A stretch of 64,000 nucleotides of DNA, from NCBI RefSeq assembly GCF_004402595.1, contig NZ_SOFY01000077.1:1-64000 (forward strand). The letters are read 5' to 3'. The position numbers and the translations under genes were made by a program. A model generated the notes under the pieces. The model was given only the letters and a program-made list of their open reading frames with translations, was not told the origin of the DNA and did not search any database. Positions within the stretch are counted from its first letter, which is position 1. Each line of letters starts with the position of its first letter. Source of the stretch: Cryobacterium shii (GTDB taxonomy: Bacteria > Actinomycetota > Actinomycetes > Actinomycetales > Microbacteriaceae). Of this stretch, positions 1 to 64,000 are shown piece by piece.

Positions 1-280
1 GCTCGGCGGCCGGTGTCGCGGCGGCCGGCGCTGCGGCGCTCGGCGCCTCGGCAGCCGCGGCGGTCAGTGCGGTCTCGGCGCCGGCTGCGGGGGCGCCGGT
101 TGCGGCAGCCGCTCCGTTCGCGGTCTGGTGGTAGCTCTCGAGGACGGGCCACCAGGACTCGTCCACCAGGTTCTTGTCGACGAGGTACCGCTCGTACAAC
201 TCATCGACGAGCCACTCGTTCGCTCCGAATTCACCCGACCTGGTCTCGTCGGATCCACTACCGGTCAACTGGCTTGACAC
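1..280 (-). CDS. kgd: 2-oxoglutarate dehydrogenase/decarboxylase (Kgd-type), N-terminal fragment
   Basis: Only the first 93 codons are in the window. Reading the minus strand from a GTG at 280 gives VSSQLTGSGSDETRSG, then GANEWLVDELYERYLVDKN and DESWWPVLESYH, followed by an Ala/Pro-rich linker that runs off the left edge. The NEWLVDE-YERYLVDK-SWWPVLESY block is the hallmark N-terminal segment of actinobacterial Kgd/OdhA. That protein joins an E2-like succinyltransferase domain to the thiamine-diphosphate E1 of the 2-oxoglutarate dehydrogenase complex in the TCA cycle. The flexible Ala/Pro linker is typical of the family. The remaining body of more than 1100 residues lies outside the window, so integrity cannot be judged. 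The start is inferred from the family N-terminus; no other start fits. Confidence 0.9.
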   Translation of the reverse strand, partial: MSSQLTGSGSDETRSGEFGANEWLVDELYERYLVDKNLVDESWWPVLESYHQTANGAAAATGAPAAGAETALTAAAAEAPSAAAPAAATPAAE

Positions 281-412
281 AGCCGGTTCCCACTCTCTAC
301 GTTGATTTTGAATGTACCGGGCGCACACGAAGGCCCGGATCGGTCTGCCCATTCAGCCTAATCCCATCGGGCATGGCTGCGGGCATCCGCGCGGGGCGCT
401 AGCGTTATTTCC

Positions 413-1852
413 ATGCAGTTCTATGGAGCGGTTCCCAGCCACGACCTCACGTATTCGGACGTTTTCCTGGTGCCGAGCCAGTCGGCGGTCACCAGCCGCC
501 TCGATGTCTCCCTCGCTCCGGGCGACGGCACCGGCGCCACGATCCCGATCGTCTCCGCGAACATGAACTCGGTCACCGGGCACCGCCTCGCGGCTTCCCT
601 GGCACGCCGCGGCGGCCTGGGAGTGCTGCCGCAGGACATGCACCTGCAGGACCTCGACGCTGCCATCCGCTGGGTGAAGGCCCAGTCGACCCGGTTCGAC
701 ACCCCCTTCGTGTTCGGTCCGGACGACACCGTGGCGCTGGCGCTGCGCCAGGTGCCGCCGGTCGCCGGCCAGGGGCTGGTCATCAACGACCGGGACGACA
801 CCTACCTGGGCTGCATCGACGCGTCCCGCCTGGCCACGGCCCTGCCCGACGCGCTGCTCGGCGACCTGCTGCACGGCAACCTCACCTCCCTCGACGCCGA
901 CGATATCGAGGGCCCGCGCCGCGCCTTCGACGTGATGACCGACGCCGATCTCGACTTCGCCACCGTGCTGCACCACGGCGCCATCATCGGCACGCTCAGC
1001 CGCAAGAGCGCGCTGCGTTCCACGCTCTACCAGCCCGCGCTGGACGCCCACGGACGCCTCCGGGTCGCCGCCGCGGTCGGCATCAACGGCGACATAGCGG
1101 CCAAGGCGATCGCCCTCGTCGCCGCCGGGGTCGACGTGCTCGTGATCGACACCGCGCACGGCCACCAGGACGGCATGCTGCGGGCGATCAAGATCGTCGC
1201 GGATCTCGGACTGGGGATCCCGATCGTGGCCGGCAACGTCGTGACGGCGGATGCCGTCGGCGACCTGGTCGGAGCCGGCGCCACCATCGTGAAGGTCGGT
1301 GTGGGCCCCGGCGCCATGTGCACCACCCGGATGATGACGGCCGTGGGCCGGCCCCAGTTCTCCGCCGTGCTGGAGAGCGCGGTCGCCGCGCGCGAGCTCG
1401 GCGCGCGCGTCTGGGCCGACGGCGGGGTGCGCTACCCGCGTGACGTGGCGCTCGCGCTCGCCGCGGGCGCGGCATCCGTGATGATCGGCTCGTGGTTCGC
1501 CGGAACGATCGAGGCGCCCGGCGCCCTGGACCGGGATGCGGCCGGCGGCCTCTACAAGGAAAGCTGGGGGATGGCATCCACCAAGGCCGTACGCGAGCGC
1601 TTCGACCGCCTGGACGCGTACGACCTGGCCCGCAAGACCCTGTTCGCCGAGGGCATCTCCAGCTCGAAGATCTACCTGGACCCGCTGCGGCCCTCGGTCG
1701 AGGATCTGCTCGACATGATCACCTCCGGGCTGCGCAGCTCGTTCACCTACGCCGGTGCGACCAACGTGGAGGAGTTCCACGCCCGTTCGCGGGTCGGCAT
1801 CCAGTCGGCCGCGGGCTACGAGGAGGGCAAGGCGCTGCCCGTCTCCTGGTGA
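413..1852 (+). CDS. guaB1: GuaB1-type IMP dehydrogenase/GMP reductase family protein
   Basis: A 479-residue TIM-barrel protein of the IMPDH/GMPR family. It begins MQFYGAVPSHDLTYSDVFLV, the N-terminal block of the actinobacterial GuaB1 subgroup. The nucleotide-binding and catalytic loop reads VGVGPGAMCTTRMM with the catalytic cysteine at residue 303. DGGVRYPRDVALALAAGA forms the phosphate-binding region, and a CBS-like insert lies at about residues 95-200. GuaB1 of mycobacteria is reported to work as a GMP reductase (GMP to IMP, NADPH-dependent) rather than as the essential IMPDH GuaB2; that role is carried over here by homology. It stands alone, divergent from kgd. The stop codon lies inside a short CTGGTGAGCCC direct-repeat tract. 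Confidence 0.88.
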   Translation: MQFYGAVPSHDLTYSDVFLVPSQSAVTSRLDVSLAPGDGTGATIPIVSANMNSVTGHRLAASLARRGGLGVLPQDMHLQDLDAAIRWVKAQSTRFDTPFVFGPDDTVALALRQVPPVAGQGLVINDRDDTYLGCIDASRLATALPDALLGDLLHGNLTSLDADDIEGPRRAFDVMTDADLDFATVLHHGAIIGTLSRKSALRSTLYQPALDAHGRLRVAAAVGINGDIAAKAIALVAAGVDVLVIDTAHGHQDGMLRAIKIVADLGLGIPIVAGNVVTADAVGDLVGAGATIVKVGVGPGAMCTTRMMTAVGRPQFSAVLESAVAARELGARVWADGGVRYPRDVALALAAGAASVMIGSWFAGTIEAPGALDRDAAGGLYKESWGMASTKAVRERFDRLDAYDLARKTLFAEGISSSKIYLDPLRPSVEDLLDMITSGLRSSFTYAGATNVEEFHARSRVGIQSAAGYEEGKALPVSW

Positions 1853-1892
1853 GCCCTGGTGGGCCCGGCTGGTGAGCCCTGCTGGTGAGCCC
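1846..1892 (+). repeat. 11-bp direct repeats overlapping the guaB1 stop
   Basis: CTGGTGAGCCC occurs at 1846-1856, 1869-1879 and 1882-1892, with a variant CTGGTGGGCCC at 1856-1866. The first copy contains the guaB1 stop codon TGA. This is seen directly. It may be simple slippage at the gene end; no function is assigned. Confidence 0.7.
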
Positions 1893-2027
1893 GGCCGCGA
1901 GCGTCGGCCGCGCGCAGTAGACTTAGCGGAATAATGGACGACCCCCCTCCTGCGAATTCGCCCAGCCACTGTTCTCGTCACTCGAACGGTCACTCGCCCC
2001 TGATCACGATCCTGATCCCGTTCGGCG

Positions 2028-3395
2028 GTGGCCATGTTTGAGTGGCTCATGCTCGGCGCGGGGCTCCTCCTCACGGTCGGCACCGGCCTGTTCGTCGCGA
2101 GCGAGTTCGCCCTGGTCAACCTGGACCGGTCGGAGCTCGAAGCCCGCCGCGACCGCGGGGAGACCCGTCTCGGCCTGACGATCTCGGCCCTGAAGATCAC
2201 CTCCACGCACCTGTCCAGCGCCCAGCTCGGCATCACGCTCACCACCCTGCTCACCGGTTACACGATGGAGCCGGCCCTGAGCGCCCTGCTCTCCCCGCCC
2301 CTGACGGCCCTGGGCCTGTCGGCGGCGGTCGTCCCGGTGGTCGCGGTCACCACCGCGGTCGTCCTGGCGACGCTGGCGTCGATGATCATCGGCGAACTGG
2401 TTCCGAAGAACTTCGCCCTCGCGCTGCCGGTCCAGACCGCGAAACTGGTCATCCCGTTCCAGACGCTGTTCACGACCGTGTTCAAGCCCGCGGTCGTCGT
2501 GCTCAACGGCAGCGCCAACGGCGTGCTGCGCTCCATCGGAATCGAGCCGAAGGAGGAACTCTCCGGCGCCCGCACCGCCGAGGAGCTCTCCTCCCTGCTG
2601 CGCCGCTCGGCCAGCGCCGGGATGCTCGAGAAAGACACCGCGACGCTGCTGCACCGCACCCTGCTGTTCTCCGGGCACACGGCGTCGGACGTGATGACGC
2701 CCCGTCCGCGCGTGGCCAGCGTGCAGCGCACCGACTCAGCCCAGGCGGTGATCGACCTCACCCGCCGCACCGGGTACTCCCGTTTCCCCGTCGTCGACGA
2801 GGGCGTCGACGACATCGTCGGGATCGTGCACGTGAAGCAGGCGGTGGCCGTGCCCCGGCACCGCCGGGCGGATGTCCCGGTGTCGGCCCTCCAATCGGAG
2901 GCCATTCGCGTGCCGGAGACCATGAAACTCGACGGGCTGCTGGTCGAGCTGCGTGCCCGCGGCTACCAGATGGCGATCGTCGTCGACGAGTACGGCGGCA
3001 CGGCCGGCGTGGCCACCCTGGAGGACCTGGTCGAGGAACTCGTCGGGGAGGTCGCCGACGAACACGACCGCGCCAGGGCCGGCGTGGTGCTGTCCCCGAC
3101 CTCGCTGACCTTCCCCGGCATGCTCCGGCCGGACGAGCTGTTGGAACGCACCGGCGTCGCCGTGCCGGAGGACGGGCCGTACGAAACGGTGGCCGGGTTC
3201 GTGATGAGCGAGCTGGGACGCCTGCCCGTGGTCGGCGACACCGTGCGCCTCGACGCCGGAGAGCTGTCGGTGGAACGGCTGGACGGCCGGCGCATCGACC
3301 GGCTCCGGTTCACCCCCGACACGCCGGCTACGGACGAGGCGGGCACAGACGAATCAGCGGCACGGAAACAGGGCGGGGTGAGTAATCATGAGTGA
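2028..3395 (+). CDS. Hemolysin family CNNM/CBS/CorC transporter
   Basis: A 455-residue integral membrane protein of the CNNM (DUF21)/CBS/CorC_HlyC family, which includes Mg2+/Co2+ efflux and homeostasis proteins. Residues 1-190 form the CNNM membrane domain, with four hydrophobic segments and the family motif [12 protein letters not shown]. Residues about 205-335 are two CBS domains ([45 protein letters not shown] is the canonical CBS2 end, quoted here in pieces). Residues 350-430 are the CorC_HlyC domain. The GTG at 2028 is used; an ATG six bases downstream is an alternative. The last codons overlap the next paralogous gene by 8 bases, so the two are one transcription unit and may form a heteromer. 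Confidence 0.85.
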
Positions 3396-4449
3396 CTGGA
3401 TGGGACTCGTCTGGCTGGTCGTGCTCCTCGCCGGCAACGCCTTCTTCGTCGCGGCCGAATTCGCGGTCATCTCCGCGCGCCGGTCCCAGATCGAACCGCT
3501 GGCCGAGGCCGGCAAGATCAGGGCCATCACGGCCCTCTGGGCGATGGAACACGCCACACTGATGCTGGCCACCACGCAGCTCGGCATCACGGTGTGCTCG
3601 CTGCTGATCCTGAACGTCTCCGAGCCGGCCATCCACCACATGCTCGAGATCCCCCTCGGCGCGACCGGGCTGCCGGAGGAGGCGATCACCGCCATCGCGT
3701 TCGCCATCACCCTGCTGCTGGTCTCCTACCTGCACGTCGTGTTCGGGGAGATGGTGCCCAAGAACCTGTCGTTCTCCATCCCCGACAAGGCCGTCCTCAT
3801 CCTCGCGCCGCCGCTGGTGTTCTTCGGCCGCCTGGTCAAGCCCGTGATCGTGGTGCTCAACGCCACGGCCAACGTGGTGCTTCGGGTCTTCGGGGTTCAG
3901 CCCAAGGAGGAGGCGACGAGCACCTACACGCTGGACGAGGTGGCCACGATCGTCAGCCAGTCGACCCGGGAGGGCGTGTTGAGGGACGGCACCGGGGCGC
4001 TCAGCGCGACCTTCGAATTCACCACCCGCAAGGTGAAGGATGTCGCCGTGCCCCTGGCCGGCCTGATCAGTCTGCCGGAGACGGCCACCCCCGCCGACGT
4101 GGAGCGGGCCGTCACCAAGCACGGCTTCTCCCGTTACGTGATCGTCACCGACGGCGGCGAACCGACCGGGTACGTGCACCTCAAGGACGTCATCGACCTG
4201 GACGGGGACGCCGCGACCCAGGCCGGGCAGGGCAGTTACCAGGAGCCCATCCCGGGCAAGCGCATCCGTCAGCTGGTGTCCATCTTCGAGGACACCGACC
4301 TGGAGGACGCCCTCGCCACCATGCGGCGTTCAGGCGCGCACCTGGCCCGCTCGTTCACCGCCGTCGGCGCCACGAAGGGCGTGCTGTTCCTGGAGGACAT
4401 CATCGAGGAGCTCGTCGGCGAGGTTCAGGATGCGACCCGCCGGCTCTGA
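3388..4449 (+). CDS. Hemolysin family CNNM/CBS transporter, short paralogue
   Basis: A 353-residue CNNM-family membrane protein [14 protein letters not shown] an ATG inside the end of the preceding paralogue. The CNNM domain (about 1-185) has four hydrophobic stretches and the motif HVVFGEMVPKNLSF. A CBS pair follows (about 205-345) ending FLEDIIEELVGEVQD. It stops right after the second CBS domain and therefore lacks the C-terminal CorC_HlyC domain of its partner. Such long/short tandem pairs are common in actinobacteria and the short one probably acts with the long one. The transported ion cannot be read from the sequence; divalent metal handling is inferred from the family. Confidence 0.84.
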   Translation: MSDWMGLVWLVVLLAGNAFFVAAEFAVISARRSQIEPLAEAGKIRAITALWAMEHATLMLATTQLGITVCSLLILNVSEPAIHHMLEIPLGATGLPEEAITAIAFAITLLLVSYLHVVFGEMVPKNLSFSIPDKAVLILAPPLVFFGRLVKPVIVVLNATANVVLRVFGVQPKEEATSTYTLDEVATIVSQSTREGVLRDGTGALSATFEFTTRKVKDVAVPLAGLISLPETATPADVERAVTKHGFSRYVIVTDGGEPTGYVHLKDVIDLDGDAATQAGQGSYQEPIPGKRIRQLVSIFEDTDLEDALATMRRSGAHLARSFTAVGATKGVLFLEDIIEELVGEVQDATRRL

Positions 4450-4469
4450 CCGGCGTCGACGGCCGCCGC

Positions 4470-5561
4470 TCAAGCGGCGGGCCACCGGGCCCGCAGGTAC
4501 TGCGGCGGCCAGTAGTCGAGGCTGACCCCGAGCTCGTGCGCGGCCCGCAGCGGGAAGTGCGGGTCGCGCAGCAGCTCCCGGCCCAGCATGACCGCATCGG
4601 CCTGGCCGGACGCGAGGATCTGCTCCGCCTGTGCCGGTTCCGTGATCAGGCCCACCGCGCTGACCGGGACATCCGCCTCGGCCTTCACCTTGCGGGCGAG
4701 GGGCACCTGGTAGCCGGGGCCGAGCGGGATCCGCACCCCGGTCACGTTGCCGCCGGAGGAGATGTCGAAGAAGTCGGCTCCGGCGTCGGCGGCCCAGCGG
4801 GCGACCGCGGCGGTCTCGTCTTCGTTCCACCCGCCCGGCGCATAGTCGGTGGCGGAGAACCGCACGAACAGGGGCACGTCCTCGCCGATCGCCGCGCGCA
4901 CGGCGGCCACCACGGCCAGCAGCAGCCGAGCCCGATTCGCCAGCGGCCCGCCGAACTCGTCGGTGCGACGGTTGCTCAGCGGCGACAGGAACTGGTGCAG
5001 CAGGTAGCCGTGCGCGGCGTGGATCTCGACCACGTCGAACCCGGCGCCCACCGCCCGGCGCGCGGCTGCGGCGAAGTCGCCGATGACGCCACGGATGCCC
5101 GCGGCGTCCAGGGCGGCGGGCGCGGCGTAACCCGGGAACGGCAGGTCGGAGGCCGACACGGTCTGCCAGCCGCCGGCATCCGTGGGCACCGTGCCCTGCC
5201 GGTCGCTGCCCCACGCCGGCCAGACGGACGCCTTGCGGCCCGCGTGCGCCAGCTGGATGCCGGCCTTCGCCCCCTGGGCGTGCAGGAACCGGACGATCCG
5301 GGACCAGGCGGCCGCCTGCTCGTCGTTCCACAGGCCGGTGTCGCGGTCGGTGATGCGGCCCTCGGGGCTGATGGCACTCGCCTCGGCGATGACCAGGCCG
5401 GCGCCGCCCGCGGCGATGGCCCCGAGGTGCACCAGGTGCCAGTCCCGGGGCACGCCGTCCTTCTCCTCGATCGAGTACTGGCACATGGGCGCGGCCCAGA
5501 TCCGGTTGCGGATGGTGACGCCCCGCAGGGTGAGCGGTTCGAACAGGGCGGCAGCGGCCAC
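4470..5561 (-). CDS. YqjM-like NADH:flavin oxidoreductase (old yellow enzyme)
   Basis: A 363-residue FMN-dependent TIM-barrel ene-reductase. It starts ALFEPLTLRGVTIRNRIW and carries APMCQYS with the flavin-tuning cysteine of the YqjM class, QLAHAGRK, the catalytic pair in EIHAAHGYLLHQFLSP, and the FMN phosphate region near the end (AVMLGRELLRDPH). YqjM-type enzymes reduce activated C=C bonds with NAD(P)H in the cytoplasm. I use the GTG at 5561, preceded by GGGGGA with normal spacing, rather than an upstream in-frame ATG at 5615 with no ribosome site. It is convergent with the CNNM gene and divergent from nnrD, whose start is 73 bases away. The physiological substrate is unknown. Confidence 0.88.
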   Translation of the reverse strand: MAAAALFEPLTLRGVTIRNRIWAAPMCQYSIEEKDGVPRDWHLVHLGAIAAGGAGLVIAEASAISPEGRITDRDTGLWNDEQAAAWSRIVRFLHAQGAKAGIQLAHAGRKASVWPAWGSDRQGTVPTDAGGWQTVSASDLPFPGYAAPAALDAAGIRGVIGDFAAAARRAVGAGFDVVEIHAAHGYLLHQFLSPLSNRRTDEFGGPLANRARLLLAVVAAVRAAIGEDVPLFVRFSATDYAPGGWNEDETAAVARWAADAGADFFDISSGGNVTGVRIPLGPGYQVPLARKVKAEADVPVSAVGLITEPAQAEQILASGQADAVMLGRELLRDPHFPLRAAHELGVSLDYWPPQYLRARWPAA

Positions 5562-5634
5562 GAAATCCCCCAGAGTCGGTTGGGGTCGGCAGCAGGACCG
5601 ACCCGCAGTGCTCAAAACAACCTATCGTGAGTGC

Positions 5635-6495
5635 ATGAGCGAACCGCGGGGATGGCTGGAATGGGACGCCGAGCAGGCGGGCGATTGGATCGCGGTGCCG
5701 CGGGCGACGGATGACAAGTACACCCGCGGGGTGCTCGGCGTGCTGACCGGCGGTCACGACTATCCGGGCGCGGCGGTGCTCGGGGTCGAAGCGGCCATGC
5801 GCACCGGCGTCGGCATGGTGCGCTACCTGGGCCCGCCCCGCGCCGCCGACTTCGTGCTGGCGCGCCGGCCGGAGGTCGTCACGGTTCCCGGCCGGGTGCA
5901 GGCCTGGCTGCTGGGGTCGGGGATGAACGCCGACCAGCGGGATGAGCAGACCACGGCCGCGCTGCGGGCGGCGCTCGCCGAGGGACTGCCGACGGTGTGC
6001 GACGCCGGCGCCCTGGACCTGGCTCGGGGGTGGCAGGCCGGGCCGCTGGTGATCACCCCGCACTACCGGGAACTGGCCCGGCTCCTGTCCCAGGACGGGA
6101 TGCAGGTGACCGGCGCCCAGGTGGCCGCCGACCCGGGGGACTGGGCGACGCGTGCCGCCGCCGAGCTCGGCGTCACCGTGTTGCTCAAGGGGTCCGTCAC
6201 CCGAGTCGTGTCCCCGTCCGGCCCCCGGCTGACGGTGTCGCGCTCGCCGGTCTGGCTGGCGACGGCCGGCTCCGGGGACGTGCTCGGCGGCATCATCGGC
6301 GCGCTGCTGGCCACCCACGCGGCGGCGATCCGCACGGATGCCGAGGCGCTCACCGACCTCGCCGCCACCGCTGCCCGCATCCACTCGCTCGCCGCGATCC
6401 GGGCGTCCGCCGGCGGCCCGATCACCGCACTCGACGTGGCCGAGGCCGTGCCGGCCACGGTCGCGGCCCTGCTGGGTCACACGCCGCCCCACTAG
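5635..6495 (+). CDS. nnrD: ADP-dependent NAD(P)H-hydrate dehydratase
   Basis: A 286-residue ribokinase-like fold protein matching the C-terminal (CARKD) half of YjeF. It repairs the hydrated forms of NADH and NADPH using ADP or ATP. Visible motifs are YTRGVLGVLTGG near the N-terminus, VLKGS-like TVLLKGSVT in the middle, and the nucleotide site TAGSGDVLGGIIGALLA containing the catalytic aspartate. The epimerase half is absent and must be encoded elsewhere if present. ATG 5635 is the only good start in the frame. The stop codon TAG coincides with the insertion target of two nested IS elements (see 6495 and 7440), so the gene itself is intact. Confidence 0.88.
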   Translation: MSEPRGWLEWDAEQAGDWIAVPRATDDKYTRGVLGVLTGGHDYPGAAVLGVEAAMRTGVGMVRYLGPPRAADFVLARRPEVVTVPGRVQAWLLGSGMNADQRDEQTTAALRAALAEGLPTVCDAGALDLARGWQAGPLVITPHYRELARLLSQDGMQVTGAQVAADPGDWATRAAAELGVTVLLKGSVTRVVSPSGPRLTVSRSPVWLATAGSGDVLGGIIGALLATHAAAIRTDAEALTDLAATAARIHSLAAIRASAGGPITALDVAEAVPATVAALLGHTPPH

Positions 6496-7436
6496 GGCGT
6501 GTCTTCTAAAGCCTGGTGAGTGTTTTTGGCAGAATTGGCGCATGTCTCGTACTGCTGTGTTGTCTGAGAGTGAGTGGGCTCGGATCGAGCCGTTGATGCC
6601 GTCATCGTCTGGTCGTCCTGGTCGCCCGTTTCAGGACCACCGGCGGGTGATGGAGGGCATCATTTACCGGTATCGGGCGGGGATTCCGTGGCGAGATCTA
6701 CGCGAGACTTTTGGTCCGTGGCAGACGGTGTGGAAGCGTCATCGGCGATTCAGCGGCGATGGCACCTGGAACAGTGTTCTGGCCCGGTTGCTGGCCGAGG
6801 CCGATGCGGCGGGCAAGATCGATTGGGAGGTGTCGGTGGACTCGACGGTGAATCGGGCGCATCAACACGCGACGAATCTTCCGCGCATCACGGGGGGCTC
6901 TGTCGACTTACACGAATCTGCTGGAAGAGCCTCCTGATCATGCCATTGGCCGGTCCCGCGGTGGTTTGACCACCAAGATCCACCAGCTTTGCGACGGAAA
7001 GATGCGCCCGCTCGTGGTCTTTCTGGGCACCGGGCAAGGCGGCGATTCGCCCATGCTCCCGGAGATCATGGCTTCGCTCAGCGTCGACCGGATCGGACCC
7101 GGACGAGCCCGCACCCGACCCGACCGGGTGCTGGCGGACAAGGCCTACTCGGCCAAAGCGCACCGGGCCATGCTGCGAAAACGGGGCATCCAGGTCGTCA
7201 TTCCAGAACGCTCCGACCAGGTCGCGAACCGGAAACGCCGCGGACGAAACGGTGGCCGCCCAGTCGACCTCGACAAAGAAGCCTACAAACGCCGCAACGT
7301 CATCGAACGCTCATTCAACACCCTCAAACAGTGGTGCGGACTCGCCACCCGTTACGACAAACTCGCCCTCACCTACCGGGGCGGCGCTGTCCTGAGCGCC
7401 ATCATCGTCTGGTTACACGAATTAGGAGACACGCCT
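6495..7436 (+). mobile_element. IS5-family insertion sequence, two-frame type, about 942 bp
   Basis: Terminal inverted repeats are GGGCGTGTCTTCTAA at the left (6495-6509) and TTAGGAGACACGCCT at the right (7422-7436), two mismatches over 15 bp. A TA duplication flanks it (6493-6494 and 7437-7438), as expected for the IS427-like group of IS5. It carries two transposase frames. It is inserted inside the CTAG target duplication of the neighbouring IS701-type element, so it arrived second. Exact ends may be off by one or two bases. Confidence 0.85.
6542..6937 (+). CDS. IS5-family transposase, first frame (DUF4096-type N-terminal part)
   Basis: A 131-residue N-terminal part of an IS5/IS427 transposase. 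It begins MSRTAVLSESEWARIEPLMP, with the helix-turn-helix domain of these transposases (RPFQDHRRVMEGIIYRYRAG, then IPWRDLRETFGPW). It then gives the first catalytic aspartate in WEVSVDSTVNRAHQHATN. The frame ends at 6937, while conserved family sequence continues in the frame shifted by +1. That makes it the usual two-ORF arrangement in which a fusion product is the active enzyme. Whether the shift happens at the G6 tract at 6892-6897 or further on near 6918-6925 cannot be settled by eye. Confidence 0.85.
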   Translation: MSRTAVLSESEWARIEPLMPSSSGRPGRPFQDHRRVMEGIIYRYRAGIPWRDLRETFGPWQTVWKRHRRFSGDGTWNSVLARLLAEADAAGKIDWEVSVDSTVNRAHQHATNLPRITGGSVDLHESAGRAS

Positions 7437-7439
7437 TAG
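6966..7439 (+). CDS. IS5-family transposase, second frame (DDE catalytic part)
   Basis: The C-terminal half of the IS5 transposase, 157 residues from a TTG. Conserved sequence in the same frame extends upstream (EEPPDHAIGRSRGG directly before LTTKIHQLCDG). The second catalytic aspartate lies in VLADKAYSAKAHRAMLR and the glutamate in YKRRNVIERSFNTLKQWCGL, followed by TRYDKLALTYRGG. The stop codon TAG (7437-7439) is not inside the element: it is made by the duplicated TA plus the next target base. Production needs a +1 (or -2) frameshift from the first frame or an independent start. Confidence 0.85.
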   Translation: MTTKIHQLCDGKMRPLVVFLGTGQGGDSPMLPEIMASLSVDRIGPGRARTRPDRVLADKAYSAKAHRAMLRKRGIQVVIPERSDQVANRKRRGRNGGRPVDLDKEAYKRRNVIERSFNTLKQWCGLATRYDKLALTYRGGAVLSAIIVWLHELGDTP

Positions 7440-8846
7440 TACTACAGTCGCGTTTGTGGGATGTGACCGCGGGCTTTGTAGTGGCATTGCTGGGCGCGGT
7501 GTTGATGTTTTCGTCGCCAGAGGGAGCAGCGGATCACGTGGCAGGGGTCTGATTCCCGGTGCCAGACGATCCGTGTGATGAGGTGCCTGATTTCGGGCAG
7601 TGAGAGCCTTACCAACTGGTCGGAGCCTGGATGTGGGCCCCTTTTTTTGAGCGGATGACGCTGAGGAAGGCGTGGGCGAACATGGAGAGGGTGATGTGCC
7701 GGTACCAGCCGCCATATTGCCGCACCTGGTAGTGGTCGAGCCCGGTTTCGCCTTTGGAGGTTTGGAAGGTTTCCTCGATGGCCCAGCGGGCCCCGGCGAC
7801 CCGGGCCAGCTCGATCAGGGTGACGTTCTCGGGTGTGTGGCAGATGAAGTAGGCCAGGTCGGTGGGGTCGTTCAGAGAGCGACGGGCCAGCAGCCAGTGT
7901 TCCCCTGTCTCGGCGGGGCCGTTGATGCGGATCCTGGCCCAAGAGTAGAGCCGTTCGCCCTTGGTCCCGGTGCCGGCGGTGCGGGTGCGCCAGGCCCTCC
8001 CGTCCAGGGCGGCGAAGAGTTGATCGGCCCGCCCTTCGGCGCCCAATGAACCCGGGGTCGGGGTGATGGCGCGCTGGTTCATGGGCACGGCCATCACGTA
8101 ATGCATGCCGCGGGCCCCCAGCCGGCGGCGCAGCTCGGCGTGTTGGCCGTAGACGGCATCCCCGGTGGTCCATTCGGCCTCGATGCCGGCGTCTAGGGCG
8201 CGCTCAATCATCTCGGCGGCCAGCACGGGCTTGGTGGCCATCACCCGGTCCTCGGGGATTCCCGCCCGCTTGCACCGCTCGGAGTCGTCGATCCAGGCTT
8301 TGGGCAGGTACAGCTCCCGGTCCAGGAAGGTCCGCCCGGCCGGGGACGCGTAGGTGAGGAACACCCCGATCTGGCAGTTTTCCACCCGCCCGGCGGTGCC
8401 CGAATACTGGCGGGCCACCCCGGCCGACGCCGTCCCCTTTTTCAGGAATCCGGTCTCGTCAATCGCCAAAATCCCCTTGGGGTCGCCCAGATGCTTTTTC
8501 ACGTAGCCGAACAAGGCATCGCGCACGGTATCCGGGTCCCAATCCGTGGTCGAGAGCAGCCGCTGTATCCCATCAGGGGTGCCATGGCCGGCCCGCTCGG
8601 ACAAGGTCCAGGAGTTCTTCCGCTCCTCGTCCGAGAGCAGGCCGCGAATGTAACTGACCGCGTTGTTCCGCGGTTCCGAGCGTGCAAACTCGTCCCCAAT
8701 CAACCCGCGGATCTCCTCGAGGCCCTGCGCCCATTCCTGGATCTCTGCCACCCAAATATCATCGCTCACTCGTCATGATTAACAGGATTCGGGGCAAAAG
8801 TCCGATTAAAACGCCGATACAGCCAAAAATAAACGCGACTGTAGTA
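7440..8846 (-). mobile_element. IS701-family insertion sequence, about 1407 bp
   Basis: The ends TACTACAGTCGCGTTT (7440-7455) and AAACGCGACTGTAGTA (8831-8846) are perfect inverted repeats. The flanking target duplication is CTAG: intact at the right (8847-8850) and at the left split by the later IS5 insertion (C at 6492, TA duplicated, G at 7439). CTAG is the target type known for the IS701 family (YTAR, 4 bp). It carries one transposase on the minus strand. The uninterrupted ancestral sequence would read nnrD-CAC-TAG-TCCGCC, so the original nnrD stop was the target. Confidence 0.88.
7442..8769 (-). CDS. IS701-family transposase, with a -1 frameshift site
   Basis: The first frame (8769 down to 7609, GTG start, 386 residues) carries the DDE transposase: AIDETGFLKKG with the first aspartate, WTTGDAVYGQHAELRRRL with the second, and RWAIEETFQTSKGETGLDHYQ with the glutamate. 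After LSVIRSKK it leaves the family sequence. The family C-terminus (SDQLVRLSLPEIRHLI and a basic tail) continues in the -1 frame down to a stop at 7442. The crossover is at A7 (T7 on the plus strand, 7642-7648) with in-frame codons TCA AAA AAA, a textbook A_AAA_AAA slippery sequence. It is either programmed -1 frameshifting or a one-base homopolymer mutation. All catalytic residues precede the shift. Confidence 0.85.
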
Positions 8847-8903
8847 CTAGTCCGCCCGCCTAGTTTCCCCCCGAGTCCACCCCCCGCCCGCGGTTCCCTG
8901 ACG

Positions 8904-8980
8904 AATTCGACGGAGATTTTGCCCGAATCGGCCACAAACAGCCCGCAATCGCCGTTTTACGGGAAGATCTCCGTCGAATT
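8904..8980 (+). repeat. 77-bp intergenic inverted-repeat element, copy 1
   Basis: Starts AATTCGACGGAGATTTTGCC and ends AAGATCTCCGTCGAATT; the flanks are ACG on the left and GGTTCGGCGCC on the right. It lies between the right end of the IS701-type element (hence originally just behind nnrD) and the start of the GT87-like gene. The arms pair into a long hairpin with a variable centre. The same element recurs at 12138, 19114, 37612 (inverted) and 52133. Confidence 0.9.
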
Positions 8981-9032
8981 GGTTCGGCGCCGGACACCGC
9001 GCTCCGGCCTCGGCGGTGTGGGACAGTGGAGG

Positions 9033-10331
9033 GTGCCCGAATCCACCCCAGGACCGACCGCTGCCGCCGCGACGGATGCCACGGCGCACCCCCGCGGCTG
9101 GGTGCGGCCGGCGCTGCTGTGGGCCGGTTTCGCGGCCGTGCACGCCGCGCTGGCCTGGCTCTGCTTCGCGTCGACCGGCTGGCCGCTCGGCGATGTGGAG
9201 CGGTCCTACCTCGGCTGGGCGACCGACGCGGTCACCGGCGGCGGCGTCGTCGGGATCAGCGCCCCGTTCGTCTACCCGATCCTCGCGATCCTGCCGATGC
9301 TCGCCGCCCTCGCCTTTGGCCCCGGGCTGTACTCCCTCACCTGGCTCGGCCTCGTCACACTGCTCGACGCGGTGGCCTTCGCCGTGCTGCTCGGCCCCGG
9401 CCGCGACCCCCGGGCCCGGCTCGCGGCCGCTTGGTGGCTGGGCTTCCTGCTGCTCCTCGGCCCCATTGCCGTGGGGCGGATCGACGCGATCACGGTGCCG
9501 CTGGCCATCCTCGCCGTGCTCGTGCTGCGGTCCCGCCCGGTCTGGGGCACGATGCTGCTGACGCTCGCCGCCTGGATCAAGATCTGGCCGGCCGCCGTGA
9601 TCGCGGCGCTGTTCCTGGTCTCCAGGAAGCGGTGGCCGGTGGCGGCCGCCGCGGCGGGGACCAGTCTGGGCATCGTCGTGATCGCCCTGTTCCTCGGCAG
9701 CGGCCTGAACGTGTTCAGTTTCGTCAGCGAGCAGACGAACCGGGGAATCCAGATCGAGTCGCCCGTCGCCGGGCTCTGGATGTGGCAGGCCGCGCTCAAG
9801 ATCCCGGGCAACTACATCTACTACGACCAGCAGATCCTGACCTACCAGGTGATCGGCACCGGCACCCAGGTCGCGATCGCCGTGATGACCCCGCTGCTGC
9901 TGGCCTGCATCGCGGCGGTGCTGCTGCTGGGCTGGCAGGCCAACGAGGCCGGGGCGTCCTGGCCCCGGCTCTTCCCGCCGCTCGTGCTGGCGCTGGTGCT
10001 GACGCTGATCCTGGTCAACAAGGTCGGCTCGCCGCAGTTCACGGCCTGGCTCGCCGCACCCGTGATCCTGGGGCTCGTGCTGCGCGGGCGCGCCTGGCGG
10101 CTGCCGGCAGTGCTGGCCCTCGCGGTCGCGGCCCTGACCCAACTCGTCTACCCTCACCTGTATGACTGGCTGATCGTGGCCGATCCGCTCCTGGTCCTGG
10201 TGCTCAGCCTGCGCAACCTGCTCGAGGTGATCCTGCTCGGCTGGGCCGTGCGGGAGGTCCACGCGTCCGGGGCTCGGTCCGAGCATCCGGAGCACGATCT
10301 CGTCCCTCCCACCCCGAATCTGAAGGAGTAA
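9033..10331 (+). CDS. GT87-like (DUF2029) polytopic membrane glycosyltransferase
   Basis: About 432 residues with 9-11 hydrophobic segments. It resembles the GT-C fold polyprenyl-phosphomannose-dependent mannosyltransferases (GT87/DUF2029) of actinobacteria, which act on cell-envelope glycans or lipids. Family-like features are [21 protein letters not shown] after the first membrane segment (acidic residues on the outer face), [15 protein letters not shown], and [15 protein letters not shown] near residue 335. The start is uncertain: GTG 9033 directly abuts a GGAGG, GTG 9018 and GTG 9102 are alternatives. It ends three bases before the thiamine-binding protein gene, suggesting co-transcription. 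Acceptor and donor are not known. Confidence 0.72.
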
Positions 10332-10333
10332 CC

Positions 10334-10690
10334 ATGCTGGTTGCATTTTCCGTCGCCCCGTCCGGCTCCAGCGACTCCGGCTCCAGCGACGGCGACGGGG
10401 AGGGGTCCGTGCACGACGCGGTCGCCGCGGCCGTGCGCATCGTGCGCGACTCCGGCCTGCCGAACCACACCGACTCCATGTTCACCACGATCGAGGGCGA
10501 CTGGGACGAGGTGTTCGCGGTGATCAAGGCGGCCACCGAGGCCGTCGCCGCGTGGGGGCCGCGGGTGTCCCTGGTGCTCAAGGCGGACATCCGTGGCGGG
10601 CGCACCGGGGAGTTGACCGGCAAGGTCGAGCGCCTCGAGAGGGCCCTGGCGGCCGCCACCCCGCCGCCGGCCGCGACCTCCGCCCCGTAG
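10334..10690 (+). CDS. Thiamine-binding protein (MTH1187/YkoF-like)
   Basis: A 118-residue small cytoplasmic protein of the MTH1187/UPF0045 family. It begins [11 protein letters not shown], then has an acidic Gly/Ser linker and the family core: [48 protein letters not shown]. Family members bind thiamine or related ligands as small ferredoxin-like oligomers. The start follows a GGAG ribosome site in the end of the upstream gene. The Pro/Ala tail (last 15 residues) is low complexity. Its pathway is not evident from the neighbours. Confidence 0.8.
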
Positions 10691-10744
10691 CGCCGAGCCG
10701 TCGAGGGAGCCCGTCGGGGGTGGCACGCCCCTTAGGCTGGAGGG

Positions 10745-12022
10745 ATGCGCGCACCCACCAACGGGCCGGTGACCTTGTCCCCGACCCGCATCCGTTTCGC
10801 CCTGCTCGCCCTCGCCCTCGGCGGGTTCGGCATCGGCTCGACGGAATTCGTGGCCATGGGCCTGCTGCCGAACCTGGCCAGGGACCTGCTTCCGGCGCTC
10901 TACGGCGCGTCACCGGATGCCGCGAACGCGCAGGCAGGCTGGCTCATCTCCGCCTACGCCCTCGGCGTGGTCGTCGGGGCCCCGACGATCGCCGCCGCGG
11001 CCGCGCGGTGGCCGCGCAAGCAGCTGCTCCTGGGACTGCTGGCCGCCTTCACCCTGAGCACGGTCGCGTCGGCGCTGTTGCCGACCTTCGGACTGGTGCT
11101 GGCGGCGCGGTTCGTCGCCGCGCTCCCGCACGGCGCTTACTTCGGGATCGCTTCGCTCGTCGCCGCGGACCTGATGGGCCCCGGCAAGCGCGCCCGCGGG
11201 GTCGCCCTCGTGCTCAGCGGGCTGACCATCGCGAACATCATCGGCGTTCCCAGCATCACCTGGCTCGGCCAGACCGCCGGCTGGCGGGCGGCCTACCTGG
11301 TCGTGGCGGCTATCTTCGCCGCCACCTTCGTGGCGGTGGCCCTGCTCGTGCCCCTGCAGGCCGGCAATCCCCACGCGACCATGCGGAGCGAGCTGCGGGC
11401 ATTCGGCCGGCTGCAGGTCTGGTTCGCCCTGTCGATCGGAGCGATCGGTTTCGGCGGGCTCTTCGCCGTGTACACCTATGTGGCCCCGCTGGTGATGGAG
11501 GTCACCGGGCTCGGCGCCGGGGCGGTGCCGCTCGTGCTCGTCGTGATCGGCGTGGGCATGACGATCGGCAACCTCGTCGGCGGTGTCTTGGCCGACCGGA
11601 GCGTGCGCCGCACGATGTACGCGTTCTTCGTGCTGATGCTGCTGGCCCTGGCCGGACTCGCGCTGTCGGCCCAGCACCTGCCCGGTCTGCTGCTCGGAGT
11701 GTTCTTCGTGGGAGCCGCGGCGTCCGGGCTCTCGCCGGCGATCCAGACCCGGCTGATGGACGTCTCCCACGACAGCCAGTCGATCGCCGCGGCGCTCAAC
11801 CACTCGGCGCTGAACGTCGGCAACGCCCTGGGCGCGTTCCTCGGCGGCCTCGCCGTCGCAGCCGGGTTCGGCTACGTCGCCCCGGTCTGGATCGGGTTGG
11901 GCCTGAGCGTGATCGGGCTGCTGCTCACCGTGGCCTCGTTCCTGCTGGACCGCACGCGGCGCCGCAACGGCGTGCTGCTGCCGTACGGGACCGAGGCGAT
12001 CGCCGTGGTCCCGGCCCCCTGA
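10745..12022 (+). CDS. MFS transporter (AraJ/PbuE-like drug or nucleoside exporter)
   Basis: A 425-residue protein with about 12 hydrophobic segments. The N-terminal signature RFALLALALGGFGIGSTEFVAMGLLPNLA (quoted as GFGIGSTEFVAMGLLP) is typical of the AraJ/YdhP/PbuE branch of the major facilitator superfamily, which exports sugars, purines or drugs. An A-loop-like ADRSVRR sits between segments 6 and 7, and DVSHDSQSIAAALNHSALNVGNALGAF before segment 11 is another family block. The substrate is undetermined. It is read alone after the thiamine-binding protein and ends in a repeat-rich spacer. Confidence 0.85.
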   Translation: MRAPTNGPVTLSPTRIRFALLALALGGFGIGSTEFVAMGLLPNLARDLLPALYGASPDAANAQAGWLISAYALGVVVGAPTIAAAAARWPRKQLLLGLLAAFTLSTVASALLPTFGLVLAARFVAALPHGAYFGIASLVAADLMGPGKRARGVALVLSGLTIANIIGVPSITWLGQTAGWRAAYLVVAAIFAATFVAVALLVPLQAGNPHATMRSELRAFGRLQVWFALSIGAIGFGGLFAVYTYVAPLVMEVTGLGAGAVPLVLVVIGVGMTIGNLVGGVLADRSVRRTMYAFFVLMLLALAGLALSAQHLPGLLLGVFFVGAAASGLSPAIQTRLMDVSHDSQSIAAALNHSALNVGNALGAFLGGLAVAAGFGYVAPVWIGLGLSVIGLLLTVASFLLDRTRRRNGVLLPYGTEAIAVVPAP

Positions 12023-12028
12023 CCCCCG

Positions 12029-12098
12029 GCCCGCAGACACCCGCAGCCCCGCAAACCCGCAAACCCGCAAACCCGCAGCCCGCAGGTGCAGCCCGCAG
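12029..12098 (+). repeat. Short tandem repeats CCCGCAAA / CCCGCAG
   Basis: Behind the MFS gene, CCCGCAAA occurs three times in tandem (12048-12071), followed directly by CCCGCAG twice (12072-12085) and again after a short gap. This simple-sequence tract lies between the MFS stop and inverted-repeat copy 2. No function is evident. Confidence 0.75.
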
Positions 12099-12137
12099 CC
12101 CCTCGACGGAGCCCGCTTATCGCCCCCGCCCCGATCG

Positions 12138-12214
12138 AATTCGACGGAGATTTTGCCCCAAACGGTGCCAAACAGGCCGAAAGAGCGTTCTTAGAGCAGA
12201 ATCTCCGTCGAATT
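12138..12214 (+). repeat. 77-bp intergenic inverted-repeat element, copy 2
   Basis: Starts AATTCGACGGAGATTTTGCC and ends CAGAATCTCCGTCGAATT, followed by GGTTC. It sits between the convergent ends of the MFS gene and the response-regulator gene. The left arm is identical to that of copy 1; the central 30 bases differ. Position and hairpin suit a bidirectional terminator, but no U-tract is present on either side. Confidence 0.9.
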
Positions 12215-12279
12215 GGTTCAACGGCCGACGGATGCTCGGCCCACGCCTGCCGGGCCGGGCATCGGCGGCAGGGCGGGTG

Positions 12280-12963
12280 TTAGTCGCCCTGGAGCAGGAT
12301 GCCGTCGTGGATTGCCTGCTTGCGCAGCGCCACCTTGGTACCCACGTCGAAGCCCGCGAGGCGGTACTTCTCGCGGATGCGCTTGAGGTAGGACTTGGCG
12401 GTCTCCTCGGAGATGCCGAGCTGGTGCGCGACGGCCTTGACCGGCTCGCCCGCGCCGTAGAGCGCCATCACCCGGCGCTCCTGAGCGCTGAGCCGGGGTG
12501 AGCCGTTGGCTCCGTTGCTCAGCGCTTCGTCCAGTTCGGCCGAGATGAAGGATTCGCCGTCGTACGCGGCCCGGATCGCCTCGACGATCATGGTCGCCTC
12601 CTCGCTCTTCACAAGGTAGCCGAGGGCGCCGGCGGCGAGGGCTTCGCGCACGAGTCCGGCCTCGGAGTAGGTGCTCATCAGAACGGTCTTGACGCCGGCC
12701 GTCTTGAGCGTCGAGATCTTCAGCGACACCGGGATGTTGTCTTTGAGGTCCAGATCGAGGAGCACGACGTCGACCGGGAACTCCGGGTGGGTCAGCAGTT
12801 CGGGCCAGGTGGTGACCGCGGCGACCATGCTGATGTCGTCCGCTGCGCCCCGGATCCATTCCGTGAGTGCGCCCAGCAGCATCCGGTGGTCGTCGACGAG
12901 GGCCAGCCGGATCGGGTTTTCCTTGCTCGGTACCGCACTGGTCATGGTGCTCGTGTTCGTCAC
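12280..12963 (-). CDS. NarL/LuxR-type response regulator
   Basis: A 227-residue two-component regulator. The receiver domain (about 17-140) has the acidic pocket in LALVDDHRML, the phosphoacceptor aspartate in DVVLLDLDLKDN, the switch residue in TVLMSTYSEA and the lysine in GYLVKSEEA. The LuxR-type helix-turn-helix (about 160-222) reads PRLSAQERRVMALYGAGEPV and HQLGISEETAKSYLKRIREK. It is the last gene of a minus-strand cluster with a matching histidine kinase, separated by 38 bases from the kinase-like membrane protein. The YLKRIREKYRLAG end is common in Microbacteriaceae regulators of unknown target. Confidence 0.9.
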   Translation of the reverse strand: MTNTSTMTSAVPSKENPIRLALVDDHRMLLGALTEWIRGAADDISMVAAVTTWPELLTHPEFPVDVVLLDLDLKDNIPVSLKISTLKTAGVKTVLMSTYSEAGLVREALAAGALGYLVKSEEATMIVEAIRAAYDGESFISAELDEALSNGANGSPRLSAQERRVMALYGAGEPVKAVAHQLGISEETAKSYLKRIREKYRLAGFDVGTKVALRKQAIHDGILLQGD

Positions 12964-13001
12964 TTCTGCCTCCTCATGCTGCTACCCCCGATTCACAGAC
13001 A

Positions 13002-14285
13002 CTAAGCATCCGCGGGATTGTCGACACTGCACTCGATCTCCACGCACAGACTTCCGTCTCGGCTGGAATCGACGTGAGGGCCTACCACACGGATAGCTTG
13101 CCACGTCTCCGGGTCTACCCGACGCCGTGGCACACCCTCGGTGGTCAATTCGATCGGAAATCGTAACTTCTGACCCGCGGTGAGGCCGTGAGCGGGCCGG
13201 ATCGGTCCGAGGGAAAGCGACACGGATGCCTCAGACCGGTGCGTATCGCTGATCAGCAGCCAGATCGTGCGGAGCAGGGCGTCGCGCTGTGCCGGGTCGA
13301 GCATCCCGGCCAGGCCGGCCGGGTCGTTCAGGCTCACCGACGGGCCGAGGAACTCGGATTCGGTGATCGCGTGGTGCAGCCAGGTCTCCCGGCGGCCGCG
13401 GATCAGGTGGAGCCGGAGCTGTGTGGCCAGGGAAGCCGCGGTGGTCGATTTCGCCGGGCTGAGCGGCAGCGCCGTGCGCCCCTTCGCGACATCGTCCAGC
13501 AGTGTTTCCGCGTCGAGGTCGATCCGGGCCAGGGCCTCGGAGGCGAGCATGCCCAGGGCGAACTGCGGCTGGGACACGGTGCTCTGCACCAGTACCAGGT
13601 CGAGTTCGCGCTGGGCCATGCGGCGGAACGAGCGCACCACCGCGACGCCCAGCAGCGGCGGCAGGACCGCCAGGGCGATCGTCAGGAACTCCGGGGCGAC
13701 GGTGAACGGGTCGATCTGGGTCTCGGCGAACGCCCCGGTCAGGAGCAGCAGGCCGAGCACGATCGCGGCCGTGACGACGTCCCGGCCACGCCGGACCGTG
13801 ACCAGGGAGATGAGCAGGGTGCCGACGGCGGCGGCCGCCGTGGGGTACACGTTCGGTCCGGTCGCCGCCCCGACCAGGTCGAGGGTCACCACGACGGCGC
13901 CGCTGCCGAGCGCGGTGGCGAAGAGCCAGTCCGGCATCCGCGCCGACAATCGCTGCACCGTGACGAGGACCAGCCCCGTCGTCGCCATCAGCAGGGACCA
14001 GGCGACCAGGCTGGGAGTCGGGGTCTCGTAGGCGAACCACTGGAAGGCGAACCGCCAGAACAGGAACAGGGCGATGAAGCCGCCGCTGAGCGACAACCCG
14101 ATGCCCAGGTGGCGGCCGCCGAGGCCGCTCTGGTTCGCGCGGGTGGTTTTGACCGTGCGCTCGGGGCGTCGGAAACTGCGGCCCCGGTCCTGGCGTTCCT
14201 GGTCCGCGAGCTTGTCGGCGCCCTTCAACCGCGCGGCCGCACGGATGTCCCGGCGCAGCGCATCCACCATGCCCGGTCTGCTCAC
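13002..14285 (-). CDS. Membrane protein with a degenerate kinase-like C-terminus
   Basis: A 427-residue protein encoded between a histidine kinase and a response regulator. An N-terminal basic cytoplasmic stretch (about 1-60) is followed by six to seven hydrophobic segments (60-220). The soluble C-terminal half begins AQRELDLVLVQSTVSQPQ and has a predicted helical stretch DAETLLDDVAKGRTALPLSP, similar in layout to the dimerisation region of NarL-group kinases. No phospho-accepting histidine, N-box or glycine boxes are visible. I read it as an inactive kinase-like partner; this is inference, since I do not recognise a named family. The GTG start overlaps the kinase stop by four bases (GTGA), so the two are [15 protein letters not shown] coupled. 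Confidence 0.7.
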   Translation of the reverse strand: MSRPGMVDALRRDIRAAARLKGADKLADQERQDRGRSFRRPERTVKTTRANQSGLGGRHLGIGLSLSGGFIALFLFWRFAFQWFAYETPTPSLVAWSLLMATTGLVLVTVQRLSARMPDWLFATALGSGAVVVTLDLVGAATGPNVYPTAAAAVGTLLISLVTVRRGRDVVTAAIVLGLLLLTGAFAETQIDPFTVAPEFLTIALAVLPPLLGVAVVRSFRRMAQRELDLVLVQSTVSQPQFALGMLASEALARIDLDAETLLDDVAKGRTALPLSPAKSTTAASLATQLRLHLIRGRRETWLHHAITESEFLGPSVSLNDPAGLAGMLDPAQRDALLRTIWLLISDTHRSEASVSLSLGPIRPAHGLTAGQKLRFPIELTTEGVPRRRVDPETWQAIRVVGPHVDSSRDGSLCVEIECSVDNPADA

Positions 14286-15451
14286 TTGGGAACCTCCAGC
14301 ACGACCGTGGTGCCCGAACCCGGAGAGGAGAACAGCCGGGCGTTGCCGCCCACATCTCGCAACCGGGCCACGACGGATTCGGCGAACCCGAGCCGCTCGG
14401 AGCTGACCCCGCGGATGTCGAAGCCGACCCCGGCATCGGTGACCATGGCGCGAACGGTGGAGTCGTCATCCGTGATCGTCACGTCGGCCCGGGCGACGCC
14501 CGCGTGCCGGCGCACGTTCTCGAGGCACTCGCCCAGGGCGAGGAGGAAGGAATCGAGGACGTCGCTGGGCAGGAGGACCTGACCGCTGCCGTGCCAGTCG
14601 ACGTCGAGCCCCATCCGGCCGAACCGTTGCTTGACGGATTCGAGGGTGCTGCCGAGGGTGGACTCGGTGGCCGGTTCGAGCGTGTAGACCCCGGACCGGC
14701 GGGGAGTGGGCAGGCCGCCGAGGCGCAACTGGCGGAGGAGTCGGGCGTCGTCTGCGGCCTGCAGGCGGAGGGCGGCCGGGCTGACGCCGACGCCGGAATG
14801 GGCGAGGAGGGTGAGGGTGGCGAGCACGGTGTCATGCAGCAGCCGGGCATCCTGTCGGCGCTGCGCTTCGAGCTCGCTGGCGTGCCGTTCCGCCAGGTGG
14901 GCGCGGCCGATGGCGGCGATGCGCTCCATCACGCGGGGAACGCTCTGGGCGACCCACCAGCCGACCAGGGCGACCGAGAACCAGCCGCTGGTGGTCAGGG
15001 CGAGCGGCACGAGCGACCCTTTCGTGCCGCCGGTGGCCGCGAGGACGCCGGCGAGGGTGACGCCGAACGCGGCCAGGAGCCCCACCAGGCGTGCCGAGCT
15101 GACGACGAGGACCAGGGCGACGGAGCTCATCGCGCACGCCGCCACACAGCCGATCACGGTCTCCTCGACCAGGTTCAGCCCGCTCGGGTGCGTCCCGGTC
15201 AGGCCGACCGCCAGGATGATTCCGACGCCCGCCAGCACGATCAGCACCACCCAGCGCATCCGGCCGCTCCGGCCCAGCAGGTACAGGCAGTAGACCATCA
15301 CCAGCAGGAGCGGCAGGCACCAGAACAGGGCCGTCAGGCTCAGCCCGCCGGGCACCAGCATCACCAGGAGAGCCGCGGTTGCCCCGGCGAGGCCGGTCAG
15401 GCGCGCGGCTCTGCGCAGCAGGCGGTCGCGCTCCTTGAAGATTCGTTGCAT
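14282..15451 (-). CDS. Sensor histidine kinase (NarL-group, HisKA_3-like)
   Basis: A 389-residue membrane kinase. Six or so hydrophobic segments (about 20-180) contain no large sensory loop. The dimerisation histidine lies in QDARLLHDTVLATL. The ATPase domain has the N-box ECLENVRRHAG, the G1 box VTDAGVGFD and the G2-like SSPGSGTTVVLEV at the C-terminus. It would phosphorylate the response regulator encoded two genes downstream. The 5' end overlaps the preceding membrane-protein gene by 55 bases, so the true start may lie a little downstream of ATG 15451. A stimulus in or at the membrane is likely, given the lack of a periplasmic domain. Confidence 0.88.
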   Translation of the reverse strand: MQRIFKERDRLLRRAARLTGLAGATAALLVMLVPGGLSLTALFWCLPLLLVMVYCLYLLGRSGRMRWVVLIVLAGVGIILAVGLTGTHPSGLNLVEETVIGCVAACAMSSVALVLVVSSARLVGLLAAFGVTLAGVLAATGGTKGSLVPLALTTSGWFSVALVGWWVAQSVPRVMERIAAIGRAHLAERHASELEAQRRQDARLLHDTVLATLTLLAHSGVGVSPAALRLQAADDARLLRQLRLGGLPTPRRSGVYTLEPATESTLGSTLESVKQRFGRMGLDVDWHGSGQVLLPSDVLDSFLLALGECLENVRRHAGVARADVTITDDDSTVRAMVTDAGVGFDIRGVSSERLGFAESVVARLRDVGGNARLFSSPGSGTTVVLEVPK

Positions 15452-16167
15452 GGCGGCTGGCTTACCCCTCGTTGCACTCTATACAGCACACTAGCGGGCC
15501 GATCCGGCGCGCGGGGCCCCACGGTCGCCGGCCGCCGGGCGCCGAGGAGACGGCCCAGGGCCAGACCGGTGACCAGGGCCATGCTCCCGGCCATCAGGAT
15601 GCCTGCGAAGACCCCGATCAGCAGCGTGAGAACCGGTGGCTGTCCCGGCTGCCACAGCGGAGGCGCGACGAGGAAGAACACCGCCAGGCCCACGCACCAG
15701 GCCGCCGCGCTGGCCGCGATCCAGCGTGCGCTGTGCGGCAGATGGCGGCGCAACTCCAGCCACTGGGCGAGCCCGATCGAGCACAGCAGGAGGCTGCCCG
15801 TTGCGGCCGCCGCCACGATGATCAGCGGCACCGGCCACGCCGTCCAGACGTCGGCGGAGGCGGAGGCCTGCAGCCCGAGAAACCACGAGAAGGCCGCGGC
15901 TGCAGCCGTGCCGCCGATCCAGTTGCTCCTCGACACGGCGGGGATGCGGCTTCGGAGCACCCGCGTCTGCGACCAGCCGAGGACCGCGCCCTCCACCGCC
16001 CCGGCGGCGACCATGCTCGGCAGGGCGGCGGCGGGCAGCGACGCCGTGGCGAGCTGGGCCAGGGCTGGGGCGAGGAAGCCCACGCTCTCACCCAGGCTCA
16101 CCCACACCAGCCAGGAGTGGAGGAAATGCGGGCTCTCCCGGCCGGACCGGGGCTCCGGGTCTGACAC
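15397..16167 (-). CDS. Polytopic membrane protein of unknown function
   Basis: A 256-residue protein with six or seven hydrophobic segments, starting MSDPEPRSGRESPHFLHSW. There is a tryptophan-rich face (WSQTRVLRSRIP, SRSNWIGGTAAAAAFSWFLG) and a basic Ser/Cys-rich tail overlapping the next gene. Similar small membrane proteins with a GWSQTRVLR-type motif occur in actinobacteria without a known role. Its start lies 21 bases after the DUF4389-type gene and its end runs into the kinase gene, so it probably belongs to the same transcript and may feed the two-component system. No catalytic motif is seen. Confidence 0.65.
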   Translation of the reverse strand: MSDPEPRSGRESPHFLHSWLVWVSLGESVGFLAPALAQLATASLPAAALPSMVAAGAVEGAVLGWSQTRVLRSRIPAVSRSNWIGGTAAAAAFSWFLGLQASASADVWTAWPVPLIIVAAAATGSLLLCSIGLAQWLELRRHLPHSARWIAASAAAWCVGLAVFFLVAPPLWQPGQPPVLTLLIGVFAGILMAGSMALVTGLALGRLLGARRPATVGPRAPDRPASVLYRVQRGVSQPPCNESSRSATACCAEPRA

Positions 16168-16188
16168 GGCTCTCTCAGCGATCGTTGG

Positions 16189-17685
16189 TCAGGGGGCGGT
16201 CGAGGCCGGTGGCGGCATCGTCTGCGTCGCCGGCGGGCTCGCCAGGGGCATGGCGTTCCGGGACGGAGGCTCGGCGGGACCCTGGTCCAGGCGGAACGGC
16301 GGGTAGTCGTCCCGGAAGAGCGCCGTGTAGGCGAACACCCGGAAGATCCACCGGTCGATGCCGAGGATCAGGTCGAACAGGCCACGCCGGTACCGGTCGG
16401 TGAAAAGCAGGATCACCGCGGCGATCAGCACGAGCACCCCGATCAGGGACGGAGTGCCGGTCGTGACCCCTCGGCCCCAGTCGCCGGACTGCCAGCTCGT
16501 GGCGCTGCCGGTGAACGCCGCGACGACCAGCAGGTGCGGGATGGCCAGGAGCCACGACTTGACCAGCACGAGCCCGTGCGAGAGGTGTTCCGGGTAATCG
16601 ATCTCAAGGTCGGCCGGGTAGTCGGCCGCCGGTTCCAGGCTGAACGGCGGGTAACGGTCCGTGCCGAGCGCGGAGTAGGAGTAGAAAGCCACCCGCCAGC
16701 TCCAGCGGAGCACCCCCACGTTGTAGCGGAACAGGCTGACCGGGTACCGTCCCGTGAACAGGATGGCCACCCCCGCGACCACGGTGGTCACGAAGAACCC
16801 GAACCAGAAGAACCACAGCACGACGACGTGGGGGATGACCAGGATCCACTTGACCAGCCACAGCCAGCGGGACAGGCCCTCATCGAGGGTGCCGGTCAGC
16901 CTGGCCGGGTACGGTCTCGTGTCACTCGTGTCACTCGTGTCACTCGTGGCGGGGCCTGCGGCGATCCCCGCTCCGGGAGGTCCGGCGCCGGCCGCCGGGA
17001 CGCCTCCGGCCGGGGGCGGGCCGTTCCGGCCCAGACCGATGGCCCCGAACACGGTCAGGACCAGTCCGAGCACCAGGAGGGACACTCCGAGGAGCAGCAG
17101 GCCGACGGCCAGCGGGCCGAGGTAGCGAATGAAACCGAGGTGGGCGCCGGCCTGCACGGCCACGTCGACGCCGGGGCTCGCGTCGGCGTTCATCACCACG
17201 ATCGCCCAGTTTCCGGGGTCGAGCCGCCAGGTGATCTGCTGCGGCCCGGATCCCTCGGCGGATTCCGTCCAGAAGCTCTGGTCTCCCGGGGCGCCCGGCA
17301 CCGCGTTGCCGGGGATGTCCCGGTAGCCGACGCGGAAGGGACTGCCGGTCACGGTCCTGACCTCGGTGTGGTTCACGCCGGCCAGGTACCGGTCGACGTC
17401 CGCCTGCGGGGCGATGCCGACGAAGACGTCGTTCCCGTTCGAGGTGGAGGCCCGCAGCCGCAGGGTGACGAGATCCGACGGGACGCCCTCGCCCTCGACC
17501 GCCATCCGGGGCGACGTCAGCGCGTACGCCTCGGTGGAGAGCGGCGCGGCGGGGGTGGTGAAGTAGCCGCTGTCGTCTCGGGTGCTGCCGGCCGCAGCCC
17601 CCACCGTGCCGGCGACGGCGAGGGAGAACCCGAGCAGGGAGAGGATGGTGCCGAACACCAGCATGACGACGAATCCGGGTTTCAT
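16189..17685 (-). CDS. DUF4389 domain membrane protein
   Basis: A 498-residue protein. An N-terminal membrane segment (about 5-28) precedes an extracytoplasmic beta-rich domain (30-200) and a second segment (205-230). A Pro/Gly linker holding the 9-bp-repeat-encoded TSDTSDTSD follows, then two DUF4389 copies, each with a WLWLVKWILVIPHVVVL-type helix followed by FTGRYPVSLF or FTDRYRRGLF and a YPPF motif. DUF4389 proteins are membrane proteins without a settled function. The ATG at 17685 follows a GGACGCG-type weak site. The open frame extends far upstream without a better start. It may head the five-gene cluster that ends with the response regulator. Confidence 0.75.
   Translation of the reverse strand: MKPGFVVMLVFGTILSLLGFSLAVAGTVGAAAGSTRDDSGYFTTPAAPLSTEAYALTSPRMAVEGEGVPSDLVTLRLRASTSNGNDVFVGIAPQADVDRYLAGVNHTEVRTVTGSPFRVGYRDIPGNAVPGAPGDQSFWTESAEGSGPQQITWRLDPGNWAIVVMNADASPGVDVAVQAGAHLGFIRYLGPLAVGLLLLGVSLLVLGLVLTVFGAIGLGRNGPPPAGGVPAAGAGPPGAGIAAGPATSDTSDTSDTRPYPARLTGTLDEGLSRWLWLVKWILVIPHVVVLWFFWFGFFVTTVVAGVAILFTGRYPVSLFRYNVGVLRWSWRVAFYSYSALGTDRYPPFSLEPAADYPADLEIDYPEHLSHGLVLVKSWLLAIPHLLVVAAFTGSATSWQSGDWGRGVTTGTPSLIGVLVLIAAVILLFTDRYRRGLFDLILGIDRWIFRVFAYTALFRDDYPPFRLDQGPAEPPSRNAMPLASPPATQTMPPPASTAP
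16916..16948 (-). repeat. 9-bp in-frame tandem repeat (TSD codons)
   Basis: GTCACTCGT is repeated three times on the plus strand, preceded by a partial unit; on the coding strand this gives TSDTSDTSDT in the linker between the extracellular part and the DUF4389 domains. A multiple of three keeps the frame, so length variation between strains would be tolerated. Confidence 0.7.
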
Positions 17686-17738
17686 GGCGCGTCCTCTCGG
17701 TCGAGTGGAATTCACGCTCGCCCCGAAGCCGCCTTCTG

Positions 17739-18965
17739 TCAACCCCGGTGCGGGGGAACCGGCTCCGTCAGGACTCGGGACAGTTGGGCGCCGACCGCCT
17801 CGTTCTCGATCAGGAACCCGTCGTGGCCGTAATCGGACCGGATGACCACGGCATCCGTGCCGTCGATGTTCCCCGGCAGGTGCGCCGCGATGAGGCGCTG
17901 GCCCTCGACCGGGAACAGCCGGTCGCTGTCGATGCCGACGACGACTGTTCGTGCGGTGATCAGCGACAGAGCGGATGCGACGCCGCCGCGGCCGCGGCCG
18001 ACGTCGTGCGAGTTCATGGCCTCGACCAGGACGAGGTAGCTGTTCGCGTCGAAGCGACGGGTGAACTTGTTGCCGTGGAAGTCCAGGTAGGACTCGACGG
18101 CGAAGCGGCCGCCGGCGCCGATCGGGCTGATTTCGCTCTGCCAGCCCCGCTCGAAGCGCAGATTGAGCTCCTCCGGGCTGCGGTAGTTCAGCAGGGCCAT
18201 CCGTCGGGCCAGTGCGAGGCCGCGGGTCGGGCCGTCGCCGTCGGCGGCGTCGTAGTAGTCCCCGAACCGGAAGCAGGGGTCGCAGCGAACCGCTTCCATC
18301 TGTACGGAGTTCAGGCCGATCTGGTCGGCGGTCGTCACGGGGGGCGCGGCGAGGATCGCCAGCCGGGCCACTCGCGAGGGTGCCCCGATCGCCCACTCGA
18401 GCGCGTGCATCCCTCCCATGGAGCCGCCGATGACCGCGGCCCAGCGGTCGATCCCCAGCCGGTCGGAGAAGGCGACCTGGGCGGCGACCTGGTCACGGAT
18501 GGTCAAATGCGGGAAGCGGGCGCCCCACTCCGAGCCGTCGGGCGAGAGGGACGCCGGGCCGGTGCTGCCCTGGCAGCCGCCGAGCATGTTCGGGGCCACC
18601 ACGAACCAGCGGTCCGTGTCGATCGCCAGGCCGGGCCCGACGATGCCGCCCCACCATCCGCTCGTCGCGTGGCCGTCGCCGGAGGGCCCGGACAGGTGGC
18701 TGTCGCCGGTGAGGGCGTGCAGCACGAGCACCGCATTGTCGCCGGCGGGGGACAGCTCCCCCCAGGATTCGTACGCGATGCGCACGGCATCGAGGCTGCC
18801 GCCGGACTCGAAGTGGAGCGGCCCGACGTCGAGGAACCGGCGGTTGCCGACGGGGTCGCCGTCGCGCCAGGCGCCCGTTGCCGGGGGTTTGCCGAGGAGC
18901 GACCGAGCCTGGGCTTCCGTGACGAAGCTCGAGGGGACCGTGTCTGCAGCGAATTGCCAATCCAT
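17739..18965 (-). CDS. metX: Homoserine O-acetyltransferase
   Basis: A 408-residue alpha/beta-hydrolase fold acyltransferase that transfers acetyl from acetyl-CoA to homoserine, the committed step of methionine synthesis. Visible are LVLHALTGDSHLSGP, GWWGGIVGPG, DRWFVVAPNMLGGCQGSTGP, the nucleophile elbow VIGGSMGGMHALEWA (serine about residue 180), the catalytic aspartate in GIDSDRLFP and the histidine in DYGHDGFLIE. The ATG at 18965 gives MDWQFAADTVPSSF, the usual start. It lies downstream of metY on the same strand, with inverted-repeat copy 3 in the 236-base gap, so transcription through the pair may be partly terminated there. Confidence 0.92.
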   Translation of the reverse strand: MDWQFAADTVPSSFVTEAQARSLLGKPPATGAWRDGDPVGNRRFLDVGPLHFESGGSLDAVRIAYESWGELSPAGDNAVLVLHALTGDSHLSGPSGDGHATSGWWGGIVGPGLAIDTDRWFVVAPNMLGGCQGSTGPASLSPDGSEWGARFPHLTIRDQVAAQVAFSDRLGIDRWAAVIGGSMGGMHALEWAIGAPSRVARLAILAAPPVTTADQIGLNSVQMEAVRCDPCFRFGDYYDAADGDGPTRGLALARRMALLNYRSPEELNLRFERGWQSEISPIGAGGRFAVESYLDFHGNKFTRRFDANSYLVLVEAMNSHDVGRGRGGVASALSLITARTVVVGIDSDRLFPVEGQRLIAAHLPGNIDGTDAVVIRSDYGHDGFLIENEAVGAQLSRVLTEPVPPHRG

Positions 18966-19113
18966 AGGCCCCCTATTCTGCCGGTTGAACGGCACCTCCG
19001 GGTGATTGTTACCGCGCAGGCCTGTCGCGCCTGCTCGGCGGATGCCGGCGTCACCACTCCTGCCCGGCGCGCCCGCGCGCCCGGCCGGCACCGGTCCCGG
19101 TCCCGCCCGAACG

Positions 19114-19190
19114 AATTCGACGGAGATTCTGCGCAATCAGACCGAATATGGCCTGAAACACCCGCGTGGGGGCAGAATCTCCGTCGAATT
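19114..19190 (+). repeat. 77-bp intergenic inverted-repeat element, copy 3
   Basis: Starts AATTCGACGGAGATTCTGC and ends GCAGAATCTCCGTCGAATT; these 19-bp arms are perfectly complementary. The compensating T-to-C/A-to-G change relative to the other copies keeps the pairing. It lies 11 bases behind the metY stop, inside the metY-metX spacer. The left flank is AACG and the right flank GGTGA. The centre shares little with the other copies. Confidence 0.92.
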
Positions 19191-19201
19191 GGTGAAGAGG
19201 G

Positions 19202-20533
19202 TCAGGCGTTGGCGCGGGACGCCTGCACCACCGCGCGGGCGGCCGCGAGGCCGAGCTCGAGGTCGGCCTTCAGGTCGGCGATGTTCTCGATGCCGACCGA
19301 CAGGCGCACCAGGCCCGGCGTCACGCCGGCCGTGAGCTGCTGCTCGGGGGTGAGCTGGGCGTGGGTGGTGGACGCCGGGTGGATGACGAGCGAGCGCACG
19401 TCGCCGATGTTGGCCAGGTGGCTGAACAGCGAGAGGTTGTCGACCAACGCGCGGCCCGCGTCGACGCCGCCCTTGAGCTCGAAGGACAGCACCGCGCCGA
19501 CGCCCTTCGGGGCGTAGGTGTTCGCGGCGGCATACCAGGGGCTCGACGGGAGCCCGGCGTAGTTCACCGAGGCGATGTCCGGGTGGTTCTCGAGCCACTC
19601 GGCGATGTCCTGGGCGTTCTGCACGTGGCGTTCGATCCGCAGGCTGAGCGTCTCGATGCCCTGGATCAGCTGCCAGGCGCTCGCCGGGGCGATCGCGGAG
19701 CCCAGGTCGCGCAGCAACTGCACGCGCGCCTTGATGATGTACGCGATGCCGTCGCCGACGGCACCGGTGTAGCTGACGCCGTGGTACGACGGGTCGGGCT
19801 CGGTCAGGCCGGGGAACTTCTCGACGTTCTTTGACCATTCGAACGTGCCGCCGTCGACGATGATGCCGCCGATGACCGTGCCGTGGCCGCCGAGGAACTT
19901 GGTCGCGGAGTGGATGACGATGTCGGCGCCGTGCTCGAACGGGCGGATCAGGTACGGGGTGGCGATCGTGCTGTCGACGATGAGGGGCACGCCGTTGGCG
20001 TGGGCCACGTCGGCCACCAGCCGGATGTCGAGCACGTTGATCTTCGGGTTGCCGATGGTCTCGGCGAAGAACAGCTTGGTGTTCGGGCGCACAGCGCGGC
20101 GCCATTCCTCGGCGTCGTCCTGGTTCTCGACGAAGGTGGTCTCGATGCCCAGCTTCTTCAGCGTGTACTTGAACAGGTTGTAGGTTCCGCCGTAGATCGA
20201 GCTCGACGACACGATGTGGTCGCCGGCCTGGGCGATGTTCAGCACGGCGAACGTCGAAGCAGCCTGGCCGGACGAGAGGAGGAGGGCGGCGGTGCCACCC
20301 TCGAGGGCGGCGACGCGCTCTTCGACCACGGCCTGGGTCGGGTTCATGATGCGGGTGTAGATGTTGCCGAACTCGGCCAGCGCGAACAGGTTCTGCGCGT
20401 GCTGGGCGTTGTTGAAGACGTAGGAGGTGGTCTGGTAGATCGGGGTGGCCCGCGCGTTCGTGGTCGGGTCGGGCTGAGCACCGGAGTGCACCTGCTTCGT
20501 TTCGAACTTCCAGGCTGCAGTGTTGTCGCTCAT
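19202..20533 (-). CDS. metY: O-acetylhomoserine sulfhydrylase
   Basis: A 443-residue PLP enzyme of the Cys/Met metabolism family that makes homocysteine from O-acetylhomoserine and sulfide. It starts MSDNTAAWKFETKQVHSGAQ. Motifs are PIYQTTSYVFNN, LSSGQAASTFAVLNIAQ, the substrate-site SSSSIYGGTYNLF, the aspartate in LIVDSTIATPYL and the PLP lysine in IVIHSATKFLGGHGTV. The C-terminal VRLSVGIENIADLKADLE is typical. It is the first gene of the metY-metX pair, so this organism uses direct sulfhydrylation. No SAM or T-box element was recognised in the short upstream gap. Confidence 0.93.
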   Translation of the reverse strand: MSDNTAAWKFETKQVHSGAQPDPTTNARATPIYQTTSYVFNNAQHAQNLFALAEFGNIYTRIMNPTQAVVEERVAALEGGTAALLLSSGQAASTFAVLNIAQAGDHIVSSSSIYGGTYNLFKYTLKKLGIETTFVENQDDAEEWRRAVRPNTKLFFAETIGNPKINVLDIRLVADVAHANGVPLIVDSTIATPYLIRPFEHGADIVIHSATKFLGGHGTVIGGIIVDGGTFEWSKNVEKFPGLTEPDPSYHGVSYTGAVGDGIAYIIKARVQLLRDLGSAIAPASAWQLIQGIETLSLRIERHVQNAQDIAEWLENHPDIASVNYAGLPSSPWYAAANTYAPKGVGAVLSFELKGGVDAGRALVDNLSLFSHLANIGDVRSLVIHPASTTHAQLTPEQQLTAGVTPGLVRLSVGIENIADLKADLELGLAAARAVVQASRANA

Positions 20534-20633
20534 GAGGTGGTCTCCCTGATAATCCTCGACGAGCGTGGACCGTCCATCGCTCTGGCAGCGAGTTTAGGCA
20601 GGCGGCCGGCGACGTGGCAACGAGGTCTGCAAC

Positions 20634-20650
20634 ACGGCGTCACACGCCGT
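20634..20650 (-). terminator. Hairpin behind the acyltransferase gene
   Basis: ACGGCGT - CAC - ACGCCGT is a perfect 7-bp stem with a three-base loop, starting one base behind the acyltransferase stop on the minus strand and about 100 bases before the metY start. There is no U-tract, so it is a weak intrinsic terminator candidate separating the two genes. Confidence 0.5.
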
Positions 20651-21820
20651 TCAGCGGGCCGCCGCCGGCGGGGCATCGCCCGGCGCGGAATCCGGCGCCG
20701 CCGGCGACTCGAGCATCGTGCCCGACGGCCCCAGGTGCGGCAGCACGATCGTTCCGGTGTCGGTCGACGCGTGCTTGCGGAACATCCAGCGCGCACGCGG
20801 CTCCACCAGCGGCCGGAACACCTTCTTCACGACCGGGTGCGACAGCACGATGGAGATCAGCACGCTCAGCAGGATCACCCCCGGCAGGACCCAGGCCGGC
20901 TGCGGCCCCTCGAGCACGCCGGACTCGCGCAGCGGGAACAGCAGGAAACTGTGCAGCAGGTAGATGTACATGGTGGCCGCCCCGAACGTGCTGAACCAGG
21001 TGGTGCGCCGCGGCACGAGCAGCAGGAAAGCGACGATCAGGGCGAACGCGAGCAGCATCAGGCCCAGACGGATGCCGCCGGCCCAGATTTCGTCGAAGCC
21101 GAAGACCGGATACGCCTCGTTGTAGAGCAGGAACCGGCGCACCTTCAGGGTGCGCAGCAGCTCGATGTTCATCACGATCACCCCGAACAGCGCCGTGAAC
21201 AGGGTGAGGGCCCCGATCCGCCACCGCCACACCGCCCCGGCGGCCAGGCCCAGCCAGATCGGGGTGAGCTGCCACTGGCGCAGTTTCCAGCCGAACACGA
21301 AGAAGGGCAGCAGGCCCAGGGTGCGGGAGATCGAGAAGCCGGCGTCGATGGATTCCAGGTAGCCGGAGCCGATCGAGATCAGGATGCTGATCAGGAGCGG
21401 GTAGCGCAGCAGAACCAGGAACGGCAGCATCAGGCGCCAGATCAGCAGCGCGATCAGGAACCACAGGGTCCAGGACGCGGTCGAGAAATCGGGCACGAAG
21501 GCGCCGCCGAGCAGCCAGCGGATGACCGTCCAGATGCTCTCGAAGATGATGTACGGAAACACGATGTCCGTGAGCAGCCGGTGCAGCTGGCGGGTGCCCG
21601 GGGGGCTGGATCTGGCGAAGTACCCGCTGACGGCGACGAAGAGCGGAACGTGGAACGCGTAGATGAAGAGGTAGACCTCGTAGGCGACGTTCGACTCGCC
21701 GATGAGCTTCAGGATGGCGTGGCCGATCACCATCAGCGTGATGGCGATCCAGCGCCCGTTGTCCCAGAGCGGCACCCGTCGCTTCCGGACCTGGGTCATT
21801 CCTGCTACCTGTGAACTCAT
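20651..21820 (-). CDS. Acyltransferase family membrane protein (NolL/OafA type)
   Basis: A 389-residue polytopic protein of the acyltransferase 3 superfamily (COG3594, fucose 4-O-acetylase-like). It starts with a short cytoplasmic stretch and the conserved block DNGRWIAITLMVIGHAILKL, in which the histidine is the presumed catalytic residue. Then come FIYAFHVPLFVAVSGYFA and about ten hydrophobic segments. Such enzymes O-acetylate cell-surface sugars. A proline/alanine-rich cytoplasmic tail (last 30 residues) follows the last segment. It is divergent from the SDR gene, with starts only 29 bases apart, so their promoters must overlap. The acceptor is unknown. Confidence 0.8.
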   Translation of the reverse strand: MSSQVAGMTQVRKRRVPLWDNGRWIAITLMVIGHAILKLIGESNVAYEVYLFIYAFHVPLFVAVSGYFARSSPPGTRQLHRLLTDIVFPYIIFESIWTVIRWLLGGAFVPDFSTASWTLWFLIALLIWRLMLPFLVLLRYPLLISILISIGSGYLESIDAGFSISRTLGLLPFFVFGWKLRQWQLTPIWLGLAAGAVWRWRIGALTLFTALFGVIVMNIELLRTLKVRRFLLYNEAYPVFGFDEIWAGGIRLGLMLLAFALIVAFLLLVPRRTTWFSTFGAATMYIYLLHSFLLFPLRESGVLEGPQPAWVLPGVILLSVLISIVLSHPVVKKVFRPLVEPRARWMFRKHASTDTGTIVLPHLGPSGTMLESPAAPDSAPGDAPPAAAR

Positions 21821-21849
21821 CGTCCTTCTTCCCCCGCCAGAATAGAGCC

Positions 21850-22629
21850 ATGGCTACCAAGAGAGTTGTTGTGACCGGTGCGAGTTCCGGAATCGGGGCG
21901 GCGACCGTTCGCCGGTTCCGCGAGCAGGGCTGGGCCGTGGTCGGGGTCGCACGGCGCGCCGACCGCCTCGCCGAGCTGAAAGCCGAGACCGGTGCCGACG
22001 TCTTCACGGCCGATCTCACCCGCCAGGCCGACGTCGACGCCCTGCGGGACTACCTGGCCGAGTCGGGGCCGGTGCACGCGCTCGTCAACAACGCGGGCGG
22101 CGCGATGGGCCTGGACAGCGTCGAGGACTCGCGGACCGAGGACTGGGCCTGGATGTTCGAGATCAACGTGCTCGCGGTCAAACGGGTGACAAGCGCGCTG
22201 CTGCCCCTGCTGCGGGACGGGATCCGGATGGATGGCGGTTGCGCCGACATCGTCACGGTCACGTCGATTGCCGGTCATGTTGCCTACCTCGGTGGTGGGG
22301 GCTACAACGCGGCGAAGTTCGCCGCGCACGCCCTGATGGAGGTGCTGCGCCTGGAACTGAACGGGGAGCCCATCCGGGTGATCGAGGTTGCCCCCGGCAT
22401 GGTGCAGACCGAGGAATTCGGCCTGGTGCGTTTCCGCGGCGACGCCGAGAAGGCCGCAGCGGCTTACGCGAACGTGCCCAATCCGCTCACCGCGGAGGAC
22501 ATCGCGGAGACGATCGTGTCGAGCGTCGAGCGCCCCGCCCACGTCAATCTGGACCTGATCGTGATCAAGCCGGTCGCCCAGGCGGCCCCCACGCGAATCG
22601 CGAGAGGGCCGCTGACGCCGAAAGACTGA
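21850..22629 (+). CDS. SDR family oxidoreductase (YdfG-like)
   Basis: A 259-residue classical short-chain dehydrogenase. The dinucleotide motif is VVVTGASSGIG at residues 7-17, ARRADRL marks NADP preference, NNAGGAMG follows, and the catalytic set is Ser in VTSIAGH with Tyr/Lys in YNAAKFA. VIEVAPGMVQTEEF is the usual post-catalytic loop. It resembles YdfG-type NADP-dependent 3-hydroxy acid/serine dehydrogenases of broad specificity. ATG 21850 was chosen because MATKRVVVTG is the expected N-terminus; an upstream frame extension has no ribosome site. Its end lies 18 bases from the end of the convergent bdh-like gene. Confidence 0.88.
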   Translation: MATKRVVVTGASSGIGAATVRRFREQGWAVVGVARRADRLAELKAETGADVFTADLTRQADVDALRDYLAESGPVHALVNNAGGAMGLDSVEDSRTEDWAWMFEINVLAVKRVTSALLPLLRDGIRMDGGCADIVTVTSIAGHVAYLGGGGYNAAKFAAHALMEVLRLELNGEPIRVIEVAPGMVQTEEFGLVRFRGDAEKAAAAYANVPNPLTAEDIAETIVSSVERPAHVNLDLIVIKPVAQAAPTRIARGPLTPKD

Positions 22630-22647
22630 CGCGGGCATGGCTTCGAC

Positions 22648-23703
22648 CTACGGGTGAACCAGGATCTTCACCGCGGTGTCGTTGTGGTTGACCAGGGTGT
22701 CGAAGCCCTCGGTGACCAGGTTCTCCAAGGCGATCCGGCCCGTGATGAACGGCCTCAGGTCGATCGTGCCGGACTGCACCAGCTTGACGGTCTCCTCGTG
22801 GTCGCGTACGTAGGCGATCGTGCCGCGCAGGTCGATCTCCTTGAGCACAATCTTCTGCATGTCCACGGTGGCCGGGTGCCCCCAGATGGAGACGTTGACG
22901 AGCACGCCGGCGGGACGCAGGGCATCGAGCATGGCGTCGAGCACGGCGTTGACGCCCGCGCACTCGAACGCGACATCCGTGCCGACGCCACCGGTGATCT
23001 CGAGGACGCGGGCCTTGAGGTCATCGACGGTCGGGTCGATCACATAGTCGGCGACGCCGCTGGAGATCGCCTTCTCCTTGCGGGCCGCACTGAGCTCGGA
23101 GATGATCGTGGTCACGCCGATGCCCTTGAGGATCGAGGCCGTGAGCAGCCCGATGGGTCCGGCGCCGCCGACGATGGCGACGTCTCCGGACTTCGCGCCG
23201 CTGCGGACGACGGCGTGGTGCGCGACGGAGAGCGGCTCGATCAGGGCGGCCTCGTCGAGGGGGATATCCCCGATCGGGTGCACCCAGCGCTGGTCGACGA
23301 CGACCTTCTCGCTCAGGCCGCCGCCGCCCCCGGCGAGGCCGATGAAGCCCATCTTCTCGCACAGGTGGTAGTTGCCGGCCTTGCAGGGCGGGCACTCGTC
23401 GCAGACGAAGTAGGGTTCCACGACCACGTTGTCCCCGACGTTCAGGCCCTCGACGCCGTCGCCGACCTCTTCGATGGTTCCGGAGAACTCATGGCCGAGC
23501 GTGACGGGCAGGGATTCGTGTGAGAGCGGATGCGGGTGGCCCGGCGCGGAGATGAAGATCGGGCCCTCGAGGTACTCGTGCAGGTCGGTGCCGCAGATGC
23601 CGCACCAGGCGACAGCGATCTTCACCGTTCCACTGCGGGTTTCCGGTTCCTCGATGTTCTCGATCCGGATGTCTTTCTGGCCGTAGAAGCGCGCAGCTTT
23701 CAT
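22648..23703 (-). CDS. Zinc-dependent 2,3-butanediol/sorbitol-type dehydrogenase
   Basis: A 351-residue medium-chain dehydrogenase. The catalytic zinc site is CGICGTDLHEY with GHEFSGTIEEVG; the structural zinc lobe is CDECPPCKAGNYHLC; the NAD site is VAIVGGAGPIGLL. EPYFVCDECPPCKAG with HPLSHESLPVTLGHE is characteristic of (R,R)-butanediol dehydrogenases. It would interconvert acetoin and 2,3-butanediol or a similar diol. The ATG at 23703 follows GGAG at a normal distance; the in-frame ATG at 23718 has none. The neighbouring hairpin (23773-23815) separates it from the symporter operon, so it has its own promoter in the 137-base gap. Confidence 0.85.
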   Translation of the reverse strand: MKAARFYGQKDIRIENIEEPETRSGTVKIAVAWCGICGTDLHEYLEGPIFISAPGHPHPLSHESLPVTLGHEFSGTIEEVGDGVEGLNVGDNVVVEPYFVCDECPPCKAGNYHLCEKMGFIGLAGGGGGLSEKVVVDQRWVHPIGDIPLDEAALIEPLSVAHHAVVRSGAKSGDVAIVGGAGPIGLLTASILKGIGVTTIISELSAARKEKAISSGVADYVIDPTVDDLKARVLEITGGVGTDVAFECAGVNAVLDAMLDALRPAGVLVNVSIWGHPATVDMQKIVLKEIDLRGTIAYVRDHEETVKLVQSGTIDLRPFITGRIALENLVTEGFDTLVNHNDTAVKILVHP

Positions 23704-23772
23704 GGGAATGATCTCCATTTTTGTCGTGGGCTCGACACAGGCGAATGGCCTGGCCCTCTAGCCCGCGGACGA

Positions 23773-23815
23773 CACTACTCCCCCCCGGCTGAGGGGCGGC
23801 CGAGGGGGAGTAGTG
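23773..23815 (-). terminator. Strong hairpin behind the actP-like gene
   Basis: Arms CACTACTCCCCCCCGGC (23773-23789) and GCCGAGGGGGAGTAGTG (23799-23815) pair over 17 bp with one mismatch and a 9-base loop. It lies 25 bases behind the symporter stop on the minus strand and before the butanediol dehydrogenase gene. No U-tract follows, so termination by stem alone, as often proposed in actinobacteria, is assumed. Confidence 0.7.
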
Positions 23816-23840
23816 GTGGTGCGATGGTGTTGGTTGTTCC

Positions 23841-25484
23841 CTAGTGCTCGACGGCTTCCTCGGCGCCGAACCCGGTCAGGGACCGGACCGACATCTCGGC
23901 GGCCAGCAGCGGGTCTTCCCTGGTCGTCGAGGTGACCGACCCGAGCCAGCCGAGGAAGAACCCGAGCGGGATGGAGACGATGCCCGGGTTGCTCAGCGGG
24001 AACCAGGCGAAGTTGACGTCGGCGCCGAACATGGACGTTTCGGTGCCCGAGAAGACCGGCGAGAACACGATCAGCACCATGGTGGCGGCGAGGCCGCCGT
24101 ACATGCTCCAGACCGCACCACGGGTGGTGAAACCGCGCCAGAACAGCGAGTACAGGATGGTCGGCAGGTTAGCGCTCGCCGCGACGGCGAACGCCAGGGC
24201 CACCAGGAAGGCGATGTTCTGCCCCTGCACGCCGATTCCGCCGGCGATGGAGAGGATGCCGATCACCACGACGGTGCGGCGGGCCACCTTGACCTCGCTG
24301 TCGGGGTCGCCCTTGCCCTTCTTGATCACGCTCATGTAGATGTCGTGCGCGAAGGAGGTCGCCGCGGTGATCGTGATGCCGGCGACGACCGCGAGGATCG
24401 TCGCGAAGGCGATCGCCGAGATGAAGCCGAGCAGCAGCGGTCCGCCGAGTGCGAGCGAGAGCAGCGGTGCGGCCGAGTTCACGCCGCCGGGAGCGGCCAG
24501 GATGGTGTCGGCTCCGACGAGCGCGACGGCACCGAAGCCGAGCACCAGCGTGAACAGGTAGAACGCGCCGATCAGCCAGATGGCCCAGACGACCGAGCGA
24601 CGGGCTTCCTTGGCCGAGGGAACCGTGTAGAAGCGCATCAGCACGTGCGGCAGGCCGGCGGTGCCGAGCACGAGGGCGACGGCGAGCGAGACGAAGTCCA
24701 GCGGGTTGGTGCCGTACTTCAGTCCGGGCACCAGGATGGCGTCGGCGGGGGTGCTCCCGGACGCGGCGACGGCCGTCTCGAGCAGCGCGGAGAAGTTGAA
24801 GCCGTTCAGGGCGAGCACCCAGACGGTCATCGCGAAGGCCCCGATGATCAGCAGGAACGCCTTGATGATCTGCACCCAGGTGGTGCCCTTCATGCCGCCG
24901 ATGAGCACGTACATGATCATCAGGCCACCGACGACAGTGACCACGATCGACTGGCCGACCTTGTCGTTGATGCCGAGGAGCAGCGACACGAGGCCGCCGG
25001 CGCCGGCCATCTGGGCGAGGAGGTAGAAGAAGCAGACCGCGAGGGTGGTGGTGGCCGCGGCCACGCGCACGGGGCCCTGCTTCAGCCGGAAGGAGAGCAC
25101 ATCGGCCATGGTGTACTTGCCGGTGTTGCGCATCAGCTCGGCGACGAGCAGCAGGGCGACGAGCCAGGCGACGAGGAAGCCGATCGAGTACAGGAAGCCG
25201 TCATAGCCGCTGACGGCGATCGCCCCGACGATGCCGAGGAACGAGGCCGCGGAGAGGTAGTCGCCGGCGATGGCGAAACCGTTCTGCGGCCCGGTGAACG
25301 AGCGGCCACCGGTGTAGTAGTCGGCCGCGGTCTTGTTATTGCGGCCGGCCCGGATCACCACGATCAGGGTCACCGCCACGAACGCGAGGAAGATCGAGAT
25401 GTTCAGCACCGGGTTGTTCTCAACCGGTTTGACTGCCTGGGCCAGCTGGCCCGGCAGGGACTGCAGAATGCCGGGTGCGATCAT
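23841..25484 (-). CDS. actP: Cation/acetate (monocarboxylate) symporter, SSS family
   Basis: A 547-residue sodium:solute symporter with about 13 hydrophobic segments. It matches the ActP/MctC type that takes up acetate, propionate or pyruvate. Visible are AADYYTGGRSFTGPQNGFAIAGDYLSAASFLG (given here as YYTGGRSFTGPQNG and AGDYLSAASFLG), VLSFRLKQGPVRVAA, GTTWVQIIKAFLL and RRTVVVIGILSIAGG. The start ATG overlaps the stop of the DUF485 gene by four bases. Lying beside prpE and the methylcitrate genes, it most likely imports propionate or acetate for them. The symbol is by homology and MctC would be equally apt. Confidence 0.88.
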   Translation of the reverse strand: MIAPGILQSLPGQLAQAVKPVENNPVLNISIFLAFVAVTLIVVIRAGRNNKTAADYYTGGRSFTGPQNGFAIAGDYLSAASFLGIVGAIAVSGYDGFLYSIGFLVAWLVALLLVAELMRNTGKYTMADVLSFRLKQGPVRVAAATTTLAVCFFYLLAQMAGAGGLVSLLLGINDKVGQSIVVTVVGGLMIMYVLIGGMKGTTWVQIIKAFLLIIGAFAMTVWVLALNGFNFSALLETAVAASGSTPADAILVPGLKYGTNPLDFVSLAVALVLGTAGLPHVLMRFYTVPSAKEARRSVVWAIWLIGAFYLFTLVLGFGAVALVGADTILAAPGGVNSAAPLLSLALGGPLLLGFISAIAFATILAVVAGITITAATSFAHDIYMSVIKKGKGDPDSEVKVARRTVVVIGILSIAGGIGVQGQNIAFLVALAFAVAASANLPTILYSLFWRGFTTRGAVWSMYGGLAATMVLIVFSPVFSGTETSMFGADVNFAWFPLSNPGIVSIPLGFFLGWLGSVTSTTREDPLLAAEMSVRSLTGFGAEEAVEH

Positions 25485-25837
25485 TTCTTGTCCATCCCCT
25501 CAAGCTCGGCACGCAGCTCGGCCCCGAGGGGGTCGAGACGACGGTTCGAGTACGACACGTACCACATGGTGATTCCGAAGGTGGTGACGAACTGGCCGAG
25601 GCCGAGCACCAGCCCGAGGTTGAACCGCCCGAAGACGGGGATCGCCATCACGCCGGGCAGGTAGGCCGCGACGAGGACGAAGACGAAGTACCAGATGAAG
25701 AAGAACGCGGCGAGCGGCAGGACGAACCTGCGGCGCTGCCTCTTCAGCTCCAGAAAACGCGGCGTCTTCTCATAGGCCACGTAGTCGATGGTGGATGCTG
25801 CTCCGTCCGGACGTGCATCTTTCAGTGATTCCGTCAT
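25481..25837 (-). CDS. DUF485 membrane protein, symporter partner (YjcH-like)
   Basis: A 118-residue protein with two hydrophobic segments (LPLAAFFFIWYFVFVLVAAYLPG and LGLVLGLGQFVTTFGITMWYV regions) and a basic, charged tail, the layout of DUF485/YjcH. Its gene nearly always precedes actP-type symporters and overlaps it here by ATGA, so it is [12 protein letters not shown]. The precise role (stability or gating of the symporter) is not established. The upstream gap to prpE is about 80 bases with no recognisable terminator, so prpE may be co-transcribed. Confidence 0.85.
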   Translation of the reverse strand: MTESLKDARPDGAASTIDYVAYEKTPRFLELKRQRRRFVLPLAAFFFIWYFVFVLVAAYLPGVMAIPVFGRFNLGLVLGLGQFVTTFGITMWYVSYSNRRLDPLGAELRAELEGMDKK

Positions 25838-25916
25838 GCGGGCTCCTTTGCTCCGGGTGAGGGGATGTGATTGCTGTGAGTGGTGCGGTGGTGAACTGTG
25901 GGTGATTTGTGGGGGC

Positions 25917-27851
25917 TCAACCGTCGTGGTCGGTGCCGTGGACGGCCAGTTTCAGCGCGTCCAGAACCGTCGGATCTTCGATCGTGGGCGGAACCGTGTA
26001 CGGCTCCCCGTCCACGATCTGACGGATGGTCTTGCGCAGGATCTTGCCGGACCTGGTCTTGGGCAGCCGTTCCACGATGGTCACGTCGCGGAACGCGGCC
26101 ACCGGCCCGACATGATCCCTGACCAGCCCGATCAGTTCCCGGACGAGGGTGTCATGGTCGATGGACGCGCCGGCCTTGAGGGTGACGAAACCGGCCGCGC
26201 GCTGCCCCTTGAGCGGGTCGTGCACACCCAGGACCGCGCACTCCGCGACGGCGGGGTGCAGGGTCAGCACCTCCTCCAGCGAGCCGGTGGACAGGCGGTG
26301 CCCGGCCACGTTGATCACGTCGTCGGTGCGGCCCATCACGTAGAGGTAGCCGTCCTGATCGAAGTGGCCGGAGTCCCCGGTCGCGTAGAAACCCGGGAAG
26401 GCCGACAGGTAGGAGCTGGCGAAGCGGTCCTCGCTTCCCCAGACCCCGAGCAGTGTGCCGGGCGGCAACGGCAGACGGATGGCGATGTTGCCTTCCTTGC
26501 CGGGACGCGTGACGGGCTTGCCCCTGGAGTCGAGGATGACGACGTCGTAGCCGGGCACCGGGAAGGTGGCCGAGCCCGGTTTGGTGGGGATATCGGCGAT
26601 GCCGCGCGGGTTGGCGCAGATGGCCCAGCCGGTCTCGGTCTGCCACCAGTGGTCGACGACCGGGCAGTGCAGCCCGTCGTTGGCCCAGTGGTAGGTTTCG
26701 GGGTCGAGGCGCTCGCCGGCCAGGAACAGCCCGTGCAGGCTGGACACGTCGTGCTTCGCCAGCTCCAGCAGGTCAGGGTCCACCCGGCGGATTGCGCGGA
26801 TGGCCGTGGGCGCCGTGAACAGCACCGAGACCGCGTAGTTCTCCACGACCCGCCAGAACGCGCCGGCATCCGGCGTGCCCACCGGTTTGCCCTCGAAGAT
26901 GACCGTGGTGGCGCCGACCAGGAGCGGGGCATAGACGATGTAGGAGTGGCCGACCACCCAGCCGACGTCGGAGGCGGCCCAGAACACGTCGCCCGGCTTC
27001 ACGTTGTAGATGTTCGCCATCGACCAGGCCAGCGCCACGGCGTGGCCGCCGTTGTCGCGGATGATCCCCTTGGGGTTGCCCGTGGTGCCGGAGGTGTACA
27101 GGACGTAGAGCGGGTCCTCGGAGCGCAGGCTGACCGCCGCCACGGGGGTGGCCTCGGTTTCCTCGTGCGCCCAGTCCAGCCAGGCCACGTCGCTCCTGCC
27201 GGAGTAGTCGGCCGCGCAGCCGGGGATCATCTCCCGGTCGCGCACGATCACGGTTCGCACGGAGCCCTTGCTGCGGGCGAGCGCCCGCTCGACCAGCGGC
27301 AGGTATTCGACCGCGCGACCCGGTTCCAGGCCGCCCGAGGCGGTCACGATCACGGTGGGGCGCGCGTCGTCGATCCGCACGGCGAGCTCGCTGGCGGCGA
27401 AGCCGCCGAAGACGACGGAGTGGATGGCGCCGATGCGGGCGCAGGCCAGCATGGCCACGATCGCCTCCGGGATCATGGGCAGGTAGATGATGACCCGGTC
27501 GCCCTGGTCCACGCCGTTGGCGCGCAGCACGCCGGCGAAACGCTCGACCCGGCCGAGCAGCTCCCGGTAGCTGAGGCGCACCCGGGTGCCGGACATCGCC
27601 GAGTCGTAGATGACGGCGGTCTGGTCGCCGCGGCCGGCGAGGACGTGGCGGTCGAGGGCGTTGTAGCTGGTGTTCAGCTCTCCGTCGGGAAACCAGCGCC
27701 AGGTTCCGGGGGAGCGCTCCTCGAGGGCGACGCGCGGCGGGGCCGTCCAGTCGATGGCCTGCGCGGCCTCCAGCCAGAAGTCCGAGCGCGTGTCCGCGTC
27801 GATGCTGCGCTGCCACAGGTCGTGATAGCCGACCGCTGGTTCCCCTGACAT
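25917..27851 (-). CDS. prpE: Propionyl-CoA synthetase
   Basis: A 644-residue acyl-CoA synthetase of the AMP-forming class. It starts MSGEPAVGYHDLWQRSI, and NTSYNALDRHV with YRELLGRVERFAGVL fit PrpE rather than Acs. The adenylate motif is YVLYTSGTTGNPKG, followed by WAASDVGWVVGHSYI and WWQTETGWAI. The acetylatable lysine motif LPKTRSGKILRK is near the C-terminus. It makes propionyl-CoA from propionate, ATP and CoA. The ATG at 27851 follows GGGGAGG. It diverges from the GntR gene across a 79-base gap with a palindromic operator candidate, so it is very likely controlled by that regulator together with prpDBC. Confidence 0.9.
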   Translation of the reverse strand: MSGEPAVGYHDLWQRSIDADTRSDFWLEAAQAIDWTAPPRVALEERSPGTWRWFPDGELNTSYNALDRHVLAGRGDQTAVIYDSAMSGTRVRLSYRELLGRVERFAGVLRANGVDQGDRVIIYLPMIPEAIVAMLACARIGAIHSVVFGGFAASELAVRIDDARPTVIVTASGGLEPGRAVEYLPLVERALARSKGSVRTVIVRDREMIPGCAADYSGRSDVAWLDWAHEETEATPVAAVSLRSEDPLYVLYTSGTTGNPKGIIRDNGGHAVALAWSMANIYNVKPGDVFWAASDVGWVVGHSYIVYAPLLVGATTVIFEGKPVGTPDAGAFWRVVENYAVSVLFTAPTAIRAIRRVDPDLLELAKHDVSSLHGLFLAGERLDPETYHWANDGLHCPVVDHWWQTETGWAICANPRGIADIPTKPGSATFPVPGYDVVILDSRGKPVTRPGKEGNIAIRLPLPPGTLLGVWGSEDRFASSYLSAFPGFYATGDSGHFDQDGYLYVMGRTDDVINVAGHRLSTGSLEEVLTLHPAVAECAVLGVHDPLKGQRAAGFVTLKAGASIDHDTLVRELIGLVRDHVGPVAAFRDVTIVERLPKTRSGKILRKTIRQIVDGEPYTVPPTIEDPTVLDALKLAVHGTDHDG

Positions 27852-27874
27852 CCTGAACCTCCCCGTTGAAGTTC

Positions 27875-27888
27875 CTATGTATACATAG
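27875..27888. promoter_or_regulatory. Palindromic operator between prpE and gntR
   Basis: CTATGTATACATAG is a perfect 14-bp palindrome in the 79-base divergent gap. Its core TGTATACA fits operators of FCD-type GntR regulators (often around a TGTATACA or TNGTNNNACNA core). It sits 24 bases upstream of the prpE start and 42 upstream of the regulator start, placed to govern both. Confidence 0.75.
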
Positions 27889-27930
27889 AATCGGTGAAGT
27901 CTTGCACAGTGTGGGCGCAAAGGGAATAAC

Positions 27931-28638
27931 ATGTCAGTTGTGTATACAGAAACCCCAACGGCGGGGGTTGCGCCGCCGGTCCGCGCGAGTGAACGCGCCT
28001 ACCGTCAGCTGCGCGGGGAGATCCTCGACGGACTGCTGGCGCCCGGTGCCGGACTCCTCGAGGTCGAGCAGTCGGCCCGGATCGGGGTGTCACGAACCCC
28101 CCTGCGCGCGGCGATCGCCCGCCTGATCTCCGACGGTCTGGTGGCCGGGCGCCCCGGCCGCGGCTTCATGGTGACCGAGATGTCGGTGGACAGCATCCGC
28201 GAGCTCTACGAGGTGCGGCGGGCGCTGGAGGAACATGCCGCGCGCATCGCCGCCGAGCGCCGGGACCCGGCCGTCTTCGAGGCGCTGCGGGCGCAGTTCG
28301 TGCAGGCCCCCGGCCTGCTCGAGCGGGGGCCGGCGGGCCTGAGCCGCTACTACGAGCTGATCACCGAGTTCGACGACGCGCTCGATGCGGCCGTGATGAA
28401 CCCGTTCCTGGTCGGGGCGCTCGCCGGGGTGCGCACCCACCTCGCCCGCATCCGTCGGCTGGGCCGGGACAATCCCGGCCGGCTGCGGGCCGCAGCGGCC
28501 GAGCACCTGCTCATCATCGAGGCCATCCTGGCCGGCGACTCGTCGCTGGCCGCCCATGCCACCCACGTTCACCTCCACCAAAGCCTCACGAACGTCCTCG
28601 CGGCGATCCAGGGGCACGCGGCCGATCCGGCCGGCTAA
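27931..28638 (+). CDS. GntR-family (FCD) regulator of the propionate locus
   Basis: A 235-residue regulator. The winged helix-turn-helix (about 22-85) shows RAYRQLRGEILDGLLAPG, VSRTPLRAAIARLISDGLV and GRPGRGFMVTEM. The FCD ligand domain (about 90-225) shows IRELYEVRRALEEHAARIAAE and several metal-ligand-type histidines near the end (HLLIIEAI, HATHVHLHQSL). FCD regulators usually sense small organic acids; here 2-methylcitrate or propionyl-CoA derivatives are plausible but unproven. It begins the prpD-prpB-prpC strand and is 15 bases from prpD. A second TGTATACA lies inside its own first codons, suggesting autoregulation. Confidence 0.87.
   Translation: MSVVYTETPTAGVAPPVRASERAYRQLRGEILDGLLAPGAGLLEVEQSARIGVSRTPLRAAIARLISDGLVAGRPGRGFMVTEMSVDSIRELYEVRRALEEHAARIAAERRDPAVFEALRAQFVQAPGLLERGPAGLSRYYELITEFDDALDAAVMNPFLVGALAGVRTHLARIRRLGRDNPGRLRAAAAEHLLIIEAILAGDSSLAAHATHVHLHQSLTNVLAAIQGHAADPAG
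27941..27948. promoter_or_regulatory. Second TGTATACA site inside the regulator 5' end
   Basis: TGTATACA recurs at 27941-27948 within codons 4-6 of the GntR gene, exactly 63 bp (six helical turns) from the core of the upstream palindrome at 27878-27885. The spacing puts both on the same DNA face and suits looping or cooperative binding. Confidence 0.55.
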
Positions 28639-28653
28639 TCGAAAGGATCCATC

Positions 28654-30189
28654 GTGCAGCTTCACCACGTTCGTGTTCACCGCAGTGACGAGAATCTCGC
28701 CCGGACGGACCAGCTCGCCTGGAAGATCGCCGAAGTCGCCGCCGACCCGGTCGCGGTCACGGACGAGGTGACCGAGATGATCATCAACCGCGTCATAGAC
28801 AACGCCGCGGTCGCCGCGGCGTCGCTCACCCGTCGCCCGGTGGTCGCCGCCCGCTCGCAGGCGCTGGCGCATCCGCGGTCCTTCAACGGCGTCGGCGCGA
28901 CCGTGTTCGGGGAGCAGCGCTCCCGCCGGGTGTCGCCGGAGTGGGCCGCCTGGGCCAACGGCGTGGCCGTGCGCGAGCTCGACTACCACGACACCTTCCT
29001 CGCCGCCGAGTACTCCCACCCCGGCGACAACATCCCGCCCGTCGTGGCCGTGGCCCAGCACCTGGCCAACGCCCGCGGCCTGAGCGGGAGCGACCTGGTG
29101 CGCGGCATCGCCACCGGGTACGAGATCCAGATCGACCTGGTCAAGGGGATCAGCCTGCACGCGCACAAGATCGACCACGTCGCCCACCTCGGCCCGTCGG
29201 CCGCGGCCGGAATCGGCACCCTCCTCGGCCTCGACGTCGAGACCATCTTCCAGGCCGTCGGCCAGGCGCTGCACACCACGACGGCCACCCGGCAGTCGCG
29301 GAAGGGCGAGATCTCGAGCTGGAAGGCGCACGCCCCGGCCTTCGCCGGAAAGATGGCGGTCGAATCCGTCGACCGCGCGATGCGCGGCGAAACCAGCCCC
29401 ACCCCGATCTACGAGGGCGAGGACGGCGTGATCGCCTGGCTGCTCGACGGTCCGGACGCCGCCTACGAGGTGTCGCTGCCGGAGGCGAACGAAGCCAAGC
29501 GCGCCATCCTGGACAGCTACACCAAGGAGCACTCGGCCGAGTACCAGGCGCAGGCCTGGATCGACCTGGCCCGGAAGCTGCACCGCGAGCACCCCGAACT
29601 GGTCGACCCGGCGAACATCGCCTCCGTGGTCATCCACACCAGTCACCACACCCACTACGTGATCGGCTCGGGCGCGAACGACCCGCAGAAGTACGACCCG
29701 ACCGCCAGCCGCGAAACCCTCGACCACTCCATCCCGTACATCTTCACCGTCGCACTCCAGGACGGCAGCTGGCACCACGTGGACTCCTACCGGCCCGAAC
29801 GCGCCAATCGTGCCGACACGGTGGCCTTGTGGAACAAGGTGACCACGACGGAAGACCCGGAGTGGACCCGCCGGTACCACTCCCTCGACCCGGCCGAGAA
29901 GGCATTCGGCGGCCGCGTGGAGATCGAGCTCACCGACGGCACCCACGTGATCGACGAGATCGCCGTCGCCGATGCCCACCCGCTCGGCGCCAAGCCGTTC
30001 GGCCGCGCCGAGTACATCAACAAGTTCCGTACCCTCGCGGCGGAGGTGCTGGAGGAGGGCGAGATCGTGCGCTTCCTCAGCGCCGCCGAGCGCCTGCCGA
30101 AACTCGGCGCCGGCGAACTCGGCCAGCTCACCATCGTGGCCCGCAACGGCCTGCTCGCCTCCCTCCCCACCCCGAACGGAATCTTCTGA
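28654..30189 (+). CDS. prpD: 2-methylcitrate dehydratase
   Basis: A 511-residue MmgE/PrpD-family enzyme that dehydrates 2-methylcitrate to 2-methyl-cis-aconitate in the methylcitrate cycle. Typical blocks are [25 protein letters not shown] (given as [19 protein letters not shown]), [33 protein letters not shown] and [21 protein letters not shown]. The GTG start follows GAAAGGA. Its stop TGA shares a base with the prpB ATG (TGATG), so the genes are [15 protein letters not shown] coupled. The length is that of the usual 500-residue family. Confidence 0.92.
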
Positions 30190-31100
30190 TGTTGTACTCG
30201 ACGCTCACCCCGGCCGACAAACGCGCCGGGTTCCGCGCGGCACTGGCCACCGGCCGGCTGCTGCGCTTCCCGGGAGCCTTCAACCCGCTGTCCGCCCGGC
30301 TGATCGCGGCCAAGGGATTCGAGGGCGTCTACATCTCCGGCGCCGTGCTCTCGGCCGACCTCGGCCTGCCGGACATCGGCCTGACCACCCTGACCGAGGT
30401 GGCCGGACGCAGCCAGCAGATCGCCCGGATGACCGACCTGCCGACGATCGTCGACGCCGACACGGGCTTCGGCGAGCCGATGAACGTAGCCCGCACGATC
30501 CAGACCCTCGAGGATGCCGGCCTGGCCGGCATGCACATCGAGGACCAGGTCAACCCGAAACGGTGCGGGCACCTCGACGGCAAGCAGGTCGTGGACGATG
30601 ACACGGCGGCCAAGCGCATCCGAGCGGCCGTCGACGCACGGCGCGACCCGAACTTCCTGATCATGGCGCGCACCGACATCCGTGCCGTCGATGGATTGGC
30701 CGCGGCGGTCGACCGGGCGAAGAAACTCGTCGACGCCGGTGCGGACGCGATCTTCCCCGAGGCGATGGCGTCGCTGACCGAGTTCGCGGCCATCCGTGCC
30801 GCCGTGGACGTGCCGGTGCTGGCGAACATGACCGAGTTCGGCAAGGGCGAGCTGTACACGACCGCGCAGCTGGCGGACGTGGGCATGAACATCGTGATCT
30901 TCCCGGTCTCGCTGCTCAGACTCGCCATGGGCGCCGCCGAGCGCGGACTCGACACCATCGAGGCGGAGGGCTCGCTGACCACCCTCCTGCCGGAGATGCA
31001 GCACCGCGCCAAGCTGTACGAGCTGCTCGACTACGAGTCCTACAGCCACTTCGATTCCGGCGTCTTCAACTTCACCCTCAACCCGAACGTCGCCTCGTAG
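30189..31100 (+). CDS. prpB: 2-methylisocitrate lyase
   Basis: A 303-residue enzyme of the isocitrate lyase/PEP mutase superfamily. It cleaves 2-methylisocitrate to pyruvate and succinate. It begins [19 protein letters not shown]. The metal and substrate loop is TIVDADTGFGEP, the catalytic signature is KRCGHLDGKQVV, and IMARTDIRAV is the following strand. ANMTEFGKGELYTTAQL is characteristic of PrpB. The coding region begins at the last base of the prpD stop. It is followed after 34 bases by prpC with its own AAAGGAG site. Confidence 0.93.
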   Translation: MLYSTLTPADKRAGFRAALATGRLLRFPGAFNPLSARLIAAKGFEGVYISGAVLSADLGLPDIGLTTLTEVAGRSQQIARMTDLPTIVDADTGFGEPMNVARTIQTLEDAGLAGMHIEDQVNPKRCGHLDGKQVVDDDTAAKRIRAAVDARRDPNFLIMARTDIRAVDGLAAAVDRAKKLVDAGADAIFPEAMASLTEFAAIRAAVDVPVLANMTEFGKGELYTTAQLADVGMNIVIFPVSLLRLAMGAAERGLDTIEAEGSLTTLLPEMQHRAKLYELLDYESYSHFDSGVFNFTLNPNVAS

Positions 31101-31134
31101 CGACATTGCATTTTTCTCTACGCAAAGGAGCGAC

Positions 31135-32265
31135 ATGAGTCAGAACGAACCGACGGTCTTCAAGGGCCTGGCCGGCGTCGTGGTGGACCGGACCGCAGTG
31201 TCCAAGGTCAACCCCGAATCGAATTCCCTGCTGTACCGCGGCTACCCGGTGCAGGAACTGGCGGCGCAGAAGAGCTTCGAGGAAGTGACGTACCTGCTCT
31301 GGCACGGTGAGCTGCCGACCGAGGCGCAGCTGGCCGAGTTCGAGGAGCTGGAACGGGGCTTGCGCCACCTGGCCCCCGCGGTGAAGCGCGTCATCGACGA
31401 ACTGCCGATGACCGCCCACCCCATGGACGTGGTGCGCACCGCCGTCAGCCTGATCGGCGCCAACGACCCGGATGCGGCCGACCCGTCACCGGAGGCCAAC
31501 CGGGCGAAGGGGCTGCGCCTCTGGGCGCAGATGCCCGCGATCGTGGCCTACGACCAGCGCCGCCGCCACGGCCTGGACCTGGTCGAACCCCGGGACGACC
31601 TGGGCTACTCGGCCAACTTCCTGTTCATGACCTTCGGCGAGGTGGCGGAACTCGTGGTCGTGAACGCGTTCGACGTGTCGATGATCATGTACGCCGAGCA
31701 CTCCTTCAACGCGTCGACCTTCACCGCCCGGGTGATCACCTCGACCATGTCCGACCTGCACTCGGCGATCACCGGTGCGATCGGCGCGCTCAAGGGGCCG
31801 CTGCACGGCGGCGCCAACGAGGCCGTGATGCACATCTTCGACGAGATCGGTTTCGGCCCGGGAGCCGGGGAACGCGCGGAGACCTGGCTGAATGAGACCC
31901 TCGCCGCCAAGCGCAAGGTGATGGGCTTCGGCCACCGCGTCTACAAGCACGGTGACTCCCGGGTGCCGACCATGCAGACCGCGCTGCTCACGCTGGTCGA
32001 GCACTACCAGCGGCCCGACCTGCTCGAGCTCTACGATTCCCTGGCCGCGGGGATGACGGCGCGCACCGGCATCCAGCCCAACCTGGACTACCCGTCCGGG
32101 CCGGCGTACCACCTGATGGGGTTCGACACGCTCACCTTCACGCCGATCTTCGTCGCGGCGCGCCTGGCCGGCTGGACGGCGCACATCATCGAGCAGACCG
32201 CGGCCAACGCACTGATCCGGCCACTGTCGCTCTACAACGGCCATGAGGAGCGGCACCTGTCGTGA
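31135..32265 (+). CDS. prpC: 2-methylcitrate synthase
   Basis: A 376-residue citrate-synthase family protein of the bacterial short type. It condenses propionyl-CoA with oxaloacetate to 2-methylcitrate. The catalytic histidines are in GPLHGGANEAVM and MGFGHRVYKHGD. The aspartate region lies further on (LDYPSGPAYHLMGF), and the N-terminal VVVDRTAVSKVNPESNSLLYRGYPVQ (given as YRGYPVQELA) is usual for PrpC/GltA2. Context decides PrpC over citrate synthase. It closes the prp operon; a phosphoribosyltransferase gene starts 14 bases later and could be co-transcribed. Confidence 0.92.
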   Translation: MSQNEPTVFKGLAGVVVDRTAVSKVNPESNSLLYRGYPVQELAAQKSFEEVTYLLWHGELPTEAQLAEFEELERGLRHLAPAVKRVIDELPMTAHPMDVVRTAVSLIGANDPDAADPSPEANRAKGLRLWAQMPAIVAYDQRRRHGLDLVEPRDDLGYSANFLFMTFGEVAELVVVNAFDVSMIMYAEHSFNASTFTARVITSTMSDLHSAITGAIGALKGPLHGGANEAVMHIFDEIGFGPGAGERAETWLNETLAAKRKVMGFGHRVYKHGDSRVPTMQTALLTLVEHYQRPDLLELYDSLAAGMTARTGIQPNLDYPSGPAYHLMGFDTLTFTPIFVAARLAGWTAHIIEQTAANALIRPLSLYNGHEERHLS

Positions 32266-32279
32266 CCTAGCATTGGACA

Positions 32280-32855
32280 ATGGCATTCGACGCGGACGAC
32301 GCAGCAGCAGACCTGGCCGACACCCAACGGGAGGTCCTGGACTGGGGCGTGTTCGCTGACGCGTCCCGCCAGCTGGCGACGGACGTGCTTGCCAGTGGTT
32401 TTCAACCGGATGTCGTGATCGCCATCGCCCGCGGCGGGCTGCTGCTCGCCGGGGCGATGTCGTACGCGCTCGGCACCAAGAACTGCGGCAGCATCAACGT
32501 GCAGTTCTACACCGGGGTCGACGAGCGCCTCCCGGTACCCGTTCTCTCCGGCCCCATGCTCGACGCGCCGTCCCTGACCGGCCTCCGGGTGCTTCTGGTC
32601 GACGACGTCTCCGACTCCGGGAACACGCTCGCCATGGTCGTCGCCCTGCTCCGCGAAGCCGCCTGCGAGGTGCGCACGGCGACCCTGTTCACGAAGCCGC
32701 GCACGGTGCTCGTGCCCGACTTCACCTGGTGCGAGACGGACCGCTGGATCGTGTTCCCCTGGTCTTCGCTGCCCGCCGTGACCGTCCCGGTGGACACCAC
32801 CGCGCCTGCCGTCGCCGTCACCGCTGCTGCCGCTGCCGAGAAGGTCGTCGCGTGA
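32280..32855 (+). CDS. Type I phosphoribosyltransferase
   Basis: A 191-residue phosphoribosyltransferase. The PRPP-binding signature VLLVDDVSDSGNTLAMVVAL sits at about residues 101-120, and AIARGGLLLAGAMSYALG forms the PPi loop. WIVFPWSS near the C-terminus is typical of the Gpt-like/xanthine PRT group. The base substrate cannot be fixed from the sequence. A 30-residue Ala/Val tail follows. The stop overlaps the next start (GTGA), so it is coupled to the peptidase E-like gene. Confidence 0.82.
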   Translation: MAFDADDAAADLADTQREVLDWGVFADASRQLATDVLASGFQPDVVIAIARGGLLLAGAMSYALGTKNCGSINVQFYTGVDERLPVPVLSGPMLDAPSLTGLRVLLVDDVSDSGNTLAMVVALLREAACEVRTATLFTKPRTVLVPDFTWCETDRWIVFPWSSLPAVTVPVDTTAPAVAVTAAAAAEKVVA

Positions 32856-33571
32856 GCGTTCACCTGGTCGGCGGGGGCTGGAACCCCGGAGCCTTCGCCG
32901 ACGTCTTCGGCCCGTTCCTGGCCGAGGCCGGCCGCCGGGCGGAGGCCGCGGGCCGGGCCGAGCCACGCATCGCCATCATCGCCGTGCGGGACGGTGACGC
33001 GGCCGAGCACGCCGCGAACCTGGTCGAAGCGGTCGCCGCCGCCGGTGCTTTCGAGCCGAAGGTGACCGCCGTGGCCCACGGCGACACCGCAGCCCTGACG
33101 GCCGTGTCCGAGGTCGACGGCATCGTTGTCGGCGGCGGGCTCACTCCGGCGTACCTTGCGGCCGTCGCACCGATCGCGGGCGAGATCCGCCGCCAGGTGG
33201 CCGCCGGCATCCCCTACCTGGGTTTCTCGGCCGGAGCCATGATCGCCGCTGAGCGCGCCCTGATCGGCGGCTGGCGGATGGGCGGGGTCGAGGTCAGCGC
33301 CGAACACGCCGCGGAGGGCCTGGACGAGATCACGATCGAACCCGGCATCGGCCTGCTCGACGTCACCGTCGAGGTGCACGCCGCCCAGTGGGGCACCTTG
33401 TCCCGGCTGGTCGCCGCCACCGAGGCCGGCCTGATCGACGGCGGCCTGGCCGTCGACGAGAACACCGCGCTGGTCGTCGGCGAGGGCGCGCTCAGCGTCG
33501 TCGGAGCCGGCAGCGTCTGGCGGGTCAGCCAGTCCGACGGCGGCGTGCTCGTCAGCACCTTCGGCGCCTGA
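32852..33571 (+). CDS. Peptidase E-like (family S51) class I amidotransferase-fold protein
   Basis: A 239-residue protein of the peptidase E/cyanophycinase fold. The nucleophile serine elbow is [13 protein letters not shown], the preceding glycine-rich motif is [15 protein letters not shown], and the N-terminus [10 protein letters not shown] is typical. Peptidase E cleaves Asp-Xaa dipeptides; members in Microbacteriaceae are poorly studied, so substrate is left open. GTG 32852 overlaps the phosphoribosyltransferase stop by four bases. It is followed by ung after seven bases, implying one transcript from 32280 to 34265. Confidence 0.78.
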
Positions 33572-33578
33572 CGCCGGG

Positions 33579-34265
33579 ATGCCCTTCACCTTGCAGGCAC
33601 TGGCGCGCAGCCGCGCCATGGATCCGGGCTGGGCCGCGGCACTCGAACCCGTCGGGCCCGAGATCGACGCCATGGCCGCGTTCCTGCAGGGCGAGACCCG
33701 GGCCGGCCGGCCCTGGCTGCCGGCGCCCGAGAACGTGTTCCGAGCCTTCGCCGAGCCGTTCGACGCCGTGCGCGTGCTGATCGTCGGCCAGGACCCGTAT
33801 CCGACCCCGGGGCATCCGATCGGCCTGGCCTTCGCGGTCGACCCGCACGTGCGACCGCTGCCGCGCAGCCTGCAGAACATCTGCCGGGAACTGCACGAGG
33901 ATGTCGGCGTCACGGCCGCCGACGGCGACCTCACGCCCTGGTCGCGCCAGGGCGTGCTGCTGCTGAACCGGGTGCTCACCGTGCAGCAGGGCGTGGCCGG
34001 GGCGCACCGCCGGAACGGCTGGGAAGCCGTCTCGGAGCAGGCCATCCGCGCGCTCGTCGCCCGCGACCGGCCCCTGGTCGCCATCCTCTGGGGGAGGGAC
34101 GCCGCCACCCTCAAGCCGCTCCTCGGGGACACTCCCATGATCGAGTCCGCGCACCCCAGCCCGCTGTCGGCGCGGCGCGGATTCTTCGGTTCCCGGCCCT
34201 TCAGCCGGGCCAACGAGCAGCTCCGTCTCGCCGGGGCGGCCCCGGTCGACTGGTCGCTCGGGTAA
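33579..34265 (+). CDS. ung: Uracil-DNA glycosylase
   Basis: A 228-residue family 1 uracil-DNA glycosylase that excises uracil from DNA. The water-activating loop is [19 protein letters not shown] with the catalytic Asp. [17 protein letters not shown] and [11 protein letters not shown] follow. The DNA-intercalating loop is [20 protein letters not shown] with the catalytic His. The length and order of motifs are those of the usual enzyme. It is [14 protein letters not shown] the upstream peptidase E-like gene. No signs of damage. Confidence 0.93.
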
Positions 34266-34291
34266 TCTGGAATCTCCCGGAGGAGTCAGCT

Positions 34292-34870
34292 GTGCTTGAA
34301 GAGGAATACCAGCCGCGTCGGCAATTGCCCCGGCATCTGCGACCCGCGCCCCCCGAGGAGGCGCCGTTCGAATACACGATGCGCGACGCGCAGATCACCG
34401 ACCTGCCGTACATCCGGGAGATCTACAACTACTACGTGGCCAACAGCACGGTCACCTTCGACGTCGACCCGATGACCCTCGCCGCCTGGCGCAGCAAGTT
34501 CTACTACCTCGGCAAGCTCGGCATGCCCTTCATCGTCGCGGTGTCGCCGGCGGGGCAGCTCCTGGGCTACGCGCTGGTCAGCCCGTGGAAGGAGAAGCGG
34601 GCCTACCGGTTCACGGTCGAGAACTCGATCTACCTCGGCGCGGCCTCCACCGGCAAGGGGCTCGGCCGGGTGCTGCTGGGCGAGCTGATCGACCGGTCGA
34701 AGTCGGCCGGCCTCAAGGAGATCATCGCGGTGATCGCGGACCAGGGCGCCGACGCGTCGATCAAGCTGCACCGCGACTTCGGTTTCGACGAGATCGGCCG
34801 GATGGGCAAGGTCGGCTTCAAATTCGACCGCTGGCTCGGCACCGTGCTGATGCAGAAGAGCCTCAAGTAG
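34292..34870 (+). CDS. GNAT family N-acetyltransferase (Pat-like)
   Basis: A 192-residue acetyltransferase. A proline-rich N-terminal arm of about 28 residues precedes the GNAT fold: MRDAQITDLPYIREIYNYYV, then NSTVTFDVDPMTLAAW, ENSIYLGAASTGKGLGRVLL (acetyl-CoA pyrophosphate loop) and HRDFGFDEIGRMGKVGFKF with WLGTVLMQK. The layout matches phosphinothricin/methionine sulfoximine N-acetyltransferases. GTG 34292 follows GGAGGAG with good spacing. The substrate is uncertain; amino-acid analogues are likely. Confidence 0.82.
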   Translation: MLEEEYQPRRQLPRHLRPAPPEEAPFEYTMRDAQITDLPYIREIYNYYVANSTVTFDVDPMTLAAWRSKFYYLGKLGMPFIVAVSPAGQLLGYALVSPWKEKRAYRFTVENSIYLGAASTGKGLGRVLLGELIDRSKSAGLKEIIAVIADQGADASIKLHRDFGFDEIGRMGKVGFKFDRWLGTVLMQKSLK

Positions 34871-34893
34871 CCTGACTCTCACGTAGCGCGGAC

Positions 34894-35724
34894 TCAGCGC
34901 CCCGGGCGGCGGTGGCCCAGCGCGGACAGCCGGCCGACGAGGCCGAGCGAGAAGCGGTGCGGGAGGACGCCCACGATCCGGGCGAGAACGGCGTTGCGGC
35001 GGCCGCTGACCACGTACGGCGGCGGGTCGGCCAGGTCCAGCGCGTCGAAGGCGGTGCGCATCACGTCATCCACCGTCAGGACCCGCCGGAACCGGTGCAC
35101 GTTGCCCGCGATGCCGGCGAACTCGGTGGCGACGGGGCCGGGGCAGAGGGCGGTGACCTTGAGCCCGCCGGCCCGGGTCTCGGCCCAGAGCGCCTCGGTG
35201 AAACGCAGGACGAACGCCTTGGTGGCGCCATAGACCGCCATGTGCGGGACCGGCTGGAACGCGGCCGTGCTGGCCATGTTGACGAGGGCGGCGGAGCCGG
35301 GCCGTTCCCGGAGGGTTCGGAGCAGATCCGGCAGGAGCGCATGGGTGAGGTCCGTGAGGGCCTGCACGTTCAGAGCCACCTGCTCGTGCGCCCGGTCGGC
35401 GTCGGAATCCCGGACGTCGCCCCAGCTGCCGAATCCCGCGTTGTTGACGAGGGTGCCAACCGTGATGTCCCGGCTGTGCAGGTCGGCGACCAACTCGGTG
35501 ACGGCGCCGGGGCGGGCCAGATCCAGGGGGATCACCGTCGACACGGTGCCGTACTTCTCGGCCAGTTCCACCGCGAGCTCTTCGAGGCGGTCCTGGCGGC
35601 GAGCGGTGAGCACGAGGTCCGCCCCACGCTCCGCCAGCTCGCGCGCGAACCCGCGGCCGAGGCCGCTCGAGGCGCCCGTGACGAGTGCGGTGGTGCCGAT
35701 CGGGTTGAAGATTGTCCGCTTCAT
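34894..35724 (-). CDS. SDR family oxidoreductase (DltE-like)
   Basis: A 276-residue short-chain dehydrogenase of the DltE/COG0300 type. TALVTGASSGLGRGFAREL binds the nucleotide, NNAGFGSWGD is the structural NNAG, Ser lies in VNMASTAAFQP and the catalytic Tyr/Lys in YGATKAFVLRF. VTALCPGPVATEF follows. The C-terminal SGRRNAVLARIVGVLPHR is typical of this group of fatty-acid-type or unknown-substrate reductases. It is convergent with the acetyltransferase and divergent from a small hypothetical gene, with 39 bases between starts. Confidence 0.85.
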   Translation of the reverse strand: MKRTIFNPIGTTALVTGASSGLGRGFARELAERGADLVLTARRQDRLEELAVELAEKYGTVSTVIPLDLARPGAVTELVADLHSRDITVGTLVNNAGFGSWGDVRDSDADRAHEQVALNVQALTDLTHALLPDLLRTLRERPGSAALVNMASTAAFQPVPHMAVYGATKAFVLRFTEALWAETRAGGLKVTALCPGPVATEFAGIAGNVHRFRRVLTVDDVMRTAFDALDLADPPPYVVSGRRNAVLARIVGVLPHRFSLGLVGRLSALGHRRPGR

Positions 35725-35763
35725 GCGGCAAGGCTAGTCCGTCGGGCCGCGTAGGGTCGGAGC

Positions 35764-36126
35764 ATGACCGATGCTCCTCCTGACCTGCCCGAACGCCACA
35801 CGGTGCTGCGGTCCTTCGCCGGCCATCTGGAGGCCGGCCCCGACGTGGTGTTCCGGCGGCTCGCGGCGGCCCTGGCTCCCAGAGGGGAAGCCGGCGGGAC
35901 CCTGTACACGGATGCCGAGCGCCGCCTGATCGTGCTGCGGCGCGGCTGGTGGTATCGCGGCGAGTACCAGGTGCGGCCCGAGGACGAGACCGGTTCGCTC
36001 GTGCAGTACGAGATCGTCAACGTGGCGCAGCCCCTGCCGTGGGCCGCGACGTGGGCGGCGGCATCCGTGCTGCGTGCCGCGCCGCGCGCCTTCCAGGCGT
36101 TGCTGACCGGCCTCTCCCGCTCCTGA
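35764..36126 (+). CDS. Small hypothetical protein
   Basis: A 120-residue protein without a family I recognise. It has an acidic/Pro start (MTDAPPDLPERHTVLRSFAG), a central RRLAAALAPRGEAGGTLYTD and RGWWYRGEYQVRPEDETGSL, which looks like a small beta fold, and an Ala-rich helix VLRAAPRAFQALLTGLSRS. The arrangement (helix, antiparallel strands, C-terminal helix) suggests a steroidogenic-lipid-transfer-like fold, as inference only. It is expressed divergently from the SDR gene and 45 bases before the amidase. Confidence 0.6.
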   Translation: MTDAPPDLPERHTVLRSFAGHLEAGPDVVFRRLAAALAPRGEAGGTLYTDAERRLIVLRRGWWYRGEYQVRPEDETGSLVQYEIVNVAQPLPWAATWAAASVLRAAPRAFQALLTGLSRS

Positions 36127-36171
36127 GCCGGTGTTGAGCCGGGGGGAGGGCGCGGTGACTAGGCTCGGGGG

Positions 36172-37608
36172 ATGGCCGCTCCGCACGAACTGACCGCTCT
36201 CGAACAATGGCAGGCGCTGCAGCGCGGCGAGCTCAGCCCCGTCGAACTGACCGATCACTACCTCGGCCGGATCGAGGACCTCGATCCCTGCCTCGGCGCG
36301 TTCGTGACCGTCACGGCGGACGCCGCCCGGGAGCGCGCCCGGTTCGTGCAGGACCACGTGCCGCGCACGGCGCCGCTCTGGGGGCTGCCGTTCGGCGACA
36401 AGGATCTCCAGCGCCGCGCCGGCGTGCCGGCCCGGTTCGGGTCCCGGCTGATGCGGGACTTCGTGCCGGACGAATCCGACGGTCTGGTGCAGGCGCTCGA
36501 CATGGCCGGCGGCGTGAGCCTGGGCAAGACGAACACCCCCGAGTTCGGGCTGCCCTCCTATACCGAGAGCCTCGCCTCGCCGCCCGCCCGCAACCCGTGG
36601 GACCGATCCCGCGGGGCCGGGGGCTCCAGCGGCGGGGCCGCGGTCGCCGTCGCGGCCCGCCTGCTGCCGTTCGCTCCCGGGTCCGACGGCGGCGGCTCCG
36701 TCCGGATCCCCGCGGCGGCCTGCGGACTCGTCGGCCTGAAGCCCTCGCGCGGCCGCGTGCCGACGTCCTCCGGCATCGACGCCCTCGGCGGCCTCAGCGT
36801 TGCCGGACCGCTGGCGCGGACCGTGACGGATGCCGCGCTCCTCCTCGACGCGATGGTCACGCCGCGGGGCGGGCATCCGAAGCACCAGTTCGCGCTGCGC
36901 CCGCCCGGCGACGACGCCCCGCTCCTGGCCGCCGCGGTGCGCGGCGAGGGACGATTCCAGCTCGGGGTGATGACCGCATCCGCGTGGGACGACGCCTACC
37001 CGATCGAGATCGCGCCGGAGGCCCTGGCCGCGCTGGCGACGGCCACCGACGAGTTCGCGGCCCTGGGCCACGGCCTGGAGGACACCGCGCTCGAACCCGA
37101 CGACAGCTACTCGCCGGCCTTCCGCACGATCTGGCAGGCCGGAGCCGCGGGCATCCCCGCCGAGACGCCGGCGGAGGAATCGCTGCTCGAACCGCTCACG
37201 CTCTGGCTGATGCGCCGCGGGCGTGCCCTGTCGGCCCGTGACCTGGCCGAGGCGCTCGCCGCCCTGGCCGCCTACGAGCGCTCGTTCATCCGTCAGCTGT
37301 CACGCTTCGACGCGGTGCTCACGCCGGCCCTCGCGCTGACGCCCCGCCCGCTGGGCTCGTATGACCAGGCGGACGGGGAACGCAACTTCGCGCAGCAGGT
37401 GCAGTACACGCCGTTCACCTCGATGGTCAATGTGACCGGGCTGCCCGCGATCGTGCTGCCGGTCGCCCAGACCGGGGAGGGCCTGCCGATGGGGGTGCAG
37501 CTGATCGGGCGGCCGGGCGGCGAGGCCACCCTGCTCGCCCTCGGCGCGCAGCTCGAGCGCCGCCTGCGCTGGCAGCACCGCACGCCGCCCGAGCCCCGGC
37601 GTCCCTGA
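36172..37608 (+). CDS. Amidase signature family enzyme
   Basis: A 478-residue amidase. The catalytic Lys is in WGLPFGDKDLQRR. The glycine/serine-rich signature RGAGGSSGGAAVAVAA carries the cis-Ser, and the nucleophile is in SDGGGSVRIPAAACGLVGLK, completing the Ser-cisSer-Lys triad. Family members hydrolyse a range of carboxamides; one lacking GatB/GatC neighbours, as here, is not the tRNA amidotransferase. The stop TGA is only three bases from inverted-repeat copy 4. Substrate unknown. Confidence 0.87.
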   Translation: MAAPHELTALEQWQALQRGELSPVELTDHYLGRIEDLDPCLGAFVTVTADAARERARFVQDHVPRTAPLWGLPFGDKDLQRRAGVPARFGSRLMRDFVPDESDGLVQALDMAGGVSLGKTNTPEFGLPSYTESLASPPARNPWDRSRGAGGSSGGAAVAVAARLLPFAPGSDGGGSVRIPAAACGLVGLKPSRGRVPTSSGIDALGGLSVAGPLARTVTDAALLLDAMVTPRGGHPKHQFALRPPGDDAPLLAAAVRGEGRFQLGVMTASAWDDAYPIEIAPEALAALATATDEFAALGHGLEDTALEPDDSYSPAFRTIWQAGAAGIPAETPAEESLLEPLTLWLMRRGRALSARDLAEALAALAAYERSFIRQLSRFDAVLTPALALTPRPLGSYDQADGERNFAQQVQYTPFTSMVNVTGLPAIVLPVAQTGEGLPMGVQLIGRPGGEATLLALGAQLERRLRWQHRTPPEPRRP

Positions 37609-37611
37609 ACC

Positions 37612-37688
37612 AATTCGACGGAGAAACTGCTTTAAAAACACGATTACGGACTGTTTGGGACCGATTCGGGCAAAATCTCCGTCGAATT
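37612..37688 (-). repeat. 77-bp intergenic inverted-repeat element, copy 4 (inverted)
   Basis: Lies in the reverse orientation to the other copies: the plus strand begins CCAATTCGACGGAGAAAC and ends GCAAAATCTCCGTCGAATTCG. Its consensus-like arm faces the MMPL gene. It fills the 115-base gap between the convergent ends of the amidase and MMPL genes, three bases from the amidase stop, the clearest placement for a shared terminator. One arm has three changed bases (GAAACTGC), weakening the inner pairing. Confidence 0.9.
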
Positions 37689-37723
37689 CGTTAGGAGCGG
37701 GGCCGGGCGCGCGGGCTCGCCGG

Positions 37724-39847
37724 CTAGACGCGCTGCGTCGTGCGGGGGGCCGCGGCGCTGGACGGACGCTCGGCCGGTGCCGCGTTCGCGGCCGGGCGGG
37801 ACGGCCACCAGAACCGGTCGCCGGTGAGGAACACCAGCGCGGGCACCACCAGGGTGCGCACCACCAGGGTGTCCAGCAGCACGCCGATGCAGACGATGAC
37901 ACCGATCTGGGTCAGCGCCACCACGGGCAGCACGCCCAGCACCGCGAAGACGGCGGCGATCAGGATGCCGGCGCTCGTGATCACCGCGCCGGTCGACGAG
38001 AGGGCGCGAACCATGCCCTCCTTCGTGCCGTGCGCCATGCTCTCTTCCCGGGCCCGGGTGGTGAGGAAGATGTTGTAGTCCACGCCCAGGGCCACAAGGA
38101 ACAGGAACGCGAACAGCACCACGTTCGTGTTGAAGGCCGGGAAGCCCATCAGGTTCTGAAAGATCCAGTTGGAGGCGCCGAGGCTGGCGAAGAAGGTGGC
38201 CAGAACGCTCCCGATCAGCAGCACGGGGGCCACCAGCGACCGCAGGAGCAGGGCCAGGATGGCGAACACGATGGCCAGGATCATCGGGATGATCAGGTCC
38301 TGGTCGGACCTGGCGCTCGTCTTGTTGTCCAACGCGGTGGCGTCGCTGCCGCCGACCAGCGCCTTCGACGCCTCGCCGGGCGCGTCGGCGTAGACCCCGC
38401 GGAGGTTTCCGATGGTGGCGAAGGTCGCGTCGCTGCCCGGTTCGCTCGCGAGGGAGAGATTGAGGCGGGTCAGGCCGTTCGCGCTCTCGCCCGGCTGCAC
38501 TGAGTCGATGCCGGGGGTCTGTTCGGCGAGCGTGCCGGCCTCGGCGGCCGCGGCATCCGGTACCAGAACGATGGTCTGGCTGGTCAGACCGGCCGAGAAG
38601 GATTCTTCGACGATGGCCTGCGCCTGAACGGACTCGGGCTTGCCGAGCAGTTGGTCGGCCTGGGAGAGGCCGACGGATGCGCCGATCAGCCCGAGGCTGA
38701 GGGCGCCGAGCCCAACGATGGAGACGGCAGTGATCAGCACCGGTCGTCGCTGCACGCCGCGGCCGAGCCGGGTCCAGAACCCCGGGCGCAGCTCGGTGCC
38801 GGCCCCCGGCACGAACCGCGGCACGAACGGCCAGAACAGCCCGCGCCCGCAGACCACGAGCGCGGACGGCAGCACGATCAGGGCGAAGAGGATGGCGATG
38901 ACCACGCCGATCGCGCAGGCGAAGCCGAGCGCGCGGTTGCCCGACAGTTCCGCGAACAGCAGGGTGAGCAGGCTCAGCGCCACCGTGCCGCCGCTGGCCG
39001 CGATGGCCGGGCCGGCGCCGCGGACCGCGGTCAGCATGGCGTCGTTGCGGCTCTCGGTGCGGAGCAGTTCCTCGCGATACCTGGCCACGAGCAGCAGGGC
39101 GTAGTTGGTGCCGGCGCCGAAGACCAGCACCGACTGGATGCCGGCCACCGACGGGTCGAGGGTGATGCCGAACGGTTGCGCGAGGGCGCCGACGACGACC
39201 GCGGCGAGGCCGTCGGCCAGGCCGACGACGACGAGGGGGACGATCCAGAGCACCGGGCTGCGGTAGGTCACGATCAGGAGCACGGCCACCACGATCACGG
39301 TGACGAGCAGCAGTCGCAGGTCGGCCCCGGCGAAGGCGTTGGTGATGTCGGACTGGAACCCGACGGCCCCGGTGGCATAGGCGGTCAGACCCGCCGGGAG
39401 ATCCTTCGACGCGGCGGCACGGATGTCGGCGGCCGTCTGCCCGATGTCGGCGTTGGCCGTGTCCGCATCCAGGGGCACGACGCTGAGGGCGGCCTGCTGG
39501 TCCGAGCTGAACTGCGGCGTCGTGGCCCGCGGCGCGGTGGACTGCTCGCCGAGGGCGGCGCCGCGCTCGGTGATCGCGGCGATGTCCGCGTCGGTCAGCT
39601 CGGCGCCGTCCCGGCTCCAGACCACGATGGCGGAGGTTTGCTTCGCGGAGGGGAACTCGGTGAGGAGCTTGTCGACCTGGGCGGCCTGGCTCGAGGAGGG
39701 GAGGCCCGAGCTGGGAAACTCCTCCGAATCATTGGCCGGGAGGAGCGTGAACAGCAGGCCGACGGCGACGGCCGTCGCGGCCAGGACGATCCAGGCCGTG
39801 CCTCGACCGGTGATGAACCGCAGAATCGCAATCACGATTTCCTCCAA
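37724..39847 (-). CDS. MMPL/RND family transporter
   Basis: A 707-residue membrane transporter of the MMPL branch of RND exporters. It begins with one hydrophobic segment (AWIVLAATAVAVGLLFTLLP), an extracytoplasmic porter domain (about 40-170) and a five- to six-segment block including GIQSVLVFGAGTNYALLLVARYREEL, where GTNYALLL stands in for the usual G-D-Y proton-relay motif. A second porter domain (about 390-510) and a second block with FLVALGVDYNIFLTTRAREES follow. It likely exports lipids or toxic compounds. It diverges from a MarR gene with palindromes in the gap, so MarR control is expected. Confidence 0.87.
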   Translation of the reverse strand: MEEIVIAILRFITGRGTAWIVLAATAVAVGLLFTLLPANDSEEFPSSGLPSSSQAAQVDKLLTEFPSAKQTSAIVVWSRDGAELTDADIAAITERGAALGEQSTAPRATTPQFSSDQQAALSVVPLDADTANADIGQTAADIRAAASKDLPAGLTAYATGAVGFQSDITNAFAGADLRLLLVTVIVVAVLLIVTYRSPVLWIVPLVVVGLADGLAAVVVGALAQPFGITLDPSVAGIQSVLVFGAGTNYALLLVARYREELLRTESRNDAMLTAVRGAGPAIAASGGTVALSLLTLLFAELSGNRALGFACAIGVVIAILFALIVLPSALVVCGRGLFWPFVPRFVPGAGTELRPGFWTRLGRGVQRRPVLITAVSIVGLGALSLGLIGASVGLSQADQLLGKPESVQAQAIVEESFSAGLTSQTIVLVPDAAAAEAGTLAEQTPGIDSVQPGESANGLTRLNLSLASEPGSDATFATIGNLRGVYADAPGEASKALVGGSDATALDNKTSARSDQDLIIPMILAIVFAILALLLRSLVAPVLLIGSVLATFFASLGASNWIFQNLMGFPAFNTNVVLFAFLFLVALGVDYNIFLTTRAREESMAHGTKEGMVRALSSTGAVITSAGILIAAVFAVLGVLPVVALTQIGVIVCIGVLLDTLVVRTLVVPALVFLTGDRFWWPSRPAANAAPAERPSSAAAPRTTQRV

Positions 39848-39858
39848 TTAGCCTGATT

Positions 39859-39873
39859 GCTAGGCGCCCTAGC
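39859..39873. promoter_or_regulatory. Palindrome in the MMPL-marR divergent gap
   Basis: GCTAGG-CGC-CCTAGC is a perfect inverted repeat in the 50-base gap between the two divergent starts. A second palindrome, TATGGCCATA, lies at 39889-39898 touching the marR ATG. MarR repressors usually bind such 15-20 bp palindromes to control themselves and the divergent exporter. Confidence 0.65.
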
Positions 39874-39897
39874 TATGTCTCGTAATAGTATGGCCAT

Positions 39898-40476
39898 ATG
39901 GATGAACGCCGCAAGTTCGTTCCCGGGTCTGAGACGGGCGCTTCCGGTGCGCCCGCAGGCGTCACCCCGGCCACTGCCGCCCGCCCGGGCCCGGCCGCTG
40001 CCTCACTGCCGCCCGCCGCCGCGATCGGAGTCTGTCTGCACGAGATCGTGCAGCTCTCGCGCGCCTTTGAACGCCAGGTCGGGCAGGCCCTCGAGGTGAA
40101 CTCGACCGACCTCTCCGCGATGGAGCACCTGATGCAGGAGGGGCCGCTGACCCCGAGCGAGCTGTCGCGCCGCCTGGACATCTCGACCGCGGCGACCACC
40201 CTCGTGGTCGACCGCCTGGTCGCACTCGGGCATGCGCAGCGGCATCCGCACGCCTCGGACCGCCGCAAGGTGGTCGTGGTGCCGGCCCCCTCGTCGGTGG
40301 TCCGCGCCTTCGAGGAGCTGCGGCCCGTGATCGGCGGCGTGGCCGCGCTGGCGGAAGACCTGTCGGCGGCCGAGCGGAACGTCGTTGCGGAGTTCCTCGC
40401 GCGGGTCGTGGGTGTCTATCGCGACTCCCTGCTAGACGGCGGGCCGGCGCTGCCCGGCAGTCGCCCCGCGGCCTAG
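39898..40476 (+). CDS. MarR family transcriptional regulator
   Basis: A 192-residue regulator with a Pro/Ala-rich N-terminal arm of about 35 residues and a MarR winged helix: IVQLSRAFERQVGQALEVNS, LSAMEHLMQEGPLTPSELSRRL, recognition helix DISTAATTLVVDRLVALGHA, and wing HPHASDRRKVVVVPAPSSV with the conserved DRR. The C-terminal helices form the dimer. It is divergent from the MMPL exporter, a classic MarR arrangement for inducible drug or lipid export. The inducer is unknown. Confidence 0.88.
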   Translation: MDERRKFVPGSETGASGAPAGVTPATAARPGPAAASLPPAAAIGVCLHEIVQLSRAFERQVGQALEVNSTDLSAMEHLMQEGPLTPSELSRRLDISTAATTLVVDRLVALGHAQRHPHASDRRKVVVVPAPSSVVRAFEELRPVIGGVAALAEDLSAAERNVVAEFLARVVGVYRDSLLDGGPALPGSRPAA

Positions 40477-40522
40477 CCGAGACCGGCCCGCCCGCCGCGG
40501 GCGGGGCGTGGTGAGGGTGGCC

Positions 40523-40545
40523 TTGTTTTGAGGGAATCAAAACAA
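40523..40545. promoter_or_regulatory. Fur-family operator candidate upstream of fur-katA
   Basis: TTGTTTTGA-GGGAA-TCAAAACAA is a perfect 9-bp inverted repeat with a five-base spacer, ending 16 bases before the fur-like ATG. It is strikingly AT-rich for this genome and has the length of Fur/PerR boxes. It would give autoregulation of the regulator and control of the downstream catalase. Confidence 0.75.
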
Positions 40546-40561
40546 CTGTTAGCGTGGAGGC

Positions 40562-41098
40562 ATGACGGGGACAGAGGTGACGCAGGCCGGGGCGCCGGAG
40601 CCCCTCGACGCGAGCATCCGTGCGTCGAACCTCAAGGTCACCGCGCCCCGCCTGGCCGTGCTCCGGGCCTTGACGGATGCCCCGCACTCCACGGCAGAAC
40701 GGCTCTTCACTGCCGTGCGGCTGCAGCTTCCCGGCACGTCCCTGCAGGCGGTCTACGGTGTTCTGGCGGCCTTCACCGCTGCCGGAATCGCGCGCAAGAT
40801 CGAGCCCGCCGGGTCCTCGGCCCTGTTCGAGCGCCGGGTCGGCGACAACCACCACCACATCGTCTGCACCCGCTGCAACGCCGTGCACGATGTGGACTGC
40901 GCCGTGGGCGACGCCCCCTGCCTCACTCCCGCCAACGCGTCCGGCTTCGCCGTGCACACGGCCGAGGTCACCTACTGGGGCCTCTGCCCCGACTGCCAGA
41001 GCGAAGCGGCCGGCACCGACCCCACCCCGATCGGCGCCACGCCGGTCGACCCCACACTTACCGCACCTGCCCAGCTGTCGAACAAAGGAGCACGATGA
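40562..41098 (+). CDS. Fur/PerR-family regulator
   Basis: A 178-residue Fur-family protein. The DNA-binding domain shows [20 protein letters not shown] and [18 protein letters not shown]. The regulatory metal region is [23 protein letters not shown] with the HHH cluster and the first structural CxxC (CTRC). The second is [12 protein letters not shown] low-complexity tail of about 30 residues follows. Coupling to a catalase gene (stop overlaps ATG, ATGA) points to a FurA/PerR-like peroxide sensor rather than an iron regulator; this is inference. Confidence 0.87.
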
Positions 41099-42591
41099 CT
41101 ATCAAGCCCACCACCACGCAGACGGGAACCCCCGTCGCCAGCGACGAGCACTCCCTGACCGTCGGAACCGACGGTGTCACGGCCCTGCACGACCGGTACC
41201 TGGTCGAGAAACTAGCCCAGTTCAACCGGGAGCGCATCCCGGAGCGCATCGTGCACGCCAAGGGCGGCGGAGCACACGGCGTCTTCGAGGTCACCGGGGA
41301 CGTGTCCGCGTACACCCGCGCCGCGGTCTTCCAGCCCGGCACCACCACCGAGACCCTGCAGCGCTTCTCCAGCGTCGCCGGCGAGCAGGGCAGCCCCGAC
41401 ACCTGGCGCGACGTGCGCGGCTTCTCGGTGAAGTTCTACACCTCCGAGGGCAACTACGACATCGTCGGCAACAACACCCCGGTGTTCTTCATCCGCGATG
41501 GCATCAAGTTCCCCGACTTCATCCACTCGCAGAAGCGCCTGCCGGGCTCCGGCCTGCGCGACGCGACCATGCAGTGGGATTTCTGGACTCTGTCCCCGGA
41601 GTCCGCGCACCAGGTCACGTACCTGATGGGCGACCGCGGTCTGCCGCGCTCGTGGCGCGAGATGCCCGGCTTCGGCTCGCACACCTACCAGTGGATCAAC
41701 GCCGCCGGTGAGCGCTTCTGGGTCAAGTACCACTTCACCTCCAACCAGGGCAACATCGAGATGGAGGGCTCGGAGGCCGAGCTCATCGCCGGCGCCGACG
41801 CCGACTACTACCGTCGCGACCTCTCCGACGCCATCGATGCCGGCGACTTCCCCTCCTGGGACGTGTCGGTGCAGGTCATGCCCTACGAAGAGGGCAAGAC
41901 CTACCGCTACAACCCGTTCGACATCACGAAGGTCTGGCCGCACGCCGACTTCCCGCTGATAAAGATCGGCACGCACACCCTCAACCGCAACCCGGAGAAC
42001 TTCTTCGCCGAGATCGAGCAGGCGGCCTTCTCCCCGGCGAACTTCGTTCCCGGCATCGCGGCCAGCCCCGACAAGATGCTGATGGCGCGCATCTTCTCCT
42101 ACCCGGACGCCCAGCGATACCGCGTCGGCACGAACTTCGCCGAGCTGCCCGTCAACGCGCCGAAGTCGCCGGTGAATAACTACTCGCAGGATGGCGCGGC
42201 GCGCCACCACTACAACCCGCCGACCGCGCCGAACTACGCGCCAAACTCGCTCGGCGGCCCGGTGGCCGACCCGCTGCTCGCGGCGGAAGGCGGCTGGGAG
42301 AACGACGGCGAGCTCCTGCGCGCCGCGGCGAAGCTGCGCAGCGATGACAGCGACTTCGGCCAGGCCGGCACGCTGTACCGCGACGTCTACGACGACGCGG
42401 CCAAGGCACGTTTCCTGGACACGATCACCGGCGCCATCAGCGGGGTCCAGCGCCCCGAGGTGACCGAGCGGGCCATCGCGTACTGGACCAGCGTCGACGC
42501 CGACCTCGGCGTGAAGCTGCGCGCGAACCTCGCGACCTGGGCCGAAGCCGACCTGCTGGCCGAGGCCGCATCCGGTTACCCCGTCGAGTAG
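41095..42591 (+). CDS. katA: Heme catalase (clade 3-like, small subunit)
   Basis: A 498-residue monofunctional catalase that dismutates H2O2. The active-site His is in [19 protein letters not shown] and the Asn in [13 protein letters not shown] with [10 protein letters not shown]. The proximal heme ligand Tyr lies in [14 protein letters not shown]. The NADPH-region residues and the C-terminal short domain fit the 480-500 residue small-subunit type. [12 protein letters not shown] with the Fur-family gene. The AT-rich inverted repeat at 40523 is the likely control site. Confidence 0.92.
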
Positions 42592-42620
42592 CGGGACCCG
42601 CGGCACCGCGGCATCCGTTC

Positions 42621-42664
42621 GCACGCAACGCCCGGTCTCTCTCGAGGCCGGGCGTTGCGCGTGC
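42621..42664 (+). terminator. Intrinsic terminator-like hairpin after the catalase gene
   Basis: CGCAACGCCCGG (42624-42635) pairs perfectly with CCGGGCGTTGCG (42648-42659) over a 12-base loop, and the stem can be extended by GCA/TGC after a small bulge. It begins 30 bases behind the katA stop and precedes the convergent DUF302 gene. Confidence 0.75.
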
Positions 42665-42721
42665 CCGGGGCGCCGCCCGGATGGGCACGCGGAGGGGCAG
42701 GCACGCGTGGAGTCGCCGGCT

Positions 42722-43144
42722 TCAGGCGCGGGCCGGGCCGCCCTGCACCGCGAGGAGGGCGGCCCGCAACCGGCTGTCCGCATCGGCCGCGACGGACGCG
42801 ATCTCCGGGGCGTGGCTGAGCTGCACCATGATGGCTGGATTGATGGCTTGCACGGTGGTGGCTTCGGCGTCGGGACCGCGTCGCACGACCACATTGCAGG
42901 GGAGCAGGGCGCCGATCTCGGGGTCGGCCATGATCGCCCGCCGTGCCAGCCCCGGGTTGCAGGCGCCGAGAATCAGATAATCGCCGACCGTCTGGGCCGC
43001 GTCCGCGCCGAGTTTCTCCGCGAAGGTGGCGTGCACGTCGATTTCAGACAGCACCCCGAAGCCCTGGGCGGCGAGGGCCACCCGGGTCAGCTGGACCGCC
43101 TCGTCGAACGGTGCGTCCACCGTGATCGTGTGTGCGTAGGTCAT
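42722..43144 (-). CDS. DUF302 family protein
   Basis: A 140-residue protein of the DUF302 family. The start MTYAHTITVDAPFDEAVQLTR has the amphipathic helix of the family. The core FGVLSEIDVHATFAEKLGADA, YLILGACNPGLARRAIMADPEIGALLPCNVVVR (given as GACNPGLARRAI and LLPCNVVVR) carries the conserved cysteines of this group. Members are sometimes fused to or adjacent to sulfur or thioredoxin genes; the biochemical role is not known. It sits alone between catalase and an SDR gene on the opposite strand from the former. Confidence 0.8.
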   Translation of the reverse strand: MTYAHTITVDAPFDEAVQLTRVALAAQGFGVLSEIDVHATFAEKLGADAAQTVGDYLILGACNPGLARRAIMADPEIGALLPCNVVVRRGPDAEATTVQAINPAIMVQLSHAPEIASVAADADSRLRAALLAVQGGPARA

Positions 43145-43275
43145 CGTGTCCTCCTGTCGGCCGGGCCCGCGTTCAGGGTCGGGCGGCCTGTTCTGGAACC
43201 ATCATGCGCGCCAGACCACCCGCGCGCCACCGCGCCGGGTGACCAACACGAATCCGGTGTGAATCGCGCGTGGAT

Positions 43276-44118
43276 CTAGCCGGGCAGGGGCGCGGCGTGC
43301 CCGGTGACCAGGGCGGCGCTCTGCTCCCAGAGCGCCGCGGCCAGGGCAGGGTCGTAGGCCTGCTTGTTGGCCTTCTGGATGACGCGCTTCTCGTAGTACT
43401 CGCCTGACACCCAGTCGGTCCCGGGCTTCGCGGTCGCCAGCCAGACCAGGGTGTCGGCGCCCTGTTCCGCCCCGAGCAGCAGTCGCTTGAGCGGGGTGCG
43501 GTAGATCAGCCGCATCAGGGTGGTCGACCCGGTGGAGAAGCTCGTCGCGACCACGCCGGGGTGGAAGGCGGCCGTGCTGATTCCCTGGTCGTGGAAGCGG
43601 TGGTGGAGCTCTCTGGTGAAGAGGATGTTCGCGAGCTTGCCGTCGCCGTACGCCTTGTTGGCGGAGTACTTCGTCTCGGCCTGCAGATCGTCGAGGTCGA
43701 TCTTTCCGAAGAGCAGGTTGGCGGCGCTGGACGTGTTGATCACCCGGGCCTGGCTGGCGACGAGCCGCTCCATTAGCAGCGTGGTCAGCAGGAAGGGGGC
43801 CAGGTGGTTGACCTGGAAGGTCAACTCGTAGCCATCGACGGTCGTTTCGCGATTGCCCATGATGCCGCCGGCGTTGTTGGCGAGCACGTCGATCCGGGGG
43901 TAGCGTTCCAGCAGCTGCGCCGCGAGGGTGCGCACCTCGTCCAGGCGGGCGAAGTCGGCGACGAAGAAGTCCGCGCCGAGCTCCGCGGCCACGGCGGCGG
44001 TCTTGGCGGGGGAGCGGCCCACGATCACGACGCGGTCGCCGTCCCGGCCGAGGGCGCGGGCGGCGGCGGTGCCGATCCCGTCGCTGGCGCCGGTGATCAG
44101 GATTGTTCGTGCGGTCAT
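43276..44118 (-). CDS. SDR family oxidoreductase (retinol-dehydrogenase-like)
   Basis: A 280-residue short-chain dehydrogenase with ILITGASDGIGTAAARALG for nucleotide binding, NNAGGIMGNRE, Ser in VINTSSAANLLFGKID, and Tyr/Lys in YSANKAYGDGKLAN. It continues FHPGVVATSFSTGSTT. The layout matches the retinol dehydrogenase/protochlorophyllide-like SDR subgroup seen widely in actinobacteria, with a long C-terminal helix region. Substrate unknown. It starts 38 bases before the end of the small HEAVH protein gene on the same strand. Confidence 0.87.
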   Translation of the reverse strand: MTARTILITGASDGIGTAAARALGRDGDRVVIVGRSPAKTAAVAAELGADFFVADFARLDEVRTLAAQLLERYPRIDVLANNAGGIMGNRETTVDGYELTFQVNHLAPFLLTTLLMERLVASQARVINTSSAANLLFGKIDLDDLQAETKYSANKAYGDGKLANILFTRELHHRFHDQGISTAAFHPGVVATSFSTGSTTLMRLIYRTPLKRLLLGAEQGADTLVWLATAKPGTDWVSGEYYEKRVIQKANKQAYDPALAAALWEQSAALVTGHAAPLPG

Positions 44119-44148
44119 TCTGGTCCCCCTGGGTCGAGTGATTCGGTG

Positions 44149-44508
44149 TTACCTGGCATAGCCGCCCTTCTCGAGGCCGGCTTCGATCTCGAAGCGGTTG
44201 CGCAGCGGATTGCGGCCGGCCACCAGGTAGAGCAGCGGAAAGACCATGCCGAAGCGCTGCCACTGGCGTTTGTGCACGGCCTCGTGCTCGAGGATCGCCG
44301 TCGACACGTTCTGGTTGGTCAGGTAGCAGGCGCCGACGCAGGATCCGCCGCGGCCGAAGGTCCAGGCGGGCATCCCACGGAAGACGACGAGGCCGCCTCG
44401 GCGCTCGACCGTGCCGGTGCTCCAGATCGAACCCCAGACCAGGCCCACCGTGGTGGCGTAGAGGTAGCCGGCCCGGCTGATGGGGGAGTCGAACAGGATG
44501 CGGCGCAC
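44149..44508 (-). CDS. Small conserved protein with an HEAVH motif
   Basis: A 119-residue protein from GTG 44508. It has an N-terminal hydrophobic stretch (SRAGYLYATTVGLVWGSIW), a glycine/cysteine loop (GRGGSCVGACYLT), then ILEHEAVHKRQWQRFGMVFP, a second hydrophobic stretch and NRFEIEAGLEKGGY. HEAVH fits the zinc-peptidase HExxH pattern and a further Glu lies downstream (FEIEAG), as in small membrane-associated metalloproteases. I recognise similar proteins only as uncharacterised actinobacterial proteins. A frame-continuous longer reading upstream lacks coding character. Proteolytic activity is a guess from the motif. Confidence 0.62.
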   Translation of the reverse strand: MRRILFDSPISRAGYLYATTVGLVWGSIWSTGTVERRGGLVVFRGMPAWTFGRGGSCVGACYLTNQNVSTAILEHEAVHKRQWQRFGMVFPLLYLVAGRNPLRNRFEIEAGLEKGGYAR

Positions 44509-44729
44509 CCCACCAGCGTAGGCGGCCCCCGCGGCAGAAGGCTGAGTATCCGATGATCCTCGACGGTGACGCTCGACTGTGACTCCGCGGCGCAGGTTGA
44601 GCGTGGCGGCGGTGGTTCTAGCCCGCGCCCGCGTCCACAACGTGCGCCGCGACGGGCGGGAGCCTTCGGGGCACGAGGGCGAGGGGGCCGAGGGGACGGG
44701 GGACGGCGGCCGGCGGCCCGGCCCGCCGA

Positions 44730-46178
44730 TCAGGGGCGCCCGTACTCCTCGAGCAGGCGCAGCCAGACCTCGCTCAGGGTCGGGTAGCTCGGAACGGCGT
44801 GCCACAGCCGGCGGATCGGCACTTCGCCGACCACGGCGATGGTCGCCGCGTGCAGCAACTCCGCGACATCCGGCCCGACGAAGGTGACGCCGAGCAGAAC
44901 CTCGCGGTCCAGGTCCACGATGGCACGCGCCGACCCGGTGTAGTCGTCGGCGTGCACGGATGCCCCGGCCACCCAGCCGAGGTTGTAGTCCAGCACCCGG
45001 ATGTGGAACCCTGCCCTCTCGGCAGCGTCCCGGGTCAGCCCGACAGACGCGACTTCGGGGTCGGTGAAGGTGACCTGCGGCACGGCCGCATGGTCGGCGG
45101 TGGCGGCGTGGGTGCCCCACGGTTGGTCGTCGACGGGCGTGCCGGCGGCCCGGGCCGCGATCACATCGCCGGCCGCCCGCGCCTGGTACTTGCCCTGGTG
45201 GGTGAGCAGGGCCCGGTGGTTGACGTCGCCGGTGGCGTAGAGCCAGGCCCCGGCCAGCTCGGGGGAGGAGCCCTGCACGAGCAGGGTGTCGTCGACCTCG
45301 AGCCAGTCGCCCGGGACGAGGCCGACCGTCTCCAGCCCGACGTCCCGGGTGCGGGGCAACCGGCCGGTGGCCACGAGCACCTCGGTCGCGGTGACCCGGG
45401 TGCCGTTGGAGAGGGTAAGGGTCACGTCGCCGTCACCGTTGCGGGCGGCCCCGGTGGTCGAGACGCCGGTGAGCACGGTGACGTCGCCGGCCCGCAGCGC
45501 CGCCGTGACGAGTTCGCCGGCGAAGGGCTCCTGTGTGCTCAGCAGGCCTCCGCGCACGATCATGGTGACCTCCGCGCCGAGGGAGGCGTACGCGGTGGCC
45601 ATCTCGGCGGCGACCACGCCGCCGCCGATGATGGCCAGGCTGTCCGGGATGCCCCGGGCGCTGGTCGCCTCGCGGCTGGTCCACGGCGAGACGGAGGCCA
45701 GGCCGGGGATGTCCGGCAGCAGGGCCGCGGATCCCGTGCTGATGACCACCGCGTGCGTGGCGGTCAGCACGGTCGCCCGGCCGTCGGCGGAGGTCACGGT
45801 CACCTCGCGCACGCCGCTGAGGCGGGCGTGGCCGCGCACCAGGGCGATCCCGGCCTTCTCCAGCCAGCGAACCTGGCTCTCGTCCGACCAGTCGTGCGTG
45901 ATGGCGTCGCGGCGGCGCAGCACCGCCGCGACATCCACGTCGCCGGTCACAGCCTCGACGGCCCCGCCCACACGCCGGGCTGCGGCCAGGGCGGCGCCGC
46001 TGCGCAGCAGGGCCTTCGATGGCATGCAGGCCCAGTAGGAGCACTCGCCGCCGACCAGTTCGGCCTCGACGATGACGGTGCGCAACCCGGACGAGCTGGT
46101 GCGGTCGGCGACGTTCTCACCCACGGCGCCGGCGCCGATCACGATCACGTCATAGGTGCTGCTGCTGGCGGCGGGCAT
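44730..46178 (-). CDS. NAD(P)/FAD-dependent pyridine nucleotide-disulfide oxidoreductase
   Basis: A 482-residue flavoprotein. The FAD site is YDVIVIGAGAVGENVADR, the redox disulfide is GGECSYWACMPSKALLR (C-x4-C), the NAD(P) site is SLAIIGGGVVAAEMA, and the second FAD motif is ATGDVNHRALLTHQGKYQ. The C-terminal dimerisation domain VTFTDPEVASVGLT is complete, but its end lacks the usual HP-TxxE (it has HAVPSYPTLSEVWLRLLEEY, which supplies His and Glu). It resembles mercuric reductase/dihydrolipoamide dehydrogenase-type proteins without a metal-binding N-terminus. The electron acceptor is undefined. The gene follows the crotonase gene across a 12-bp repeat tract. Confidence 0.85.
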   Translation of the reverse strand: MPAASSSTYDVIVIGAGAVGENVADRTSSSGLRTVIVEAELVGGECSYWACMPSKALLRSGAALAAARRVGGAVEAVTGDVDVAAVLRRRDAITHDWSDESQVRWLEKAGIALVRGHARLSGVREVTVTSADGRATVLTATHAVVISTGSAALLPDIPGLASVSPWTSREATSARGIPDSLAIIGGGVVAAEMATAYASLGAEVTMIVRGGLLSTQEPFAGELVTAALRAGDVTVLTGVSTTGAARNGDGDVTLTLSNGTRVTATEVLVATGRLPRTRDVGLETVGLVPGDWLEVDDTLLVQGSSPELAGAWLYATGDVNHRALLTHQGKYQARAAGDVIAARAAGTPVDDQPWGTHAATADHAAVPQVTFTDPEVASVGLTRDAAERAGFHIRVLDYNLGWVAGASVHADDYTGSARAIVDLDREVLLGVTFVGPDVAELLHAATIAVVGEVPIRRLWHAVPSYPTLSEVWLRLLEEYGRP

Positions 46179-46190
46179 CCGTCTCTCCTC

Positions 46191-46250
46191 GGTCAGTGGT
46201 GCGGTCAGTACTTCGGTCAGTGCGTCGGTCAGTGCGTCGGTCGGTGCTTC
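46191..46250 (+). repeat. Five 12-bp tandem repeats between two minus-strand genes
   Basis: Units of 12 bases: GGTCAGTGGTGC, GGTCAGTACTTC, GGTCAGTGCGTC, GGTCAGTGCGTC, GGTCGGTGCTTC, filling nearly all of the 81-base gap between the crotonase and oxidoreductase genes. Units three and four are identical. The tract lies just upstream of the oxidoreductase ribosome site on the minus strand, so copy number may affect its expression. Confidence 0.85.
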
Positions 46251-46259
46251 GGGAGCGGC

Positions 46260-47078
46260 TCAGCGGCCGACGAAGGTCGCGGGCTTCCGGGTCACGAAGG
46301 CTTCCATGCCGATGAGGGAATCTTCGGTCGCGGCCAGGCGGGCCAGGGCTGGCTGCAGCTCCGCCTCGGCGGCCGCGGCGCCGTCGCGCACGGCGGTGCG
46401 GGCGTTCGCGAGGGTCGCCTGCACGGCGAGCGGCGCCTGGGCGGCGACCCGCTCGGCCAGTTCCAGCGCACGGTCGAACTGGGTGCCGTCCGGCACGACC
46501 TCCTGCACGAGACCGATCCGGTGAGCCTCCGCGGCGTCGAACATGTCGCCGGTGAGGAGCCAGCGCATCGCATTGCCCCAGCCGGCGGCGCGCGGGAAGC
46601 GAATGGTGGCGCCGCCGAACGGCAGGATGCCGCGGGCCACCTCGATCTGGCCGAACCGGGTCGACTCGGCCGCGACGGAGATGTCGCTGGTGAGCATGAG
46701 CTCGATGCCGAGGGTGAGGCAGGTGCCCTGCACCGCCATCACCACCGGTTTGGACACGCTCCGCCCGTCGACCTGCCACGGGTGGATGCCGCCTTCGGGC
46801 ACCATGTCGAGGCCGTCCGGCCCGATCCTCGGCCCGACGTCCGCCAGGTCGAGACCGGCCGTGAAATGGTCGCCGACGGCGTAAACGAGGCCGACCCGCA
46901 GCTCGGGGTCGCGTTCGAGCTCACCGTAGGCGAGGGCCAGCTGCTGCAGCAGGGCGAAGTCGGCGGCGTTGCGCTTCTCCGGTCGGTTGAACCCGATCAG
47001 GAACACGTGTCCGCGCCGCTCCGTGATGATCCTTGGTTCGGGACCGGACTGCTCGGAACCGGAAATCTGCTCGTTCAC
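46260..47078 (-). CDS. Enoyl-CoA hydratase/crotonase family protein
   Basis: A 272-residue crotonase-fold protein. VFLIGFNRPEKRNAADFALLQQL begins the fold, VYAVGDHFTAGLDLADVG gives the first oxyanion-hole region (usual A-G-x-D; here TAGLDL), and AVQGTCLTLGIELMLTSDISVA gives the second (the usual GGG is GTCLTLG). EVARGILPFGGATIRFPRAAG holds the catalytic-position Glu. It would act on a CoA thioester, perhaps in fatty-acid oxidation, but no partner genes sit nearby. The C-terminus LIGMEAFVTRKPATFVGR is typical of actinobacterial members. Confidence 0.82.
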   Translation of the reverse strand: MNEQISGSEQSGPEPRIITERRGHVFLIGFNRPEKRNAADFALLQQLALAYGELERDPELRVGLVYAVGDHFTAGLDLADVGPRIGPDGLDMVPEGGIHPWQVDGRSVSKPVVMAVQGTCLTLGIELMLTSDISVAAESTRFGQIEVARGILPFGGATIRFPRAAGWGNAMRWLLTGDMFDAAEAHRIGLVQEVVPDGTQFDRALELAERVAAQAPLAVQATLANARTAVRDGAAAAEAELQPALARLAATEDSLIGMEAFVTRKPATFVGR

Positions 47079-47207
47079 GGATGCCTCCTTTGGCGTCGTG
47101 ACGCTCGGCGCGTCGGTCCTATGCTACGGGTGTGCCGCCGGGTCGGTGAGCGCAAGGCCGGGTCAGAGCGGGTTAATGGGGCCTCGGTCGAGACCGGGCC
47201 GACTTCG

Positions 47208-48041
47208 TCAGCGGGTCAGGGCGCCGATGATGCGCAGGATGCTGGGGAGGTCGTCGCTGGCCGCTTCCGGTGACGACGGCGAGAAGCCGGCGATGGTGGC
47301 TCCGGCCAGCTCGAAGTTCGCCCGCAGGGCGGTGATCGCCGCGTTCAGCGCCTCGACGCTCAACCCGAACGGGTACAGGTCGGCCAGGCCGCCCAGCACG
47401 GACGGGTCCAGCACGTTCAGGTCCAGGTGCAGGTAGAACGCCGTTGCCCCGGTGGCGAGCACGGCGGCGACCAATGCATCGGGGGTGTCCAGGTCCCCGA
47501 TCGGGAGGCTCACGATCCGGAGTTCCTGAATCAGGTCGGCTTCGGCCGGGTCGATGTCCCGGGCGCCGCCGATCACGACCCGCTCCAGCGGGATGCGGTC
47601 GTCGGCGCCGAGGGTCAGACCCTCGGCCCCCTCGCCGGTGATGGCCCGCAGCACCATGCCGGCGAACCCGCCGGAGGGCGAGGACTCCGGGGTGTGCAGG
47701 GCCGGGTGCGCGTCGAGCCAGACCAGGGCCAGGTGACCCGGATGCTCCCGCGCGGCGTGTTCGACGGCGGCGAGGGAGATCCCGTTGTCGCCGCCGATCG
47801 TCAGCACCGCGTCGGTGCTGCCGCGGAGCGTGGCCGCGAGGCGCTCCCGCACCGTGACCAGGGTGGAGAAGCGGTCGATGCCGGTGCCCTGCGAATCTCC
47901 GGCCTCGACCGGCACGGGAACCTCCCGGGTCGCCGACGAGGGAAGGTCGCCCCGGATCGCCTCCGCCCCGTCACTCAGGCGCATCGCGCGCGGAGAAACC
48001 GAACCCTGCCACTGCGGCACAACAACGAAGGTGGGAGCCAT
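47208..48041 (-). CDS. Arginase-fold protein with altered metal site
   Basis: A 277-residue ureohydrolase-fold protein. All three metal motifs of arginases can be located but are altered: GGDHS is IGGDNGIS (His to Asn), DAHAD is WLDAHPALHTP (second Asp to Ala), and DxDxxDP is HLDLNVLDPS (second Asp to Asn). Three of six usual ligands are therefore missing, so hydrolysis of arginine, agmatine or formimidoglutamate is doubtful. The ATG at 48041 gives MAPTFVVVPQWQGS, the expected N-terminus; GAGGAG abuts it without spacing, so an upstream in-frame start (48092) is an alternative. It stands between two other minus-strand genes with no obvious operon. Confidence 0.78.
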   Translation of the reverse strand: MAPTFVVVPQWQGSVSPRAMRLSDGAEAIRGDLPSSATREVPVPVEAGDSQGTGIDRFSTLVTVRERLAATLRGSTDAVLTIGGDNGISLAAVEHAAREHPGHLALVWLDAHPALHTPESSPSGGFAGMVLRAITGEGAEGLTLGADDRIPLERVVIGGARDIDPAEADLIQELRIVSLPIGDLDTPDALVAAVLATGATAFYLHLDLNVLDPSVLGGLADLYPFGLSVEALNAAITALRANFELAGATIAGFSPSSPEAASDDLPSILRIIGALTR

Positions 48042-48098
48042 CTCCTCAGTATGCTCCAAGACCCTGATTCCGCGGGAGATTTCTGCGGGCACAGAGAC

Positions 48099-48129
48099 GG
48101 GCGCCGGCGGGATGTTCCCGTCGGCACCC
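48099..48129 (-). terminator. Hairpin behind the pspA gene
   Basis: GGGCGCCGGCGGGA pairs with TCCCGTCGGCACCC over a TGT loop (14-bp stem, two mismatches of the wobble type). It lies 32 bases behind the pspA stop on the minus strand and before the arginase-fold gene start. Confidence 0.6.
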
Positions 48130-48161
48130 GGTTGCGCCCCGAGCGGAGGCCCGGAGCGTTG

Positions 48162-48893
48162 CTACTGCGTGATGGAGCTGGTTCCGCCGGCCTTCATGGC
48201 GGCGAGCCGGGCGTCGACCTCGGAGAGCTCGCCGAGGTCTTCGAGGCTTTCGAACTGGGCGTCCAGGCTCGATGCGGCCAGCTCGTTGGCACCGCGCACG
48301 CGGGCTTCCTCGCGGCGGATCTTGTCTTCGAAACGGCTGACCTCGCTGGTGGGATCCATGATGTCGATGCTCTTGACGGCATCCATCACCTTGGTCTGCG
48401 CCTCGGCGGTCTTCGAGCGGGCGATCAGTTCGTTGCGCTTGGAGGAGAGCTGGTTCAGCTTCTCCTTCATCTTGTTCAGGCCGTCCTTGAGCTGGGCGAC
48501 GACGGCGGTCTGCGAGGCGATCTGCGGCTCGGCCTGCTTCGCTTCCTTCTCGGACTGCATCTGGCGTCCGAGGGCCACCTTGGCGAGGTTGTCGAAGCGG
48601 TCCGCGTCGGCCGCGTTGCCGGCCGAACGCAGTTCATCCGCTTTGCGGCTGGCTGCCAGGGCCTTGCTGCCCCACTCGCTCGCCGCCTCGACGTCTTCGC
48701 GGTAATCGTCCTCGAGCAGGCGCAGATTGCCGATCGTCTCTGCGATGGCGCTCTCCGCGTCGGCGATGCTGTTGGTGTAGTCGCGCACCATCTGGTCGAG
48801 CATGCGCTTCGGGTCCTCCGCGGAGTCCAGAAGCGCGTTGATGTTCGCCTTGGCCAGCTGGGAGATGCGGCCGAAGATTGACTGTTTCGTCAT
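48162..48893 (-). CDS. pspA: PspA/IM30 family membrane-stress protein
   Basis: A 243-residue, mostly alpha-helical protein with the PspA/IM30 layout: amphipathic N-terminus MTKQSIFGRISQLAKANIN, ALLDSAEDPKRMLDQMVRDY, then long heptad-rich helices (about 30-190) with no membrane segment, and a final helix SLDAQFESLEDLGELSEVDARL. PspA forms ring or spiral oligomers on the inner face of a damaged membrane. ATG 48893 follows AAAGGA; an upstream ATG at 48935 lacks one. It lies directly downstream of a TPM-domain gene, a recurrent pairing in actinobacteria. Confidence 0.88.
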   Translation of the reverse strand: MTKQSIFGRISQLAKANINALLDSAEDPKRMLDQMVRDYTNSIADAESAIAETIGNLRLLEDDYREDVEAASEWGSKALAASRKADELRSAGNAADADRFDNLAKVALGRQMQSEKEAKQAEPQIASQTAVVAQLKDGLNKMKEKLNQLSSKRNELIARSKTAEAQTKVMDAVKSIDIMDPTSEVSRFEDKIRREEARVRGANELAASSLDAQFESLEDLGELSEVDARLAAMKAGGTSSITQ

Positions 48894-48973
48894 TGCGGTG
48901 TCCTTTCGAATGTCCGGATGAACGGATGTTTCCATTGTGTCGGGAAGTGGTGTGAAACGGATGTGCCCGGCGC

Positions 48974-51049
48974 CTAGAACCTGCCCCCGCCGCCGCGGCG
49001 TGACCGGGCGCCCGCGCCGCCGAAACCGCCGGGGATGCCGAAGCCGCCGCCCCCGCCTCGGCGACCGCCCCCGCCCCCGCCGCCGAACATGCCGCCGCTC
49101 CGGCCGCCTCCGCCGCCGGACAGGATCGAGCTGATCAGGATGCCGCCGAGGATGGCGCCCATCGTGCCGTTGTCGCCGCCTCCGCCTCCGTAGCCGGCAC
49201 CGCGGGCGCCCTGGCCGGCGAACCCGTCCACATCGTTTCGGGCGCGGGCGATGGCGTCCGCGGCGAGGGCGTTGGCGCGCTGGGAGGCCGCGAGGGCTGC
49301 GGGAGGGTCGGTGGCCGCCGTGGATTCGGCTTCGACCAGGAGCCGTCCCGCCTCGGCCAGCCGGGTCCGGGCCTCCGCGCCGACGGCCCCGCGGCGGGCG
49401 GTGATGAAGTCCTCCGCGGCCGACACCCGGCCGCGCGCCGCCAGCAGGTTCTGGTTCAGGGCGGCCTGGGCGCGCTGGGCCTGGGCGACGGCGTCCCGCA
49501 CGCCCTGCAGCGCGGCATCCATCTGGGTGTTGGCGGCGTCGAGCAGGCGCATCAGTTCCAGCGGATTGACGTGGCCGGCGCCGAGCCGGGTTGTGACCTC
49601 GGCCAGCGTCTGCTCGGCCTGCTCGATCGCTCCGGGCAGCGCGGCCGACGCGGGGGTGTCGGTCGGCAGGCCGCGCGCCGTGATGATGTCGGACTGCAGC
49701 TCGGCGACCGTGCCGGCGACGCTCTGGTCGGCCGCCTGCAGGTCGGCACCCAGCCGGTCCACCGCGTCGAGCAGCAACGTCGCCTGGTCGACGGATTCCT
49801 CGGCGGCACGGATGCCGACGGCGGCGGCGGCCGTGTCGCCGCCGGCCAGCCGCGTTCCGCCCTCGGTCAGCGCGGTCGAGGTGAACGCCAGCCGCTCCCG
49901 GGCCTCGCGGGCGTTGTCGGCGACCGTGCCCAGCACTTCCTCGGAGTAGCGGGCCCCGAGCGCAGCGAGGGCGGCCTCGGCGGACGCCACTCGGTCGGAG
50001 ACGGCGGCGGCCTTCCGGGCGACGGATGCCGCCATCTCCGGCGCGTTCTTCTCCAGCTGGCGCAGCTCGTCGAAGCTGTCGGCCTGCGCGTCCAGGGCGG
50101 CGTTGGCCTGGCCGCAGAGGTCGATGATCGCGCCGTACCAGGCCCGCTTCTGCTCCTCGGAGTCGGGGATGGCGTCGTCGAGCTGCTGCTGCAGTTCGAA
50201 GGCCTGGGTGAGCTGGGCCTTCGCCGTGACCAGGGTGGCCTGGAAGGCATCCGTGGCGGCGGCGCCGTACTGGGCGATCGCGAAGCCGAGTTCCTGCTCA
50301 CTGGAACGGATCGCGTCGTCGGTCTGCACCAGGGTGCTCGCGGCGCGCCGTTTGAGTTCGGGGGTCGGCAGCGCCGGGAGCCCGGTCGCCGGAGCGCCCC
50401 CGGCGGACAGGGCGCCCTTGCGGCGGCCGCGGAGGACGAAGTACAGCACCAGGCCCACGATCAGGAGCACGATCACGGCGATGACCACGAACGCCAGGAC
50501 GAGGAAGCCGCCGCCCCCGCCGGCCCCGCTGCCGCCGGGGGCGCTACCCGGCGTGATCGCGGGCGCGGTGACCGGTTGGCCCTGCAGGCTGGCGGCGAGG
50601 CCGTCGGCGGCCCCGATGGCGGCTCCCGCCCAGTCGTTCTCGCGCAGGGCCGGTTCGATGGCGACGGTCTCGACCTCGGTCAGCTGGGCATCCGTCAGGG
50701 CGAAGTCGGGTGCGACCGACAGCTGGTACTCCCGGTCGCCGGTGGCGACGGCCAGCAGCACGTCGTTCGTGCCCAGCCCGTTGTTGTCGGCGGTCTTGTC
50801 GGCCCACTGCGTGCGGTCTGAGACGCCGGTGAAACTGTCGACGTAGACCACGAAGAGGTCGGTTCCGGTGTCGGCATACAGCTTGTCCAGGGCCGCGGTG
50901 ACCTCGTCGCTGCGTTCGGTGACGGCACCCGCCGGGTCGGCGATGTGGCTGGCCCCGAACGTGACCGGGTCCTCGGCCCACGCGACCGTGGGAGGGGCGC
51001 AGACGCAGGCCGCTGCCACGACTACCGGGATCAGCCACCGTGACCGCAT
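48974..51049 (-). CDS. TPM-domain secreted/membrane protein with glycine-rich tail
   Basis: A 691-residue protein. A signal peptide (MRSRWLIPVVVAAACVCAPP, cut after AWA) is followed by a TPM domain (about 28-160; HIADPAGAVTERSDEVTAAL, LFVVYVDSFTG). Then come a Gly-rich linker, a membrane segment (about 180-205), a long cytoplasmic coiled-coil stretch rich in Ala/Glu (about 225-600), and a Gly/Arg-rich tail (GGGGGRRGGGGGFGIPGG region). TPM proteins are linked to membrane or photosystem quality control in other lineages. The pairing with pspA 80 bases downstream suggests a joint envelope-stress role, which is inference. The tail is built of (G)n-R runs and is likely disordered. Confidence 0.82.
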   Translation of the reverse strand: MRSRWLIPVVVAAACVCAPPTVAWAEDPVTFGASHIADPAGAVTERSDEVTAALDKLYADTGTDLFVVYVDSFTGVSDRTQWADKTADNNGLGTNDVLLAVATGDREYQLSVAPDFALTDAQLTEVETVAIEPALRENDWAGAAIGAADGLAASLQGQPVTAPAITPGSAPGGSGAGGGGGFLVLAFVVIAVIVLLIVGLVLYFVLRGRRKGALSAGGAPATGLPALPTPELKRRAASTLVQTDDAIRSSEQELGFAIAQYGAAATDAFQATLVTAKAQLTQAFELQQQLDDAIPDSEEQKRAWYGAIIDLCGQANAALDAQADSFDELRQLEKNAPEMAASVARKAAAVSDRVASAEAALAALGARYSEEVLGTVADNAREARERLAFTSTALTEGGTRLAGGDTAAAAVGIRAAEESVDQATLLLDAVDRLGADLQAADQSVAGTVAELQSDIITARGLPTDTPASAALPGAIEQAEQTLAEVTTRLGAGHVNPLELMRLLDAANTQMDAALQGVRDAVAQAQRAQAALNQNLLAARGRVSAAEDFITARRGAVGAEARTRLAEAGRLLVEAESTAATDPPAALAASQRANALAADAIARARNDVDGFAGQGARGAGYGGGGGDNGTMGAILGGILISSILSGGGGGRSGGMFGGGGGGGRRGGGGGFGIPGGFGGAGARSRRGGGGRF

Positions 51050-51285
51050 GGGCCCACTTCCTCACACAGTATCGATGCTCAGGGGTTCCTTTTTCGAGCA
51101 TAGAGCGGTGTGCGGGGCGAGTCCACCGTGCGCGGCGCGCTGCGGGTGCGCGGCCGGTGCGCGGTTGCGCGGGCTGCGTTGCGCCCGGTCTGTTGCGCCC
51201 TGTTACGGCTCCGCGGGGCCCGCGGGCGGGTTCCCTGCAGACTGGTGCGACACCCCACCCCCGGAACCGGCAGCGGAAGGCGACC

Positions 51286-52083
51286 ATGACCTCAGCATTC
51301 AGCTCGCCGCCCTACCCCGCCTCCGCTCCCGCCTCCGCGCCGCGGCTGGCCGTCGTCGAAGTCACCCGTCACCGGCCCGACCTGCCCGAGTACCACGCCA
51401 AGGTGCAGGTGCTGATCGGGAACGCCGTGACCGCCGGGGAGCGCGGCGGCTGGCAGGTCACCCGGGTGGCCGCGGCCGACCTGACCACCCCCGAGCTGCT
51501 CACGGCGACGGATGCCTGCGACGCCATCCTGATCATGGGCGGTGAAGACATCGCGCCCCGGTTCTACGGCGGCTACACCGGGTACGAGGGCGAAACCCGC
51601 CACTACGAGACGGCGGATGCCGGCCAGATCGCCCTCGTGCGGCGGGCCCTGGACCGCGGCACCCCGCTGCTCGGCATCTGCCGGGGCCTGCAGATCATCA
51701 ACGTGGCCCTCGGCGGCACGATCGTGCAGCACATCGAGGACGGCATCCACCGCAACGTGGGAGTGCCCATCGACCGGATCCTGAGCGAGCACCCGGTTCG
51801 GCTGATCGCCGGCAGCACACTACAGGGCAGCCTCCGCGCCACCCGGATCTCGGTGCAGAGCGCGCACCACCAGTGCGTGGGCCGGCTCGGCGAGGGCCTG
51901 TCGCCGGCCGGCGTGGCCCCGGACGGTCTGGTCGAGGCCATCGAGCACGCCTCCGCCCCGATCACGGGCGTGCAGTGGCACCCCGAGGCCCCGGATTCCC
52001 CCGCCGAGCAGCTGCCGCTGCTACTGGCCGCCCTGCAGACCCAGCTGGCCCCGGCCCGCGTCGCCGAGCAGCTCGCCGCCTGA
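51286..52083 (+). CDS. Class I glutamine amidotransferase (peptidase C26, PuuD-like)
   Basis: A 265-residue gamma-glutamyl-gamma-aminobutyrate hydrolase-like protein. The catalytic Cys is in LLGICRGLQIINVALGGT, the oxyanion Gly-Gly in AILIMGGEDIAPRFYGG, and the His/Glu in GVQWHPEAPDS. All triad residues are present, so it should hydrolyse a gamma-glutamyl amide. PuuD acts in putrescine degradation, but no polyamine genes sit nearby. It diverges from the TPM gene across 236 bases. Inverted-repeat copy 5 lies 50 bases behind its stop. Confidence 0.85.
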   Translation: MTSAFSSPPYPASAPASAPRLAVVEVTRHRPDLPEYHAKVQVLIGNAVTAGERGGWQVTRVAAADLTTPELLTATDACDAILIMGGEDIAPRFYGGYTGYEGETRHYETADAGQIALVRRALDRGTPLLGICRGLQIINVALGGTIVQHIEDGIHRNVGVPIDRILSEHPVRLIAGSTLQGSLRATRISVQSAHHQCVGRLGEGLSPAGVAPDGLVEAIEHASAPITGVQWHPEAPDSPAEQLPLLLAALQTQLAPARVAEQLAA

Positions 52084-52132
52084 GCCCCCTCGCCGCGCAC
52101 GCCACCCCGCACCCCAAGCCCCGCCCCTAACG

Positions 52133-52210
52133 AATTCGACGGAGATTTTGCCCCAATCGGGCCCGAACACCCCTGAAAACGCCCTTTTTCGGCAAAATCT
52201 CCGTCGAATT
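52133..52210 (+). repeat. 78-bp intergenic inverted-repeat element, copy 5
   Basis: Starts AATTCGACGGAGATTTTGCC and ends GGCAAAATCTCCGTCGAATT; the outer 20 bases pair perfectly. The flanks are TAACG and GGTTCGGCGCC, the latter matching the right flank of copy 1 for 11 bases. It lies 50 bases behind the amidotransferase stop and 174 before the M20 peptidase start. Confidence 0.93.
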
Positions 52211-52383
52211 GGTTCGGCGCCCACCCGGCGGGCGGACCGGTGCCGGAACGGGCGCACCGGATGCCGCGCCTCGGCATGCGACGCGTCATCCGCCGGCGAC
52301 GGCACCGGGTAGAGTTCAGGCACTTCCGAAAGGACCGGTCCCATCATCGAACCGAATGCCGTGCCCAGCGGCCGCACCCGCGC

Positions 52384-53715
52384 ATGAGCGACCAGGAAGC
52401 CCTCACCCGGCAGACCATCAACCTGCTGCGCGACCTCATCCGCAACGCCTGCGTCAACGACGGCAGCCCCGATTCGGGCGGCGAGATCCGCAGCGTGCGC
52501 ACGCTGGAAGGGTTCTTCGCCGGGTCCGGGCTCGACCTCGAGGTCGTCGAACCGCACCCGGGACGCGCGTCCCTGATCGCCCGCATCCCCGGCACCGACC
52601 CCACGGCGCCCTCGCTCGCCCTGGTAGGCCACCTCGACGTGGTCCCGGTCAGCGACGGCGGCTGGACCCGCGACCCGTTCGCGGCCGAGATCGTCGACGG
52701 TGAAATCTGGGGGCGCGGCGCCCTCGACATGCTCTACCTGACCGCCAGCTACGCGGTCGTCACCCGCGCCATCGCGACGGGTTCGTTCCGCCCCCGCGGC
52801 GACCTCATCTTCGCGGCCGTCGCCGACGAGGAGGACGGCAGCCGGCTCGGGGTGGAATGGCTCACCGAGAACCGGCTCGACCTGATCGACGCCGACTACG
52901 TGCTGACCGAGTCCGGCGGCGCCATGGTCGGCCCCCGGCCGTTGATCTCCGCCGCGGTCGGCGAGAAGGGCATCGCCGGGCGACGCCTGGTCGTGCGCGG
53001 CACACCGGGTCACGGGTCGGCCCCGTGGGGCGCCCGAAACGCCGCCGTGATCGCAGCGGATGCCGTGCAACGGCTGGCCCGTTACCGCGCCCCGGTGCAG
53101 ATCACCACCGACTGGCGGCACTACGTCGCGGCCCTGCACCTGGACGCACCGCTCGCCGAACGGCTGCTCGACCCCGCCCGGATCGATGACGCCCTGAACG
53201 AACTCGGCGTGCTGGCGGGCTTCGCCCACGCGTCGACGCACACCACCATCTCGCCCAACATCGTGCGGGCCGGCGTCAAGGACAACGTGATCCCGGCGCT
53301 CGCCACGATCACCCTCGACATCCGGGTGCTGCCCGACATCGCGGCCGCCGACGTCGACGCCTACCTGCGGGACGCCCTCGGCGACCTGGCCGACGACGTC
53401 ACAATCGAGGGGGACGACTTCGCCGCCGCCACCCGGTCCCCGGTCGACACGCCGCTGTTCCACTCGCTCGGCAAGGCCGTGCGCCGCGCCTATCCCGACG
53501 CCGACCTGCTCCCGGTGCTCAGCGTCGGCGGCTCCGACGCCCGCTTCTACCGCCGGCGCGGCATCCCCGCCTACGGGTTCGCGCTGCTGAGTCGCCACTG
53601 GGACTACGGCACGTTCCGCCAGCTGTTCCACGGCAACGACGAGCGCATCGACATCGGTTCCATCGCTCTCACCGTCGCAGCCCTCGACACCGTCGTGCGC
53701 GACTTCCTCGACTGA
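52384..53715 (+). CDS. M20 family metallopeptidase
   Basis: A 443-residue zinc aminoacyl/dipeptidase-type enzyme. Metal ligands: His and Asp in LVGHLDVVPVSDGG, the bridging Asp in WGRGALDMLYLT (usual DMKG has DMLY), the Glu pair in VADEEDGS, and a late His in FHGNDERIDIG. The dimerisation domain (about 180-290) includes VVRGTPGHGSAPWG. The final VGGSDARFYRRRGIPAYGF is typical. The substrate (dipeptide or N-acyl amino acid) is not fixed. The ATG is chosen for the M20 N-terminal helix, which starts shortly after it. DUF1294 follows after three bases. Confidence 0.86.
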   Translation: MSDQEALTRQTINLLRDLIRNACVNDGSPDSGGEIRSVRTLEGFFAGSGLDLEVVEPHPGRASLIARIPGTDPTAPSLALVGHLDVVPVSDGGWTRDPFAAEIVDGEIWGRGALDMLYLTASYAVVTRAIATGSFRPRGDLIFAAVADEEDGSRLGVEWLTENRLDLIDADYVLTESGGAMVGPRPLISAAVGEKGIAGRRLVVRGTPGHGSAPWGARNAAVIAADAVQRLARYRAPVQITTDWRHYVAALHLDAPLAERLLDPARIDDALNELGVLAGFAHASTHTTISPNIVRAGVKDNVIPALATITLDIRVLPDIAAADVDAYLRDALGDLADDVTIEGDDFAAATRSPVDTPLFHSLGKAVRRAYPDADLLPVLSVGGSDARFYRRRGIPAYGFALLSRHWDYGTFRQLFHGNDERIDIGSIALTVAALDTVVRDFLD

Positions 53716-53718
53716 CCC

Positions 53719-54132
53719 GTGAATCGAACCATGCAGACCAGGCGGCGACGGATGCGCTCCCGCGCCAACTCCGGAGCCGTCTCCTACCTCGCCATCCCCG
53801 CGTTCCTGGCGATCTACCTGGTCGTCGGCCTGTACCGGCCGGTGCCGCTCTGGGTCGCCGGGCTCTACCTCGTCGTGAGCGTCGCCTGCTTCGTCTTCTA
53901 CGCGGTGGACAAGTCCGCCGCACAGAACGGCCGCTGGCGGGTCTCGGAGAGCACTCTGCTCCTGCTGGGGCTGGCCGGCGGCTGGCCCGGCGCGATCGTC
54001 GCTCAGCAGACGCTGCGCCACAAGACCCAGAAGGCCAGTTTCCGCTCCGCATTCTGGGGGAGCGTGATCGTCAACGCGGTGGTCTTCGTGGCCTGCTTCT
54101 CGCCGCTGCTCTACGGGGTGCTCGCCGGCTGA
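53719..54132 (+). CDS. DUF1294 membrane protein
   Basis: A 137-residue protein with a basic N-terminus and three or four hydrophobic segments. VLFYAVDKSAAQNGRWRVSE-like text (here CFVFYAVDKSAAQNGRWRVS), LLLLGLAGGWPGAIVAQQTL and RHKTQKASFRSAFWGSV are the classic DUF1294 motifs; in other proteins this domain is fused to a cold-shock domain, absent here. Function unknown. The GTG start is three bases after the M20 stop, so it is co-transcribed with the peptidase. Confidence 0.8.
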   Translation: MNRTMQTRRRRMRSRANSGAVSYLAIPAFLAIYLVVGLYRPVPLWVAGLYLVVSVACFVFYAVDKSAAQNGRWRVSESTLLLLGLAGGWPGAIVAQQTLRHKTQKASFRSAFWGSVIVNAVVFVACFSPLLYGVLAG

Positions 54133-54151
54133 CAGGCTCGCTCAGTACCCC

Positions 54152-54167
54152 GGCTCGCTTGCGAGCC
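54152..54167. terminator. Small perfect hairpin behind the DUF1294 gene
   Basis: GGCTCGC-TT-GCGAGCC, a perfect 7-bp stem with a two-base loop, 20 bases after the DUF1294 stop. It is followed by the inverted-repeat block at 54169-54242. Confidence 0.5.
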
Positions 54168-54168
54168 C

Positions 54169-54242
54169 CGCCGAGTTCGACACTTGCGGTCGAGTTCGAC
54201 CGGCGTGCGAGGCGAACTCGACCGGAACGGGCGAACTCGGCG
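54169..54242. repeat. Nested inverted repeats with GTCGAGTTCG arms
   Basis: Outer arms CGCCGAGTTCG (54169-54179) and CGAACTCGGCG (54232-54242), inner arms GGTCGAGTTCG (54188-54198) and CGAACTCGACC (54213-54223): four related 11-bp motifs forming two nested stems in 74 bases. It lies between the convergent DUF1294 and DUF1304 genes. The size and position resemble the 77-bp element, but the sequence differs. Confidence 0.8.
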
Positions 54243-54267
54243 CGCGCCGGGGAGCGCGGGGCCGGTT

Positions 54268-54651
54268 TCAGCGCGCCAACGCGAACAGCACGAATCCGAT
54301 CAGCGGCAGCGTGCCCTGGATGAGCGCCGCCCGTAGGTAGCCGGGTCCGGTCGTGGTGAGCACGGTGGCCGCGAGCACCATCGCGCCGGTCGTGAAGAGG
54401 ATCAGGGCTGCGCCGGCGGCAGTCTCGCCGCTGAAGTACAGGACCAGGCCGATGGCCGCACCCACGCCGAGGAACAGATTGTAGAAGCCCTGGTTGTAGG
54501 CCAGGGAACGGGTGGTGTCGGCATCCGCCTGGCTGGTCAAGTTGAAGCGTTTCCAGGTGGCCGGTCTGGTCCACCAGACGCTCTCCATCAGGAAGATGTA
54601 GCCGTGCAGGATGGCGGCGAGGGCGACGAAGACGCCGGCAAGGATGCTCAT
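54268..54651 (-). CDS. DUF1304 membrane protein
   Basis: A 127-residue protein with four hydrophobic segments. It begins LAGVFVALAAILHGYIFLMES, with WTRPATWKRFNL and NQGFYNLFLGVGAAIG, the signature stretches of the DUF1304 family (small four-helix membrane proteins, cytoplasmic function unknown). It is convergent with DUF1294. The end is 26 bases from the nested inverted-repeat block. Confidence 0.82.
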   Translation of the reverse strand: MSILAGVFVALAAILHGYIFLMESVWWTRPATWKRFNLTSQADADTTRSLAYNQGFYNLFLGVGAAIGLVLYFSGETAAGAALILFTTGAMVLAATVLTTTGPGYLRAALIQGTLPLIGFVLFALAR

Positions 54652-54787
54652 CCGAGCAGCCTAAGGGGACGAGGCCGCCGCCGGTCCAGAAGCGCCGTAA
54701 CCACTTGACACCTTTTCCCCGCGTGCAACCCTGCTAGATGTCTCAGTCTTGGCGCCGCGCCTGGTCTCGAGCGACCTGGAGGATGTC

Positions 54788-55750
54788 ATGGGAATTGTGG
54801 AATACGAGCCCGGAACGCCGTTCCCCGGCGTGATCGGCCGAACGACCGACGAGTCGAGTCCGGCCTGGCCGGCGCCCATCCGGGCGAAGAAAGATGCCCC
54901 GAACGTGCTGACCATCGTGCTGGACGACACCGGCTATGGCCAGCTCGGCTGCTACGGCGGCCCGATCGCCACACCGAACTTCGACGCCCTCGCGGCATCC
55001 GGGGTGCGGTACAACAACATGCACACGACGGCGCTGTGCTCGCCGAGCCGTTCGTGCATCGTCACCGGGCGCAACCACCACAGCAACGGCATGGCCGCGA
55101 TCACCGAGCTCGCCTCGGGGTACCCCGGCTACGACGGGGTCATCCCGTTCGAGAACGGATTCCTCTCCGAAATGCTGCTCGAGCAGGGCTACAACACCTT
55201 CATGGTGGGCAAATGGCACCTGACGCCGAGCAACCAGGAGACCGCCGCCGGTCCGTACACCCGGTGGCCGCTTGCCCGGGGGTTCGAACGTTTCTACGGC
55301 TTCCTGGGCGGCGATACCAGTCAGTGGTACCCAGACCTGGTCTACGACAACCACCAGGTCGACCCGCCGAAGACCCCGGAGGACATGGTCCCCACCCTGC
55401 TCGACCTGCTCGAGGTCAAGCCCCCGGCCACCAGCAGGGGCGTCACCCAGTCGCCCCTGCAGGGGGTGAGTTTCGTCGACACGCTCAACGACCAGTCGGC
55501 GCCCACCCGGCACCACACCCAGTACTTCGAGATGCTCGGCCACCGGGCGATCTACCATGACGGATGGCGCGCCGTCTGCCCCTGGCCTGGCCCGTCGTTC
55601 GCGGAGGCCGGGATGCCCTTCGGTGAGCCCATCACCGCGGAGAAGCTGTCCGAGCTCGACGCGACCGGCTGGGAGGTCTACCGGGTGGCGAGCGTCCCGG
55701 CGGAGCCAGGTTCGCGGCGCACCCTGTGGACGCCGGCGCAGCATAGAACG
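54788..55750 (+). pseudogene. Arylsulfatase remnant with internal deletions
   Basis: The first 200 residues match arylsulfatases of about 780 residues: VLTIVLDDTGYGQLGCYGG binds the metal, ALCSPSRSCIVTGRNHHSN is the formylglycine motif (CxPSR intact), and FMVGKWHLTP follows. After HQVDPPKTPE the frame jumps without a stop to DMVPTLLDLLEVKPPATSRG and EMLGHRAIYHDGWRAVCPWPG, which belong about 250 residues later. It then loses similarity after WEVYRVAS, where at least 180 residues and the C-terminus are missing. The central metal-binding and substrate residues are gone, so it is very unlikely to be active. It reads on in frame into a small zinc-ribbon ORF. The end coordinate is approximate. Confidence 0.8.
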
Positions 55751-55837
55751 TGCGCCGGCGCCCATAAGGTGCGCCGTGACACCGCCGCGAGCAAAAGCCC
55801 GCGCGTCCGGCACAGCGGAGTGGCGCACACTGGATGG

Positions 55838-55996
55838 ATGACAGAAATCGGGTTCGACGGTGATGGGCTGGCCTGTCCCGCCTGCGGCGTCGAGATGACG
55901 GAGGACGGCGTGGACACCGCCGAGGGGCTCGAGTCCTGTCATCGCTGTCCGCGATGCCGCCTGGTGGTCGTCGTGCCCGGCCTCTGGTCGACCTGA
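55838..55996 (+). CDS. Small zinc-ribbon-like protein, 52 residues
   Basis: MTEIGFDGDGLACPACGVEM followed by an acidic stretch and CHRCPRCRLVVVVPG: two CxxC knuckles (CPAC; CHRCPRC) as in small zinc ribbons. It lies in the same frame as the sulfatase remnant but begins at its own ATG. The ribosome-binding sequence is unclear. The conserved cysteine pattern favours a real small gene over chance. No function can be given. Confidence 0.5.
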   Translation: MTEIGFDGDGLACPACGVEMTEDGVDTAEGLESCHRCPRCRLVVVVPGLWST

Positions 55997-56004
55997 GCCA
56001 AATC

Positions 56005-56071
56005 TCCGCCGAGCCGTGACTTTCGCCCCCTTCTCTTAAGCTTTAAGGAGATCTGCTCACGGCTCGGCGGA
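56005..56071. repeat. Inverted repeat with perfect 15-bp arms (CCGAGCCGTGA type)
   Basis: TCCGCCGAGCCGTGA (56005-56019) and TCACGGCTCGGCGGA (56057-56071) enclose a 37-base AT-richer loop that contains CTTAAGCTTTAAG. The left border reads AAATCTCCGCCGA, echoing the AAATCTCCGTCGA of the 77-bp family. It lies behind the small zinc-ribbon gene and 155 bases before the Gre-family gene. Confidence 0.85.
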
Positions 56072-56225
56072 CCCGACAGGGGTGCTGCGGCCCAACGGCG
56101 TGCGTGAACGAACACGCCCACTCAGGCCGATTCCGCCTGGATCACGCCTCACGCGAGTAGCCTGTTGCATTCATCATTGCGCGGAGCAATGGCCGTTCGC
56201 GAAGTTCGAAGTTACGGAGCAACCC

Positions 56226-56639
56226 ATGACCGCCGAATCAGTCTGGATACCACCCAACGCGCTCGCTCACTTGACGGAGGAACTCGCGCGCCTGGCCACC
56301 CACCCCAATCCCGACCGCGCCACCCTCGAGCGGGTGCGCGAACTGCGCAAGACCCTCAGTCAGGCAGAAGCCTCGATCAAACCGGATGACGGCCTGGTGG
56401 AACCCGGGATGAGGATCACGGCGATGATCTCCGGGGACACCCGCGCCACGGTCTTTCTTCTCGGCCAACGGGAACTCGTTGCACTCGACCCTAACGTGGG
56501 AGTCGATGTCTACTCCCCGTCGTCCCCGGTCGGCCAGGCCATCATCGGAAGCCGGGTCGGCGACATCGTCACCTACGACACCCCGGCCAGAGCCGGCATT
56601 CAGATCGAGATTCTGGCGGCCGCTCCCTACAAAGGATAG
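56226..56639 (+). CDS. GreA/GreB (Rnk-like) family RNA polymerase-binding factor
   Basis: A 137-residue protein. The C-terminal part is the Gre FKBP-like domain: GLVEPGMRITAMISGDTRAT, VGVDVYSPSSPVGQAIIGSRVGD, and YDTPARAGIQIEILA. The N-terminal coiled coil is short (about 45 residues instead of 75) and its tip (ATHPNPDRATLE) lacks the usual pair of acidic catalytic residues, so transcript-cleavage stimulation is unlikely. It is closer to Rnk/regulatory Gre relatives that only bind the secondary channel. ATG 56226 is the only fitting start. Confidence 0.82.
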   Translation: MTAESVWIPPNALAHLTEELARLATHPNPDRATLERVRELRKTLSQAEASIKPDDGLVEPGMRITAMISGDTRATVFLLGQRELVALDPNVGVDVYSPSSPVGQAIIGSRVGDIVTYDTPARAGIQIEILAAAPYKG

Positions 56640-56750
56640 TCGGAGAGAAAATCCACAGGCGCGGGCGGCCGTTCCTGACCGAGCCGGCCACATTCATCCG
56701 TGGGCTTGAGTCTGAAGCGCCTGTCGCGGAACCACCGCCGGTCTAGACAG

Positions 56751-56786
56751 CAAAAGGTGGGCAGAGAATTCTCTGCCCACCTTTTG
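56751..56786. terminator. Perfect bidirectional terminator palindrome
   Basis: CAAAAGGTGGGCAGAGAA and its complement TTCTCTGCCCACCTTTTG form a perfect 36-bp palindrome with flanking A/T runs. It lies between the convergent Gre-family gene and PTS gene, the best intrinsic terminator in the window in both directions. Confidence 0.93.
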
Positions 56787-56811
56787 ACTGGGGGTGTCCT
56801 ACTGAGTTGTC

Positions 56812-58830
56812 TTACTTGGCAGCGACCGTGATGAGCGGGGCTCCGGCCGTCACCTGACCAGAGGATACCTCGTCGATCGAGCCGAACTTGCGGGGGTTCG
56901 TCACCAGGACCGGGGTCACCAGCGAGTAGCCGGCATCCTCGATCACCTTGCGGTCGAAGGTCACCAGCGGAGTGCCCGCCTCAACCCGGTCCCCCGCGGC
57001 TACCTTCACGTCGAATCCCTTGCCGGCCAAGTTCACGGTGTCGATGCCCACGTGAATGAGCAGTTCCACACCGCTGTCGAGCAGCAGGCCGAAAGCGTGA
57101 CCGGTCGGCTGAGCGACGACGACCTTGCCCGCAGCGGGTGCATAGACGGTGTCCTCGGTCGGATCCACTCCGACTCCGATTCCGACGATGCCCTTGCTGA
57201 ACACGGGGTCGGGAACGTCGGCGAGCGGAACCACGATACCGGCGACCGGTGAACCGATCGTTGCCAGCAGGGTGGCGACTGCGGTCGCCGTGCCGGTGCC
57301 ACCGGCAACAACCGGTGCTGCAGCGTTCGAGGCAAATGCCGCGTCTTCATTCGACTCAGCGGCCAGGGCGATCGCAGCGGAAGCTTCCGCCTTCTGCTCG
57401 GGAGTCTTGTAGCCGGAGATGATCACGAGGACCATCGCGGTGATGAAGGATGCAGCGACGGCACCCGCATAGAGCGGGATGTTGTCGAACGCGGGGATGG
57501 TCAACAGCGAGGTGAAGACGAATGCGCTTGTCTTCACGCCACCGCCGAGGCCGATGATGACGCCACCGACGAGGCAACCGACGAGCATGCGCGGGTAGAT
57601 GCGCTTGAACCGCAGGTGGATTCCGTAGAGCGACGGTTCAGAGATGCCACCGAGGAGGCCGGCCGCGAGCGCGCCCGTTGCCGTCTGCTTCATCAGGCGG
57701 TCCTTTTCACGGATGGCGAGGAACAGCACGCCGGCAGTTGCGCCGAAGCACGCGAAGTTCCATGCACCCATGGGGCCCTGGATGAAGTCATAGCCGAGGG
57801 ACTGGATGTTGAGAAGCATGATCGCGTTCAGGGGCCAGTGCAGGCCGAGCGGAACCATGAACGGGTAGGCCAGCGGAATGACAACCGCGAAGATGAACGG
57901 CGAGAAATCGTTGATCGACTTGAGGAAGTTACCGAGACCGGCACCGCCGTAGACGCCCATCGGGCCGATCAGGAAGGCGGTCAGCGGGATCATGATCAGC
58001 ATGCTGAGGAACGGCACGAAGATCAGCTGCACGCTGGACGGAATGATCTTCTTGAGACCCTTCGTCAGTAGACCGAGCACAGCGGCCATCATCAGCGGCG
58101 GGAAAACCTGCGAGCTGTAGTCTGTGACGGTCAGCGGCAGTCCGAAGATCTGAACGACGGATGCGTGGCCGCCGAAGACGGATTCTGCACCTGCCGTCTG
58201 TCCCAGAGCGGCGAAGCCCGGCAGCATGACGACGGCCATGATTCCGAATCCGACCCAGGGGTCGGCGCCGAGCCGCTTGGAAGCGTTGTAGGCAACCATG
58301 AGCGGCAGGAAGACGAAAACGCCCTGCCACATCAGGTTGATGAACTGCCAGGACGGGTCGAGGGTCACGCCCGGGGCGTTCCAGGCCGGAATGACGCCGA
58401 GGGTTGCCATCAAGGCCATGAACGTGATGAACAGGGATGCGCCCAGCAGCGCGCCCAGGATCGGGCGGAAGGAGTCGGACAGGATCTCGAAGAAGGTGTC
58501 GAGCGCGGCGAATTTTCCGCGGGGGCCCTTCGCGCGCTCCGCGGCCTTCACATCGGCAATGCTGTCGCCCGTGCCGTGATTCTTCATCTCGGGAAGCGCC
58601 ATAATGTCGTTGTAAACGGTCTCGACTGCTCCGCCGATGACAACCTGGTAGCGGTTGCCCGTCTGCGGAACCGCACCCAAGACCAGGGGTATCGCCTCAA
58701 CGGCCGCTTGATCGATCCCCGATGCGTCCTTCAGCGTGAAACGCAGTCGGGTGGCACAGTGGGTGAAGCCGACGATGTTGTCGGCCCCTCCAATACTATT
58801 AATTATGTCTGCAGCGGGTTTCGATGCCAC
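56812..58830 (-). CDS. Beta-glucoside-type PTS permease, EIIBCA fusion
   Basis: A 672-residue phosphotransferase permease in the order EIIB-EIIC-EIIA. EIIB (about 1-85) has the phospho-cysteine in VGFTHCATRLRFTLKD. EIIC (about 110-460) has some ten hydrophobic segments and ATGALAAGLLGGISEPSLYGIHLRFKR (given as GGISEPSLYGIHLRFKR), the beta-glucoside/sucrose substrate-binding motif. EIIA (about 530-672) has the histidine in VELLIHVGIDTVNLAGKGF and VTPVLVTNP. This is the BglF/bgl class. GTG 58830 follows GGAG; further upstream starts lack a site. No hydrolase or BglG-type antiterminator gene lies beside it, so the imported sugar is unclear. Confidence 0.88.
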   Translation of the reverse strand: MASKPAADIINSIGGADNIVGFTHCATRLRFTLKDASGIDQAAVEAIPLVLGAVPQTGNRYQVVIGGAVETVYNDIMALPEMKNHGTGDSIADVKAAERAKGPRGKFAALDTFFEILSDSFRPILGALLGASLFITFMALMATLGVIPAWNAPGVTLDPSWQFINLMWQGVFVFLPLMVAYNASKRLGADPWVGFGIMAVVMLPGFAALGQTAGAESVFGGHASVVQIFGLPLTVTDYSSQVFPPLMMAAVLGLLTKGLKKIIPSSVQLIFVPFLSMLIMIPLTAFLIGPMGVYGGAGLGNFLKSINDFSPFIFAVVIPLAYPFMVPLGLHWPLNAIMLLNIQSLGYDFIQGPMGAWNFACFGATAGVLFLAIREKDRLMKQTATGALAAGLLGGISEPSLYGIHLRFKRIYPRMLVGCLVGGVIIGLGGGVKTSAFVFTSLLTIPAFDNIPLYAGAVAASFITAMVLVIISGYKTPEQKAEASAAIALAAESNEDAAFASNAAAPVVAGGTGTATAVATLLATIGSPVAGIVVPLADVPDPVFSKGIVGIGVGVDPTEDTVYAPAAGKVVVAQPTGHAFGLLLDSGVELLIHVGIDTVNLAGKGFDVKVAAGDRVEAGTPLVTFDRKVIEDAGYSLVTPVLVTNPRKFGSIDEVSSGQVTAGAPLITVAAK

Positions 58831-58941
58831 CTGGGGCTCCTTAGGGTGTTGAAGCGAGAGATGTGATTCCCGCATGGTGCAGCTCTGCACGACGGTTCTG
58901 GCGAGCAGAGCAGATCGTGTCGAGTAACACGTATCATTAGC

Positions 58942-58958
58942 AATGGTAACGGTTTATT
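58942..58958. promoter_or_regulatory. Possible operator/promoter upstream of the PTS gene
   Basis: AATGGTAACGGTTTATT is an AT-rich island with imperfect dyad symmetry 112 bases upstream of the PTS start, similar in kind to LacI-family half-sites (AACCGTTACC). The 260-base gap to the VOC gene shows no other feature. Weak evidence. Confidence 0.3.
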
Positions 58959-59091
58959 CGCCTACCTGAGAATTTCCCTTGTCAAGGCCTTGTCGATTGG
59001 AAGTCGTGAGCGCGGGTCTCGGCCAGAGACACGGACGAGCTCCGGGTCGCAGAAAACGCGTGCGATCAGGACGGCATGACACCATAACTGG

Positions 59092-59535
59092 ATGACTACC
59101 GGGATAGACCCAGGGCTGGTGCCGGAACTTTTGGTGCGGAACATTAAAGCCAGCATCGGATTCTGGTGTGCGCTCTGTGGCTTCGAGATTAGGTACGACC
59201 GCCCGGACGAAAGCTTCGCGTACATCACCCTGGGAATGGCCCACCTGATGCTCGAACAGGCCGACGTCGGGAGAAGCTGGATCACGGGGCCGCTCCAGGT
59301 CCCTTACGGACGGGGCGTCAACTTTCAGGTGGCCGTGCCCGACGTCGAGCCGATCCTGGCGGCATTGCGCGAAGCCGACGTCTCGCTGTTCATGCAGCCC
59401 GAGACCAAGTGGTACCGCATGGCCGACCAGGAAGCCGGTGTGCGTCAGTTCCTCGTCACCGATCCCGACGGATACCTGATTCGGTTCCAAAGTTCAATCG
59501 GCCGGCGCGGCCGCACTGACGGAGGACTAGCTTGA
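59092..59535 (+). CDS. VOC/glyoxalase-bleomycin resistance family protein
   Basis: A 147-residue vicinal-oxygen-chelate protein with two beta-alpha-beta-beta-beta halves: LVPELLVRNIKASIGFWCALCGFEIRYD (given as LLVRNIKASIGFWCALCGFE), AYITLGMAHLMLEQ in the first, and NFQVAVPDVEPILAALREAD, VRQFLVTDPDGYLIRFQSSIG in the second. Residues for a metal site (His, Glu) are only partly recognisable. It could be a bleomycin-binding or a small enzyme; the role is open. Its end overlaps the [12 protein letters not shown] start of the tmsAB region with GGAGG inside. Confidence 0.82.
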   Translation: MTTGIDPGLVPELLVRNIKASIGFWCALCGFEIRYDRPDESFAYITLGMAHLMLEQADVGRSWITGPLQVPYGRGVNFQVAVPDVEPILAALREADVSLFMQPETKWYRMADQEAGVRQFLVTDPDGYLIRFQSSIGRRGRTDGGLA

Positions 59536-61961
59536 ACGCGTGTCCCCTTCCGCGATCGACGCACCGCTCACGCTGCCGGCGTGGAGCGCCTTCTGGAGAG
59601 CTATCGAGCGGTGCCGCCGACGGCGTCCGTTCGACTCGCCAAGCCCACCTCGAACCTGTTCCGGTCACGCACGAAGCCGAACGCCAGGGGCCTCGATACC
59701 TCGGGTTTGACGGAAGTGATCGCGGTGGACCCGGATGCGCGCACGGCCGACGTGAGCGGCATGTGCACCTACGAGAGTCTCGTCACTGCGACTCTGATTC
59801 ACGGGCTGGCGCCGCTGGTCGTGCCGCAGCTGAAGACGATCACCCTCGGCGGCGCGGTCACCGGCCTCGGTATCGAGTCGACCTCGTTCCGCAACGGCCT
59901 GCCGCACGAGTCCGTGCTGGAAATGGACATCCTCACCGGTGCGGGTGAAGAGGTCACCGCCTCGCCCGACGAGCACGCAGACCTTTTCCGCGCCTTCCCG
60001 AACTCTTATGGCACCCTCGGCTACGCGGTGCGCTTTCGAATCGAGCTGGAGCCGGTGGCGCCGTTCGTCGAGCTCCGGCATCTGCGGTTCCACGCGCTCG
60101 CTGACCTGGTCGCGGCGACGGATGCCATCATCGCAACCGGTGTGCTGGACGGAGCTCGCGTGGACTACCTCGACGGAGTGGTGTTCAGCGCCGAAGAGAG
60201 CTGCCTCTGTGTGGGCACGCAGACCGCGGCGCCCGGGCCGGTGAGCGACTACACCGGCCAACAGATCTACTACCTCTCCATCCAACACGATTTCGGCATC
60301 AGGCACGACCGGCTCACGATCCACGACTATCTGTGGCGGTGGGACACGGACTGGTTCTGGTGTTCGGAGGCGTTCGGCGCCCAGCGGCCACGCATCCGAG
60401 CGCTCTGGCCGCGCACGCTTCGGAGCAGCGGTTTCTACTCGAAACTGATGCGCTACGAACAACGATTCCACATCGGTGATCGCATCGAGCGCCTCCACGA
60501 CCGCCCGCCCCGTGAACGCGTCGTGCAGGACGTCGAGGTGCCGATCGAGCGATGTGCAGACTTCCTCGGCTGGTTTCTCGACACCGTGCCGATCCAGCCG
60601 ATCTGGTTGTGCCCTCTGCGGTTACGCGGCCACAGCGGCTGGCCGCTCTACCCGATCCGGCCACAGGAGACCTACGTCAACGTCGGCTTCTGGTCCACGG
60701 TGCCGAGAAACCAGACGAGGAAACTCACCCTCTCCGAGATCCTGGAGATCCTCACCGGCGGGCAGCTTCCACTCCGATTCACCGCCTACGACGGGAGTTC
60801 GGCGGGCCCGCCCGACGCCCCGCTCGGACTGGAGCTGAGAACGCCGCGGGGTACTTACTATCTGGCAACCGGCCGCGGAGACCTGGGCCTGGCCCGCGCG
60901 TACATCGCCGGGGACCTCGAGGTCCACGGGGTGCACCCCGGCGACCCCTACGAACTCCTCAGGGCCCTCGCCGGCGACCTCGTCTTCAAGCTGCCGCCGC
61001 CGCGAGTGATGGCCACCATCATCCGTTCCATCGGTCTGGAGAACCTGCGCCCGATCGCGCCGCCCGCCCAGGAAGGGCCGCCGCGCTGGCGCCGCGTCGC
61101 CGGGGGGACTGCGGCACAGCAAGACCCGGGATGCCGAGGCCATCCACCACCATTACGACGTGTCGAATACCTTCTATGAGTGGGTGCTCGGGCCGTCGAT
61201 GACCTACACCTGCGCGTGCTACCCGCGCCCGGACGCATCGCTGGAGGAGGCGCAGGAGAACAAGTGCCGGCTGGTTGTCGAGAAGCTGCGGCTGAAGCCC
61301 GGTGATCGGCTGCTCGACGTCGGGTGCGGCTGGGGCGGCATGGTGCGCTATGCCGCTCGCCGAGGCGTCGAGGCCACCGGCGTGACGCTGTCGGAACAGC
61401 AGACCGCCTGGGTGCAGCGGGCCATCGCCGCAGAGGGCCTGACAGGTCTGGCCGAGGTCCGGTTCGGCGACTACCGAGACATTCAAGAGACCGGTTTCGA
61501 CGCCGTGTCGTCGATCGGGCTGCTCGAGCACATCGGTGTGCGCAACTATCCGTCGTACTTCGATTTTTTGCAGTCACGGATGCGTCCCGGCGGCCTGTTG
61601 CTCAACCACTGCATCACCCGGCCGGACAACCGATCCGAAGCGTCCCCTCGCGGGTTCATCGACCGCTACGTGTTCCCGGATGGCGAGCTCACCGGCTCGG
61701 GCCAGATCATCAGCGCCGCGCAGGATGTCGGGCTGGAGGTGATGCACGAGGAGAACCTGCGCACCCATTACGCGATGACACTACGCGACTGGTGCACCAA
61801 TCTGGTCGAGCACTGGGATGAGGCGGTCGCCGAGGTGGGGCTGCACACGGCGAAGGTGTGGGGCCTGTACATGGCTGGGTCGAGGCTCGCCTTCGAGACC
61901 GGTGGGATCCAGCTTCACCAGGTGCTGGCGGTCAAGCCGGATGCCGGTGGCGGCGTCGACC

Positions 61962-62983
61962 TGTTGTCCGTCACGTTGAATGACGATGAGGCTTCATCCA
62001 GTTTGACGATGAGTTTTGGGGGTGTGGTCGGCACGGTGACGTGGTGGTCGTCAGCGGTGACGGCGGGGATCGTCGTGGTCGTCACGATGACGGCGGTGTT
62101 CGGGCACGCGAGAGCGCCCCAGCGCTGGATCTCAGGTGCGCAAGGGTGGGGGCAGGAGCCGGCCTCGGGTGAACATGCCGATCAGCGTCCACACTGGCAG
62201 CGGGGAATCCCAACGCTGCTGGCAGGCCAGCGCCGCGCCGGCGAGGAGATTCAGTGCGTCCCCGAGCGGAGTCGGCCAGACCAGGTCGCGGTTCAGGATG
62301 TCAGGATCGGCACGGTACGCGTGCTGCACGCCCTGTTCCTGCAACCAGTCGGCGTGTGGTTCCCGCGCCCGCCGCAGCCAGCGGCGCACCGTGGAGACCG
62401 GGCGGTCCAGCTGGGCCGCGATCGTGCGGTGCCCGTCGCCGCGGGCCTTCGCAGCCAGGGCCGTGCCGATCACCTGGGCCGTGTCTGCCCGGCGCAGAAC
62501 CAGTCCGGCGGGCAGCAGCACGTGCGTGGCCGCGCAGGAGAAGCAGCGGGCACGGCGGGGTCGCACCGTGACCGGTGCCTCGCCGAGGCTGCGCACCCTG
62601 CGGATGCGGCCATACCCGCGCGGGCGTAACGCCCCGGGACAACCGGGACAGCCCAGCTGCCCCGCGTCGAGCAGGGCCTCGGCCTGCTCCGGCGAGGCGA
62701 CCACGATCATCGCGTCCGGCTCCATTCTGCTGCCACAAGGTCATGCCAGCAACTCTTGACTACCACACCCGGCCGGGGAAGGGGCCACCTCGTGTTGACG
62801 ATGTGGCGGCCGCCGTCACCGCGCCGACCAGCCCGGCCAGGCTCAACGCGACGACCCCGGCCCGAGCCTTCCTCCGAGACCATCGCTGCTCGTCACGATG
62901 ACGCCGCCGACGTCGACAACCCCATCGTCACCCACCGCGACGCACAACCCCGGCCTCATCGTCACCCACGGAGACGTACAACA
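61962..62983 (-). mobile_element. 1022-bp DUF6431 element with TG...CA ends, no transposase
   Basis: Left end TGTTGTCCGTCACGTT, right end ...ACGTACAACA. The 30-bp terminal inverted repeats (61962-61991 / 62954-62983) match at 24 positions. Target duplication CGTCGACC at 61954-61961 and 62984-62991 (10 bp if the adjoining TG is counted). TGACGATGAG occurs at 61981-61990 and, inverted, at 62955-62964 exactly the same distance from each end. Second, inner sites lie at 62004-62013 and 62921-62930 (TGACGATGGG). Its removal restores the tmsAB 3' end. The only gene is the DUF6431-like ORF; no DDE transposase is visible, so it must be mobilised in trans or be a decayed remnant. Confidence 0.85.
62132..62725 (-). 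CDS. DUF6431-like zinc-finger/HTH protein of a mobile element
   Basis: A 197-residue protein. MEPDAMIVVASPEQAEALLD is followed by a zinc-ribbon pair, CPGCPGALRPRGYGR and RARCFSCAATHVLLPAGLVLRR (two C-x2-C knuckles), then a homeodomain-like helix-turn-helix GHRTIAAQLDRPVSTVRRWLRRA. This combination I recognise as the DUF6431-type protein found beside transposition genes in actinobacteria. It is the only gene inside the 1022-bp element and should be a DNA-binding accessory or regulator of transposition. The element end sites (TGACGATGRG) are candidates for its binding. A catalytic activity is not visible. Confidence 0.72.
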   Translation of the reverse strand: MEPDAMIVVASPEQAEALLDAGQLGCPGCPGALRPRGYGRIRRVRSLGEAPVTVRPRRARCFSCAATHVLLPAGLVLRRADTAQVIGTALAAKARGDGHRTIAAQLDRPVSTVRRWLRRAREPHADWLQEQGVQHAYRADPDILNRDLVWPTPLGDALNLLAGAALACQQRWDSPLPVWTLIGMFTRGRLLPPPLRT

Positions 62984-63037
62984 CGTCGACCTGCCGCTGC
63001 GGCCGTGGTGGACGCCCTAGTCCGCCAAGGGAGTCGC

Positions 63038-63412
63038 TCACGTCACCGGTTCGAAGACCTCCACGGCCGTCTCCGTCGGCCTACGACGGGCGTACCCGTC
63101 GAGGTCCTTGTCCAGCGACCGCCACCGGGCCCATAGCCGGTCCCGCTCCGCTCCCGTCGCGGCGTGGGCGACGACCTGCCGTTTCCCGTCGGCGAGCTGG
63201 ACCCGAGCCTTCGGATGCGCCTGGAGGTTCAGCCACCATGCGGGATAAGTGGCTTACGCCCCGGCCGTTTGGAACCTCCACGGCGGGACCCTTGTCCCCT
63301 CGCCGAGCACTCGTCCTTGTGAGACCATGCAGATGGCCGCCCTTGAGGCAACCCTCGGGGCGACTCTTCGGGCGTCGCCGCCCGTGGTGCCCAACGAGAG
63401 GATCAGATCCCC
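63038..63412 (-). pseudogene. Nitroreductase/quinone reductase (F420-type, DUF385) remnant
   Basis: The minus strand from about 63240 to 63038 reads YPAWWLNLQAHPKARVQLAD, then RDRLWARWRSLDKDLDGYAR and ETAVEVFEPVT-stop, the C-terminal half of a deazaflavin-dependent nitroreductase-family protein. Upstream, a TAA stop interrupts the frame just before ATYPAWW. Further 5' only a fragment DLILSLGTTGGDARRVAP recalls the family N-terminus, in a frame-shifted context. The start is lost. It lies directly behind the broken tmsAB gene and ends at the next gene, so the whole 59.5-63.4 kb block is decaying. Confidence 0.6.
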
Positions 63413-63856
63413 GTGACCACGACATCAACCAGGCAGTACCGAGATACCAAAGTCGATGTGAAACTCGTGCTCTGCGCTCTGTGGATCGCGATACTGTTCG
63501 TGTTCGCCTACGTGGATATCTTCGGGTTTCTCCGCGCTGATGTTCTCAACGCTGCGCTGGATGGCAAGGTGGCGACCACGGGATTCGCGATCAACCAGGT
63601 ATTCCTCATCTTCACCCTGATCTACATCCTGCTTCCGGCCCTGATGGTGGTCCTGTCACTCGTGCTCAAACCACGAGTCAACCGGACCGTCAACATCGTC
63701 GTTAGCGTCCTCTACATAATCACCATCATCGGTTCGACCATCGGCGAAACGTGGTTTTACTACTTCCTCGGTAGCTTCATCGAAGTGATACTCCTCGTCG
63801 CCATTGCCCTGACCGCCTGGAAGTGGCCGCCACCTGAGATCGCACCCCGACGCTAA
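63413..63856 (+). CDS. Small four-helix membrane protein (DUF6326-like)
   Basis: A 147-residue protein with a charged N-terminus (TTTSTRQYRDTKVDVKLVL) and four hydrophobic segments: LCALWIAILFVFAYVDIF, FAINQVFLIFTLIYILLPAL, VNIVVSVLYIITIIGSTIGE and YFLGSFIEVILLVAIALTAW. The pattern YRDTKVDVKLVLCALWIAILFVFAYVDIF-type matches the DUF6326 group of actinobacterial membrane proteins as I remember it. Function unknown. The GTG start follows GAGAGGATC. It has lower GC than the neighbours, in line with recent acquisition or a membrane-protein bias. Confidence 0.72.
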   Translation: MTTTSTRQYRDTKVDVKLVLCALWIAILFVFAYVDIFGFLRADVLNAALDGKVATTGFAINQVFLIFTLIYILLPALMVVLSLVLKPRVNRTVNIVVSVLYIITIIGSTIGETWFYYFLGSFIEVILLVAIALTAWKWPPPEIAPRR

Positions 63857-63967
63857 GCCGCTTGACGCGGACTCTGGCACGCCCCAGATCGAGCCGGCCC
63901 CACTCGCGAAGCGCCTCATCGTGATTGTCGTTCCTCACGCCGTCGCACCAGTCGGTATGGTCGGGGC

Positions 63968-64000
63968 ATGACTATCGAGCTGCTCGCCGTATCCGCCGAC
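63968..64000 (+). CDS. Start of an unidentified CDS, cut by the window edge
   Basis: ATG at 63968 followed by TIELLAVSAD to the last base. GGGGC precedes it. The 111-base gap to the previous gene shows no feature. Eleven codons are too few to assign a family; the pattern ITVELLAV-like recalls VOC or hydrolase N-termini but this is not evidence. Confidence 0.35.
   Translation, partial: MTIELLAVSAD

Follow-up and report, generated by a model that had tools for sequence, protein, structure and literature searches.

Elements that lack a transposase are usually viewed as short-lived by-products in the course of losing their genes. The TnpB-only relatives of IS200/IS605 keep an accessory gene alone and depend on the transposase of another copy. 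In the IS481 family, element tips follow a TG..CA rule. Mobile insertion cassettes, such as MIC231A1 and mic-qnrD, have inverted repeats and a target duplication, carry no transposase gene and transport passenger genes (peptidase, antibiotic resistance). For MIC231A1 of Bacillus cereus, mobilisation in trans by the transposase of IS231A has been described (PMC3913671), and tnpB is termed an accessory gene in PMC8612924. Target duplications of IS481 elements are given as 2-15 bp, mostly 6 bp (PMC10045372), and ISLxc2 is one example of the family with TG..CA tips (PMC2516522). Here, we describe a compact element of Cryobacterium that shares with mobile insertion cassettes the inverted repeats, the target duplication and the absence of a transposase gene, but whose gene is homologous to one of a transposon's own. 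Among the papers found on DUF6431, mobile insertion cassettes, IS481, accessory-only elements and TniQ systems, none is about a DUF6431-only element, going by titles and the openings of abstracts.

The element occupies positions 61962-62983 of the window, i.e. of the whole 64-kb stretch of DNA that was analysed. It is 1022 bp long and has the TG...CA ends reported by the initial annotation (TGTTG at 61962, CAACA at 62983); alignments of copies stop at these bases. The tips are common to the window element and the other compact copies of Cryobacterium, one of nine copies being truncated by a contig end. The proposed 30-bp imperfect inverted repeats are there as well, since 24 of the 30 terminal positions are identical when read by eye, and an inverted-repeat search of the window gave a 38-nt arm pair (82%) that takes in part of the target duplication. 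This duplication is exact over 8 bp (CGTCGACC, left copy at 61954-61961, right copy at 62984-62991). It had been put at 8-10 bases; eight stand and ten do not, because the extra TG belongs to the left tip. The left end (61962-62131, plus strand, tip TGTTGTCCGTC) lies downstream of the DUF6431 gene and contains two TGACGATGAG sites, at 61981-61990 and 62004-62013. The right end (62711-62983, minus strand, tip TGTTGTACGTC) lies upstream of the gene and contains two TGACGATGRG sites on the minus strand, at 62955-62964 and 62921-62930. TGACGATGRG occurs four times in the window, always within the element, where 0.33 occurrences are expected, and none of 100 shuffles reached four. The mirror placement claimed for these pairs holds for the outer sites, which start at base 20 from each tip, and fails for the inner ones, which start at base 43 on the left and base 54 on the right. 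Each end also has one exact copy of the palindrome CGTCACGATGACG (62080-62092 and 62891-62903; expected 0.01). The element is single-copy: the search for other copies of its ends in this genome, which had been suggested as a check, returned only a 30-bp match.

The insertion broke a host methyltransferase gene near its 3' end (61160-61961, plus strand). The name tmsAB for this gene comes from the initial annotation, according to which removal of the element restores the 3' end. Indeed, when the element and one copy of the duplication are removed in silico, the host frame ends in ...DLPLRPWWTP, and the C-termini of the relatives that we fetched are, where readable, LRPWWTP-like. The gene is present in 42 other Cryobacterium genomes, and all of the 29 fetched loci align straight over the junction, i.e. 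their site is uninterrupted. Most of the alignments have a 3-base gap at the junction, where the window copy lacks one codon compared with most relatives, within a variable glycine-rich stretch. In the window, the host frame stays open from 61160 to 62629 and runs into the antisense strand of the element, for a total of 489 aa. The final residues of the methyltransferase are swapped for this long read-through, and the host protein may carry a foreign tail.

The DUF6431 gene, the one recognised gene of the element, lies at 62132-62710 on the minus strand and encodes 192 aa from the ATG at 62710. An alternative ATG five codons upstream (62725) is present in the window copy and absent from most copies. 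The protein belongs to the Pfam family DUF6431 (PF20020, 27.8 bits for a gathering cut-off of 26.6) and matches HTH_23 (26.3 bits, cut-off 24.6). No catalytic family of Pfam or NCBIfam reaches its cut-off: matches are to HTH domains, with weak sub-threshold ones to the HTH parts of other transposases. In the AlphaFold2 model (mean pLDDT 83.7), a predicted strand-rich N-terminus is followed by an HTH and C-terminal helices. Cysteine pairs suggest a zinc ribbon, the first pair being incomplete in some solo copies (L153, L158, L161). The sole reading frame had been described as a zinc-ribbon/HTH protein without a catalytic part, and these results concur. A fold search of the PDB with the model gave no match at E <= 0.001, a profile search of PDB sequences gave a best E of 0.054, and PADLOC gave no match to the window protein at E <= 0.01. 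We tried to assign a fold family with VIA-align, which found the helical half weakly similar to metal-dependent repressors (best Z 5.3, MntR) and gave about 4 for NrdR zinc ribbons, and rejected the assignment as too weak. Table 1 of PMC12323340 places a DUF6431 gene of Ruminococcus gnavus next to a DDE-type integrase/transposase, so that the association extends beyond Actinobacteria. We infer that DUF6431 functions as a transposition accessory.

A DNA search of 150 genomes of the family found, apart from the window itself, only short matches of up to about 80 bases, and we therefore used protein searches. With these, compact copies turned up in 8 of the 57 Cryobacterium genomes, ten in all (the window copy and nine further ones in seven other genomes), and they are 80-99% alike. 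More distant DUF6431 copies (about 45% protein identity) are found in other Cryobacterium genomes, and the complete ones sit in elements of 3357-3379 bp with the same kind of tips. In one of these full-size elements (L062), which the others match throughout, the order is DUF6431 (46% identical to the window protein), a 509-aa transposase and a 270-aa ATPase. The transposase contains rve (71.8 bits, cut-off 32.6) and Mu-transpos_C (31.8 bits, cut-off 21.7), with D, D and E residues that, read by eye, leave 35 residues from the second D to the E. The ATPase matches AAA_22 (75.6 bits, cut-off 27). Against the NCBIfam IS481 model (NF033577) the transposase scores 159.8 bits, under the cut-off of 224, and PADLOC gives the full-size relatives a TnsB match of 35 bits. 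No TniQ was found in L062, whose third protein matches just HTH_23 and DUF6431 at E <= 0.01, both under cut-off. Duplications of 5-6 bp flank 8 of the 10 full-size Cryobacterium copies tested. Compact and full-size forms have tips, outer site and order of parts in common: the first 50 bp of the window element align with the left end of L062 and its last 94 bp with the right end of L062 and L064. Longer relatives with a DDE transposase between the same ends, which the initial annotation had proposed to look for, are thus found as 3.36-kb elements with DUF6431, DDE transposase and AAA ATPase. Their rve and Mu-transpos_C transposase and their ATPase bear out the suggested kinship with Mu, Tn552 and IS481, and their shared ends support the idea that the element is non-autonomous and has kept an accessory protein that binds DNA.

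How do these elements compare with the described ones? Like the IS481/Mu/Tn552/Tn5053/TnsB-type elements, the full-size relatives have an rve and Mu-transpos_C DDE transposase with an AAA ATPase, the combination that defines the Tn5053/Tn552/Mu type and that L062 has, together with TGT...ACA-like tips and repeated end sites. Unlike them, they have three genes with DUF6431 first and no TniQ match, whereas TniQ is expected in the Tn5053 family. They agree with IS481 in TG..CA tips and in duplications within 2-15 bp, and fall short of it in the NF033577 score. The window element differs from all of these by having neither transposase nor ATPase; without its own transposase it is not an autonomous transposon, and with 1022 bp and a gene under purifying selection it is not a short non-coding MITE. 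It resembles a mobile insertion cassette in its inverted-repeat ends, its duplication, the lack of an internal transposase and the existence of a transposon with matching ends, i.e. the 3.36-kb three-gene elements. It differs in having no passenger gene unrelated to transposition, and also because the solo DUF6431 cassette is an old lineage across several families. It would behave as the mobile insertion cassette of a three-gene transposon that is IS481/Mu-like, the sole gene being the transposon's DNA-binding component. TnpB-only elements resemble it in life style alone: whereas DUF6431 appears to be a plain DNA-binding protein, TnpB is an RNA-guided nuclease.

Loci without a related transposase or ATPase (solo loci) were also found in Arthrobacter, Rhodococcus, Mycolicibacterium, Mycobacterium, Dietzia, one metagenome-assembled genome and two genomes of another family, a few DUF6431 loci outside Cryobacterium being truncated by contig ends. 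A search of 394 genomes of the class at E <= 1e-8 found DUF6431 in nine, one of them the window genome; apart from it, solo-type loci came from G530 and G523 only. We fetched 16 plasmid regions, of which 13 were annotated, and their neighbourhoods mostly differ, except that L203 and L217 are one site and that L208 and L210 have neighbours in common. One of these loci (L209) adjoins a separate set of TnsA, transposase and ATPase, and another (L216) is a three-gene element. The 212-kb plasmid pMSPYR101 of Mycolicibacterium gilvum Spyr1 (NC_014811.1) carries a solo (L207) and a three-gene element (L231) together, which makes them a natural candidate pair of solo and full-size forms. Surveys of 28 Rhodococcus-group and 198 Mycobacterium-group genomes gave 47 fetched loci (all 17 Rhodococcus-group places and 30 of the 59 Mycobacterium-group places), which we classed by protein profile. 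A related transposase lies downstream in none of the 17 solo-class loci, some of which are pieces of one place, and in 25 of the 30 three-gene-class loci. Here, related means L062-type transposase and ATPase; other transposase genes lie near, and outside, the solos L204, L209, L211 and L212. Of the five three-gene-class loci without a transposase, one is truncated by a contig end 123 bases after the gene (L256), and the Mycobacterium-group loci L253 and L262-L264 lack a related transposase in the 1.3-1.5 kb downstream. The latter might have been a second independent solo lineage within the three-gene class, a candidate that we set aside since they yielded no convincing tip pair with duplication; they may be decayed copies. 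With L165 and L191, they are transposase-less loci of the three-gene class, and hence transposases are also lost by ordinary decay.

Are the solo elements mobile? A tip pair with an exact 5-9-bp duplication bounds 22 of 33 solo loci, with sizes of 1021-1112 bp. The exact duplication is absent in the other 11, some of which have clear tips, and one insertion (L159, L160 and L207, which have common surroundings) is counted three times among these misses. The tip consensus was derived from the tested elements themselves, and the independent evidence is thus the duplication and the control: a tip/duplication score, set more strictly for this count, was reached by 20 of the 33 loci and by none of 400 mismatched flank pairs. 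The 33 loci are those remaining once L083 (contig end), L173, L210 and L213 (unreadable frames), L217 (same site as L203) and L152-L154 (same loci as L081-L083) are set aside. Near-identical solos tell the same story. Over about 1.05 kb, the Rhodococcus copies L203, L205 and L218 agree at 95-97.5%, and no similarity was found outside the element. Similarity is likewise confined to the element among L204, L206 and L209 (95-96.5% identical), between L214 and L215 (96.1%) and between the two copies of G186 (99.2%), and the alignments stop within about a dozen bases of the tips. As far as sequence comparison goes, the solo element is mobile as a unit, bounded by ends and flanked by duplications of its own.

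In a tree of 65 DUF6431 proteins, a single branch with support 100/98 splits 29 solo from 36 three-gene sequences. The solo side includes Cryobacterium, Arthrobacter, Rhodococcus, Mycobacteriaceae, Dietzia and others, and its proteins have diverged to about 48% identity between families. The tree is unrooted and does not give the order of the two forms in time. Rows were labelled solo by the absence of an adjoining related transposase, and the tree then tests whether this label corresponds to one group. In an earlier tree, 30 of 31 solo rows fell in one clade (98/98), and none of eight unclassified rows fell within it (L144, L148, L151, L165, L168, L191, L197, L201). These eight are left out of the 65-protein tree, as are the long-branch L183 and L070, L072, L160, L171, L199 and L207, mostly near relatives of kept rows; L239, L245 and L248 entered it with rough starts. 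Neither tree includes L088, L092, L149, L173, L200, L210 and L213, whose DUF6431 frames are unreadable. The median dN/dS is 0.27 for Cryobacterium solo genes (28 pairs, dS up to 0.43) and 0.24 for Cryobacterium three-gene ones (28 pairs). It is 0.31 in Arthrobacter solos (3 pairs), 0.23 and 0.52 in two Rhodococcus solo groups (3 pairs each, at low dS) and 0.28 in one Mycobacterium solo pair; a separate earlier count includes one short pair at 3.07, with a single synonymous difference. Judging from these ratios, solo DUF6431 is under purifying selection and about as constrained as its counterpart in complete transposons.

Purifying selection is also compatible with other roles. DUF6431 might serve the host cell or the plasmid, e.g. 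as a transcription regulator, in an otherwise ordinary mobile insertion cassette. The weak likeness of its helical half to metal-dependent repressors and the many solos found on Rhodococcus and Mycobacterium plasmids would be in line with this. Yet a homologue heads complete transposons, before the transposase and the ATPase, and the ancestral role is therefore most likely in transposition. The patchy presence in Cryobacterium and the different neighbourhoods of most copies are also at odds with a service to the host, which we regard as unlikely.

The compact form is collinear with the three-gene element (left end, DUF6431, right end), with transposase and ATPase missing. Hence, it might be a passive derivative, internally deleted and occasionally moved in trans, in which a leftover DUF6431 has no role and decays. 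Some copies have decayed, namely the frame-shifted copy of G152 and the broken solo genes L173, L210, L213 and L252. But 8 of the 10 Cryobacterium copies are intact, one other being merely cut by a contig end, the solo genes form one branch spanning several families, and their dN/dS is like that of complete transposons. This explanation is already strained by the selection and tree results, and we give it a small chance. The initial annotation had named a simple internal deletion as a finding that would speak against its own reading: structurally this is what we see, but as a deletion of this copy it is contradicted by the tree branch, the many hosts and the purifying selection. Tree and selection together indicate that the compact form is an old separate lineage and no fresh deletion.

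If the solo elements are moved in trans, their ends should bear the mark of the transposase that moves them. We compared bases 6-32 of the ends without gaps, which makes some identities too low where two ends are shifted by one base. Where there was no exact duplication, the end was positioned from the tip match only, and a few such ends, like the upstream one of L208, may be in the wrong place. One locus (L158) yielded no end, and 23 different solo and 20 three-gene end pairs remained after removing identical ones. Upstream, solo ends resemble the three-gene ends of the same host group at 0.74 in Cryobacterium, 0.66 in Arthrobacter and 0.71 in Mycobacteriales, compared with 0.45-0.60 for other groups and 0.49-0.56 between solos of different host groups. 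Downstream, the same-group values are 0.72, 0.74 and 0.69, and solos of different groups reach 0.51-0.63; here, the Arthrobacter solo ends are nearer to the Cryobacterium three-gene ends (0.81) than to those of Arthrobacter (0.74). None of 2000 shuffles of the three-gene labels matched the observed difference, in rows that are related and thus not independent. The matching is imperfect: with more three-gene ends added, 41 of 56 ends have their nearest three-gene end within their own host group. Over 35 bases, the downstream end of L081 (Cryobacterium luteum) and L082 (sp. Y82) matches a Cryobacterium three-gene element at 97%, while other Cryobacterium solos reach about 57-60% ungapped; an exchange of ends is possible in these two. 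The DUF6431 genes thus sort into solo and three-gene forms, and the ends sort mainly by host. It looks as if the ends have tracked the local transposase, which is what one expects under mobilisation in trans. Either parallel change or end exchange would give such a pattern. Since the TGACGATG ends vary with the local three-gene elements and not with the DUF6431 branch, the transposase is the likelier reader of these sites, rather than DUF6431.

The distribution of possible partners speaks against such mobilisation. We searched 27 genomes that have a solo-type DUF6431, be it intact or broken, for a related transposase, and only 9 of them gave an intact one (G171, G186, G591, G592, G595, G596, G603, G606, G689). 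Among the 27, G530, G523, G591, G592, G595, G597 and G598 were searched with the L062 transposase only, and G602, G603, G605-G608 and G689 with the L167 transposase only; G712, with a broken solo-type gene, is outside this count. In Cryobacterium, 2 of the 8 solo genomes also have an intact three-gene element, where 1.4 are expected by chance (10 of 57 genomes). In the window genome, all that is left of such a transposase is a 255-residue remnant, within a 1351-bp internal three-gene remnant (L123, contig C80, 2052-3402) that holds the ATPase and the C-terminal half of the transposase and is 88-89% identical to full-size copies. The three-gene element that left it is a possible former partner of the window element. 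With intact related transposases in only 9 of 27 genomes, any partner is often absent now, and we assume horizontal transfer between partner-bearing hosts.

The lack of enrichment of intact full-size elements in solo genomes would also fit a cassette with a regulatory or immunity function, in which the solo DUF6431 protein, bound to the ends of full-size elements, would repress or poison their transposition and so shield the host or the element. The solo protein retains the HTH and most zinc-ribbon residues of the three-gene form, and the ends of both forms are similar. Yet nothing specific indicates repression, and all of the nine genomes listed above except G689 have solos alongside intact three-gene transposases, which makes this role rather improbable. 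That DUF6431 itself catalyses the movement, unaided or helped by an unlinked enzyme of the host, is very hard to believe: it is the only recognised gene of the window copy and no related transposase was found in some solo assemblies, including one of two contigs (G198), but its 192 aa comprise zinc-ribbon-like strands, an HTH and helices without a catalytic domain in Pfam or NCBIfam, and the full-size relatives add a DDE transposase.

The explanation that we favour, with a probability of roughly 0.6, is that of a satellite transposon, moved in trans by a full-size transposase and ATPase while supplying its own DUF6431. Full-size relatives that have a transposase and similar ends are present in the genomes examined. 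The DDE transposase and the AAA ATPase of such a transposon would act on the solo element because its ends are of the same kind, and of the third component, the DNA-binding protein DUF6431, the solo element would bring a copy itself. Selection would then keep DUF6431 because the protein helps the element that encodes it. It might act preferentially on its own DNA, at the ends or at the target, and recruit the foreign transposase or ATPase. Solo elements would spread by horizontal transfer between partner-bearing hosts, as we assumed above. One might go further and speculate that the solo DUF6431 elements form an ancient class of satellite transposons, hyperparasitic ones that kept one conserved adaptor and refitted their ends, by recombination or convergence, to the resident full-size transposase. 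This extension is tentative and we would bet slightly against it. If true, the refitting of ends lets a transposase-less unit persist and spread across many actinobacterial families.

The solo lineage has apparently lived long without a transposase, given the divergence of its proteins between families and the strict conservation of the helper gene. It thus provides a natural 1-kb system to understand why a non-autonomous element keeps a protein, be it for cis preference, recruitment or targeting. It bears on the role of DUF6431 and on whether satellites refit their ends to new transposases, and wherever a solo and a full-size element were found together in a genome or on a plasmid, the question can be put to a direct test.
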